From the NCBI GenBank assembly GCA_027620015.1, contig JAQCGH010000005.1, positions 1 through 64,000 of the forward strand: a stretch of 64,000 nt of DNA, written 5' to 3'. Made by a program: the position numbers and the translations under genes. This DNA is from Cyanobacteriota bacterium (GTDB taxonomy: Bacteria > Cyanobacteriota > Cyanobacteriia > PCC-6307 > Cyanobiaceae). Positions 1 through 64,000 of the stretch are shown here, in pieces (position 1 is the first letter of the stretch; every line of letters begins with the position of its first letter). A model generated the notes under the pieces. That model worked only from the letters and a program-made list of their open reading frames with translations, ran no database searches and was not told the origin of the DNA.

Positions 1-6
1 AATCCC

Positions 7-36
7 AAAAGCTCCCTATCAATAGGGAGCTTTTTT
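7..36 (+). terminator. Rho-independent terminator
   Basis: Perfect inverted repeat AAAAGCTCCCTA-TCAA-TAGGGAGCTTTT followed by a T-run. Confidence 0.8.
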
Positions 37-424
37 ATTTGCTATACCGTTTTGCTTATTAAGACACTTTTATTGCCAATTCACTTCAATTGATCTGTGT
101 GTCTTTGCCGGGACGCTAGTTTATGGCATCGTTTATTTCCAGTCCATGGTCAATCAAGGTTTGACTGATACTTGCAATGCCTTTGGCTTGTCCGCAATTG
201 GAATAATGACTGTTGCCAAGGAATGGACGCTATTTTTAAGTAAATATATTGGGATAGCCTTCCTGATTTTTTGCCACAAAAGAGCCAGACATTGTTAATT
301 GATCTGCAGGAATTGCCTAAGTTCCGCTTGCTGGAACTGGCCTAGGCGGTTAAACAAACACTAATCAAAATGAACTGAAGATATTCAGTAGTGCTGCGCA
401 GTCGTTCTTGATTTAGTTTCTTAA

Positions 425-495
<71 letters not shown>

Positions 496-543
496 AGCTT
501 AATGAAATTAGCATTCAAGGGTTCGCCTCGATACGGTTACTAA

Positions 544-801
544 ATGATGAAATCCAAGCCGGATTTAATTGATCCTGCCTTGAAGGCGAAGTTGCTCCAA
601 GAAGCTCGTACTCCCTGGCGTGGAATGCGCCGCGGTCTCTGGGTGGCACTGGCTGCTTCTGGTGCTGTGGGGTTAGCCACGATGGCAATGCGATTAGCAA
701 GCGGTGCTGAAGTTGCTTCAACCGACCTGCTGATCCAGGTCGGTGCTCTCAGCTTGTTCGGCACTCTCTTCTGGTTGGATCGCAACCGTCTTGGCGGCTG
801 A
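544..801 (+). CDS. DUF3493-like small membrane protein
   Basis: 85 aa, two hydrophobic segments; resembles cyanobacterial DUF3493 proteins. Confidence 0.75.
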   Translation: MMKSKPDLIDPALKAKLLQEARTPWRGMRRGLWVALAASGAVGLATMAMRLASGAEVASTDLLIQVGALSLFGTLFWLDRNRLGG

Positions 802-1491
802 GGAGGACTCAGGTTCTTCGAAAGCCTCTGCTGCTTGATCCTCGGGAGCTGCAGGCGGGTTTATTTCCGGTTTGGCTAAAGCGGGTTGCCTGGCAAAGGG
901 CTCAGTGGTCTCCAGAGGGTTCAGTAGCAGTAGTGGCAGTCCAAGAGAAAGTCGCTGGCTTACCAGCTGCTGCAGGCTCAGTGGTGAATGCTCAGTGAAC
1001 GTGGCGGGGTTACGACCTAACAGGACGCTTGCCTGGATTAGTTGTTGCCATTGCCAGGTGATCACCGCTAGCAGCGGGCAGGCCACTAGAAGACTGACAA
1101 AGCGGGGGCTTGCGGCAAGGGGGGAGAGCGGCGTAGCCAGGGCGGCGTGCTGGTCTATCCACCAAAAAAGGGGTAAGAGAGCTGCAGCACCCGCTGCCAT
1201 CAGGAGCTTGAGCAAGAGGCTGCTCTGCAGTGCCGCCAAGCTGAGCTGGGCCTCGCTCCTGGCTTTGATCGGTACTTGAATTACCAGTAGAGAGCAAATG
1301 TCAGCCGGGCGCTGCCAGAGCAGGATTGCTGGCCCTAAGGCACCGATTGACCAGGTCAGCAACCGCTCTAGCCCAGGTAGGGGGCCGGGATCAGCCCCGG
1401 CAAGCACAAGTACCAAACCCAAAAGCTCCAGCGGCATGGCTCCAAGGGCCATCAGCTGGAGCCAGAGCAGGGGCTCGCGGCGGGGATTCAC
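718..1491 (-). CDS. Low-complexity-tail membrane protein
   Basis: 257 aa with hydrophobic helices and an acidic Glu/Ala/Ser-rich C-terminal tail; directly follows infB on the same strand. Confidence 0.7.
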   Translation of the reverse strand: MNPRREPLLWLQLMALGAMPLELLGLVLVLAGADPGPLPGLERLLTWSIGALGPAILLWQRPADICSLLVIQVPIKARSEAQLSLAALQSSLLLKLLMAAGAAALLPLFWWIDQHAALATPLSPLAASPRFVSLLVACPLLAVITWQWQQLIQASVLLGRNPATFTEHSPLSLQQLVSQRLSLGLPLLLLNPLETTEPFARQPALAKPEINPPAAPEDQAAEAFEEPESSSAAKTVAIQPEESAEQAESTDLDQQVG

Positions 1492-1496
1492 GTAGG

Positions 1497-4400
1497 TCAG
1501 ATGGTGAGGGTTCGGCGCTGGGTGGCCATTTTGAACGCCTCAACCCGATCTCTTTCCTGCCAGCCGTTGTAACGGTCGGTGCCGATGCCGCACTCGAAGC
1601 CGGTGGCAACTTCCTTAATGTCGTCCTTGTTGCGACGTAGGGAGTCGAGGTCCCCTTCAAACACCTTCTCCTTGCCGCGCCACACCCGCACTTTGCAGTT
1701 GCGTTGCAGCTTGCCGCTGGTCACATAACAGCCAGCAACTGCACTGCGGCCAATGGTGAATACGGCGCGTACCTCGGCTTCGCCCAGGGACTCTTCCACC
1801 AACTCCGGCTCCAGCAAGCCTTCCATGGCCATCTGGATGTCTTCCAGAAGCTTGTAGATGACGTCGTAGTCGCGCACGTCGACGCCGGTGGCATCGGCAG
1901 CGCGTTTAGCGCCAGGGGCCATTGAGGTGTTGAAGCCAACGATCACGGCGCCGGATGCGGCAGCTAGATCGACGTCTGTTTCAGTGATCTCGCCCGGCGC
2001 GGAGAGCAGTACTCGCACCTGCACCTCGCCCTGAGGGAGCTGCTCGAGAGAACCGAGAATCGCCTCCACGGAGCCTTGGACGTCTGCTTTAAGGATCAAG
2101 TTGAGCTCCTTGAGCTCTCCTTCGCTTGCCTGGCCCGACATCGAGGCTAGGGAAACCCGACGCGAAGCCATCTGCTGGGCAAGGCGGGTGGCCCGTGCCT
2201 CGTTGGCCCGGTCACCAACCACTGAGCGGGCGGTCTTCTCATCTGGGTAGACCTCAAATTCGTCGCCTGCGGTTGGCACTTCGCTGAAGCCGAGGGCTTC
2301 CACGGCATAGGAGGGGCCTGCCTCCTTCACTCGCTTGCCGCTGTCATCCACCATGGCGCGCACTTTGCCCAGCACCGGGCCGGCTGCGAGCACGTCACCA
2401 GCTTTGAGGGTGCCGTTCTGAATCAGCAGGGTGGCAACAGGTCCTTTGGCCTTGTCGAGGTGAGCCTCGATCACGGTGCCTCGAGCCATACGGTCTGGGT
2501 TGGCCTGGAGATCCTCGACTTCGGTAACTAGCAGGATCATTTCCAGCAATTTGTCGACGTTCTCACCTTTGAGGGCGCTTACAGGCACCATCACCGTGTC
2601 TCCACCCCAGTCTTCAGCGACTAGTTCGAGACCGGAGAGCTCCTGCTTGACCCGGTCGGGCGAGGCGCCTTCTTTGTCGATCTTGTTGATCGCCACCACA
2701 ATCGGCACCTTGGCGGCCCTGGCATGGCTGATCGCCTCGAGGGTTTGGGGCCGTACGCCGTCATCGGCTGCCACCACCAGCACAGCCACGTCTGTGACCT
2801 TGGTGCCTCGGGCCCGCATGGCGGTGAAAGCTTCGTGGCCTGGGGTGTCGAGGAAGGTGATCTTGCGCTGCTCGCCTGCGTGAGGGATCTCCACTTGATA
2901 GGCGCCGATGTGCTGGGTGATGCCGCCGGCTTCGCCTGCTGCCACACGGGTTTTGCGGATTGCGTCGAGCAGGCTGGTTTTGCCGTGGTCGACATGTCCC
3001 ATCACCGTCACCACGGGTGGGCGACGGATCAGGAAAGCGCGATCGCTTTCCTCGATCATCTCGACTGTCTTGGCTGCGGCTGCTTCTACGTCGTCTTCGA
3101 GCACCGGGACGCCGAATTCCTCGGCCACTGCTTCGATTGTGGACAGATCAAGGCTTTGGGTCACCGTGGCGATCACACCCTTGAAAAAGAGGCTCTTGAT
3201 GATCTCGGAGCTTTCCACGCCTAGCTTCTCCGCCAGCTCCTGCACGGAGAGGTTGCCCTCCGGCACGATCAGCATTTCGGGCCGAACAGCCTTGGCTTCG
3301 CGGGTAGTGCGCAATTCCATGGCGCGGCGGCGCTGCCGCTGGCGGGTGGTTTCTTTTTTGCGCTTGCGCATCGCCGCCATGGGTTTGGCGGCTGGGGTGG
3401 ATGCGGTGCGGGGCTTGGCCGGACGAGCCAGGCTGGCCTGCAACACATAAGCCTCTTGCTCGCCTGCGTAGCCACCGGTTTCAGCGGTGAGTGCATCATC
3501 GTTTTCGCCGATGATGTGGACCTTGGTGCGCTGCTTTTGCGGCGTACGGCTACGTAACGCCTCCAGCTTGGCGCTGTCGTCCCAGTCAGGTCGGCGGGGG
3601 CGTCCTGCCGCACCAGCTGGTGTTGGAGCCCGGAAGCCAGGCCTTCTTGGGGCTGCTGGCGGGGTTGCAGTGGGTCGGACGAGATCCGAGGTGCCGCCAG
3701 GGCTGCTGGGTGAGCCTGCTGCGGCTTCACTACGGTCGCCGGGTCGCCGGGGCGGCGGGGCTGTGGGGCGGCCGGATGGACTCTGGAGCTGCATCAGCTC
3801 GCCCGGAGCCATTGGCTTGCGCATGCCGGCTGGCATGCCCAGACGTCCAGGTGCTGCCGGGCGACCAGGAGCTTCCAGGCCAGTAGGGGCTCCAGGGGCT
3901 GCGCTATCGCGGCGAATCGGCTTGCCTACAAGCTCCAAGGGGGTTGGGCCAGGACGGCCCCCAGCTCCAGGCTGGCCTGGACGGGTTGGAGCTGGGACTC
4001 CGGTGCGTTGAGGACTGGCCGGACGCTGACTTAATGGCGCCCTGCCTGAAGGGGGAGCCGGGCGGCTGCTCGTGGTACCTACAGGGGTGCTGATGGGCCT
4101 CCCGACCAGTTGGGGCTTGCCGGGAGACGGCCGTACAGGCAATTCCGGTTTGCGGCTTGCAGCTGGTGCTGGGGTGGCTGGGCGAGCTGGTTTGGATGCA
4201 ATCAACACCGGCTTGCTAGGTGCAGCAGCGGCGGCGGGTCTGACTGGTGTCGGCGGCTTGCTCACCAAGGTCGGCTTACTGGAAGCCGTTGGCTTTGTCA
4301 CCGGAGCCTGTTTGAAAGGCTCAGGCTGCTTGGAAACCAATTGAGGTTTGGCAACTACTTGAGGTTTTGAGGCCAGCGGCGGTTTGCTCGCCAAAGGCGG

Positions 4401-4781
4401 TTTGTTTGGCTGGGCTGGCTTAGCTGCAGGAGCTGCGGCGGCCCGGGCAGGCGGCATGGCTGGCTTGGCTGCCGCTGGGGCGACCGGCCGTGGGCTGGTG
4501 GCGGGCTTGGGAGTCGGGGGCAATGAGGCTGCAGCGGTCTCAGCCTTTTTGACAGCGAGGATCGCGTTCGGCGGAGCGGTAGCGGCCGGTGGCGCTGCCT
4601 TGCTGCCGTTAGAGCCGCCCTCGATCAAGGAGCGAATCCGTGTCGCTTCAGCGTCGCTGATAGAGCTGCTGTGGCTCTTTGCCGCAACCCCCAGCTTCTC
4701 GGCGGCATCGAGCACGTCCTTGTTCTCCAGGCCTAAGTCCCGGGACAGCTCATAAATTCTCACTTTGCCGCTGCTGGTCAT
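1497..4781 (-). CDS. infB: Translation initiation factor IF-2
   Basis: GTPase motifs [21 protein letters not shown]; long Pro/Ala-rich N-terminal linker. Confidence 0.97.
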
Positions 4782-4864
4782 TCAGGTCTCCATGGGTCGG
4801 GGCTCAAGGGCCGCCATGCGGGGCCGAGGGGCACACCAGGCCGCACATACGCTGCGGCCAATGT

Positions 4865-5143
4865 TCATCTTGCCTCAGAGGCGAGATTGGCGTCGGGGAT
4901 CAGGCGCTTTTCAAGGGTTTCGACAATGGCATCTGCAACCTGGCAGCGCAGGGCCCGCTGCAGACGCTTTCGTCGTTTCGCCTCTTCCAGGCATACCTGG
5001 TTGGGGCAGAGATAGGCCGAACGGCCCATACCGTGATCCAAGCTGATTCCCCCTTCAGCCAGCCGAATTACCCGCCAAAGCTGCTGGCGATCCAGCAGTG
5101 CGCGGCAGGCAACACAGCGCCGAAGCACTGCACGGTCACTCAC
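4865..5143 (-). CDS. YlxR family (DUF448) protein
   Basis: RRCVACRALLDRQQLWRVIRL motif; between nusA and infB. Confidence 0.88.
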   Translation of the reverse strand: MSDRAVLRRCVACRALLDRQQLWRVIRLAEGGISLDHGMGRSAYLCPNQVCLEEAKRRKRLQRALRCQVADAIVETLEKRLIPDANLASEAR

Positions 5144-6465
5144 CGGGTCTCTTCCTCGTAGTAACCGGCTTCATCTTCTGGAAGGGGATAAAGCTCCCTT
5201 AGACGGGCGTCCTCCTCGGCCCGGGCGGCCTGTTCGATTTCTAGGCGGGCTTCGGCTTCGGCTTGAAGAGCCTCCTCCTCCTGCCGCTGGGCAATCAGCT
5301 CAGACACCACAGCATCTTCAGATGCCTGGTCGTATTCGCCGGCGTTCTTGATGTCGAGTTTCCAGCCGGTAAGGCGGGCGGCCAAACGCACGTTCTGACC
5401 TTCACGGCCAATGGCGAGGCTGAGCTGATCGGATGGAACCAGAACGTGGGCGTGCTGCCCTTCAGGGTCAACCAGGCGCACCATTTCAACCCTTGCTGGG
5501 CTGAGGGAATTGGCTATGTACTGGCCAGGGTCGGGCGACCAGCGAATTACATCGATCTTCTCGCCACGCAGCTCGTTGACCACTTGCTGGATTCGGGAGC
5601 CGCGGGCGCCGATGCAGGCTCCCACTGGATCAACTTCCCGCTCCACAGAGTCCACAGCCACTTTGGTACGCGGGCCTACTGAGCGGGAAGGTGGATTGGC
5701 TTCCCTGGCTACGGCAACAATCCGGACTGAACCTTCCTGGATCTCGGGAACTTCATTTTCGAACAAGTAGACCACCAGACCCGCGTTGGAGCGACTCACA
5801 AATAATTGGGGCCCGCGCCGCGCGACCTCGCTCACTTCCTTGAGAAAAACCTTGAAGGTGGCATTTGCTCTGTAGTTGTCGTTGGGCAGCTGGTCGCGGC
5901 GAGGTAACTCGGCTTCGACCTCGGGGCGGCCCAGACCTGAACTCACGGCCATGATCACGCTTTGGCGCTCGAAGCGGATCACCCGAGCGGTGAGCACTGG
6001 GTCTTCTAGGTCGGCGAATTCCTCCTGGATCATCCGGCGCTGCTGGTCACGCAGCTTCTGAGCCAGCACCTGCTTGGTGGTGGCGGCGGCCATGCGGCCG
6101 AAGTCGTCTTTCTCCGGGGTGACGTCCAACACAACTGTGTCGCCGATCTGGGCGTCATCGGCAACCTGCTGCACCTCTTCAAGAGCGATCTGGTGGTCTT
6201 CGCTCTCAACTTCCTCAACAATGATTTTTGAGGCCAGAACTCGGTAGCCCTCCTCCTCCAGGTCAAGGCCCACGTCAAAGTTGGAGAAGTAGTCCTCTTC
6301 GAAGGGGTCTTCGCTGATCCCGAGATAGAGGGTGCGGCGGTAGCGCTCGTAGCCCTTTAGCAGGGCTTCCCGCAGGGCGGCCTCCACCACGGTGGGCGCA
6401 AGTTTCTTCTCTTCGCTGATGTCCTCGATCAGGTTATTTAGACCGGGGAGCAGAACCAGGGCCAT
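5140..6465 (-). CDS. nusA: Transcription termination/antitermination factor NusA
   Basis: S1/KH domain sequence incl. DPVGACIGARGSRIQQVVNELRGEKIDVI; nusA-ylxR-infB synteny. Confidence 0.96.
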   Translation of the reverse strand: MALVLLPGLNNLIEDISEEKKLAPTVVEAALREALLKGYERYRRTLYLGISEDPFEEDYFSNFDVGLDLEEEGYRVLASKIIVEEVESEDHQIALEEVQQVADDAQIGDTVVLDVTPEKDDFGRMAAATTKQVLAQKLRDQQRRMIQEEFADLEDPVLTARVIRFERQSVIMAVSSGLGRPEVEAELPRRDQLPNDNYRANATFKVFLKEVSEVARRGPQLFVSRSNAGLVVYLFENEVPEIQEGSVRIVAVAREANPPSRSVGPRTKVAVDSVEREVDPVGACIGARGSRIQQVVNELRGEKIDVIRWSPDPGQYIANSLSPARVEMVRLVDPEGQHAHVLVPSDQLSLAIGREGQNVRLAARLTGWKLDIKNAGEYDQASEDAVVSELIAQRQEEEALQAEAEARLEIEQAARAEEDARLRELYPLPEDEAGYYEEETR

Positions 6466-6496
6466 GGATCAGGGGTGAGAAATGGTCAGGGGAAAG

Positions 6497-6970
6497 TCAG
6501 TCGGACTCGGATGGAGTGACCAGGCTGACGCTGATCACGGAGTCTCTGGAGATGCGCTGGGTACGTCCGCGGATGTTGATCTGAACATCCGTCTCATCGC
6601 GCTCGAGGAGGAGCCCTTCGCGCCGCACTTCGAGCCCTTGGTGGTCACGGCAGACAACGACAACGGGGAATCCGCGAAATGAGCGGAAATCGCGATCGTC
6701 GCGCAGGTCATCGCTGACGCCAGGGCTACTGATCTCGAGCACATAAGCATCTCCAAGCAGCTCGGCTACTTCGATTGCCTCGGCCAGCGGTGCACTAAGA
6801 GAGGCGCACTCATCCAGGTTGATGTCACTGCCATCTGCTCGCTGCACCAGCACCTGCACCGTCATTGGGATGCGATGGGTGAAAACATGCACTCCCTTGA
6901 GCTCAAAGCCAGTAGCAACCGCAGCCGCTTGGGCTAGGCGCTCCAGGTCGGGCAGGAGAGGGTGGGGCAA
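6497..6970 (-). CDS. rimP: Ribosome maturation factor RimP
   Basis: LEISSPGVSDDL motif; upstream of nusA. Confidence 0.93.
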   Translation of the reverse strand: MPHPLLPDLERLAQAAAVATGFELKGVHVFTHRIPMTVQVLVQRADGSDINLDECASLSAPLAEAIEVAELLGDAYVLEISSPGVSDDLRDDRDFRSFRGFPVVVVCRDHQGLEVRREGLLLERDETDVQINIRGRTQRISRDSVISVSLVTPSESD

Positions 6971-7010
6971 TTGGGCAGATCAGCTGGGGGCAGGCGGCCC
7001 GCCGGCTTGT

Positions 7011-7110
7011 GCAGTTTTAAAACTGCCCTACAAAACACAGCTGTTCAGCAAAGAAAGCTGAACCCCTAGCTAGCAGCTAGGGCGTGACTGAAGGGTATGC
7101 CCGCCGGGCA
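7011..7110. promoter_or_regulatory. Cluster of inverted repeats upstream of rimP-nusA-infB
   Basis: GCAGTTTTAAAACTGC (7011-7026); GTTCAGC-AAAGAAA-GCTGAAC (7043-7063); CCCTAGCT-AGC-AGCTAGGG (7064-7082); TGCCCGCCGGGCA (7098-7110). Confidence 0.6.
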
Positions 7111-7136
7111 AGTCCTAACCTTAAGGGATTGCCGGC

Positions 7137-8690
<1,554 letters not shown>

Positions 8691-8723
8691 GCGCTGCTAC
8701 GGTCGCGGCCGATTCAGGAATAT

Positions 8724-9440
8724 TTGATGTCGGATCTGCAGGACCGGATGAAGCAGGCTGTTGCTGCTGCGGCCACTGAGCAGATACAGAGCGGCATGGT
8801 TGTTGGCTTGGGTTCCGGCTCCACAGCAGCCCTAATGATTCAGGCCCTTGGAGCCAAGCTCAAGAGCGGGGAACTCACCGATGTGGTGGGCGTCACCACA
8901 TCCTTCCAAGGAGAGGTGCTGGCAGCTGAGCTCGGCATCCCGCTGAAGAGCCTTAATGCAATTGAGCTCATCGATCTTGCGATCGATGGTGCGGACGAGG
9001 TGGATCCCGCTTTTCAATTGATCAAGGGCGGTGGTGCCTGTCACGTTCAGGAGAAATTGGTAGCAGTGCGGGCTGACCGCTTTGTGGTGGTTGTGGATTC
9101 CACAAAGCTCGTCGATATCTTGAATCTCAGCTTTCTGTTGCCCGTAGAGGTACTTCCTGGAGCCTGGCGTCAGGTGCAGGCCCAGCTAGCTGCCATGGGC
9201 GGCGATGCCCAGTTGCGCATGGCCATCAAGAAGGCTGGCCCGGTGGTGACCGACCAGGGCAATCTCGTGCTGGATGCGAAATTCGCAGGCGGGATAAGTG
9301 ATCCGGCTGGCCTGGAGGCAGCAATCAACAACTTGCCAGGTGTGCTGGAGAACGGCCTGTTTGTGAATGTCACTGACCAGGTGCTGGTAGGCGAGATCGT
9401 TGATGGGCAGCCCCGGGTGCGGGATCTGCTCAAGGCCTGA
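8724..9440 (+). CDS. rpiA: Ribose-5-phosphate isomerase A
   Basis: [31 protein letters not shown] motifs. Confidence 0.96.
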
Positions 9441-9446
9441 GCCGCT

Positions 9447-10763
9447 TCAATTCAGCCTGCGCCTCACTGACTCGGCGTGACTGTGCAGCCCCTCGCTTTC
9501 TGCCAGGGTGATCACCGCGGCCCCGGTTGCCTCGAGGGCTTTTCGGTTGAAGCAAATAAGGCTGGTGTGGCACATAAATGTCTCCACACTCAGGGCTCCG
9601 GCAAAGCGAGCCGTGCCGGCGGTAGGCAGGGTGTGATTGGGGCCCGCTAGGTAGTCGCCTACAGCCTCGGGGGTGTACTGACCCATAAAGATGGCACCGG
9701 CGTGCTGGATCTGTTCGGCCAGTTTTTCCGGGTGTTCCACCAACAACTCCAGGTGTTCAGGCGCGAAGCAGTCGCTGAGTTGGGCGGCCCGGCTAAGGCT
9801 CTCGCACAGCACAATCAGCCCCCAGTCATTGAGCGCGGTACGTGTGATTTCAGACCTGGGGTGGTTTTCAAGCTGTGCCTCCAGGGCTGCTGGCATGGCG
9901 GCGGCCAGCTCCGGGCTTGTGGTCAGCAAGATCGCGGCAGCCAGGGGGTCGTGCTCAGCCTGGGCCAGCAGGTCGGCTGCCACCTGGTCGGCCCGGGCGC
10001 TGTGGTCGGCGATCACGAGCACCTCACTCGGCCCTGCCAGCGAATCGATTGCCACGCGGCCGTAGACCGCTTTTTTAGCCAGGGTCACATAAAGGTTGCC
10101 GGGGCCGCTGATCACATCGACCCTGGGAATGGTGGCGGTACCGAAGGCCATGGCGCCGATCGCCTGGGCGCCGCCAACCCGATAAACCTCCTCGACGCCG
10201 GCCAGGTGGGCAGCTGCGAGCACGGTTTCATTGGGCTCACCGCCTGGGCCTGGCGGTGTCACCATTACGAGCTGCTGCACCCCGGCTACCCTGGCCGGCA
10301 CAGCATTCATCAGCACAGTGCTGGGGTACGAAGCCCGCCCCCCAGGGATGTAAAGGCCGGCCCGCTGCACCGGCCGCCAGCGCCGGCCCAACAATTCGCC
10401 ATGGGGACCCGTGACGGTCAGGTCGGCCGGCAGTTGATGCTGGTGGAAGTTGAGAATTCTCTGGTGTGCCAGGTGCAGGGCGTCGCGCAGGGGTGCCGAT
10501 GTGGCTTGCCAGGCATTAGCTAATCGCTGTGGCGGAATCCGCAGTGGATCGGGGCGAACGCCATCGAAGCGTTCGGTGAGCTCCATAAGAGCGGCATCGC
10601 CCTCCGTTTGCACCCGGGAGAGGATCTCCTCGACCTGAACCATTTCTTCGCGCAGGCGCCCGCCACTGGTTCGCTCGGCGATGCTTGCCAGTCGATCAGA
10701 GGCAGCGTTTGAACCGTCATCGCGCAAGCAGCGGATCGATAGGGCAACAGGCGTTGCGACCAC
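9447..10763 (-). CDS. hisD: Histidinol dehydrogenase
   Basis: [41 protein letters not shown] motifs. Confidence 0.97.
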
Positions 10764-10863
10764 GGAACGGCTCAGGGGTAAGGCTTCATTAAGTTAGGCG
10801 TGCACAGCTCGTGCAACCGGTGGGGGGCTTCGGCGGTCCTGGCGTTAGGATCCATTTCTGTGA

Positions 10864-11190
<327 letters not shown>

Positions 11191-11204
11191 GCCAGATTCC
11201 CTTC

Positions 11205-12029
11205 GTGATTGCTTCGCCAGTAGCGACCGAATCGGGTTTGCCTGTTTTGGTTGACAGCCACTGCCACATCGTTTTCCGCAATTTCGATGATGACTTAGAG
11301 GCTGTGGCTCAACGCTGGCGCGATGCTGGTGTTCGTTCTCTTGTTCATGCATGTGTTGAGCCCGGGGAAATTCCAGCTATCCGCGCCCTGGCAGATCGTT
11401 TCGGCGAGTTGCGTTATTCCGTAGGGGTCCATCCCCTTGATTCCGAGCATTGGCAGCCCGACACGCCAGAGGTTTTACGTCAAGCCGCCCAGGCTGATCG
11501 GCGGGTGGTAGCGATCGGAGAACTCGGCCTTGATCTGTTTCGTGAGCAGAATCTGGATGCCCAGATGGCAATTCTCGAACCCCAGCTTGATCTGGCAGTG
11601 GAGCTAGACCTGCCAGTCATCGTGCATTGCCGCGACGCTGCCGAGCAGATGTTGGCTTTGCTGAGGCAGCGGAGCTCTTTAGGTGGCTGTCCTCGCGGGG
11701 TGATGCATTGCTGGGGGGGGACCCCTGCGGAGATGGCTAGTTTTTTAGAGCTTGGCTTCTTCATTAGCTTTAGCGGTACGGTGACTTTCCCCAAGGCGGA
11801 AACAACCCATGTCTGCGCACGACAGGTGCCTGCTGATCGCTATTTGGTAGAAACCGATTGCCCCTTTTTGGCGCCGGTCCCCCGTCGCGGCAAGCGCAAC
11901 GAACCGGCATTTGTGGCAGCGGTCGCAGCCCGGGTTTCCGATTTGCGTGGGCAAACCCTCACAGAAGTGGCCAATGCCAGCAGTGCCAACGCTTCACGGC
12001 TGTTTGGCCTGCCGCTTCACAATGTATGA
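11205..12029 (+). CDS. TatD family hydrolase
   Basis: VDSHCHI, IGELGLD, HCRDA, ETDCPFLAP motifs. Confidence 0.93.
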   Translation: MIASPVATESGLPVLVDSHCHIVFRNFDDDLEAVAQRWRDAGVRSLVHACVEPGEIPAIRALADRFGELRYSVGVHPLDSEHWQPDTPEVLRQAAQADRRVVAIGELGLDLFREQNLDAQMAILEPQLDLAVELDLPVIVHCRDAAEQMLALLRQRSSLGGCPRGVMHCWGGTPAEMASFLELGFFISFSGTVTFPKAETTHVCARQVPADRYLVETDCPFLAPVPRRGKRNEPAFVAAVAARVSDLRGQTLTEVANASSANASRLFGLPLHNV

Positions 12030-12241
12030 TGTTTTATTGGCCTGTAAGCGGAAGCGCTGCTTGTTGTCGACGTCTGCGTTATTGAAGCGAACCCGTTAAT
12101 TAGGTCCTCGTGGGCAGCCGTCCCTTAATAGGGGAGCGGCTGTCGGCGTGAGCGTTTGCGGAGCATTCAATCCAGCGGTGATCGGCATCAGAAGCGTTCC
12201 ACTGTCCAGTCCTTATCCACCCGTTCCTGCAGGTTCACCGC

Positions 12242-15532
<3,291 letters not shown>

Positions 15533-15615
15533 TCGCTGATTGATCGCGGATCGCTCCTCCTTGGGGCGAAGCCGTGCCCCCCATTCCTTTCTCGATCTCC
15601 GCGAGCTGCAAGCCG

Positions 15616-17520
15616 ATGTCTAACAGCAACCTCCGCACCGAAAACCACTTCGACTACGTCAAGATCACCTTGGCGTCGCCTGAGCGGATCATGCAGTGGG
15701 GGCAGCGCACGCTGCCTAATGGCCAAGTGGTTGGTGAGGTAACCAAGCCAGAAACCATTAACTACCGCACCCTGAAGCCCGAGATGGATGGGCTCTTCTG
15801 CGAGAAGATCTTTGGCCCGTCCAAGGACTGGGAGTGCCACTGCGGTAAGTACAAACGGGTGCGTCACCGCGGCATCGTCTGCGAGCGCTGTGGTGTGGAG
15901 GTTACGGAGAGCCGGGTGCGCCGTCACCGCATGGGTTTCATCAAACTGGCAGCCCCCGTATCCCACGTTTGGTATCTCAAAGGTATTCCCAGCTACGTAG
16001 CGATCCTGCTCGACATGCCCTTGCGGGATGTTGAGCAGATTGTTTACTTCAACTGCTACGTGGTGCTCGATCCAGGCGACCATAAGGACCTCACCTACAA
16101 GCAACTTCTTACGGAAGATGAGTGGCTGGAGATAGAGGACCAAATTTATGCCGAGGATTCTGATATCGAGAATGAGCCAGTGGTGGGAATCGGCGCCGAG
16201 GCGTTGAAGCAACTGCTGCAAGATATAGAACTCAACGAGAACGCAGAGCAGCTGCGTGAAGATGTTGCCGCCAGCAAGGGGCAAAAGCGCGCCAAGCTGA
16301 TCAAACGCTTGCGAGTAATCGACAACTTCATCGCTACTGGTGCCCGTCCCGACTGGATGGTGCTCGATGTGATCCCTGTTATTCCTCCCGACCTGCGCCC
16401 GATGGTGCAGCTAGATGGCGGTCGCTTCGCCACCTCAGACCTCAACGACCTCTACCGCCGCGTCATCAACCGGAACAACCGATTGGCGCGTCTGCAGGAA
16501 ATCTTGGCTCCTGAAATCATCGTTCGTAACGAGAAGCGAATGCTGCAGGAGGCGGTAGACGCATTAATTGATAACGGTCGCCGTGGACGCACCGTGGTGG
16601 GCGCTAATAACCGGGCTCTGAAATCGCTTAGTGACATCATTGAGGGCAAACAGGGCCGATTCCGTCAAAACTTGCTTGGCAAGCGTGTCGACTACTCCGG
16701 TCGTTCAGTGATCGTGGTGGGTCCGAAGCTGAAGATGCACCAGTGTGGGTTGCCTAAGGAGATGGCGATCGAGCTGTTTCAACCGTTCGTGATTCATCGC
16801 TTGATTCGCCAGAACATCGTCAACAACATCAAGGCTGCCAAGAAGCTGATTCAGCGCGCTGATGATGAAGTGATGCAGGTGCTTCAGGAGGTGATCGAAG
16901 GTCACCCGATCCTGCTGAATCGAGCTCCGACCCTGCACCGTCTTGGCATTCAGGCCTTTGAGCCGATATTGGTTGATGGTCGTGCCATCCAGCTACATCC
17001 ACTGGTGTGCCCAGCCTTTAACGCCGACTTTGACGGTGACCAAATGGCGGTGCACGTGCCGCTGGCGATCGAGGCTCAAACCGAGGCTCGCATGTTGATG
17101 CTCGCCAGCAACAACATCCTTTCTCCCGCAACTGGCGAGCCGATCATCACCCCGTCTCAGGACATGGTGCTTGGTGCTTACTACCTCACGGCAGAAAAGC
17201 CTGGAGCCATAAAGCCCGAATTTGGAGACCGGTCCAAGACCTTTGCCAACCTCGACGATGTGATTGATGCCTTTGAGGAAAAGCACCTTCATCTCCACGA
17301 TTGGATTTGGGTGCGTTTTAACGGTGAGGTGGAGAACGACGATGAGGATAAGCAGCCCCAAAAGGAAGAAACTCTCAGCGATGGCACTCGCATAGAGCAG
17401 TGGCTGTTCCGCCGCGATCGTTTGGATGAAGATGGCGCCTTAATCAGCCGCTACCTACTCACCACCGTGGGCCGTGTCGTGATCAATCACACGATCATCG
17501 ACGCCGTGGCTGCGACCTGA
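15616..17520 (+). CDS. rpoC1: RNA polymerase gamma subunit (RpoC1)
   Basis: [12 protein letters not shown] catalytic motif; cyanobacterial split beta-prime; ATG at 15616 preferred over 15574. Confidence 0.97.
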
Positions 17521-21871
<4,351 letters not shown>

Positions 21872-21912
21872 GCGCAACGCTCTCTGCGCCGCTAGCCACT
21901 CCCCTCCTTGGG

Positions 21913-22962
21913 ATGAATTTACCGGCCCTGGAGCAGTGGGCCGTTGGCCATGGTCAAGCACCCTTTCGCGGCCGACAGCTGCACGATTGGCTTTACGCCA
22001 AGGGAGCACGCAGTATCGACGAGGTGACTGTGCTGCCCAAAGTCTTCAGGGACCAGCTAGCAGCTCAGCCCCCAAGTAGTTCGAACGACTGGATCGGTCG
22101 CTCCCGGGAGCTCCACCGCAGTGTCGCCCGCGATGGCACTACAAAACTATTGCTTGGTACCCACGACGGTCTCAGCCTCGAGACCGTGGGGATCCCCGCC
22201 GAAGGCAGGCTCACTGTGTGCGTGAGCAGCCAAGTCGGCTGCCCGATGGCATGTCGCTTTTGCGCTACCGGTAAAGGGGGGCTACAACGCTCCCTGGCGG
22301 TGCACGAGATCGTTGATCAGGTGCTGAGCGTGCGCGAGGTGATGGACCAGCGCCCAAGCCATGTGGTGTTTATGGGTATGGGTGAGCCCCTGCTAAACAG
22401 CGAGGCGGTGCTGGCAGCGATCGATTGCCTCTGCACCGATCTGGGTATGGCTCAGCGCCAGATCACTGTGAGCACCGTGGGGGTGCCCAAAAGCCTGCCC
22501 ACCTTGGCTGAGCAGGCCCTAGAGCGGCTGGGCCGGGCCCAGTTCACCTTGGCGGTGAGCCTGCATGCACCGGATCAGCGGCTGCGGGAGGAACTGATCC
22601 CAACGGCCCATGCCTATCCCCTGGAAACCTTGCTAGCCGATTGCCGTCACTACGTTGAACTTACTGGCAGGAGAGTGAGCTTCGAATACATCCTGCTGGG
22701 TGGGCTAAACGACCAGCCTCGCCATGCCGAGGCCCTTTCGCGGCTCTTGCGAGGTTTCCAGAGCCATGTGAATCTGATTCCATATAACCCGATCGCCGAG
22801 GAGGAATTCCAGCGTCCGGCACCTGGCGCGGTGGAGGCATTTCGACAGGCGCTCATGGATCGCCATGTGGCTGTAAGTGTTCGGGCCAGCCGCGGCCTCG
22901 ATGCCGATGCCGCCTGCGGTCAACTGCGTCGCCGGCTCGAGGGCAGCCTGGAGCCGGCGTGA
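21913..22962 (+). CDS. rlmN: 23S rRNA (adenine-2503-C2)-methyltransferase
   Basis: Radical [24 protein letters not shown] track start 21835 overlaps hli, ATG at 21913 preferred. Confidence 0.95.
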
Positions 22963-22974
22963 GCTGGAGCTCGA

Positions 22975-24246
22975 TTAGGTGGCGTCGCGACTGGGATCGA
23001 AGGCGCCGCGAGCTTCCTGTTCCCCCCAGGGGGTGAGCTGCAGCATCAGCAGAAAAGCGGGTATCGCGGCAGCAGCCGTAACCAGGAAAAACATTGGCCA
23101 GCCAATGTTGCCCGCCACCACGCCAGCCGGGGCAGATAGCAGCGAGCGGCTCAGGGCGTAGATGCCGGAAAGCAGGGCGTACTGGGTGGCGGAAAAGCGT
23201 GGGTTGCAGAGGCTCATCAGCAGTGCCACAAATACCGCGCCCACCATGCCTCCACTCAGGTTCTCCAGGCTCACGGCGGCGATCAGCCCGCTAAAGCCCC
23301 AATTGAACTGAGCTAGGGCCCAATAGGTGAGGTTGCCGCAGATACCCGCGATGGCGAACAGCCATAGCGAGCGGTTCATGCCGATACGGGCGAACAGCAG
23401 GCCGCCAATCACGGTGCCTGCGATGGTGGCGGCAATCGCCCAGCCCCCTTGTATTAAGCCGATCTGGGCTTCGCTAAACCCCTGTAACTTAAGGAAGGGG
23501 ATGGCCATCGCGTTCAGCAGGCCATCGGGCCAGCGGTAGAGCAGCACCAGCAGCAGCAACTGCCAGGCTCTGTTTGGGCCCGCCCGGAATAGGAACTCTC
23601 GCGTTGGACCAAGCACCGCTTGCCGCAGGCTCGTGACAGGGTGTTGAACTGGTTTAAGTGCCGGTGCCCAGATGGTGCATGGCACTACGGCCGCCAGTAG
23701 ACCTGCGGCGGCAAGAAAAGCGGCCGGCCAGCCAAAGCGATCAGCCAACAAGAACCCCCCGGCACCCACCGCGAGCATGGCGGCCCGGTAGCCGAGGGTG
23801 GCGCCGGAAGCACCTGGCCCCCGCTCTGCTTCTAGCAGTAGGTCGGTGCGGTATGCGTCTACGGCGATGTCCTGGGTGGCGCTGCAAACGGCCAACGTCA
23901 GGGCCGCGATGCCGATGGCGGTGAGGCTGGCTGGATTAGTGCTTGGTTGCAGCAGGGCCATCGCCGCAATCACAACCACCAAAATCAGCTGCATGATCAG
24001 CAGCCAGCCGCGGCGACGGTCGGGCCAGGCGATCGGCCAGCGGTCTAGACACGGCGCCCAAAATAGCTTCAGTGTGTATGGCAGTTCAGCTAGCGGGATC
24101 AGACCAATCAGGGCGAGAGGAATGCCATTAGCGGTGAGCCAGCCCTGCAGCAACTTGCTGCCCACCATTAGCGGGGTGCCGCTAGCTATTCCCTCGACGG
24201 TCACAGCTGTTAGACGCCGCCAGCTGTCGGAACTCTTAGCCATCAC
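22975..24246 (-). CDS. MFS transporter, AmpG-like
   Basis: 423 aa polytopic; APCLDRWPIAWPDRRRGWLL loop and DIAVDAYR motif typical of AmpG-like permeases. Confidence 0.85.
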   Translation of the reverse strand: MMAKSSDSWRRLTAVTVEGIASGTPLMVGSKLLQGWLTANGIPLALIGLIPLAELPYTLKLFWAPCLDRWPIAWPDRRRGWLLIMQLILVVVIAAMALLQPSTNPASLTAIGIAALTLAVCSATQDIAVDAYRTDLLLEAERGPGASGATLGYRAAMLAVGAGGFLLADRFGWPAAFLAAAGLLAAVVPCTIWAPALKPVQHPVTSLRQAVLGPTREFLFRAGPNRAWQLLLLVLLYRWPDGLLNAMAIPFLKLQGFSEAQIGLIQGGWAIAATIAGTVIGGLLFARIGMNRSLWLFAIAGICGNLTYWALAQFNWGFSGLIAAVSLENLSGGMVGAVFVALLMSLCNPRFSATQYALLSGIYALSRSLLSAPAGVVAGNIGWPMFFLVTAAAAIPAFLLMLQLTPWGEQEARGAFDPSRDAT

Positions 24247-24310
24247 ATGGGCTTTATTCGTTGAACCCTAGGGGCGATGATGGAACGGAGCACTCGCAAA
24301 CGCCAAGGCT

Positions 24311-24436
24311 GTGCAATTTTTCCGCTCAACCCTGCTGCCGGCCGCCATCGTGGTGTTGTTCGGGCTGGCCCTGTTTGCAGTAAGCGCGCGCATCTGGTTG
24401 CCAGGTGACATGGCGGCCCCTGCCCCGATTGGCTGA
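24311..24436 (+). CDS. Candidate small single-TM protein (41 aa)
   Basis: Read by eye: GTG start, VQFFRSTLLPAAIVVLFGLALFAVSARIWLPGDMAAPAPIG; one clear TM helix; ends 9 bp before the HEAT-repeat ORF. Confidence 0.5.
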   Translation: MQFFRSTLLPAAIVVLFGLALFAVSARIWLPGDMAAPAPIG

Positions 24437-24445
24437 TTCATTGTT

Positions 24446-25288
24446 GTGAGCGTTTCTCCGCAGTCAGATCAGTCATCCGGTGGGGCGAGTCGCTTCGGTG
24501 AAAGTCCGAAGGAGCTCTACCTAGACCCCGAAATGCTGGCTGAGGAGCTGGCTGAGGAGCTGCGTGGTGACCCGCTTGATGATCTTGATAACAGTGATCC
24601 AAAGGCCAGTGATGTGGCGGCCGAGTGCGATCTCGGCTTGGTGTTATTGAGGGGAGACTCGGGCGGCGGCAGCCAGGAGCAGTGCATGCAGGGGTTGCGC
24701 ATTTTTTGCGAACATCGCGACCCACGTGCTCTGCCCCTGCTGCTTCCACTACTGACAGTGAGTTGTCCGATTCTGCGGATGAGTGCGGTTTACGCCTTGG
24801 GCCGCAATCCGAGTCCCCAGGCGGTTGAGCCCTTGCTCGGCCTGTTGGTTTCAGACGACAATGGCTATGTGCGCAAGGCCGTGGCTTGGAGCCTGGGCAA
24901 TTACCCGGAGGCCCCCATACTCAATCCCCTGATCCGCTCCCTGCAGGTGGATATAGCCGCAGTGCGCCTCTGGGCTGCCAGCTCCCTAGCTGAGGCGGGC
25001 TGCACAGGGCCGGCCAAGGCTGATCTCGCAGCGGCCCAGCTTTTGCTAACCCTTCGCATCGACAGGGAGCCGGCGGTGCGCAGCAACAGCGCCTGGGCCC
25101 TTGGTCGCCTCTACGGCGAGCTGGTGGAGCCCAGGCAGCAGCTGGTAGTTGAGTCGCTCTTGCACGCCATGCTCAACGACTTCGAATCGGGGGTGCGCGA
25201 TGAGGCCCGGGTGGCTCTTGAGCAACTCGAACAGCCGGAGGTATTGCAGCGTCTGCAGACGTTGGTGGAGGAAGGATTACTCAGCTAA
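24446..25288 (+). CDS. HEAT-repeat domain protein
   Basis: Repeated ~30-aa helical units (MSAVYALGRNPSPQAVEPLLGLLVSD, VRKAVAWSLGNYPEAPILNPLIRSL, RSNSAWALGRLYGE). Confidence 0.85.
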   Translation: MSVSPQSDQSSGGASRFGESPKELYLDPEMLAEELAEELRGDPLDDLDNSDPKASDVAAECDLGLVLLRGDSGGGSQEQCMQGLRIFCEHRDPRALPLLLPLLTVSCPILRMSAVYALGRNPSPQAVEPLLGLLVSDDNGYVRKAVAWSLGNYPEAPILNPLIRSLQVDIAAVRLWAASSLAEAGCTGPAKADLAAAQLLLTLRIDREPAVRSNSAWALGRLYGELVEPRQQLVVESLLHAMLNDFESGVRDEARVALEQLEQPEVLQRLQTLVEEGLLS

Positions 25289-25336
25289 ACGGGCTCTGCA
25301 TTTACTTGTTAACATTCACAAAATTCTTGGTGTGGG

Positions 25337-25540
25337 ATGGAGCAGCTCACCATCCGCTATCGGATTCATTCCGACGGACGCGTCGATGAACTTGTGGAAG
25401 GTCTGCAGGGCATGGCATGCGAGCAACTAACCGAGCGCATTGAAGCCCGGCTTGGGGTTGTGCAGCAGCGCCGTTCAACTGCTGAAGCCTTTCTCTGCCA
25501 GCAACAGATCCAGGAAAGCCAAGTCCAGTCTTTCTCCTGA
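25337..25540 (+). CDS. DUF2997 family protein
   Basis: MEQLTIRYRIHSDGRVDELVEGLQGMACEQLTERIEARLG; directly upstream of DUF1257. Confidence 0.8.
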   Translation: MEQLTIRYRIHSDGRVDELVEGLQGMACEQLTERIEARLGVVQQRRSTAEAFLCQQQIQESQVQSFS

Positions 25541-25563
25541 ACCCACTTACACCTTCCCAACCG

Positions 25564-25953
25564 ATGTCGCACTTCAGCACCATCAAGACCGAGCTTCGTG
25601 ATCGCCAGTCCTTGCTCGAGGCACTCGAGGATCTGGGTCATGGCCCAAGGGAAGGAACCCTGATGGTTCGCGGTTACCGCGGCCAAACCGTGGAGGCCCA
25701 GCTGGCTGTGGCCCAGGGCAATGGAGCTGATATCGGTTTTAGGCTTAACCCCGAGACAGGTAGTTATGAACTGGTGACCGATCTCGACCTCTGGAACCAA
25801 CCCGTGCCAGTGGAGCGTTTCCTGGCCCAGCTTAATCAGCGATATGCCCTGCACAGCATCCTGGCCGCCACGGCTGAGGAGGGTTTCCAGGTGAGCGAAC
25901 AAGTTCAGCAGCAAGACGGCAGTATTGAATTGGTTGTTACCCGTTGGGCTTAA
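25564..25953 (+). CDS. ycf35: DUF1257 / Ycf35 family protein
   Basis: MSHFSTIKTELRDRQSLLEALEDLG start typical of DUF1257. Confidence 0.87.
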   Translation: MSHFSTIKTELRDRQSLLEALEDLGHGPREGTLMVRGYRGQTVEAQLAVAQGNGADIGFRLNPETGSYELVTDLDLWNQPVPVERFLAQLNQRYALHSILAATAEEGFQVSEQVQQQDGSIELVVTRWA

Positions 25954-25973
25954 ATCCGGGAGCTCCTTCCGGC

Positions 25974-26369
25974 ATGTTTGACCCTTCGCTGGCATTCACC
26001 ACCACCGCCCTTCCGCCTGATGCTCGGCGCAGTGGTCACGAACCATTACTAGGAGGAGCTTTAGGTCAGAAGGCTGTTTGGGTAGACGAGGCTGTATGCA
26101 TTGGCTGTCGCTACTGCGCCCATGTTGCTGTCAACACCTTCGCGGTTGAGCCTCACTGGGGACGCTCCCGCGCGATTCGCCAGGATGGTGACTCCACCGA
26201 GCTGATACAGGAGGCGATCGATACCTGTCCCGTTGATTGCATCCATTGGGTTGCTTATGAGCAGTTGCCCAAGTTGCAGCAGCAGCTAGATGGCCAGGAG
26301 ATTCTTCCCCTTGGTGTGCCTTCGCCGGTGCGGTTTAAGCGCACGTTGCCGCGCCCAGGGGCTGCTTAG
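25974..26369 (+). CDS. 4Fe-4S ferredoxin
   Basis: [19 protein letters not shown]...CPVDCIHW cluster motif; ATG at 25974 preferred over 25944. Confidence 0.85.
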
Positions 26370-27087
26370 CCGGCAGCCCCACTGCCCTTGGATAGATTCG
26401 CGGGCAGGGGGCTAAGGGCTTAACCACCAGGGCGTGGCGGCTCCCTCTACCACTGGGTAATTCCTTCACCAGGCACTGGTCTATGCCAGCCTTCAAGGGG
26501 GCAAGAGCAGCGTTGAGGTCCTGTTGGTCATTGGCTGACCACTGCCCGCGATAAAGCAGAGCTCGCCCTTGGGGTTGCAGCAACGGCACCAAGTATTCGG
26601 CCACCACTGGCGCGCTGGCCACGGCACGGGCTAGGGCCCAGTCGAACTGGCCCCGACAGGAAAGCTGCTGGCCGGTGCGCTCAATCCGCTCACAGCGCAG
26701 TTGCACTCGCTCCCCAAGCCCCAGCGCTGCGGCCATGGCCTGCACCGCCTCCACCTTGCGCCCCACCGAATCCACCAGGGTTAACTGGGCTTGGGGGAAG
26801 GCGATCGCTAGCGCCAGGCCGGGGAAGCCACCGCCGGTGCCCACATCGATTAGTCGCAGCGGCGCCTGGGCTGTGACCGATTGCAGCAGGGGCACCAGGG
26901 GCCAAAGGCTGTCAAACACCTGGGCTATCCAAAAGTCGTCGTCCTCCACCAGGCGGGTCAAGTTGAGCTTGCTATTCCATTGACGCAACTGCTCCTGCAG
27001 CTCGCCCAGCGACTGTTCTTGGGCTGGGTTGGGCTGCCAGCCGAGCTCCTGCCAGAGGGCATTGCCAGTGAGGGTGCGAGCCATCAA
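26335..27087 (-). CDS. rsmG: 16S rRNA (guanine-527-N7)-methyltransferase
   Basis: [37 protein letters not shown]. Confidence 0.94.
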
Positions 27088-27152
27088 ACTTGGCTACGGG
27101 TTTCTGATCTCTAGGATCCCGCAGACCGGATCTTTTCCCCGGTGCCCTGCTC

Positions 27153-27614
27153 TTGGCCAGCTCCCCACCCAATTATTACAAGTTGCTCCAGGTGCAGCAG
27201 ACCGCGTCGCCATTGGAGCTACGCCAGGCGTTCCGGAGGCTGAGCAAGCGCTACCACCCCGATACCACCGTGCGGCCGGCTGAGGAGGCTGCCGAGGCTT
27301 TTCAGCTGCTGCAGCAGGCCTATGGGGTGCTTTGCGACCCAACACTGCGCCAGCGCTACGACGATCAGCTGAGCCCGCCTTCGGCGCCCATAAGTCCCGT
27401 TGCACCGGCACCAACCAGCATTAACCGGCCTGCTTCGGTGCGGCGTGATCTTTCTGGCGGCGAGTGGCTTGCGCTGCTACTGCTGGGTTTTGCCATGGTG
27501 TTGAGCTTAGTTCTGGGTGTGGGAGTGGCCTGGATGCGCGGCGCCCAATTGGTGCAATGGCCGAGCTGGTGGCCTGAGGTCACTGCCGCCAACGTGACAG
27601 GGTTGACTTCATGA
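27153..27614 (+). CDS. J-domain protein with C-terminal TM segment
   Basis: NYYKLLQVQQTASPLELRQAFRRLSKRYHPDT (HPD motif) plus a hydrophobic segment; TTG start. Confidence 0.87.
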   Translation: MASSPPNYYKLLQVQQTASPLELRQAFRRLSKRYHPDTTVRPAEEAAEAFQLLQQAYGVLCDPTLRQRYDDQLSPPSAPISPVAPAPTSINRPASVRRDLSGGEWLALLLLGFAMVLSLVLGVGVAWMRGAQLVQWPSWWPEVTAANVTGLTS

Positions 27615-27877
27615 ACGAGATGCCCAGTTCCCAGACACCGCTGTATCACCACCCCCTGCCGGCTTTGGAGCAATGGCTGGAGCAGTTGGGTGCCAAGCAG
27701 CAGCGCGCCAATCCCTGTCTGTGGGATCTGCACCGCCCGGAATGGAGCTCCCAGATTGAGCTGGAGGTGGACGAGCTCAAAGTGAGCTGGCACAGCGACG
27801 GCCAGGTGTGCGTGCGTCACTTTCCTTATGGTTTATCGCGGGCCGATGCCGAGGCGGTGATTCTGGCGGGGCCTTAA
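27611..27877 (+). CDS. DUF3143 family protein
   Basis: LYHHPLPALEQWLEQLGAKQQRANPCLWDL...; ATGA overlap with the J-domain gene. Confidence 0.8.
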   Translation: MNEMPSSQTPLYHHPLPALEQWLEQLGAKQQRANPCLWDLHRPEWSSQIELEVDELKVSWHSDGQVCVRHFPYGLSRADAEAVILAGP

Positions 27878-28029
27878 CGGCAAAGTCGGCTCTGGCGCTC
27901 GCCTGGGCTGGAGAGCTGGCCACAAATGACCAGTCGCATCAGGGATGTTTCTACGTCTGTGAACAGGACCAACACGCCGCCGCAGAGCAGCACCAGGGCG
28001 CCACTAACAAACCAATGCTGCTTGCTCAT
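27874..28029 (-). CDS. Candidate small membrane protein (51 aa)
   Basis: MSKQHWFVSGALVLLCGGVLVLFTDVETSLMRLVICGQLSSPGERQSRLCR; ATGA overlap with the bioD stop. Confidence 0.5.
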   Translation of the reverse strand: MSKQHWFVSGALVLLCGGVLVLFTDVETSLMRLVICGQLSSPGERQSRLCR

Positions 28030-28694
28030 CGGTGGGGATTGGGGGCTGCGGCTATGGCTGCAGTCAGGGTACGGCCGAGCTCTTGTGCATGCCATTGAGC
28101 AGCCAGAGCGGAGGCGGTGACAGGTTTTAAAGTTGGTAGTTGGGCTAGCACCGGTGCCTGGGCCAAGGCGGCCAGGGTGGCGGGATTGTCGGGATGAAGT
28201 GGCCCGTTTAGCACCAGACCCAACAGGGGAATGGAGCGATGGCGCAGAGCCTCAACAGACAGCAAGGTGTGGTTGAGGGTGCCCAGGCCGCTGCGGGCCA
28301 CCAGCAGCACCGGCAGCCCCCAGACCGCTAGCTGATCGATCTGCAGCCAGTCGCGGCTCAGGGGCACCAGTAGCCCACCGGCGGTCTCAACTACCAACAC
28401 TCCGGCCACTGATGGCAGGGCCAGGCGGGCCGGGTCGATCGTGATTCCCTCCAGTTCGGCGGCCCAGTGGGGGGACACCGGCGTCTGCAGCCGGTAGGCC
28501 TCCGGTAGCAACCGCGTCGCTGGCAGCTGCAGCAGGGCTTGCAGCCTGCCCGTATCGCCGCCCCCTTCCAGTCCGCTTTGCACCGGTTTCCAGTAGGTGG
28601 CTCCGAGCCCCTGCACCACAAGGGCGCTCACCACCGTTTTGCCCACATCGGTGTCGGTGCCGCAGATCACCAGGGCTTTGCTGTAACTACTCAT
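28026..28694 (-). CDS. bioD: Dethiobiotin synthase
   Basis: VICGTDTDVGKTVVSALV, KPVQSG, VETAGGLLVPL. Confidence 0.95.
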   Translation of the reverse strand: MSSYSKALVICGTDTDVGKTVVSALVVQGLGATYWKPVQSGLEGGGDTGRLQALLQLPATRLLPEAYRLQTPVSPHWAAELEGITIDPARLALPSVAGVLVVETAGGLLVPLSRDWLQIDQLAVWGLPVLLVARSGLGTLNHTLLSVEALRHRSIPLLGLVLNGPLHPDNPATLAALAQAPVLAQLPTLKPVTASALAAQWHAQELGRTLTAAIAAAPNPHR

Positions 28695-29470
28695 GGGCCG
28701 GTTCTCTGACCAAGCAGCATCAACACCTCCCAGCTGACGCAGCCGTCAGCGGGCCAGCAGTGCAGCAGCCGGCGCAACTGGGCCGCACTGAGACGGCTGG
28801 CCCGGCTGGCGCTGGCCCCGAGGCCCTGCAGCTGCTGCAGAAAGCCGAGGCCGCTGCCGTAGGCGCGGCTGAAGCGCAGCCGGCGGCTGTAATGAGCTAT
28901 CAGGCCGCCCCTGCTGACGGCGGCCAGCAGGGCTTCGGCATCGGGCAGCCTCAGGGCTGTGCAGGGTACCGCCGCGGTCGCGGCGGCCTGGTGCCACTGG
29001 GGGAAACTGGCACTTGTCGGCACTGCCAGGCCAAGCCAGCCCCCTGGCCGCAACTGCTCGCACCAGTGCTGCACTTGGGCTGGGGGATTCTCCAGCCACT
29101 GCAACGCGAAACTGGAGGTGAGCAGGGAGGCCTGGCCCAGTTGCTCCGGTAACCCCAGGTTGAGGTCCCAGCCGAGCTGGCCGGCGGCGGATGCCAGGGG
29201 GTTATGGGCCAGTAGTTCGGGGCAGATATCAAGCTGCATAAGGCCTTCCTGGCATCCCTGAGCCTTCAGCGCCTGCCCCACCAGCCCGCTGCCGGCGCCA
29301 AGATCGGCCTTGGGCCCGGCGGCCAGGTGGAGGGACCCGCATAGGTGGGCTAGGCGCCATGCCACCCCCTGCTGCAGAAGGGCATGGCGGGCGTAGCCGG
29401 CGGCGTGACGGCCGAAGCGGCTGCTCACTTGCGCGCTAAACACCGCATCTTTTATTTGATTTGCATTCAC
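28691..29470 (-). CDS. bioC: Malonyl-ACP O-methyltransferase
   Basis: SAM-binding ADLGAGSGLVGQAL and DAVFSAQVSSRFGRHAAGY start; GTG start overlaps upstream stop; biotin operon context. Confidence 0.85.
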   Translation of the reverse strand: MNANQIKDAVFSAQVSSRFGRHAAGYARHALLQQGVAWRLAHLCGSLHLAAGPKADLGAGSGLVGQALKAQGCQEGLMQLDICPELLAHNPLASAAGQLGWDLNLGLPEQLGQASLLTSSFALQWLENPPAQVQHWCEQLRPGGWLGLAVPTSASFPQWHQAAATAAVPCTALRLPDAEALLAAVSRGGLIAHYSRRLRFSRAYGSGLGFLQQLQGLGASASRASRLSAAQLRRLLHCWPADGCVSWEVLMLLGQRTGP

Positions 29471-30150
29471 GACAGGCCCTCTATCCAGCCACACACTGTG
29501 GGCACGAGGGCCGGGCTGAGCAGGCAATGCCCCACCCCCGCCAGCACCAGGGTGTCGGCGGCAGGTAGGAGGCATCGCAGTTGGTGGCGGGCTTGCGGAT
29601 TTAAGATTTGATCCTCGCCACCTTCCACTATCAACACCCGCGCCTGGAGCGGAAAGCAAGGAGGTAGCCCCGCCGTGGCCGCCAAGAGCTTTAGGTCTTG
29701 CGCCAGCCGCTGGCGGCCGGATGCATCAAGTGGGAACGCGGCGATGCCAGGGGGCAGCAGGCTGGTGGACTGGGGGGCGGCGGCGCGTTCCATGAAGGTT
29801 TCCAGCATGGTGCTGGCTTCGGGGCCGGAGAGCTGGCTTGTCATGGCCGCAATGGCGCTGCGCAATCGGCCACCGCCGGCTCCCCCCGGCACGAACATTC
29901 CGAAACTGGCGAGTAGCACCACGGCATCGGCCTGGGCCAGTACGGCGTCGGGCAGAAGGTGGGGGCCAAGCGAGTGGGCGATCACCAGTTTCAACCCCTG
30001 ATCGTTCTGCCAGTCCACCGACCTGGGTGCTTGCCCGCTGTAGCCACGTTCACCGCACTGCCATGCCCAACCGTGAGCGCTCCAGGTGTGGTGGAAGGGT
30101 TCCCAGACCTGGGCATCGCCGGCCCACCCATGCATGGCAATCAGCTGCAT
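29467..30150 (-). CDS. Alpha/beta hydrolase, probable pimeloyl-ACP methyl ester esterase (BioK/BioH-like)
   Basis: MHGWAGDAQVWEPF, nucleophile context VIAHSLGPH, distal His VGHCLL; between bioF and bioC. Confidence 0.78.
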   Translation of the reverse strand: MQLIAMHGWAGDAQVWEPFHHTWSAHGWAWQCGERGYSGQAPRSVDWQNDQGLKLVIAHSLGPHLLPDAVLAQADAVVLLASFGMFVPGGAGGGRLRSAIAAMTSQLSGPEASTMLETFMERAAAPQSTSLLPPGIAAFPLDASGRQRLAQDLKLLAATAGLPPCFPLQARVLIVEGGEDQILNPQARHQLRCLLPAADTLVLAGVGHCLLSPALVPTVCGWIEGLS

Positions 30151-31382
30151 GCAGGATTTCCTAGAGCTGTTAGCAATCTTTCCAATGTTCCCGCCGGCAG
30201 GTCGTGGCGCAGCACCAGCCTCAGTCTTGCCGTGCCTTCGGGCACGGTGGGGGGGCGAATGGCCACGCACAACAGCCCAGCTGCTTCCAAGCGTTGTTGC
30301 AGCTCTAGCGCCCGGAGATCATCGCCCAACAGCAGCGGCAGGATCGGCCCGATGCCTGGCGGCCGCGGCCAGCCGGCGGCTTCCAGGCTGTCGCGCCAAT
30401 GGGCGGCTCGCTGCAGCACGGCTTCGCTGCGGGGTTCAGCCTGAATCAGGGCCAGGGCAGCCAGGGCGCCGGCGGCCAAAGGTGGGGCAAGGGCAGTGGT
30501 GTAGCGGAAGGCGCCGCTGGATTGCAGCAGCCAGTCCCCTAACAGCGCATCGCCGGCCAGAAAGGCCCCGCCGCCACCGAAAGCCTTACCGAAGGTGCCG
30601 CTGATCAGGGCGATTTCTGGCTGGTTGTGGCCCAGTCCGCGTCCGCCGGGGCCAAGCACCCCCAGGGCATGGGCCTCATCAAGCAGCAGGGCGGCACCGT
30701 GATCAGCGCAGAGGCCCGTCAGGGCCGCCACATCCGCACTGGTGCCTTGCATCGAAAACAGGCTCTCGCTCAGCACCAGCAGCCGCTGCTCGGGTTCGCT
30801 GCGACGGGCAGCTTGCAGCTTGGATTCGAGCTGGGCTAGGTCGTTGTGGGCGAAGCGCTGCAACCGGGCACCACTGGCGCGCACCCCGGTTAGCAGGGAG
30901 TGGTGGATCATTCGGTCAGCCAGGACCAGGCTGTGGCGATCGGCTAGGGCTACTACCCCCGCCAGGTTTGCTTGAAAGCCGCTGGGAAATAGCAGCACCC
31001 GCTCGCGCCCAAGCCAGGCCGCGAGCGCTGCCTCCAGCTCGCCATGCACCGGCCGACTGCCGCTAACCAGCCGTGAGGCTCCGGCCCCCAGTCCCTGGCT
31101 GGCCGCCGTGGCTTGGGCGGCAGCCACTACCTTGGGGTGACGGCTAAGGCCTAGGTAGTCGTTGCTCGCTAGATCCAGCAGGGGAGCTCTGTTTTCATTT
31201 GCAGTTGCCTGCTCCAGGGTGGCGTTGGTTGCACCGGGGGCAAAACTTCGGAGGCCGCGGCGGCGCTCGGCGGGGATTGCTGAGAGTTGACGCTGCAATT
31301 CCACCCGCCAGGCGGCGGTTTTTTCCCTTGAGGGGAGCGATGTTGTTCCGGGTTGTGTCAACGGCCGGACAGTGCTGCCCAA
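30141..31382 (-). CDS. bioF: 8-amino-7-oxononanoate synthase
   Basis: DLASNDYLGLSRHPKV, GSRPVHGELE, DEAHALGVLGPGGRG, GTFGKAFG. Confidence 0.95.
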   Translation of the reverse strand: MGSTVRPLTQPGTTSLPSREKTAAWRVELQRQLSAIPAERRRGLRSFAPGATNATLEQATANENRAPLLDLASNDYLGLSRHPKVVAAAQATAASQGLGAGASRLVSGSRPVHGELEAALAAWLGRERVLLFPSGFQANLAGVVALADRHSLVLADRMIHHSLLTGVRASGARLQRFAHNDLAQLESKLQAARRSEPEQRLLVLSESLFSMQGTSADVAALTGLCADHGAALLLDEAHALGVLGPGGRGLGHNQPEIALISGTFGKAFGGGGAFLAGDALLGDWLLQSSGAFRYTTALAPPLAAGALAALALIQAEPRSEAVLQRAAHWRDSLEAAGWPRPPGIGPILPLLLGDDLRALELQQRLEAAGLLCVAIRPPTVPEGTARLRLVLRHDLPAGTLERLLTALGNPACS

Positions 31383-31489
31383 ACGCTAAATCCGCGCTCG
31401 AGCCCCGGCCTTTTGCTACTAGAGCTGGCTTGAGGCGGAAAGTGCCTTGCGGCCATAAGATGGATTAATGATCCAGCACAAATAGCAGC

Positions 31490-34300
31490 GTGCCTGAAAT
31501 GGCGCCCAATGCGCTGGATCCTGCAGCGATTTTCCCTTTTCCGCTCGACGACTTTCAGCTCGAGGCGATCGATGCGCTTAACCAAGGCCATTCGGTGGTG
31601 GTGAGCGCCCCGACTGGCTCAGGGAAGACCCTGGTGGGTGAATACGCCATATACCGGGCCCTAGCCCATGGTCAGAAAGTTTTCTACACCACGCCGCTCA
31701 AAGCTCTCTCTAATCAGAAGTTGCGCGATTTTCGTGAGCAGTTTGGTGCCGACAAGGTGGGGTTGCTAACCGGTGATATGAGCCTTAACCGGGAGGCCCA
31801 GGTCTTGGTGATGACCACCGAGATCTTCCGCAACATGCTCTACGCCGAAGCAGATGCGGGAGATGACCCGCTGGAGGGTGTAGAGGCGGTGGTGCTTGAT
31901 GAATGCCACTACATGAACGATTCCCAGCGCGGCACCGTCTGGGAGGAGTCGATCATTCACTGCCCGCCACCGATTCAGCTAGTGGCGCTTTCGGCAACTG
32001 TGGCCAATGCCGGTCAGCTCACTGACTGGATCGAGAAAGTGCATGGGCCCACTCAGCTGGTGCTCAGTGATCACCGGCCGGTGCCGCTGGCCTTTAGCTT
32101 TTGCAGTGCCAAGGGGCTGCACCCCCTACTAAACGACGAGGGCACCGGGCTCCATCCCAACTGCAAGGTGTGGCGCGCCCCCAAAGGCAGCCAGCGCAAG
32201 GGCCCAAAAACACCGAAACCGCCACAGCCCGAGGCACCGCCCTTGGGTTTTGTTGTGGCTCAGATGGCGGAGCGGGAGATGCTGCCGGCCATCTATTTCA
32301 TCTTCAGCCGCCGCGGTTGCGATAAGGGGGTCAAGGAGTTGGGCAAATCCGCCCTGGTTACGCCTGCTGAAAAGGCTCGCATCAAGGCCCGTCTGGATAT
32401 GTTTGTGGCAACGACCCCTGAGGCGGTGCGGGAAGGCGGCCACGCCGAGGCCCTGCTGCGGGGCATTGCCGCCCACCATGCCGGCGTTTTGCCGGCATGG
32501 AAAGAGCTAATCGAGGAGCTGTTCCAGCAGGGGCTGATCAAGGTGGTGTTTGCCACCGAAACCCTGGCGGCTGGAATCAATATGCCGGCTCGCACCACGG
32601 TGATTTCGGCGCTTAGCAAGCGCACCGAGCGAGGTCACCGCCCTTTGATGGGCAGTGAGTTTTTGCAGATGGCGGGTCGGGCTGGTCGGCGCGGCCTCGA
32701 TATCCAGGGCTACGTGGTGACGGTGCAGAGCCGCTTTGAGGGCGTGCGGGAAGCGGGCCAGTTGGCAACGGCACCAGCTGATCCGCTGGTAAGCCAGTTC
32801 ATGCCTAGCTACGGCATGGTCCTCAACCTGTTGCAGCGATACAACCTTGCTAAGGCCAAGGAGCTTGTCGAGCGCAGTTTTGGCCGCTACCTGGCCACCC
32901 TCGATTTAGTGGTGGACGAGGCCAGGATCGCCCAGTTGATGCATCAGCTCGATGGCCTGGAAGATGGTTCCGGCGAGGTGCCCTGGGACGACTTCGAGGA
33001 TTACGAAAAGCAGCGAGCTCATCTTCGTGAGGAAAGGCGGATTTTGCGGATTCTGCAGCAGCAGGCCGAGGAAACCGTTGCCCACGAGCTCACCTTGGCC
33101 TTGCAATTCGCCAGCGAGGGCACTTTGGTGAGCCTCAAGTCGCCCCAGCTGCGCGGCCGGGTGACGCCGGCGGTGATTGTGGAGAAGGTGAAGGGGCCGG
33201 GGCAGTTTCCTCTGCTCAAGTGCCTTACCGACGAGAATCTTTGGCTGTTGCTGCCCTGCCATGGGGTGGTGAGCTTGCATGCCGAGCTTAGTTGCCTGCA
33301 GGTGAGCCAGGTGGATCCACCCGAGTTGCGCCAACTTGGCGAGTTGCGCCACGGTGACCAGGCCAGTGGCGGCTTAGCTCTTGCCGTTGCCCACATGGCC
33401 AGTCGCCACGACATGGCCACCCCCCAGTACGACTTAGCCGGTGAGGTGCAGGACCAGGCCCAGCAAGTGCAGCGACTGGAGGAAGGCCTGGAGTTGCATC
33501 CGGCCCACCGCTGGGGCGATCGCCGCCAGCTCAAGAAGCACCGCCGCCGCATGGAGGAGTTGCAGCTGGAGATCGAGGAGCGTCAGCAGTTGCTGCATTT
33601 CCGGTCAAATCGCCACTGGGACACCTTTCTCGCTCTGATTGAGGTGTTGCGTTTCTTCGGTGCTCTTGCAGGAGCTGATGGCTTGGAGCCCACCGAAGTG
33701 GGCCGCACCGTGGCCGCCCTGCGCGGCGACAACGAGCTGTGGCTTGGATTGTCGCTGATGAGCGGTCACCTCGATGAGCTCGATCCGCCCCAGCTGGCTG
33801 CGGTGTTTGAAGCCATCTCCACCGAAGTCAATCGGCCAGATCTGTGGTGCGGCTACCCACCACCGCCTGCAGCCGAGGAGGCCCTGCATGATTTACGCGG
33901 CCTGCGCCGCGAGCTGGAGCGTCAGCAGGAGCACGCCAAGGTCAACTTCCCGCTCTGGTGGGAGCCTGAGCTAATGGGCCTAGTTCATGCCTGGGCTAAA
34001 GGTGCCAGCTGGAGCGACATGATTGCCAACACGTCCCTCGATGAAGGTGATGTGGTGCGCATTCTGCGCCGCACTGTGGATCTGCTGGCTCAAGTGCCCT
34101 ACTGCGAGGCGATCAGCGAGCAGTTGCGCAGCAAAGCTCGAGCAGCCCTCAAATTGATCAATCGCTTCCCGGTTTGCGAGATCGAGGATCTGGTTGCTAG
34201 TGGCAATGGCAGGCTCGATCCTGCTACTGAGCGGCCTAATCAGGAAAGTCTTAATCAGGAACCTTCCAATTTTAAAAGTCTTACCCCAGAACGTTCTTAG
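31490..34300 (+). CDS. Ski2/Mtr4-like DExH-box RNA helicase with DSHCT-type C-terminus
   Basis: [45 protein letters not shown]; 936 aa. Confidence 0.93.
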
Positions 34301-34326
34301 GCCAGAGCCCAGTCGTTGTTGCGCTC

Positions 34327-34770
34327 GTGATTAACCCAGCCCGCATTCGCATCATGGCCGTGGGCAAAGTTCGCAAGGGTTGGGTGCAAGAGGGGATAGC
34401 CCTATATCGCAAGCGGTTGCCCGGGCTTGAGATCGCGGAATTTAAAGACTCCACGATGTCTAAGGAAGCAGAGGCCATCGGTGCAGCCCTGCGGCCTGAG
34501 GAGCGGCTGGTGGTGCTCAGCGAAGAGGGACGAACTTTTGATTCGCTGGCTTTTGCTGAGCAGCTGAGCGGATCCGGTTCAGATCGGATTGCCTTCGTGA
34601 TAGGCGGTGCTGATGGCCTAGAGCCTGCTCTTAAGGCGCAGGCTGCCTGGAGTCTCAGCCTATCGCCGCTGACCTTCCCCCATGAGCTGGCAAGGCTGCT
34701 GCTGCTTGAGCAGATCTATCGCGCCAGCACCATTCTTCTTGGTGGGCCTTACCACCGCTCTGGCGCTTGA
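34327..34770 (+). CDS. rlmH: 23S rRNA (pseudouridine1915-N3)-methyltransferase
   Basis: [35 protein letters not shown]. Confidence 0.93.
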
Positions 34771-34956
34771 GTGGGGTGATGCTTACGCCTAGCGATAACC
34801 ACGATCGACCGCCGCCAGGGGGGAGCCTTTCACTGCCACTCAAGCCATGGATCATCGGCATCTTGCTCGAGACCGTAGCCCCACCGATTAGCGGCCCCCG
34901 GCGAATTGCCATGCAGGAGGTGTAGAACGACTTGCCGGAGGTTTTTAGCTGCCTAT

Positions 34957-36252
34957 TTAAATTCCCAGTCGCTGCCAGATCACGCCCAAATTGGCCTGAT
35001 GTAAATCGGTGCTGAAGCATTTAGCTAGCTGCTCCTCGCTGAGCTTGCTGGTCACCTCCCCATCAGCTTCAAGGTTGGCGCGGAAGTTGCCGCCGTCTGT
35101 GTTCCAGGCGCTGTGGGCGTTTCGCTGCACAATCCGGTATGCGTCCTCGCGGCCCAGGCCGCTTTCCACCAGAGCCAGCAGCACCCGCTGGCTGAAAACT
35201 ACGCCGCCGTAGACGTTTAGATTGCGGGACATGTTGTCGGGGTAGACCCCGAGGCTTTTAACTACCTCGGTCATCTCCCGCAGCATGAAATGCAGGGTGG
35301 CGGAACAATCGGGCAACATCATTCTCTCCACCGAGCTGTGGCTGATGTCGCGCTCGTGCCACAGAGCGCAGTTTTCCAGGGCTGCCACCACGTAGCTGCG
35401 CAGCACCCTGGCCAAGCCGCTGATGCGCTCGCTGCGGATCGGGTTGCGCTTGTGGGGCATGGCGGAACTGCCTTTTTGCCCCTTGGCGAAGTTTTCCTCC
35501 ACCTCCAGCACATCGGTGCGCTGCAGGTTGCGGATCTCGGTTGAGAAGCGCTCCAGGGCCGCGCCCACCAGGGCCAGTGTCTGCACGTACTCGGCGTGTC
35601 GATCGCGGGAGATCACCTGGGTGCTCGCCGTGTCGGGCACTAGACCGAGCTTGGCGCAGGCAATAGCCTCCACTTGGGGGTCGGTGTTGGCATAGGTGCC
35701 CATGGCGCCCGAGATCTGGCCCACGCTCACCACCTGCTCCAGCCGCTCGAGTCGCTCCCGGTTGCGCTCCACTTCAGCCAGCCAGCCGGCCACTTTGAAG
35801 CCGAAGCTGATTGGCTCGCCGTGGATGGCATGGCTGCGGCCAATCATGACTGTGCCCTTGTGCGCGCGGGCTAGTGCCCTAAGGGCATCAGCCAGTTGGT
35901 CGAGCTCGGTGCGCAGCAGAGCCACCGATGCCTTCATTTGTAGTGCTAGGCCGGTGTCGAGCACATCGGAGCTGGTCATACCCACGTGGATGTGGCGGCC
36001 GGCTTCGCCCACATGCTCGTTCACGTTGGTGAGGAAGGCGATCACGTCGTGGCGCACTTCGGCCTCGATCTCGAGAATCCGCTCCACCGAAAATCTGGCC
36101 TTCGTTTTAATCGTGGCAACCGCCTCAGCAGGCACTCGCCCCAACTCACAATTGGCCTCGGTGGCTGCGATCTCCACATCAAGCCAGCTCTGAAACTTGG
36201 CCTCTTCACTCCAGAGGTTGCCCATTTCGGGCAGGGTATAACGCTCAATCAA
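34957..36252 (-). CDS. purB: Adenylosuccinate lyase
   Basis: TSSDVLDTGLALQ, GRSHAIHGEP, GSSAMPHKRNPI. Confidence 0.97.
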   Translation of the reverse strand: MIERYTLPEMGNLWSEEAKFQSWLDVEIAATEANCELGRVPAEAVATIKTKARFSVERILEIEAEVRHDVIAFLTNVNEHVGEAGRHIHVGMTSSDVLDTGLALQMKASVALLRTELDQLADALRALARAHKGTVMIGRSHAIHGEPISFGFKVAGWLAEVERNRERLERLEQVVSVGQISGAMGTYANTDPQVEAIACAKLGLVPDTASTQVISRDRHAEYVQTLALVGAALERFSTEIRNLQRTDVLEVEENFAKGQKGSSAMPHKRNPIRSERISGLARVLRSYVVAALENCALWHERDISHSSVERMMLPDCSATLHFMLREMTEVVKSLGVYPDNMSRNLNVYGGVVFSQRVLLALVESGLGREDAYRIVQRNAHSAWNTDGGNFRANLEADGEVTSKLSEEQLAKCFSTDLHQANLGVIWQRLGI

Positions 36253-36265
36253 GGCCGCGTCTGGC

Positions 36266-36664
36266 TCACTTCCAGACCAATGTATGGGTGCACCCCTGCT
36301 GCCCCCTCAGGCAGCGGTCGTCAGGGCCTTGGCGCTCCACCTCCAAGTGCAGCTGGAAGGGAGGTGGGTCGGAGATTTGATTGCGCAGTTTTAGGAAGTT
36401 GCCTGGATACAGCAGCTCCAGCATTCGCCGTCCGTATTCAGGAGGCCATTGGTGCTGGATCCACTTCTCGGCGCCCTCTACCGCCTGGTTTAGGTGCGGA
36501 GGCAAAGATGCTTGGAATCTGTGCCAGTTGCTTTGTGGTTTGATCAAAAAACGTGGAGCGCCATGGCTCGCAAGCAACGACTGGATTTGGAGCTCGTGGC
36601 TCGCGGTCTGGCGGCTAGCCGTCAGCAGGCCCAGCAATTGATTAGGGCCGGGCGAGTGCGCCAA
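36266..36664 (-). CDS. Possible small hypothetical protein (start uncertain)
   Basis: The ~92-aa C-terminal part looks protein-like; a TTG start near 36550 would avoid most of the overlap with tlyA. Confidence 0.3.
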   Translation of the reverse strand: MAHSPGPNQLLGLLTASRQTASHELQIQSLLASHGAPRFLIKPQSNWHRFQASLPPHLNQAVEGAEKWIQHQWPPEYGRRMLELLYPGNFLKLRNQISDPPPFQLHLEVERQGPDDRCLRGQQGCTHTLVWK

Positions 36665-37447
36665 GGAGACAAAGTGCTCGATAAACCGGGTACCGAGGTG
36701 CTGCCGGAGGCGGAGCTGCAGGTGCAGCAGCTTCCTCGCTACGTATCAAGGGGGGGCGAAAAACTGGTTATGGCCCTAGAGGCCTTCCCAATCGCCGTGC
36801 AAGGGCGCGTTTGCCTCGATGGCGGCATCTCTACTGGCGGCTTCAGCGATTGCCTGCTTCAGCACGGTGCCTGCCGCATCTATGGAATTGATGTGGGCTA
36901 CGGCCAAACGGCCTGGAGCTTGCGCAGTGATCCTCGGGTAGTACTCAAGGAGCGCACCAACCTGCGTCACCTCACCCCGAATGCTCTTTACGGGCCCGCA
37001 GACCCCTGGCCCGATTTAGCAGTGGCTGATGTGTCGTTCATTTCCCTGGGGCTGGTTTTGCCCGCCCTGCTGGGGCTGCTGCAACCTCAAGCCCCTGTGG
37101 ATCTGGTGTTGCTGGTTAAACCCCAGTTTGAGGTGGGCAAGGGCCGGGTGGGCAAAGGTGGCGTGGTGCGTGATCCAGTTGCCCACTGCGATGCCATCGA
37201 AGGGGTGATTTCCGCAGCATCTGGCCTGGGCTTGTTGGCTTTCGGGCTTGTGGCATCGCCAATCACTGGCCCTGCAGGCAACCACGAATATCTGCTTTGG
37301 CTGAGGCGCTCAGATCTGCATGGGTGGGGTGATGCAGGGGGGGGCGGCAGTGTCTGTCGATTTCCAGCACCTGAGCCATTCCCTACAGCAATCAGCCCAG
37401 ATCAAATAAAAGCCCTAGTGGCCAGCACGCTGACCCCCAGGGCATAA
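36563..37447 (+). CDS. tlyA: TlyA family rRNA 2'-O-methyltransferase / hemolysin-like
   Basis: S4 domain RLDLELVARGLAASRQQAQQLIRAGRV, SRGGEKL, CLDGGISTGGFSDCLLQHGA. Confidence 0.9.
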   Translation: MARKQRLDLELVARGLAASRQQAQQLIRAGRVRQGDKVLDKPGTEVLPEAELQVQQLPRYVSRGGEKLVMALEAFPIAVQGRVCLDGGISTGGFSDCLLQHGACRIYGIDVGYGQTAWSLRSDPRVVLKERTNLRHLTPNALYGPADPWPDLAVADVSFISLGLVLPALLGLLQPQAPVDLVLLVKPQFEVGKGRVGKGGVVRDPVAHCDAIEGVISAASGLGLLAFGLVASPITGPAGNHEYLLWLRRSDLHGWGDAGGGGSVCRFPAPEPFPTAISPDQIKALVASTLTPRA

Positions 37448-37469
37448 ACATCAAAAGGGGCGATGGCGC

Positions 37470-37838
<369 letters not shown>

Positions 37839-37901
37839 TCAGGAAATCCCTTCTGATGGTAGGGAGTAAGTGCATTAGGCCCGAGCTTTTCGAAGGGCTT
37901 C

Positions 37902-37915
37902 GTAGCGTTTGCTAC
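37902..37915 (-). promoter_or_regulatory. NtcA-binding box GTA-N8-TAC upstream of glnB
   Basis: GTAGCGTTTGCTAC, perfect GTAN8TAC; CCTAAT -10-like hexamer 22 nt downstream on the minus strand. Confidence 0.75.
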
Positions 37916-37993
37916 TTGCTAGGAAAGTCGTTAGCTGCTGCCACTTTCCCTAGAATCCATTAGTGGCGCAGGCCCTTTCCCTTCCTTGCTCCG

Positions 37994-38419
37994 ATGTCTT
38001 CCAGCCCAGCTTCTCTTAGCGCTTCCTCCCTTACCCAGACGCCTAAGTACGGCGAGCGCGCCATCGCTGAAGCCGAGCTGATCTGTTTCGATAATCCCAG
38101 GCCGGGTCGGGCCTACGAGATTTCAATCGAGCTGCCGGAGTTCACCTGTAAGTGCCCATTTTCCGGCTACCCCGATTTTGCGGTACTGCGCCTGCTTTAC
38201 CAGCCCGGCCCCCGGGTGGTAGAGCTCAAAGCGATCAAGCTCTATGTGAACAGCTACCGCGACCGTTCCATCTCCCATGAAGAGGTGAGCAATCGCATTC
38301 TGGATGATTTAGTTGCTGCCACCGAACCGCAGTGGATGCAGCTTGAGGCAGATTTTCACCCCCGCGGCAACGTTCACACCGTGGTGCGCGTCAGCCACGG
38401 CACGCGGCTGGCTTGCTAG
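37994..38419 (+). CDS. queF: NADPH-dependent 7-cyano-7-deazaguanine reductase
   Basis: [46 protein letters not shown]. Confidence 0.95.
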
Positions 38420-39714
38420 AGCTGGGCGAGCATCTGGGGTAGCTCGGCAGCGAAGCCGGTGAGATTGCGGTTGCAGAGTCCAGCCACGTGCAGTTGGCCC
38501 CCTTGGCCGGCTGTCTGCTCGGCGATAGCCCAAAGTTGACGCGTAGCAAGCAAGCTGAGGCCGCCCCCGGCCAGGGCGATCGCAAAGCCTGAATACACCA
38601 GCGGAACTCCCGGATCACGTTTCAGCAGGATGCCACTGGCGGGCAACACGCTTTCAACCCTTATCGGCAGTCCTTTTACTTCCACAGCAGCGCCGCCTGG
38701 GGCCAGCCGAGCTAATGAGATCCCATCAGCGCCGTAAATTTCCACAGGCCCTTGCTCACTGCCCAGGCTCAGCAGCACCGGCTCGCTGCCATCGGGACGG
38801 GTGGGCAGCACAATGCCCCAAATCTGTTCGCCTAGCTGAGGAAAGCTTTGCAGCGGCAGCTCTAGCAGAGGGCTTTTGCCGATATGCAGGCTGATGGTGG
38901 CCAAGGCCCAGTCGGCCTGATAAAGGGTGACCCCCTGGAATCGCAGCGGATGGTTAACACTGATCTCGGCCTGCTTTAGCAAGCTGCCGCCGCTGCCATC
39001 GCCCTCGAGGATGCGTAGCTGGGAGGTGAATTGCTCAGGTCGCCCAGCGGGATCGCGCTGGATTGAAAAGGCGTCGAGTGCGAGGGTCAGTTGGCTGCTG
39101 CCCCGGCTGTCCATCAGCTCCAGGCTGCGGCCGGGCGCCAGATATTGCTCAGCCCGTTGCCCCCCTAGTGCCCCCCATGCGGCTCCGAGCATCAGCACTA
39201 CCATCCCGGCGTGCACCAGCAGGGGCCCGACCCGGCCAAGCAGCCCCTTGCGGGCGGCTAAGCGGTCGTCGTGGCGCTGGACTTGCCAGCCCTGGCGCTC
39301 CAGCAGTTCGGCCAGCTCATCGAGGCTCGCCTTGGGGGTGTCGGTGCTGAGGGTTTCGGCCACGCTCAGCTTGCTGAGCTGCCGGGGGGTTCTGTAGTCG
39401 ATCCAGCGCAGGGCGGCCTGCAGAGCGGGCCACTGGCGGCGCCAGCTGCAAAGCAGAAGGGCTAGGGCCAGCCAGGCAAGTAGCCCAAGGAACCAGCTGC
39501 TGGAATAGACGTGGTCGAGCTGGAGAGCGAGCACCCCATCACCATTCAGCAGTCCAATCCAGGGCTGGGGGTCATAAAGCCGGTGGTAAAGGTCGGCTGG
39601 TTCCTGTTGGGGAATGGCCGTGCCAACGCCACTGGTGAGGGCTATCACCAGTAGCAGCACGATCGCTACACGCAGATCAGAGATCCATCCCACAAGCCGC
39701 AGCAAGGCTTTCAT
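38416..39714 (-). CDS. ccs1: Cytochrome c biogenesis protein Ccs1/ResB
   Basis: ResB-like: [47 protein letters not shown] at 39714 overlaps the ccdA stop (ORF track over-extended). Confidence 0.92.
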
Positions 39715-40448
39715 CGCCAATTGGCGATCAGGGTCAGGGCGCCGGTGGTCACCAGCACCACTCCGCTGATTGGGGGAACCCATTGGCTTAGCTGCCTCAG
39801 GCTCAGCAAGCCCGGCAGGCTGGCTGCTGCTATGCCCGCCAGCAGCAGCGGCACTACCTGGCCCGCTCCGAAGCTTGTGAGTAGCAACATGCCAACAAGG
39901 GGTTTGCCGTTTTGGGCCATCCAGGCCAGCAGAACTGCCAGTACGGGGGTGGTGCAGGGTGTGGCGGCCAGTCCGAAGGCCAGCCCTGCTGCCAAAGGAG
40001 CTAAGGGCGCTGGCACCCGGCGGCGCCAAATTTCAGGATCGGGCCCGGCGGGTAGGGGCAGCTTCAGTAGGCCCAACAGATTTAGACCCATCAGCAGGGC
40101 AAGCACAGCCACCACCGTTGGAATCAGCCCTGGGATTTGGCCGTAGATCCGGCCCAGTAGGCCGCTGACTAGTCCAAGCAGCACTAAGGAGCTCACGATG
40201 CCGCCGGCAAAGCTGAGGCTGCGTTGCCAGGGTGCCTGGCTGGGCTCAACACCGGGGGTGCCGCCAAAACCTGCTAAGTACGCAAGGGTGACCGGCAAAA
40301 GCGAAAGGGAGCAAGGACCCAGGCTCGTTAGCAGGCCGCCTGCAAAGACGATCCCAACGGTGGTGGGGGTGGGGCTGGCCAGGGAGTGCTGCAATAGCTC
40401 TTCGCTGCTGCGGGCCCAATCGGCCAGTTGGGGCCCAAAACTGATCAT
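39711..40448 (-). CDS. ccdA: Cytochrome c biogenesis protein CcdA
   Basis: [43 protein letters not shown]. Confidence 0.93.
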
Positions 40449-40457
40449 CTAATTAGC

Positions 40458-41663
40458 CTATCGGGCAGCTGCAGTGCGCCGGCGCCTTGGGGTAGGGGCA
40501 AGACCACTGGCCTCTAGCGAGCAGCGGATCAAGAGACCGCAAACAAGCAGGCTGGCCATCAGCGAGTTGCCGCCGTAGCTGATCAATGGCAGTGGCAGGC
40601 CTGTGGTGGGCATGGCACCGCTAGCTACGGCGATATTGAGAATGGACTGGCCTACCAGCAAGGTTGTGCAGCCGATGGCGATTAGGCGTTGCTGGTTGCT
40701 GCGACAGCTGAGGGCAACCCTCAGGCCTACAAAGCCAAATAGCAGTAGGAATATCAACAGCACCACCGAGCCTACGAAGCCAAATTCCTCAGCAAAAACT
40801 GCAAAAATAAAATCCGTGCTTTGGATCGGCAGGTATTGCAATTTTTGAGTCGATAGGCCAAAGCCCTCGCCTAGGAAGCCTCCTGAGCCAATCGCCATCA
40901 AGCTCTGCACCAGTTGATAGCCGTCCCCCTGGGCATCTCGCCAGGGATCCAGGAAGGAAACGACCCGCAAGCGTTGGTATTCGTTGAGCATGATGCTGGC
41001 GCTGCCAAGCAGCCCTCCCGCACCGGCGGCCCCGAGCAGCATGGGCAGAGAGAGCCCCGCTGCCAGGGCCATAAGCCAGAGCAGAAGCCCAGATAGGGCT
41101 GCGGTGCTTAGGTTTGGTTGCTTGAGGATCAGCAGGATCAGAGCCCCAAATGCCCCAAGCCAGAGCAGTTTCTGGTCGTTGCCGCTGCGTTTCCAATGGG
41201 CAAAAAGGGCAGCGCCTTGCAACACCACAAAGGGTTTTACCAATTCCGAGGGCTGCAGTTGTATCGGTCCAAGCACCAGCCATCGACTGGCGCCGTTGAC
41301 AGTGCTGCCAATCACCAGGGTGGCTGCGATAAGAATAATCCCAACCCACAATCCCAGCGGAGCTAGGTGTAACCAGCGCCGCAGGCTGGTGCGCAATCCG
41401 AGCCAGAGGAGCCCCCAGCTTGCAGCCATCCAAATCAGCTGGCGCTTTAGATAAAAGGCACCGTCACCCATCTCCCGTTCCGCTACCCACCAACTGGCGG
41501 AGGTGAGCACCAGGAGTCCGATCACGCTCCAGAGAGCCACCATGCCCAGAAGCAATCTGGCCTCTGCTGGCCACTGGGACCAGGGCAATGGCAGCAGTGC
41601 CCTAGCCCTCGGAGAACCACCGTCTTGGTCGAGATGGGGTTTGTGAGTTGCGGTACGGGCCAA
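40458..41663 (-). CDS. FtsW/RodA/SpoVE family cell-cycle protein
   Basis: Polytopic SEDS protein; INIAVASGAMPTTGLPLPLISYGGNS motif. Confidence 0.93.
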   Translation of the reverse strand: MARTATHKPHLDQDGGSPRARALLPLPWSQWPAEARLLLGMVALWSVIGLLVLTSASWWVAEREMGDGAFYLKRQLIWMAASWGLLWLGLRTSLRRWLHLAPLGLWVGIILIAATLVIGSTVNGASRWLVLGPIQLQPSELVKPFVVLQGAALFAHWKRSGNDQKLLWLGAFGALILLILKQPNLSTAALSGLLLWLMALAAGLSLPMLLGAAGAGGLLGSASIMLNEYQRLRVVSFLDPWRDAQGDGYQLVQSLMAIGSGGFLGEGFGLSTQKLQYLPIQSTDFIFAVFAEEFGFVGSVVLLIFLLLFGFVGLRVALSCRSNQQRLIAIGCTTLLVGQSILNIAVASGAMPTTGLPLPLISYGGNSLMASLLVCGLLIRCSLEASGLAPTPRRRRTAAAR

Positions 41664-41761
41664 GGCTGAAATTGGGGAGTGGCAGCGGTAGAGCCGTCGT
41701 CAACTTATTGAGCCGTGCCCTGGGTGGTGTTGTCGACCCCTGGCAACCTGAGTAAAACAAT

Positions 41762-41791
41762 AAAAAAGCCCGGCATCTGCCGAGCTTGAAA
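41762..41791 (-). terminator. Terminator of the apc operon
   Basis: Reverse complement AAGCTCGGCAGATGCCGGGCTTTTTTATT: GC stem plus T-run just after apcC. Confidence 0.85.
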
Positions 41792-41812
41792 AGAAACGGA
41801 AGGTACTGGATA

Positions 41813-42013
41813 TCAGTTGCCGACGTTCTGTTGGCGACGCCCAGTTGCTAGTTCCACTTTAAGGATCTTGCCGCCCTGTTTCATGATCCGCTGCTGCTCA
41901 GCGAACCAGCTGTCGTATGGCACCCATTTGGTGAAATAGGTGTTTTGAAGCTCACGCTGGGAGCGGCTTTTTTCCGGGCAAGGAATGCAAGCAGTGATCT
42001 TGAACAGACGCAT
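41813..42013 (-). CDS. apcC: Phycobilisome 7.8-kDa core linker
   Basis: MRLFKITACIP...QRELQNTYFTKWVPY...GGKILKVELATG. Confidence 0.95.
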   Translation of the reverse strand: MRLFKITACIPCPEKSRSQRELQNTYFTKWVPYDSWFAEQQRIMKQGGKILKVELATGRRQQNVGN

Positions 42014-42046
42014 GGAGATGATCCTCGGGTGTGCCGATGGCAGGGA

Positions 42047-42535
42047 TCAGTTGCCCAGCCCAGAGCAGATGTAGTCGAAATAGACTCCCATTTCACGGCC
42101 GGCATCAGGACCCACCAGGGCAGCGGTGGTTTCCTTCATGGCCTGGATGGATTGGACAGTGGCACCAATGGGTACGCCAAGAGAGTTGTAGGTCTCCTTG
42201 AGACCATTAAGCACCCGCTCGTCGAGGATGGAGGTGTCTCCAGCCAGCATGGCGTAGGTGGCGTAGCGCAGGTAGTAGTCCAGATCGCGGATGCAGGCTG
42301 CATAGCGACGAGTGGTGTACATGTTGCCGCCTGGACGGGTGATGTCCGAATAGAGCAGCGACTTGGCCACAGCTTCTTTGATGATGGCTGAGCCATTGGC
42401 GCTGATCGTGGCAGCAGCGCGGACGCGGAGCTCCCCACTGGTGAAGTACTGCTCCAGGCGACCCATGGCGGAGTCGTCCAGGTACAGGCCCTGAACATCG
42501 GCCTGGTTAATGACGTTGGTAATCGCGTCTTGCAT
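42047..42535 (-). CDS. apcB: Allophycocyanin beta subunit
   Basis: [20 protein letters not shown]...[30 protein letters not shown] (Asn71, Cys81). Confidence 0.98.
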
Positions 42536-42577
42536 GAATCCGGCTGTGGTGGCGGGGAGTAGTAAGAGAACGCTGCC

Positions 42578-43063
42578 TCAGGAGAGGGCGCCGATGACGT
42601 AGTCGAAGTAGAAACCGGCTTCTTCAGCGTCAGAGCCGGTGAGCAGGCCCATGGCGGCGTTCTTCATTTCCCGCACGGACTCAGCCATGGCATCGAGGGG
42701 AGTGCCAAGGGAGCGATACATCTCCTTCGCGCCGATGATGCCTACCTCTTCGATGGGAGTTACGTCGCCGGCAATGATTCCGTAGGTCACCAAACGCAGG
42801 TAGTAGTCCATGTCGCGGAGACACGAAGCTGTCATCTCCTCGCCGTAGGCGTTGCCGCCAGGGGAGACCACGTCGGGACGTCGCTGGAACAGTGCTCCAC
42901 CAGCGGCCTTGACGATGCGCTCGCGGCTTTCGCCAAGAACCTGGGCGACGCGAACACGACGTTGACCAGCGCCCACGAAGGACTTGATCTGGTCGAGTTC
43001 GCCAGGGCTGAGATAGCGGGCTTCTGCGTCCGCGTTGATGATCGAGTTGGAGACGATGCTCAT
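42578..43063 (-). CDS. apcA: Allophycocyanin alpha subunit
   Basis: [27 protein letters not shown]...[21 protein letters not shown] at 43063 (ORF track over-extended). Confidence 0.98.
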
Positions 43064-43657
43064 GCAGTTCTGCCTCGAAACAAGCGACCACCTTGACGGA
43101 GGCCGATATCCGGTGGGTAAGGGGGAGGGATCGACTTGCGCCGATCGCCAAATCATTCTGCGGCAAAGCCTCTCGCTACCCCCTTGGCGGTAACAGTTCT
43201 TCACGGCGTTTATGATTGAAAAAAGCCTTGCAGCGCAGTGGCTTTGGGTGATATTTTTGATAGCTGATGAGCGCAGCAATTATTCATCATTCCGCTTCGC
43301 TAATCGCCCCACTTGTTTTGGCTTGCAGTCCAGTATTTAAGAAAAATATTGCATTAGTTGTAAAGCCTTCCGAGGTGCCTCTTGTGGGTTTGACGAGACG
43401 CATTTCATTTGTTTGAGAATTCTTTGAGCTTATTTGTGCTTCAGCTTATATCGAAGCCTGTATCGCGCAGTTAAGTTATGGCCAGCATTGCCTCAATAGA
43501 GCTGGTGGAGGCTGCGGTTGAAAGTGATTAGAGAAATGTTGTACGAGCTTGATAAGGAGCGGATGCAGCGCGCACAGGGAAAAATGCGGTTAAGTCGTTG
43601 CTGGAGCAAAGCCGGAGGGGTGGAAGCACCCAAATCGGTGTTGGCTGTATTGAGGCC

Positions 43658-46012
43658 TTAAAGGGAGGTGCTTGACGTAGAGGTCTGCTTCCAGCGACGA
43701 GTTGGTGCAGGTGCTTGACGAATACTGCCCGGTCCGGCGGTGAAGCTGTCTTGGGGCTGAGCTGACGAAATGGTTTCGCTACCCATGATCTGGGCTGTCC
43801 AACCCCCCACGGCCATCTGGCGACGAGACTGCAAATTGCGATTGGTTAGATCCCCAATGGTGCGTATGGTTTGACCTACGGACACGTCTGGACGTTTTTC
43901 TTGGGTGAACTTCTCGGTGTAGGCAGACGCATCGAACGGGCGGTTGAGGGCAGGAACCTTGCGGGCATTTCTATCAGCAGCGGTCACAAAACGCTCGTAA
44001 GGGACAGTGTCTTCGCCGTAAGACTCGTTGTATTCGCGGCTATTCAGCATCGCGTCAACGACGCCGTAGAAGCCAGCGCGGGCAGCGGTATCGAAGTAGG
44101 CGTCGAGTTCCCATCGCCCGAAGGTTGGGCGACCTAGCAGCCGGCGATGCATCACCTCGATGGCTTTGGTGATGTAGAGGCTGCTCCAATAGCGGCGCCG
44201 GAAGGCCTTTGAACGGGCGACTTGGCGGATGAACTCCCTGAGACTGATATCGCCGTTCTCGAGCTTGATTTCCTCAACTTTATTGCGCTCTCCGGCATAA
44301 CCAGAGGTGCCGAGAACTTGCACATAGACCGCATTTATAACGGCCTGGGTGCTGGCTTCAGTGCCACGGATGCTGGGTTGGCCGCCCCGGCGGGGAACGG
44401 AGCTGCCCCCTGTTGCAATTTGTTGGAGTCGAACCACTTTGGGCCCCACCCGGCGTGGCCTGGCCTGGCGGAACTGGGCACTATCCATCTGGCCAGGCTG
44501 GGCCAGACCATTGCCGATCAGAAGCCGGCGGCTGTCGTACCCGTAGGGGGCTGGCCTGGTTGCCACTGTGGCTGTGCCGGAGGGGAAGATCGCTCCATAG
44601 TTGAGGGCTAGGGGATCGTTGCCGCCCCCGTAGACGTGTTGATCCGGGAAGGGCTGGCGATAGGAGTTGTAGAGGGTGACGTATTGGGGTGCCCCTTCAA
44701 ATGGAGCGCTGAAGCGGAATAACTTGCGGTTTGATCCCCAGCCGGCACTCTCTTGGGCTTCTTCACCGAGATCCCGGAGGTAGGGCACGGTTTCCTCGCC
44801 GAACACCCGCGCATATTCCTGGGTGTTGATCAGGGAATCCACTAGGCCGTTAAGACCTTGGACGCTGACGATGTCGAAGTAGCGAGTGAATTCCTCACGG
44901 GAGCTGATGCCTCGACCGAGGAAGTGGCGAAAAGCCAGCTCAACTACGCGGCTGTTTGAGAAGCGGCCGAAAAACTGTTGGCGATATTCCTTGCTGTGGC
45001 CTAGGCAGCGGATGAATTCCCGCATGGAAATCTGGCCCTGGCTCACCTGCGAAGCTTCCACCGGGCAGGGTGTCTGGCTGTAAGCCTTGGCGATGTCCCG
45101 TTCAAAAACCTGGCGATAGGCGGCGCGAACAACCTCGGCTTTTTGGGCTCCACTAAGACGTGGCCGCATGGTGAAGCGCTGCTTGCCCTCGGCCGCTAGG
45201 GCGTAGATGGCAGGAAGTTGCAAGCCTTGACTTTCAGGACTGCCAAGTCGCTGCCGGGTGCTTGGCGTAGCAACTTGAAGTTCGGTGAGCAGAACATTGA
45301 AGTACTGGATCACCAGTTCTCGAGCCTGAGGATTGTCCTTGCAGAGGCTGGCTGCTGCTGCGCGCATTTCCTGTAGGGCCACATTGGTAGCCGCCAGGGA
45401 GCAGGCCCTCTCGAGTAAATCGCGCAAGCCGCGGGTGTTTACGGCCAGGATGCTTGGATCCCCGGCCACTAAGGCATAGCCCACGTAGCGGAGGAACCAG
45501 CCCATGTCGCGCAGCGACTTGCGCATTCGATCCGTGCCGTAAAGGGTCACGGAGATCGGACTGAAGCCGGTGGGGAGCACCACCCGCACATCGGCGGCGC
45601 CACCAGTGCTCTCCAGCAAGCGCGTGATCAGGTTGCCGCCAGTGTTGCCGGTGCCCTGGGCGAAGGTCTGCACTGATCGCTGGAAAGCTGCCTGGTCAGC
45701 GGCCAATGGAGTGTCGTCACTGGAACCCTGGCTGCTGACGATGCTCAGGGGAGCATCTAAATAAGAGAGGGGCGTGCCGCCAGTGAAGATCCGGTTAGCC
45801 GCCTTGGCCACTATGAAATCAGCGTTTTCTGAGATGCGACGTGCAGCGTCTAGGCGCTGCTGGCCACTTTGGAAAAACGCCACCAGAGTTTCAAGCTCCC
45901 CGCCGTCGGGGAAGCGATCCTGTTGCTCCGCCTGACGGACGCTGGAGAGCGGCAGGGTGTCGTAGCGCTGGGGTGAAACCCTGGTGCTGCCGCTGCTGGC
46001 GGTCACGGTCAT
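43658..46012 (-). CDS. apcE: Phycobilisome core-membrane linker ApcE (LCM)
   Basis: 784 aa; N-terminal phycobilin domain (DMGWFLRYVGYALVAGDPSILAVNTRGLRDLLERACSL) and two linker/REP domains. Confidence 0.95.
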   Translation of the reverse strand: MTVTASSGSTRVSPQRYDTLPLSSVRQAEQQDRFPDGGELETLVAFFQSGQQRLDAARRISENADFIVAKAANRIFTGGTPLSYLDAPLSIVSSQGSSDDTPLAADQAAFQRSVQTFAQGTGNTGGNLITRLLESTGGAADVRVVLPTGFSPISVTLYGTDRMRKSLRDMGWFLRYVGYALVAGDPSILAVNTRGLRDLLERACSLAATNVALQEMRAAAASLCKDNPQARELVIQYFNVLLTELQVATPSTRQRLGSPESQGLQLPAIYALAAEGKQRFTMRPRLSGAQKAEVVRAAYRQVFERDIAKAYSQTPCPVEASQVSQGQISMREFIRCLGHSKEYRQQFFGRFSNSRVVELAFRHFLGRGISSREEFTRYFDIVSVQGLNGLVDSLINTQEYARVFGEETVPYLRDLGEEAQESAGWGSNRKLFRFSAPFEGAPQYVTLYNSYRQPFPDQHVYGGGNDPLALNYGAIFPSGTATVATRPAPYGYDSRRLLIGNGLAQPGQMDSAQFRQARPRRVGPKVVRLQQIATGGSSVPRRGGQPSIRGTEASTQAVINAVYVQVLGTSGYAGERNKVEEIKLENGDISLREFIRQVARSKAFRRRYWSSLYITKAIEVMHRRLLGRPTFGRWELDAYFDTAARAGFYGVVDAMLNSREYNESYGEDTVPYERFVTAADRNARKVPALNRPFDASAYTEKFTQEKRPDVSVGQTIRTIGDLTNRNLQSRRQMAVGGWTAQIMGSETISSAQPQDSFTAGPGSIRQAPAPTRRWKQTSTSSTSL

Positions 46013-46184
46013 TGACGAGAGCGAACCGGGCTAGATCACGTTACGGCTGGCCCTTGGAGCCTTTGGCTGGTCATGAACAAATGTTTGCAGCTTCGCTGGC
46101 TTGCTTGTCGCCAATTGACTGGTTTTGGCTCGTTCCAGCGGCCGCTGGGCGTGAAAAACTCAGCTGGTTGCCGCTGATCCGTTC

Positions 46185-47384
46185 TTGCCCGCCAGTGATG
46201 CTGCCACGCCAATGGTGAGCGCCTTCTACGACCGATTCCCATACCCCGGAGACCCTCTCCAGGATGGCCCACCCCCTGGATACAACTGGCGCTGGTGCGT
46301 TGATAGCGCCTGGGCTGCTGCTACAGGCGTCCTGCCGCCGCGCCCCGACCAAGGTGAACGGCCTTGGCGGATTCTCGACGCCGGCTGCGGCACCGGCGTC
46401 AGCACCGATTACCTCTGCCACCTCAATCCGGGTGCTGCGGTGTTGGCAGTGGACATAAGCGGCGGCGCGCTTGAGGTTGCACGGGAGCGCACCCGTCGTT
46501 CAGGTGCGGCAAAAGCAGTACGCGAGCTGCGCATCGAACAGCGCAGCCTGCTGGATCTGGCTGGCGAGGGGCCTTTCGATTACATCAATTCCGTTGGGGT
46601 ACTGCACCATCTGTGTGAGCCAGAGGCTGGTTTGCAAGCATTGGCTGGATTGCTGCGGCCGGGCGGGCTACTGCATCTTTTTTTGTATGCAGATGGCGGC
46701 CGCTGGGAAATTCACCGCACCCAGCGGGCCTTGGCACGGCTGGCGGTCGGCTCCGGAGCGGAGGGTCTTCGTCTGGGTCGCCAGCTGCTTGCCGAGTTGC
46801 CTGAGGGAAACAGGCTGCGACAGCATCACGAGCGGCGCTGGATCATCGACACGGCAGCCGATGCCAATTTTGCGGATATGTATCTGCACCCCCAGGAGAC
46901 CAGCTACAACCTCGAGCGCTTGCTGGGTTTTGTGGCCTCAGCCGGTTTGAATTTTGCCGGTTTTTCCAATCCGGAGGTTTGGTCTCTGGCGCGCTTGCTT
47001 AAAGGTGAGCTGCTGGAGAGGGCGCAAGGCCTCACTCAACTTGAGCAGTGGAGCTTGGTGGAGGAGCTTGATCCCGATATCAGCCATTTCGAATTTTTTC
47101 TCAGCAATGGTGTGTTGGGTGCACCAAATTGGGACGACGACGAAGTTCTGATGGCAGCGCGGGGTGAAACCAACCGCTGCCTTTGGGGTTGGCCAGCCAC
47201 CCGCTTGATCGGGCCAGATCTCACCCCGCTCGACGTCAGCGAGGCAGGGCTCAATTTCATGGCTGCCCTTGAGAGTTCGCCAGGTGTGGCGATCGGTCAG
47301 CTGAATTTGGATTGGCCTGCAGCGCAAAGGATTGCCGTGGCTCGCCAACTGCTGAATCAAAGGGTGTTGCTGCCAGTGTTCTGA
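46185..47384 (+). CDS. SAM-dependent methyltransferase, candidate phycobiliprotein beta-subunit Asn methyltransferase (CpcM)
   Basis: ILDAGCGTGVSTDYLC motif I; FYDRFPYPGDPLQDGPPPGYNWRW N-terminus; ~399 aa; divergent from apcE; ATG alternative at 46212. Confidence 0.8.
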   Translation: MPASDAATPMVSAFYDRFPYPGDPLQDGPPPGYNWRWCVDSAWAAATGVLPPRPDQGERPWRILDAGCGTGVSTDYLCHLNPGAAVLAVDISGGALEVARERTRRSGAAKAVRELRIEQRSLLDLAGEGPFDYINSVGVLHHLCEPEAGLQALAGLLRPGGLLHLFLYADGGRWEIHRTQRALARLAVGSGAEGLRLGRQLLAELPEGNRLRQHHERRWIIDTAADANFADMYLHPQETSYNLERLLGFVASAGLNFAGFSNPEVWSLARLLKGELLERAQGLTQLEQWSLVEELDPDISHFEFFLSNGVLGAPNWDDDEVLMAARGETNRCLWGWPATRLIGPDLTPLDVSEAGLNFMAALESSPGVAIGQLNLDWPAAQRIAVARQLLNQRVLLPVF

Positions 47385-47443
47385 GATAGCGAGGATCAGC
47401 ACCGTGATAGATTCCGCGCGCCTTTTCAGGGATTTGAGCGCGC

Positions 47444-47926
47444 TTGACGGTATCTCTCACCTGCCCTCTTCTTCCCGACCCTGAATCCACCGTTTCAACG
47501 GCAATTCAGGACGGTGAAGCGGTCGAGCCGCTGGAAGATGTCACTGGTGCATCAACCCTGCTAGCGCTAACCGCGGTTGCCAGCGATGGCATGGATGGTT
47601 ATTTCCGGCTCCAACGCCGGCTTTTGCTTGCAACCCTGCTCCTTTCGGTAGTTGTTGTGGCAGCAACAGCCGTTTTGGCTTCCATCAACACGGCATTTAG
47701 CCTGTTGGTTGGCGCCTTGGCTGGCCTTTTATACCTGTGGCTGCTTAGCCGCAGTGTCACCAAGCTGGGAGAAAATGCCCGGCGGGTTAGCAAGGTTCAG
47801 CTGCTGGTGCCGGTCGTCCTGGTGCTGATCGCAGCCCGGACCCCCCAACTTTCGATAGTGCCGGCTTTTTTGGGGTTTCTTCTCTACAAGCCGGCTGTGA
47901 TCCTTCAGGCTGTCTTCGACACCTGA
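47444..47926 (+). CDS. atp1: ATP synthase protein I
   Basis: Polytopic ~160 aa protein heading the atp operon. Confidence 0.8.
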   Translation: MTVSLTCPLLPDPESTVSTAIQDGEAVEPLEDVTGASTLLALTAVASDGMDGYFRLQRRLLLATLLLSVVVVAATAVLASINTAFSLLVGALAGLLYLWLLSRSVTKLGENARRVSKVQLLVPVVLVLIAARTPQLSIVPAFLGFLLYKPAVILQAVFDT

Positions 47927-47980
47927 TCCCGTTTCCGTTCCGTCGCTCTCGCGACCCCGAACTCCCCTTCGCTGGCTCCG

Positions 47981-48700
47981 ATGCCTCTCCTTCTCCCCTT
48001 TGCTGAACTGGAGGTTGGTAAACACCTCTACTGGCAACTTGGCAATCTCAAGATTCACGGCCAGGTCTTTCTGAGCTCCTGGGTTGTTATCGGTGCCCTG
48101 CTTGCCCTTGTAGTGGTTGGCACCCGCAAGCTGGAGCGTGATCCCCGAGGCACCCAGAACCTTCTGGAATTTGTCTGGGATTACATCCGCGATCTCTCCC
48201 GTGAACAAATTGGTGAGAAGGCTTACCGGGATTGGATGCCCTTCATCGGCACCCTGTTTCTGTTCATTTTTGTAAGTAATTGGGGCGGAGCTCTGGTGCC
48301 ATGGAAGTTGATCCACCTGCCCAGTGGTGAACTTGGCGCGCCAACGGCTGATATCAACACAACTATTGCCCTGGCATTGCTTGTGTCGCTTGCTTACTTT
48401 TATGCCGGATTAAGCCGTAAGGGGTTGAGGTACTTCGAGTACTACGTGGAGCCGACACCGATCATGCTTCCATTCAAGATCGTTGAAGATTTCACCAAGC
48501 CTCTTTCCCTTTCTTTCCGTCTTTTTGGAAACATCCTGGCCGATGAGTTAGTTGTTGCAGTTTTGGCGTTTTTGGTTCCTTTGATTGTGCCTCTGCCTGC
48601 AATGTTCCTTGGCCTTTTCACGAGTGCTATCCAGGCTCTGATTTTCGCCACCCTCGCTGCCTACTACATCGGCGAGGCAGTACACGAAGAGCACCACTAG
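47981..48700 (+). CDS. atpB: ATP synthase subunit a
   Basis: [51 protein letters not shown]. Confidence 0.97.
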
Positions 48701-48751
48701 TAGTTTTTTAACATGTTCCGCTCCGGCGGTCTGCTAGATCTCCCTCGCGAA

Positions 48752-48789
48752 GGTCCGGAATCATTCCGGGCCCATCCTTGATAAGGATG
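48752..48789 (+). promoter_or_regulatory. Tandem hairpins between atpB and atpE
   Basis: GGTCCGGAAT-C-ATTCCGGGCC (48752-48772) followed by CATCCTT-GAT-AAGGATG (48773-48789). Confidence 0.6.
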
Positions 48790-48822
48790 TCCTCAGCGCA
48801 GGGCTTTATTCCCGGTCCATAA

Positions 48823-49107
<285 letters not shown>

Positions 49108-49206
49108 GCGTTGCATTGAGTGGAAGGAAGGCAGGGGCTTGCCGCTCCTGCCTTCCCTGGCTCACAAACCTCATTCCCGCCCGATCGTTCCAGCGCCCTC
49201 GCCCCA

Positions 49207-49677
49207 ATGACCAGCTGGCTACTGCTCGCCGAAGCAGGTGTACCAGAGGGAGGTCTTTTTGACCTCGATGCCACCCTGCCGCTAATGGCGGTTCAGGTTG
49301 TTCTCCTCACCTTCATTCTTAATTCGCTGTTCTTCCGTCCCGTAGGACGGGCCGTAGAGGAGCGTGAGAGCTTTATCTCCATCAGCCGAGCCGACGCCAA
49401 GCAGAAGCTGGCCCAAGCTGAGCGGCTTGAAGCAGATCTCAGGGAACAGCTAAAGGAAGCGCGTCAGCAGTCCCAAAGGCTGATTCTTGAGGCTGAGCAG
49501 GAGATGGATCGTCTCTATCGCGAAGCCCTTGCTATAGCTACGGCCGATGCCAATGCTTCTCGGGAGCAGGCCCGCCGTGAAATTGATTCTCAGCGAGATC
49601 AGGCGATGGCCAGTCTCAACAAGTACGCCGACAAGCTCGGTGATCTGATCGTGACCCGCTTGCTGGCTGCCTCATGA
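49207..49677 (+). CDS. atpG: ATP synthase subunit b'
   Basis: [41 protein letters not shown] at 49207 preferred. Confidence 0.94.
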
Positions 49678-50198
49678 CTTTTCTGCTTCCCTCCCTACTT
49701 GCTAGTCACGGCGGTTTTGGTTTCAACCTGAATCCGTTTGAGACCAACATCATCAACTTGGCGATTGTGATCGCCGGCCTTTGGAAATTTCTGCCAGGTT
49801 TTCTTGGCAGCATCCTCGAGAGGCGGCGTGCAGCCATCCTCAACGATCTGCAAGATGCCGAGCAGCGTCTCCTAGCAGCAACCTCTTCGTTGGCTCAAGC
49901 CCAGCAGGACTTATCGGCAGCGCAACAAAAGGCTGAGCAGATTCGCGTTGATGGTTCGGCCCGTGCTCAATCCTTACGTCTGGAAAGCGAAAAGCGCACG
50001 ATCGATGAAATGGCTCGCCTGAAGCAGGGCGCCATGGCCGACTTGAACGCAGAAGCGGCCCGCGTCACTGATCAGTTGCGTCGCGAAGCCGCCAATCGTG
50101 CTGTTGCCCAAGCACTCGCCACCCTGCCCGGCAAGCTCAATGTAGACGCCCAGGCCCGACTGATAGATCAGTCCATTTCCACCCTGGGTAAAGCCTGA
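49674..50198 (+). CDS. atpF: ATP synthase subunit b
   Basis: [21 protein letters not shown]...; coiled-coil C-terminus. Confidence 0.95.
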
Positions 50199-50746
50199 TG
50201 CCACTCCTCAACTCGATTGCAACTCCTTACGCCGAAGCGTTGCTTCAGGTAGCTGAGTCCCGTAAGGAGACTGACGCTGTTGCCGAACAGGTGAAATCTC
50301 TCCTTGCTGTTCTTAGTTCGAGTCCAGAGCTCAGAGCCGCTCTAGCGTCGCCCGTGCTCGAAGCCGAAGCCAAGAAGGCAGCTTTGGCAAAGCTTTTCGA
50401 CGATCAGGTCACCCCTGCGGTGCAAAACCTGCTCAAGCTTTTGGCAGATCGCCAGCGGTTACCCATGATAGACGCTGTTTTAATGCGTTTTTTGGAGCTT
50501 TATCGGGAGCTTCGCAACATCACCTTGGCCAAAGTGACATCTGCTGCTGCCCTTAGCGAGGAGCAGCAGGCTGAGCTCAACCGCAAAGTTCAAGCTATTA
50601 CAGGCTCTAAATCTGTTGAGTTCGACCTCGTGGTTGATCCCTCCTTGATCGGGGGCTTCATCGTCAACATGGGCTCCCAAGTCATTGACGCCAGCCTGTC
50701 TGGTCAGGTACGCCGCCTTGGACTGGCGCTGGCCCAGGTGAGCTAG
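50198..50746 (+). CDS. atpD: ATP synthase subunit delta
   Basis: IATPYAEALLQVA..., DPSLIGGFIVNMGSQVIDASLSGQVRRL. Confidence 0.95.
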   Translation: MPLLNSIATPYAEALLQVAESRKETDAVAEQVKSLLAVLSSSPELRAALASPVLEAEAKKAALAKLFDDQVTPAVQNLLKLLADRQRLPMIDAVLMRFLELYRELRNITLAKVTSAAALSEEQQAELNRKVQAITGSKSVEFDLVVDPSLIGGFIVNMGSQVIDASLSGQVRRLGLALAQVS

Positions 50747-52369
<1,623 letters not shown>

Positions 52370-52384
52370 GGAGGGGCATAACTA

Positions 52385-53338
52385 ATGGCAAACCTCAAAG
52401 ACATCCGCGACCGGATTGGTTCGGTCAAGAACACCCGCAAGATCACCGAGGCCATGCGCCTTGTGGCAGCCGCCAAGGTACGCCGCGCTCAGGAGCAGGT
52501 GTTGCGCAGCCGTCCTTTTGCTGACCGGCTTGCACGCGTGCTGGAAAATCTTCAATCACGCATGCGCTTTGAAGATTCCGACGCTCCTCTGCTTGAACAG
52601 CGAGAAGTTGGCGCAATCACCCTGCTTGCCGTTACAGGTGATCGGGGGTTGTGCGGTGGCTACAACGCCAACATCATCAAGCGAACCGAACTCCGCACAG
52701 CTGAACTGATTGGCCAGGGCTACAAGGTGGATCTGATATTAATTGGCCGCAAAGCGATCACCTATTTCCAAAATCGCGCTAATCAGTACACGATTCGCGC
52801 CACTTTTACCGGACTTGATCAGGTGCCTAGGGCGAGTGAAGCGATGGGTATCGCCAACGAAGTGCTGGCGGAGTTTCTATCCGGCAGTACTGATCGTGTT
52901 GAGATCATCTTCACTAAGTTCATCAACCTGGTGAGCTCCAAGCCTGTAATTCAAACCCTGCTACCCCTCGATCCCCAGGGCATTGCTATCCCTGAAGACG
53001 AGATCTTCCGCCTTACTACTAGGGAAGGTCGGCTGGGAGTTGAAGTGGGCACGGCTGCAAACTTGCAGCCCAAGCTTCCCTCTGACATCGTTTTTGATCA
53101 GAGCCCTGATCAGCTGCTCAATGCCTTGCTGCCCCTCTACTTGGAAAACCAGCTTTTGCGTTCTCTGCAGGAGGCCGCAGCTTCGGAGTTGGCTAGTCGG
53201 ATGACCGCAATGAACAACGCTAGTGATAACGCCAAGGCTCTCGCCAAGAGTCTCACCCTTGACTACAACAAAGCTCGCCAGGCCGCGATTACCCAGGAAA
53301 TTCTGGAAGTGGTTGGCGGTTCTGCCGGTATGTCCTGA
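52385..53338 (+). CDS. atpC: ATP synthase subunit gamma
   Basis: [41 protein letters not shown]. Confidence 0.97.
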
Positions 53339-53340
53339 AT

Positions 53341-54045
53341 TTGGGTGTTGGTTTGCATATCGAGCCTCTGTTTCCGGTGGCTCTTGGCAAGGTGCAGCTC
53401 TCACCTGATCCTCTGGATACGGCACTGCAACTTCAGGCCCTTCACGAGCTGCGGGGCCAAGCCAGTTCCAACCCCGATCCTGGCTGTGCATGGACTGGTG
53501 ATCTCAATGGTGTCTGGCAGTTGCAGCGTCAGCCGTCCTTTGCGCCACTTATTTCTGTATTGACAGGCCATGCAGAAGCATTTCTGCAGCAATTGGGTTT
53601 CGATCTCAGCCGAGTGGACTTGCACCTGCAGCGCTGCTGGCCCGTGCTTAGTGAGGAGGGGCAGGTAGTGGGACGCCACCACCACCCAAACGCTCACCTC
53701 AGTGCCATTTACTACCTAAATGGAGATGGCAGCGGACGCAGTGGCTGTTTGCGCCTGTGGCCGCAGCGGCAGGTGAATGAGCTGGTGCCTGGGATGGCCG
53801 TTGGCCACGATGGTCCGCTGTGTGAGTCTCTTTGGAGTGCACCTTGGCTGGATGTTGCTCCTCAGGCAGGCCTGTTGCTGCTGTTCCCCAGCTGCCTTGA
53901 TCACGCCGTACTGGCCAACGAGGACCCGAATGACTTGCGTTGTTCACTCAGCATCGATTTCGCTTTAACAGCCCCTATGGCTAGTGATGATTGCTCACCA
54001 TCGGAGTATCTGGCTCCCCACCCCAGTCAGTGGCTAGAGCTTTGA
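53341..54045 (+). CDS. Putative 2OG-Fe(II) oxygenase (TIGR02466-like)
   Basis: HHHPNAHLSAIYYLNG...LLLFPSCLDHAVLANE...RCSLSIDF; TTG start 2 nt after atpC stop. Confidence 0.82.
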   Translation: MGVGLHIEPLFPVALGKVQLSPDPLDTALQLQALHELRGQASSNPDPGCAWTGDLNGVWQLQRQPSFAPLISVLTGHAEAFLQQLGFDLSRVDLHLQRCWPVLSEEGQVVGRHHHPNAHLSAIYYLNGDGSGRSGCLRLWPQRQVNELVPGMAVGHDGPLCESLWSAPWLDVAPQAGLLLLFPSCLDHAVLANEDPNDLRCSLSIDFALTAPMASDDCSPSEYLAPHPSQWLEL

Positions 54046-54109
54046 GGGCTGCCCCTCGAGCTGATGGCCTGGAACAATGGCCTTTAGCTGCCCACCCCGG
54101 CACCCTCCT

Positions 54110-54439
54110 GTGACCGAAACCCAGACCTTCACAATTACTGCCGAGTTTCAAGGCGCCCAATATATTTTTCCCTGCCGCAGCGACCAAACCGTGCTCTCTG
54201 CAGCCGAGGCCGCTGGAGTTCCTTTGCCCAGTTCCTGCTGTTCAGGGGTTTGCACCACATGCGCAGCTCTGATAATTGAGGGCAGCGTTCAGCAGCCCGA
54301 CGCCATGGGGGTCAAGCCAGACCTGCAATTGCAGGGCTATGCCCTGCTCTGTGTTTCCCTTCCCCAATCCGACCTGCGGCTCCAGGCGGGCATGGAGGAT
54401 GCCCTCTACGAAGCCCAGTTCGGCCAATATCAGAAATGA
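54110..54439 (+). CDS. 2Fe-2S plant-type ferredoxin
   Basis: LPSSCCSGVCTTCAAL...YALLC: CxxxxCxxC...C ligand pattern; GTG start at 54110 preferred. Confidence 0.88.
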   Translation: MTETQTFTITAEFQGAQYIFPCRSDQTVLSAAEAAGVPLPSSCCSGVCTTCAALIIEGSVQQPDAMGVKPDLQLQGYALLCVSLPQSDLRLQAGMEDALYEAQFGQYQK

Positions 54440-54627
54440 GTGGCGCAGCGGTGCGCCTGCAGCCTGTGACGCTGCAGTTCCGCCGTGTTCCAGGGCCGTT
54501 GTTGGCTCAGATTGAGGCAGCTTTGGCCCCCCATGGCCAACCGCTGCGCTGGGCGCTTACCGCGGTGGAGCCTGGCCTGGATGGATCTTGCCCATTGCTC
54601 ACACTCGAAGCGGTAGTGCTGGCATGA
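54436..54627 (+). CDS. Small conserved-context hypothetical protein (63 aa)
   Basis: ATGA overlaps with ferredoxin upstream and the DUF3326 gene downstream. Confidence 0.65.
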   Translation: MSGAAVRLQPVTLQFRRVPGPLLAQIEAALAPHGQPLRWALTAVEPGLDGSCPLLTLEAVVLA

Positions 54628-55778
54628 CGGCGAGCCGGCCTCTGCCCACCTTGCTGGTGATCCCCTCCGGGATTGGTTGTGAGATCGGTGGTTATGCGGG
54701 CGATGGCCTGCCTGCTGCCCGGTTGCTGGCGGCAGCCAGTGGCTGCCTGATCACCCATCCCAACGTGATGAATGGGGCCTCGTTGTACTGGAGCGATTCC
54801 CGCATCCACTACGTGGAGGGTTCGGCTCTCAACCGCTTCGCTGCCGCTGCGATCGGCCTGCGGCCGGTGCGCCGGCAGCGGCTGGGGCTGTTGCTCGATG
54901 CCGGTATCGAACCTGAGCTGCGCTTGCGCAATTTGCAGGTTGCCGAGGGTTGCCGGGCCAGTCTGGGTTTGGAGATCGGGCCGGTGGTCACCACCGATGA
55001 ACCCCTAATGGTCAGCCTGTCTCAGGGGGGCAGTGGAGCAAGCTGGGGGCATATTGGCCGTCCTGATCTGCTGCTGCGCGCCGGCCAGATGCTCAAGAAC
55101 GCCGGGGCTACAGCTATTGCGGTGGTAGCCCGCTTTCAAGATGACAATTCCAGTGAGGCCCTAGCGGCTTACCGCCAGGGAGCTGGTGTGGATGCTCTTG
55201 CCGGTGCTGAAGCGGTGATTAGCCATCTGCTCAGCCGCGAGTTGGGCCTGCCATGCGCCCATGCGCCTGCCCTGAATCCCCTGCCGTTGGATCCTGGCCT
55301 CGACCCACGGGCGGCGGGGGAGGAATTGGGCTACTCCTTTTTGGCCTGCGTGCTGGTGGGACTAAGCCGGGCGCCCGATCTAGTACCACTGGTGCCCGAC
55401 TCAGGACTTTTGCCCGAAGTCGGGGCTGATCTGCTCCGCATCGAAGAGGTTGGGGCTGTGGTGGCCCCGGCAGGAGCTCTGGGAGGAGCGGCTGTGCTGG
55501 CCTGTGCTGAGCGCGGCATCCCAGTGATCGCAGTGAATAATCCGTGCATACTCAACGTATCGGCTGCGGCCCTGGGATTGGAGGTACTCGCTGCGGAGAG
55601 CTATGCAGAGGCAGCTGGGTTGCTGGTGGCCCTGCGCGAGGGGATCAGCCCCTCTGCTCTTGTTCGCCCTTTGCAGGGGTTGAATACGATCAGCGCAGAC
55701 AGGCCATCGGGTGCCGGGGAGTCACATCCAGGGCCCGGGCAACACCGGGATGGCACACCGCTCCATGCACCGTATTAA
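54624..55778 (+). CDS. DUF3326 family protein
   Basis: LLVIPSGIGCEIGGYAGDGLPAARLLAAASGCLITHPNVMNGASLYW; ATG at 54624 preferred over 54588. Confidence 0.85.
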   Translation: MTASRPLPTLLVIPSGIGCEIGGYAGDGLPAARLLAAASGCLITHPNVMNGASLYWSDSRIHYVEGSALNRFAAAAIGLRPVRRQRLGLLLDAGIEPELRLRNLQVAEGCRASLGLEIGPVVTTDEPLMVSLSQGGSGASWGHIGRPDLLLRAGQMLKNAGATAIAVVARFQDDNSSEALAAYRQGAGVDALAGAEAVISHLLSRELGLPCAHAPALNPLPLDPGLDPRAAGEELGYSFLACVLVGLSRAPDLVPLVPDSGLLPEVGADLLRIEEVGAVVAPAGALGGAAVLACAERGIPVIAVNNPCILNVSAAALGLEVLAAESYAEAAGLLVALREGISPSALVRPLQGLNTISADRPSGAGESHPGPGQHRDGTPLHAPY

Positions 55779-56802
55779 GGCCGGAAAGTAATTCGGGCCG
55801 GTCGGTGACAGCTTCGACCAGGCCCCGACCCGCCATTGCCAGGATGTAGGGAAGGGTGACACTCACCAGCGCTTCGGTGGAGGTGAAGGGCACGGCCCCG
55901 GGCATGTTGCCGACGGCGTAGTGCTGCACGCCGTGGAGCGTGTGCACCGGATCTGTGTGGCTGGTTTCCCGGCTGGTGGCAATGCAGCCCCCCTGGTCGA
56001 TCGCCACATCCACCACTACGGAGCCGGGTTGCATTTGCCGCACTAGATCCTCCTGCACCAGGGTGGGAGCTCGGCCGCCGGCAGTGAGCACGGCGCCAAT
56101 GAGTAGATCGGCACCCGGCACTAGGCGCTCGATCAGGCTGCTGCTGCTCACCAGGCTCACCAGCCTGCCGCGGCGGTGGACCTCGAGGCTGCGCAGTCGC
56201 TCGGGCGAGCGATCCAGCAGGAACACTTCCGCATCCATAGCGGAGGCGATCCGGGCTGCATTCCAACCCACACTGCCTGCTCCAAGCACCACCACCCGGG
56301 CTGGTCGCACCCCGGTGCAGCCCCCCATCAGGATGCCGCGACCTCCGTGAGGGCGTTCCAGCAGGTGGGCACCCACCTGGGCTGCCAGCCGCCCGGCGAT
56401 TTCGCTCATCGGCGCTAGTAGGGGCAGGCTGCCGTCTTCGATCTGCACTGTTTCGTAGGCCACGGCAGTGGTGCCAGCCTCTAGTAGGGCCCGGCCCACT
56501 TCCGGGTAGGCGGCCAGATGTAAGTATGTGAAAAGCACCAGATCGGAGCGTAAAAAGCCGAATTCCTCGGGCTGGGGCTCTTTGACTTTCACCACCAGAT
56601 GGGCGCCCCAGGCCTCTTCGGCGCTCACCAGCTGGGCCCCAGCGGCAGCGAAGGCAGCGTCGCTGAAGCCGGCCCCTAAACCTGCTCCCGCCTGGATGCG
56701 CACCTCCATGCCCTGGTTCACCAAATCGGCCACGCCGTCAGGAGTGAGGGCCACGCGCTGTTCATCTCGCTTGATCTCTGCGGGCACGCCGATGCTTGCC
56801 AT
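55690..56802 (-). CDS. ald: Alanine dehydrogenase
   Basis: MASIGVPAEIKRDEQRVALTPDGV, KVKEPQPEEF, VVVLGAGSVGWNAA; ATG at 56802. Confidence 0.95.
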   Translation of the reverse strand: MASIGVPAEIKRDEQRVALTPDGVADLVNQGMEVRIQAGAGLGAGFSDAAFAAAGAQLVSAEEAWGAHLVVKVKEPQPEEFGFLRSDLVLFTYLHLAAYPEVGRALLEAGTTAVAYETVQIEDGSLPLLAPMSEIAGRLAAQVGAHLLERPHGGRGILMGGCTGVRPARVVVLGAGSVGWNAARIASAMDAEVFLLDRSPERLRSLEVHRRGRLVSLVSSSSLIERLVPGADLLIGAVLTAGGRAPTLVQEDLVRQMQPGSVVVDVAIDQGGCIATSRETSHTDPVHTLHGVQHYAVGNMPGAVPFTSTEALVSVTLPYILAMAGRGLVEAVTDRPELLSGLNTVHGAVCHPGVARALDVTPRHPMACLR

Positions 56803-56905
56803 CGGGGCCGTCAAACTGGCGCGGCTGGAGCTGTTGGGGGCCATGGATGTGCTGCCGTTTGTGGTTCCAGATTGGCGGCGGCTGGCGAGCGGCGCCATGC
56901 CTGGC

Positions 56906-58627
56906 TTAGCGAGCGGCGATGGGCATACGCCAGCCACTGCCGAAGGCCCGGCCACCCATTTTTAGTAGGGGCGGGGCCTGGCGCCGCTTGAACTCTGCCC
57001 GGCGCAGCAGCTGCATCACCCGTTCGGCTAGCTCCTCTTGGGTGCCGCTGGCGATCAGCTGCTCCGGACTTGCCAATTTTTCGATGTAGGCCTTCAAGAT
57101 TGGATCTAGTACGGCGTAGTCGGGCAGGGAATCGCTATCGAGCTGATCGGGACGCAGTTCGGCGCTTGGGGGTTTATCGCGGATCACCCGCCCCACCAGC
57201 TCACCATCGCCTGGCAGCCCCAGCTCACGCCGGCAGGGGCCAGCAGCGGTCGAATCAAGCCAGGCGCAGAGTTCGAACACGCTGGTCTTGTAGAGGTCGC
57301 CGATCACGGCTAGTCCGCCGTTCATGTCGCCGTAGAGGGTGCAATAGCCGACGGCTAGCTCGCTTTTGTTTCCAGTGGAGAGAAGCAGCTGGCCCTGCTG
57401 GTTGGCCACAGCCATCAGCAGGGTGCCGCGGATGCGCGACTGCAGGTTTTCGGCGCTCAGGCCACTGGGTCGGCTCTCCAGCACAGGTGTTAGGACGGTG
57501 TCGAAGCTGGCCATTAGCGCTGCTATCTCAGCGGTGCGGCTGCCAAGTCCCAGACGCGCGGCCAGGGCCTGGGCATCGTTAAGTGAGCCATCCGAGCTCC
57601 AGGGGGAGGGCATCAACAGTGCTTGCACCCGCTCCCCCCCTAGGGCAGCGGCGGCGATTACTGCCACCAAGGCCGAATCGATGCCGCCACTTAGGCCCAG
57701 CAGGGCGCTGCTGAAGCCGCATTTGCGGGCGTAGTCACCAACTCCAAGCACCAGGGCCCGAAACAACTGTTCGTTTACTGCTGGCAGTGGCGTCACTGCC
57801 AGCGATGTTGTTGGCCCCGAGCTGTTGATTTCCCAGCAGCTCACCTGCTCCTTGCAACTGGCCAGCTGTATCACCACTCCGCTGCTTGCATCGACCCCGT
57901 CGCTGGTATCCACTACAAAGCTGGCTCCGTCGAACACCAGCTCGTCGTTGCCGCCCACCTGATTGACATAGACCACAGGGCAATCGAGTCGGCTGGCAGC
58001 GCGGCGGGCCAGGCTCTGACGCAGGGCCACTTTGGCCTGGCCAAACGGAGATGCCGAGAGGTTGAGCAGCAGGTCGATGTGGCTTGAGAGCAGCTCGGCG
58101 ACGGGATCGGCACCAGCCAGGCGGTGGCCCTGCAGCTCCTCCTCAACCCAGAGGTCTTCGCAGATCGTTAGTCCCAGGCGCCAGCTACGGCCGCCCCGCT
58201 CAAGCTCCAGCACGCTGGGCCCGGTGGCGGCGCAGAAGTAGCGCTGCTCGTCGAAGACGTCGTAGGTGGGTAGCAGCCGCTTGCGGGCCACTACGCGCCA
58301 GCCGCCGGCCTCCACTAGGGCCACTGCGTTGAACAAGTTGGGCAACGGCGCTTCGCCAGAGGGCTCGGCCATGCCCACCAGCACCGCCAGCTTGGGCAGC
58401 TCTTGGGCAAGGGACGCTGCCAGCTGGTTGAGCACGGCGCCTTGCTTCGCGATCAGGCTGGGGCGCAGCAGCAGGTCGCGCGGTGGGTAGCCCCAAAGGG
58501 ACAGCTCGGGGGTGAGCACCAGATCGGCCCCCTGGGAGGCGGCCTGACGGCTGGCCGCCAGGATTAGCTCGCCGTTGCCCGCCAGGTCGCCAACCAGCGG
58601 ATTTAGTTGGGCCAGGGCGAGGCGCAT
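56906..58627 (-). CDS. nadE: NAD+ synthase (glutamine-hydrolysing)
   Basis: N-terminal nitrilase domain (GYPPRDLLLRPS, ICEDLWVE) plus LGLSGGIDSALVAVIAA and STGNKSELAVGYCTLYGDMNGGLAVIGDLYKT. Confidence 0.95.
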   Translation of the reverse strand: MRLALAQLNPLVGDLAGNGELILAASRQAASQGADLVLTPELSLWGYPPRDLLLRPSLIAKQGAVLNQLAASLAQELPKLAVLVGMAEPSGEAPLPNLFNAVALVEAGGWRVVARKRLLPTYDVFDEQRYFCAATGPSVLELERGGRSWRLGLTICEDLWVEEELQGHRLAGADPVAELLSSHIDLLLNLSASPFGQAKVALRQSLARRAASRLDCPVVYVNQVGGNDELVFDGASFVVDTSDGVDASSGVVIQLASCKEQVSCWEINSSGPTTSLAVTPLPAVNEQLFRALVLGVGDYARKCGFSSALLGLSGGIDSALVAVIAAAALGGERVQALLMPSPWSSDGSLNDAQALAARLGLGSRTAEIAALMASFDTVLTPVLESRPSGLSAENLQSRIRGTLLMAVANQQGQLLLSTGNKSELAVGYCTLYGDMNGGLAVIGDLYKTSVFELCAWLDSTAAGPCRRELGLPGDGELVGRVIRDKPPSAELRPDQLDSDSLPDYAVLDPILKAYIEKLASPEQLIASGTQEELAERVMQLLRRAEFKRRQAPPLLKMGGRAFGSGWRMPIAAR

Positions 58628-59238
58628 CAGGGACGTTTGGGGCTCGGATTTTCCAGGCCGTAGAGATTGTGCTCGAGCAGCAGCGGTAGCAGGACCGCTG
58701 GAAGCTGGGTGGGGTCGGGGGTTTGGCGCACCGCCGAGCTGGCGGTGGCGGGAACCTGAATGGGCAGGATCACCACCCGGCCCCCCAGCTGCGTGAGCTG
58801 CTCGAGTTGTTTGGGCTCCAAGGGCCAGCCAGCCCGAGGGGCGATTGCCAGCACGCAGGCCTTCAGCAAGGCTTTGGCCTGTTTCCAGGCTGAGACCTGG
58901 GCAGCCAAATCACTTCCCACGACAAACACAAGCTCGCTGCCAGGCCACTGGGTCGCTGCCCGCTTCAGGGTGGTAATCGCCCAAGGGCTGCTGAGCTCCT
59001 GTTTGTGGCTAAGCCTCGGATCACCAATTGCTGTCACCAGATGGCCCAGCAGGTTGGCCCGTTGCTCTAGGGGGGCGCCGTGGTGTTTTTGCGGGTTGTC
59101 ACTGGCCCAGGTGGCGACTTGGGGATAAAGCCTTAGCAGCCCCTCTAGAAGTGCCTGGTGGCCGCGGGTGGGTGGGTCGGCGCTGGTGCCAAACAAGGCG
59201 ACCGGCTCCTCTCCGGCTTTGAGGACCCCATTACTCAT
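58627..59238 (-). CDS. nadD: Nicotinate-nucleotide adenylyltransferase
   Basis: ALFGTSADPPTRGHQALLEGL; VVGSDLAAQVSAWKQAKALL; next to nadE. Confidence 0.88.
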   Translation of the reverse strand: MSNGVLKAGEEPVALFGTSADPPTRGHQALLEGLLRLYPQVATWASDNPQKHHGAPLEQRANLLGHLVTAIGDPRLSHKQELSSPWAITTLKRAATQWPGSELVFVVGSDLAAQVSAWKQAKALLKACVLAIAPRAGWPLEPKQLEQLTQLGGRVVILPIQVPATASSAVRQTPDPTQLPAVLLPLLLEHNLYGLENPSPKRP

Positions 59239-60560
59239 GGCAGTAGGGCCTGCAGGTTGGCGGGGAGCTCACTTCGCTCGCCCAGCCAAAGACGTACTTG
59301 GGGATCAGTGATAGCCATGCGCCGCAACAGGGCACCCGGTTTGCCGCCTCGCTGGGCGCCCCGAAGTAATTCGGCGGCGGCGAGTCGGCCGGTTAGCCGG
59401 GTTGTGTGCACGGCCAGGGCTGCCTGGGCCAGGGCTACCGGAGCGGCTGGAGCGAGGCTGAGGCCGCCGGTGAGCGGTGCCGCCAGCAACAGCAATTGGC
59501 GTAGGGCGCCCAGGGCTAGCTGGATGCCAAGCTGGGCGGCGCCCAGCATGGCGTTGTGACTGGAGAGCCGCCGCAGTAGCTGGCGGGCGCCGGCGCCATG
59601 CATCGGCATGCCGTACAGCTGGCAGAGCTGCAGCACCAGGGCGGTGTCGCAGGCCAGGCCGCCGGCCAGATCCAGTAGCACCAGGGGGTTGGCGGCTACT
59701 CCAGTGGCCTTGAGGGCGGCAAAGCGGCCAATCAGGCTTTGGGCGGCCTGGCGGCTGGTCCCCAGGCGCCAGCGTTGCAGGGACTGGTGAAAGCGGTCCG
59801 CGCTGCCCAGGGCATTGAGGGCGAGCAATAGGTAACCGTGTTGCTCCAGCAATAGCTGCAGCGACTGTCGCAGAGGCTCTACCTGCGGAGCTTGAACAAC
59901 GCTGCGCACCCGACCATCGGCCAGCAGCTGGGGTTGGCGTGGCGCGGCGGCCACTGGGATTAGCTCCAGGTGCCGGGCCCCTGCCGGCAGCCGTCGCTTG
60001 ATGCTGGCGATTAGCTCGGCCTGCTCGGCCTCGCTCCGGCAGTCGCAGCGATTTAGCACCATTAGTACGGGTTTGCCGCTGGCCAGCAACGGCGCCAGGG
60101 CGTCGTGCTCGACGCTAGTTAGGTCGCCGTCAAGCACCAGTAGCACCAGATCTGAACCGAGGGCTACTCGGGCTGCTAGTCGGGCCCTGGCGGCGGCGGC
60201 GATCTCATCGATACCAGGGGTGTCCACCAGCTCCACCTGGTTTAGCCCCGCCAGGGGTTGCGCCCAGGCCTGGGCCTGCTGGTGGCGGGTGCAGCCGTGC
60301 GCCACATCGGTGGCGAAAGCCGCCTCCCCCAGTAAGGCGTTGAGCAGGCTCGATTTGCCCACCCCCACTCGGCCAAACACGGCCACTCGCAGACAGCGCT
60401 GCTGCAGGCGTCCTAGCTGGCGATCCAGGGCCAGCATCTGGCCGGCCAGCTGGCTTTGCTCTCGGCCGCTGAGCTGGAGCTGGCTGCGCCACTGGTCGAG
60501 CAGTGATTGGCAGCGCTCTGGGTTGGCGGGTGCTTGATCGGGGCACGGAGCTGGCCTCAT
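59235..60560 (-). CDS. Era-like GTP-binding protein with C-terminal hydrophobic region
   Basis: GRVGVGKSSLLNALLG (G1), DTPG (G3), NRCD (G4-like). Confidence 0.85.
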   Translation of the reverse strand: MRPAPCPDQAPANPERCQSLLDQWRSQLQLSGREQSQLAGQMLALDRQLGRLQQRCLRVAVFGRVGVGKSSLLNALLGEAAFATDVAHGCTRHQQAQAWAQPLAGLNQVELVDTPGIDEIAAAARARLAARVALGSDLVLLVLDGDLTSVEHDALAPLLASGKPVLMVLNRCDCRSEAEQAELIASIKRRLPAGARHLELIPVAAAPRQPQLLADGRVRSVVQAPQVEPLRQSLQLLLEQHGYLLLALNALGSADRFHQSLQRWRLGTSRQAAQSLIGRFAALKATGVAANPLVLLDLAGGLACDTALVLQLCQLYGMPMHGAGARQLLRRLSSHNAMLGAAQLGIQLALGALRQLLLLAAPLTGGLSLAPAAPVALAQAALAVHTTRLTGRLAAAELLRGAQRGGKPGALLRRMAITDPQVRLWLGERSELPANLQALLP

Positions 60561-61573
60561 GGCCGGATCCCTTCACCCGCAGGTAGGGGACGCCGCCACC
60601 AGCCCGCCAGCACCGCCAGCACCGCTTCAGCGCCAATCACGCCCACGAAGCCTCCGAATTCATCCACTACAACGCGAACGCCGCTGCTGTTGCGGCGGAA
60701 GCCCGTGAGTAACCGGTCAGCCCGGATCATTTCCGGCACGTAATCGACCGGCTCACTTAGGGAGGCGGCAGTGCGATTGCCTTCGCCTTTTAGTAAGGCT
60801 GTTAGAAGTCGCTCCCGGCCGGCCACGCCCAGCACCTCATCTACCTCTTCGCCCAGCACCACCCACCACTCGGCACTATTAGCTAGTAGGTCTTCGCGCA
60901 ACTGCTCCAGGCTGGTGGCCCCATCGAGTGTGGGAGCGGCCACCCGAGGTGTCATCAGATCGCGTGCGGTCAGATCGTTCAACTGAAACACCTTTGCAAT
61001 CATGGCTGCTTCGTCGGCCTCGATATGGCCCTTCTGTGAGCCCAGTCGCGCTAGCAGACGAATTTCTTCTTCATCGGTGCTGATTTCGTTTTCGGCTGTG
61101 ATCGCCGGCAGCAGCCGCTCCAGGAGTAGCACCAGTGGCAGCATCAGGCTGGCCACTATCCCCAGGGCAGGCGCGCTGGCCAGAGCCACTGGCAGGGCAA
61201 GTCGGCTACCTAGGGCTTTGGGCAGGATTTCCCCGAGCAGGATCACCAGCACGGTTAGCCCTATGGAAAACAGGGGCAGGGCGATCCCCTCGATGTCTTG
61301 CCGTTTGAAAACTATTGCGGCGTAGCCGCCCAGCATCAAGCTGCCAAAAATGTTGAAGCCGTTGTTGGCGATCACCAGCACCGACAGGGTGCGGCCCAGC
61401 CGCTGGCGCAGCTGCTCTAGGCGCCGCGCACCGCGCACAGGCTTGCTGCGGGCTGCAAGTTCGTGCACCCGCACCGGGTTCACGGTGAGCAGGGCTGCCT
61501 CAACTCCGGAGCACAGGGCCGAACCTGCGATCACCAGCACCACTAGCAGCGCCAGGGTGAGCAGGTCGTTCAT
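60557..61573 (-). CDS. CNNM/CorC-type hemolysin family protein with CBS domains
   Basis: DUF21 region (VIAGSALCSGVEAALLTV, ANNGFNIFGSLMLG, LLGEILPKALGSR) and CBS region (DLMTPRV...). Confidence 0.9.
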   Translation of the reverse strand: MNDLLTLALLVVLVIAGSALCSGVEAALLTVNPVRVHELAARSKPVRGARRLEQLRQRLGRTLSVLVIANNGFNIFGSLMLGGYAAIVFKRQDIEGIALPLFSIGLTVLVILLGEILPKALGSRLALPVALASAPALGIVASLMLPLVLLLERLLPAITAENEISTDEEEIRLLARLGSQKGHIEADEAAMIAKVFQLNDLTARDLMTPRVAAPTLDGATSLEQLREDLLANSAEWWVVLGEEVDEVLGVAGRERLLTALLKGEGNRTAASLSEPVDYVPEMIRADRLLTGFRRNSSGVRVVVDEFGGFVGVIGAEAVLAVLAGWWRRPLPAGEGIRP

Positions 61574-61680
61574 TCCGCCATTCCGCCGCTCGCCATCTAC
61601 CTATTAAATCGGCTCCGCCAGCGTCTGTCCCGCTGCCTGCTCCAAACTGGAACTATGCAGGGCCCGCTGGCCGCTTTTTT

Positions 61681-63000
61681 ATGTTCGATCCATCGACCTA
61701 CGCCAAGCGGCGTCAGCGCTTCTTCGCTCAGCTTGGCGAGGCTGCTGCAGTTATTCCGGCTGCCGCACTGGTGACCCATCACGCCGATTGCGAGTGGCCC
61801 TTCCGCCAAAACAGCGACTTTTGGTATCTCACCGGTTTTGATGAACCAGAGGCGGTGGCCCTGTTTTTACCTCACCGGCCCGAGGGTGAGCGCTACGTGC
61901 TGTTTGTGCAGCCCCGCGAGGCGAGCGCCGAGGTATGGAACGGTTTCCGTTGGGGCACCGATGGAGCGGTGGCCGAGTTTGGCGCCGACCTAGCGCACCC
62001 GCGCAGCGAGCTAGAGGAGCGCCTGCCCGACTACCTCAGGGGCGCCGAAGGTATCGCCTTTCGCGTTGGCAAGCACCCGAAGGTGGAGCCTTTGGTGCTT
62101 GCGGCTTGGGCCGCTCAGCTCGACCGAGCCCCCCGCAGCGGCCGAGCAGCTCTTGGGCTGGTAGCTCCTTGTCCACTACTGCACGAGTTGCGGCTGCGCA
62201 AGGGATCCGAGGAGCTGGAGTGCATGCGCGAGGCGGCACGGATATCGGCAGAGGCCCACGAGCTGGCCCGTCAAATAGTGAGACCTGGCCTCAATGAACG
62301 GCAGGTGCAGGCCGTGATTGAGCAGCATTTTTTAGAGCAGGGTGCCCGTGGCCCGGCCTATGGCACGATCGTTGCAGGAGGCGACAACGCCTGCGTCTTG
62401 CACTACATCGCCAACAATGCTCCGCTAATCGACGGTGAGTTGTTGTTGATAGATGCTGGTTGCTCCGTAGCCGATTACTACAACGGCGACATAACCCGCA
62501 GCTTCCCGATCAACGGTCGCTTCAGTGGTGAGCAGCGTGCCCTCTACGAACTGGTGCTCTCGGCCCAGGAGGCTGCGGTGGCCTCGGTGGCCCCGGGCTT
62601 TAGTGCTGAAGGGGTGCATGAGACCGCCCTGCGGGTGCTGGTGGCGGGCCTGCTGGACCTAGGGCTGCTTTCGGGTTCAGTAGATGGGGTGATCGAGCAG
62701 GGGGCATACCGTCACCTTTACATGCACCGCACAGGCCACTGGCTGGGCCTCGATGTACACGATGTGGGGGCCTATCGCCTCGGCGAGCACCACGTGGAGC
62801 TTGAGCCGGGCATGGTGCTCACCGTGGAGCCGGGCCTCTACGTGAGTGATCGGCTGCCGGTGCCAGATGGCCAGCCGAAGATCGAAGCGCGTTGGAAGGG
62901 CATTGGCATTCGCATCGAAGATGATGTGGCGGTGACCGCCCATGGCCATGAAAATCTCACTGCCGCAGCCCTGAAGTCGCCGGCGGCACTTGAGCGCTGA
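61681..63000 (+). CDS. pepP: Xaa-Pro aminopeptidase (aminopeptidase P)
   Basis: DCEWPFRQNSDFWYLTGFDEPEA, LLIDAGCSVADYYNGDITRSFPING, MHRTGHWLGLDVHDVG, EPGMVLTVEPG. Confidence 0.95.
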   Translation: MFDPSTYAKRRQRFFAQLGEAAAVIPAAALVTHHADCEWPFRQNSDFWYLTGFDEPEAVALFLPHRPEGERYVLFVQPREASAEVWNGFRWGTDGAVAEFGADLAHPRSELEERLPDYLRGAEGIAFRVGKHPKVEPLVLAAWAAQLDRAPRSGRAALGLVAPCPLLHELRLRKGSEELECMREAARISAEAHELARQIVRPGLNERQVQAVIEQHFLEQGARGPAYGTIVAGGDNACVLHYIANNAPLIDGELLLIDAGCSVADYYNGDITRSFPINGRFSGEQRALYELVLSAQEAAVASVAPGFSAEGVHETALRVLVAGLLDLGLLSGSVDGVIEQGAYRHLYMHRTGHWLGLDVHDVGAYRLGEHHVELEPGMVLTVEPGLYVSDRLPVPDGQPKIEARWKGIGIRIEDDVAVTAHGHENLTAAALKSPAALER

Positions 63001-63015
63001 GATTTACCCTGGGCA

Positions 63016-63801
63016 TCAGCCCAGCGGCGGCAGCAGCAGCTCCAGCAGGTTGGCCGTTTTGGGAATCACAGCATCGGCGCCAGCCTCGAGCAGCCTGGCT
63101 TCGTAGGCAGCCCGTCGCTCAGGGTGCCCGTGAAGATGGGGTGGCGCCACCACAAAACTCAAGAAGCGCTGCTCGGGCACTTGCTCACGAGCGTGCTGCA
63201 CTGTGAGCACATCGGCCACCGTGTCGCCCAGGTAAACCACTGGTGGTGCGCTAGCCCCCAGGCTCTCGCGGGCCAACAGGCTGGCTAGCTGCAGCAAACC
63301 GGTTGGATCGGGCTTGTCGGGCGTATCGCCCATGGCGATCAGGGGCGGATTGTCGAGCCCCAGACGGGTCTCCAGTACATAGCGGCAGGAGGGGGGCTCA
63401 GCGCCACTCACGAAGCCGTAGGCAAGGCCTGCGGCCTCCAGAGTGACGAAAAAGGATTGCTGCACTAGTAGGGGCTCATCTCCAATGAACCCCCGCCACT
63501 GGCTGTGATCGCCGCTGGGATCGCCACCGAAATAGAAGCCCTCAAATACCGCCACCAGCTCCTCGAAGCTCGGTAGGGGGCTAAAGCCGGTGCGACGCAG
63601 CAGCTCCATCGATGCCTGCCAGTCGTTGTTCCAAGTTCCTTCGCTTTTAAGGGCGTCAATGGCGGCTGGCTCTGGCCGCTGTCCATAGAAATAGTGCACC
63701 GTCTCGATTATTGCCCGGCGGTAGCTAGCGCCTACATCGCGGATTACACCGTCGATGTCAAACAGCACGATGGCTCGGGGCGGAGAGGCAAATAGGGACA
63801 T
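63016..63801 (-). CDS. HAD-type hydrolase (TIGR01548-like)
   Basis: VLFDIDGVIRDVGASYRRAIIETVHYF; GDTVADVL. Confidence 0.87.
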   Translation of the reverse strand: MSLFASPPRAIVLFDIDGVIRDVGASYRRAIIETVHYFYGQRPEPAAIDALKSEGTWNNDWQASMELLRRTGFSPLPSFEELVAVFEGFYFGGDPSGDHSQWRGFIGDEPLLVQQSFFVTLEAAGLAYGFVSGAEPPSCRYVLETRLGLDNPPLIAMGDTPDKPDPTGLLQLASLLARESLGASAPPVVYLGDTVADVLTVQHAREQVPEQRFLSFVVAPPHLHGHPERRAAYEARLLEAGADAVIPKTANLLELLLPPLG

Positions 63802-63810
63802 CAGGATCGG

Positions 63811-64000
63811 CTATTTGGAACGGGCATCTTTCTCAAATTGGCTGCTGGCTGCAGAGGTGGACTCACTGCCGAACAGTTCCGCTGCAAGTGCCGGGCTGAT
63901 CGTGAAGGTGTTCAGCCCTTCAGAGGCCAGTCGGCTGAGTTCGCTGGGCTGGCGCAAGCTGGCCACTAGCAGCCGCACGTTGGAGCCAAGCCCGGCAAGG
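63811..64000 (-). CDS. Transaldolase / fructose-6-phosphate aldolase-like, C-terminal fragment truncated by window edge
   Basis: LAGLGSNVRLLVASLRQPSELSRLASEGLNTFTISPALAAELFGSESTSAASSQFEKDARSK. Confidence 0.75.
   Translation of the reverse strand, partial: LAGLGSNVRLLVASLRQPSELSRLASEGLNTFTISPALAAELFGSESTSAASSQFEKDARSK

Follow-up and report, generated by a model that had tools for sequence, protein, structure and literature searches.

What do the genes behind the atp operon of this cyanobacterium do, and which of them belong together? The original prediction saw a cassette of four genes here, a 2OG-Fe(II) oxygenase, a 2Fe-2S ferredoxin, a 63-aa open reading frame and a DUF3326 gene. It proposed that they form either an undescribed pathway or a ferredoxin-dependent enzyme whose small subunit is the 63-aa protein. 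The window, by which we mean the whole 64,000-nucleotide stretch of DNA that was analysed, carries a module of three conserved neighbours behind the atp operon, namely the genes for a Fed3 ferredoxin, a small protein and DUF3326. We believe there is an even chance that DUF3326 is the catalytic component, the small protein its partner and Fed3 an electron helper.

The locus is laid out as follows. The upstream neighbour is atpC, which encodes the ATP synthase gamma subunit in cyanobacterial naming (52385..53338, plus strand; PF00231 306.5 bits, TIGR01146 346.9 bits) and lies outside the module. Its TGA stop occupies 53336-53338, and the frame of the 2OG-Fe(II) oxygenase-like gene (53341..54045, plus strand; PF13759 64.6 bits, TIGR02466 77.8 bits) opens 2 nt later with the TTG at 53341, as predicted; a second TTG, at 53353, could serve as the start instead. 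The gap is so small that a terminator cannot fit between the two genes. A terminator-like stem does lie at 53350-53366, within the oxygenase start, in a scan that gave 6 sites where shuffled sequence averaged 3.1. Oxygenase and ferredoxin do not overlap: 64 nt separate the former from the GTG at 54110, the preferred start of the plant-type [2Fe-2S] ferredoxin (54110..54439, plus strand; PF00111 56.9 bits); the ATG at 54077 is possible too. From here on the genes interlock. The ATGA overlaps that had been described are exact, both at 54436-54439, where the ferredoxin runs into the 63-aa frame (54436..54627, plus strand), and at 54624-54627, where that frame runs into DUF3326 (PF11805; 54624..55778, plus strand). 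The 3' end of DUF3326 overlaps a convergent alanine dehydrogenase-like gene on the minus strand at 55690..55778, so that 89 nt of the 3' end of that gene are shared.

The neighbourhood is conserved well beyond this genome. We counted gene order in 80 named genomes, and in 64 the small gene is the immediate upstream neighbour of DUF3326. The finding that would have spoken against the cassette, DUF3326 occurring mostly without these neighbours, is therefore not what the genomes show. A ferredoxin lies at most 2 kb upstream of DUF3326 in 54/80, and ferredoxin and small gene are both present in 53/80. The small gene is within 30 nt of the DUF3326 start in 35 genomes, it has exactly the 4-nt overlap seen in the window in 16, and it was not found upstream of DUF3326 in 16 of the 80 (one of these with a short flank). 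An atpC gene within 5 kb is seen at just 6 of the 80 named loci, so a place behind the atp operon is not typical of genomes beyond the family of the window. The pair also occurs in genomes in which a search for Photo_RC gave no match. In three of these (G013, G021, G041) the small gene runs into the DUF3326 start, and a fourth (G026) has a weak small-gene candidate in the same place. On this ground we reject a role for the pair that is specific to photosynthesis. On the downstream side of DUF3326, 75 of 139 loci have a gene for a CAAX-protease-like membrane protein (PF02517; for example L056:6048-6638, 70.8 bits); in the window it is not adjacent.

The ferredoxin, the 63-aa gene and DUF3326 thus stand as a conserved neighbourhood, but the fourth member of the proposed cassette does not. 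The oxygenase has matches in 5 of 117 genomes, it adjoins the module only in Synechococcus/Cyanobium-type genomes, and outside the window's family the module exists without it. As a protein it is an ordinary member of the TIGR02466/PF13759 family, passing the curated cut-offs of both models (62.5 bits for TIGR02466), with a His-rich HHHPNAH and a later DHAV...R stretch that we picked out by eye as candidate ligand regions; what is lineage-specific is its position in the cluster. We exclude it from the module and regard the gene, on this distribution, as a lineage-specific insertion between atpC and the ferredoxin.

It is important to realize that the order of the remaining three genes has already been published. 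The arrangement fed3 - DUF650 - DUF3326 is the conserved 'cluster d' of cyanobacteria (Cassier-Chauvat and Chauvat 2014, PMC4284462). The window has the same order: a plant-type Fed3 ferredoxin comes first, then a middle gene, and last DUF3326, which is read in the same direction. It differs in the oxygenase gene added in front and in the middle gene, which is the 63-aa protein and not DUF650. PF04894, which we take to be the family formerly called DUF650, has no match in nine genomes, while three archaeal controls are positive, and none in 65 small proteins scanned. We reject DUF650 as the middle gene on these grounds, and the gene is therefore better described as an unannotated small family. 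The DUF650 label appears to be unsupported as far as these profile searches go. So fed3-X-DUF3326 is an order already in print, and the identity of X as an unannotated 63-aa family differs from the label it was given. Signature proteins of cyanobacteria have also been listed under their Synechocystis locus tags (PMC2823733), and both the small protein and DUF3326 may already stand in those lists. We found no assigned function for DUF3326 in the literature.

Is the 63-aa frame a real protein? It has no Pfam or NCBIfam family. Its G-x-P-L-R-W core belongs to a longer pattern, G-x-P-L-R-W-A-I/V/L-T ... V-E-A, that is found in frames directly 5' of DUF3326 across most cyanobacteria, and L, G, P, L, R, W and E are invariant in an alignment of 65 members (A3). 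A profile search of 292 Cyanobacteriota genomes at E 0.01 or better finds the protein in 207, nearly always in single copy. Within the Cyanobacteriia the profile finds it in 134/139, that is, in 31/36 genomes of the window's family and in 103/103 others of the class. Three of the five misses were examined (L041, L051, L054) and 3/3 carry the frame by motif, so at least 137/139 Cyanobacteriia have it, along with many non-photosynthetic relatives. Purifying selection is seen on every gene measured at the locus, and the dN/dS of the 63-aa frame between the window and the window's nearest relative (L048) is 0.08, within the range of the neighbouring genes. Because of this value and the near-universal, usually single-copy occurrence, we take the frame to be a genuine protein family.

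DUF3326 is more widespread still. PF11805 matches 288 of the 292 genomes, comprising 139/139 Cyanobacteriia and 149/153 other Cyanobacteriota; all four genomes that lack it fall outside that class, and three of them form one genus of family f31. Among 14 control genomes only Synechococcus elongatus gives a match. The gene is kept even in streamlined cyanobacterial genomes of 1.6-1.7 Mb and in reduced non-photosynthetic relatives. The window's copy scores 465.9 bits against a cut-off of 25 and covers profile positions 2-336 of 337; its domain is no different from the rest of the family. What the protein adds is a non-conserved C-terminal tail past about residue 347, the part that overlaps the convergent gene; these last 35-40 residues fall outside the PF11805 match and are modelled with low confidence. 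The five f31 copies examined (L075, L077, L078, L079, L080) are instead shortened at the C-terminus, and they are without the conserved C-terminal helix (SYxEAxGxL...LRRP) seen in copies paired with the small gene.

An AlphaFold model of DUF3326 built with 70 aligned sequences (mean pLDDT 89.7, pTM 0.86) has an alpha/beta architecture. The invariant motifs of the family include PTG, GGxAGD, HPN, YVEG, GxGxD, ExxxSH and PxAHAP, and among the invariant Asp, Glu and His residues are D27, E65, D92, E196, H201 and H213 (P0004 numbering). In the model the PTG..GG.AGD, THPN, VEG, LD and AHAP stretches and a C-terminal GG stretch mostly follow strands. Foldseek found no PDB match at E 0.001, and TM on the query did not exceed 0.25 among the 50 matches listed; the best E value, 1.7e-3, comes with a TM of 0.17 and is unconvincing. 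The likeness to lumazine synthase is partial (TM about 0.2 on the query) and most likely reflects a common alpha/beta topology. N-acetylneuraminate lyase, the best hit of a profile search against the PDB (E 0.069 over 62 columns), and the PF01177 racemases, matched at E 0.03 by one member only, do not convince us as relatives, and a search against viral models gave no convincing match. Pfam and profile searches recognise no cofactor-binding family in DUF3326, and none of its fold or sequence matches points to a substrate, cofactor or reaction.

The even-chance reading given above can now be spelled out. Because the acidic, His and Asn residues that never vary are mostly placed after strands, the usual position of active sites in such folds, we infer that DUF3326 would be a catalytic alpha/beta enzyme, as far as a predicted model can tell. 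The small protein, predicted as beta-alpha-beta-beta, would be a stoichiometric or regulatory partner of DUF3326, acting in docking, in oligomer formation or as a cofactor holder; the role of a small partner is plausible. Fed3 would supply or remove electrons in most oxygenic lineages, and elsewhere another ferredoxin, or none, would serve. Adjacent genes need not have interacting products, and physical interaction, catalysis and electron transfer are all conditional here.

The rival that survives best holds that these are three independent housekeeping genes kept adjacent by inertia, the small protein having some general role of its own, such as small-ligand or RNA binding, and DUF3326 being unrelated to it. 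We consider this unlikely, though it deserves a serious hearing, and the evidence comes from the places where the cluster breaks. In the genomes of f31, which are small, have no Photo_RC match where tested and are presumably Gastranaerophilales-like (a MAG named Gastranaerophilales, L157, carries DUF3326), the small gene is separated from DUF3326 and found mostly beside or near glmS, with metK downstream in several. It directly follows or overlaps glmS in L171, L174, L195, L198, L200 and L201, and also in L173 and L176 (families f31 and f39); metK lies downstream at four of the glmS loci (L173, L176, L198, L201). In L170 and L192 the small gene is directly 5' of ahcY. The f31 arrangement shows the small protein leading an existence of its own, separate from DUF3326, and no other fact speaks as strongly against our reading. 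The genus g92 goes further, since DUF3326 is missing there in 3/3 genomes and the small gene is kept. Both observations are evidence against a strict complex. The small gene is also linked to the ferredoxin, with DUF3326 not alongside, in L179, L187 and G177. G177 belongs to a separate family of the class and is probably a deep lineage; its ferredoxin and small gene are 528 nt apart and its DUF3326 is more than 1.4 Mb away, so the small gene is linked to the ferredoxin as well as to DUF3326. Against all this, the adjacency of small gene and DUF3326 recurs away from atpC and in non-photosynthetic lineages, and inertia alone explains overlapping starts poorly. What survives in the broken clusters shows that no other member of the module is linked as widely as the small protein, that the earliest link observed is its pairing with DUF3326, and that Fed3 is optional, being lost in places where the pair stays.

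A second rival gives the small protein a more specific job, that of a dodecin-type protein which binds or stores flavin and serves it to its partner. This was guessed from the sequence ahead of the fold search, and at the level of the fold the guess held. The model of the small protein has a pLDDT of 92.5 and a predicted order E8-16, H22-33, E35-45, E54-62, with the R-W pair, including the invariant W39, in strand 2. The protein resembles dodecins in its size and, as predicted, in its beta-alpha-beta-beta order and the Trp of strand 2, and dodecins are its best full-length Foldseek matches in the PDB (TM 0.62-0.65 on the query, probability 0.97-0.99, E about 0.1). A search of 117 Cyanobacteriota genomes, the window's included, for the canonical dodecin family, PF07311, gave no match, while two control genomes were positive, and this too fits the rival. 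However, the small protein reaches no PDB match at E 0.001, its topology is small and common, its beta2-beta3 loop is shorter than that of dodecins, and none of the 65 small proteins scanned matches PF07311. A profile alignment of the small family with nine dodecins gives a probability of 6%, and 2 of 150 column-shuffled decoys score equally, so filing the protein as a dodecin is not justified. The resemblance is one of fold only, and we regard the flavin reading as improbable.

The window's ferredoxin, for its part, is of the Fed3 type as judged by its sequence. Its ligands are spaced C-x4-C-x2-C, and at the C-terminus it carries the EDALYEAQFGQYQK tail that is usual in cluster ferredoxins. 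It shares 47-58% identity with those of distant cyanobacteria as against 35-36% with the two paralogues in its own genome. Fed3 has been reported as essential (PMC4284462). In conflict with that, a 2022 paper describes its full deletion in Synechocystis, with a defect solely in photomixotrophic growth (PMC8887894). Six genomes of the window's family (f1) keep the small gene and DUF3326 without a Fed3-like ferredoxin, their best ferredoxin matches being 36-40% identical, the level of other ferredoxins; in a seventh (G137) there is a ferredoxin of 51% identity, located elsewhere. No stand-alone 2Fe-2S ferredoxin was found in the f31 genomes checked, where Fer2 occurs only inside frames of about 590-620 codons or is missing, and all but one of these genomes carry DUF3326. 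The version in the original prediction, a true ferredoxin-dependent oxidoreductase in which Fed3 passes electrons to DUF3326 and the small protein is an obligate subunit, can point to the three genes in order in most named genomes and to the photomixotrophic defect, but the six genomes that keep the pair without Fed3 leave it unsupported and lead us to reject an obligate unit, the f31 genomes and the lack of a recognised cofactor-binding family in DUF3326 tell against it as well, and we consider it the least probable of the three rivals.

Returning to the module of Fed3, small protein and DUF3326, we would tentatively go one step further, with less confidence than we have in the module itself. 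The pair could form a two-component enzyme in a core pathway of the Cyanobacteriota that has yet to be described, with a DUF3326 fold unrepresented in the PDB joined to a near-universal, unannotated partner of 55-65 aa, and the pairing may predate the photosynthetic lineages sampled. Retention of a protein by essentially every cyanobacterium, and by reduced relatives that are not photosynthetic, speaks for a core function, apparently an unassigned one. The small partner is easily overlooked by annotation, having no model in either database, and naming its family and its gene links makes an unknown experimentally approachable. The pathway could extend to plants by way of DUF3326, as a potato gene is annotated as DUF3326 (PMC13294368), which indicates that the family occurs there. 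A MAG labelled Anaerolineae (L154) also carries a DUF3326 gene, 33% identical, for which transfer, mislabelling or contamination is possible; it lies upstream of a very long frame that by eye resembles a nonribosomal peptide synthetase.
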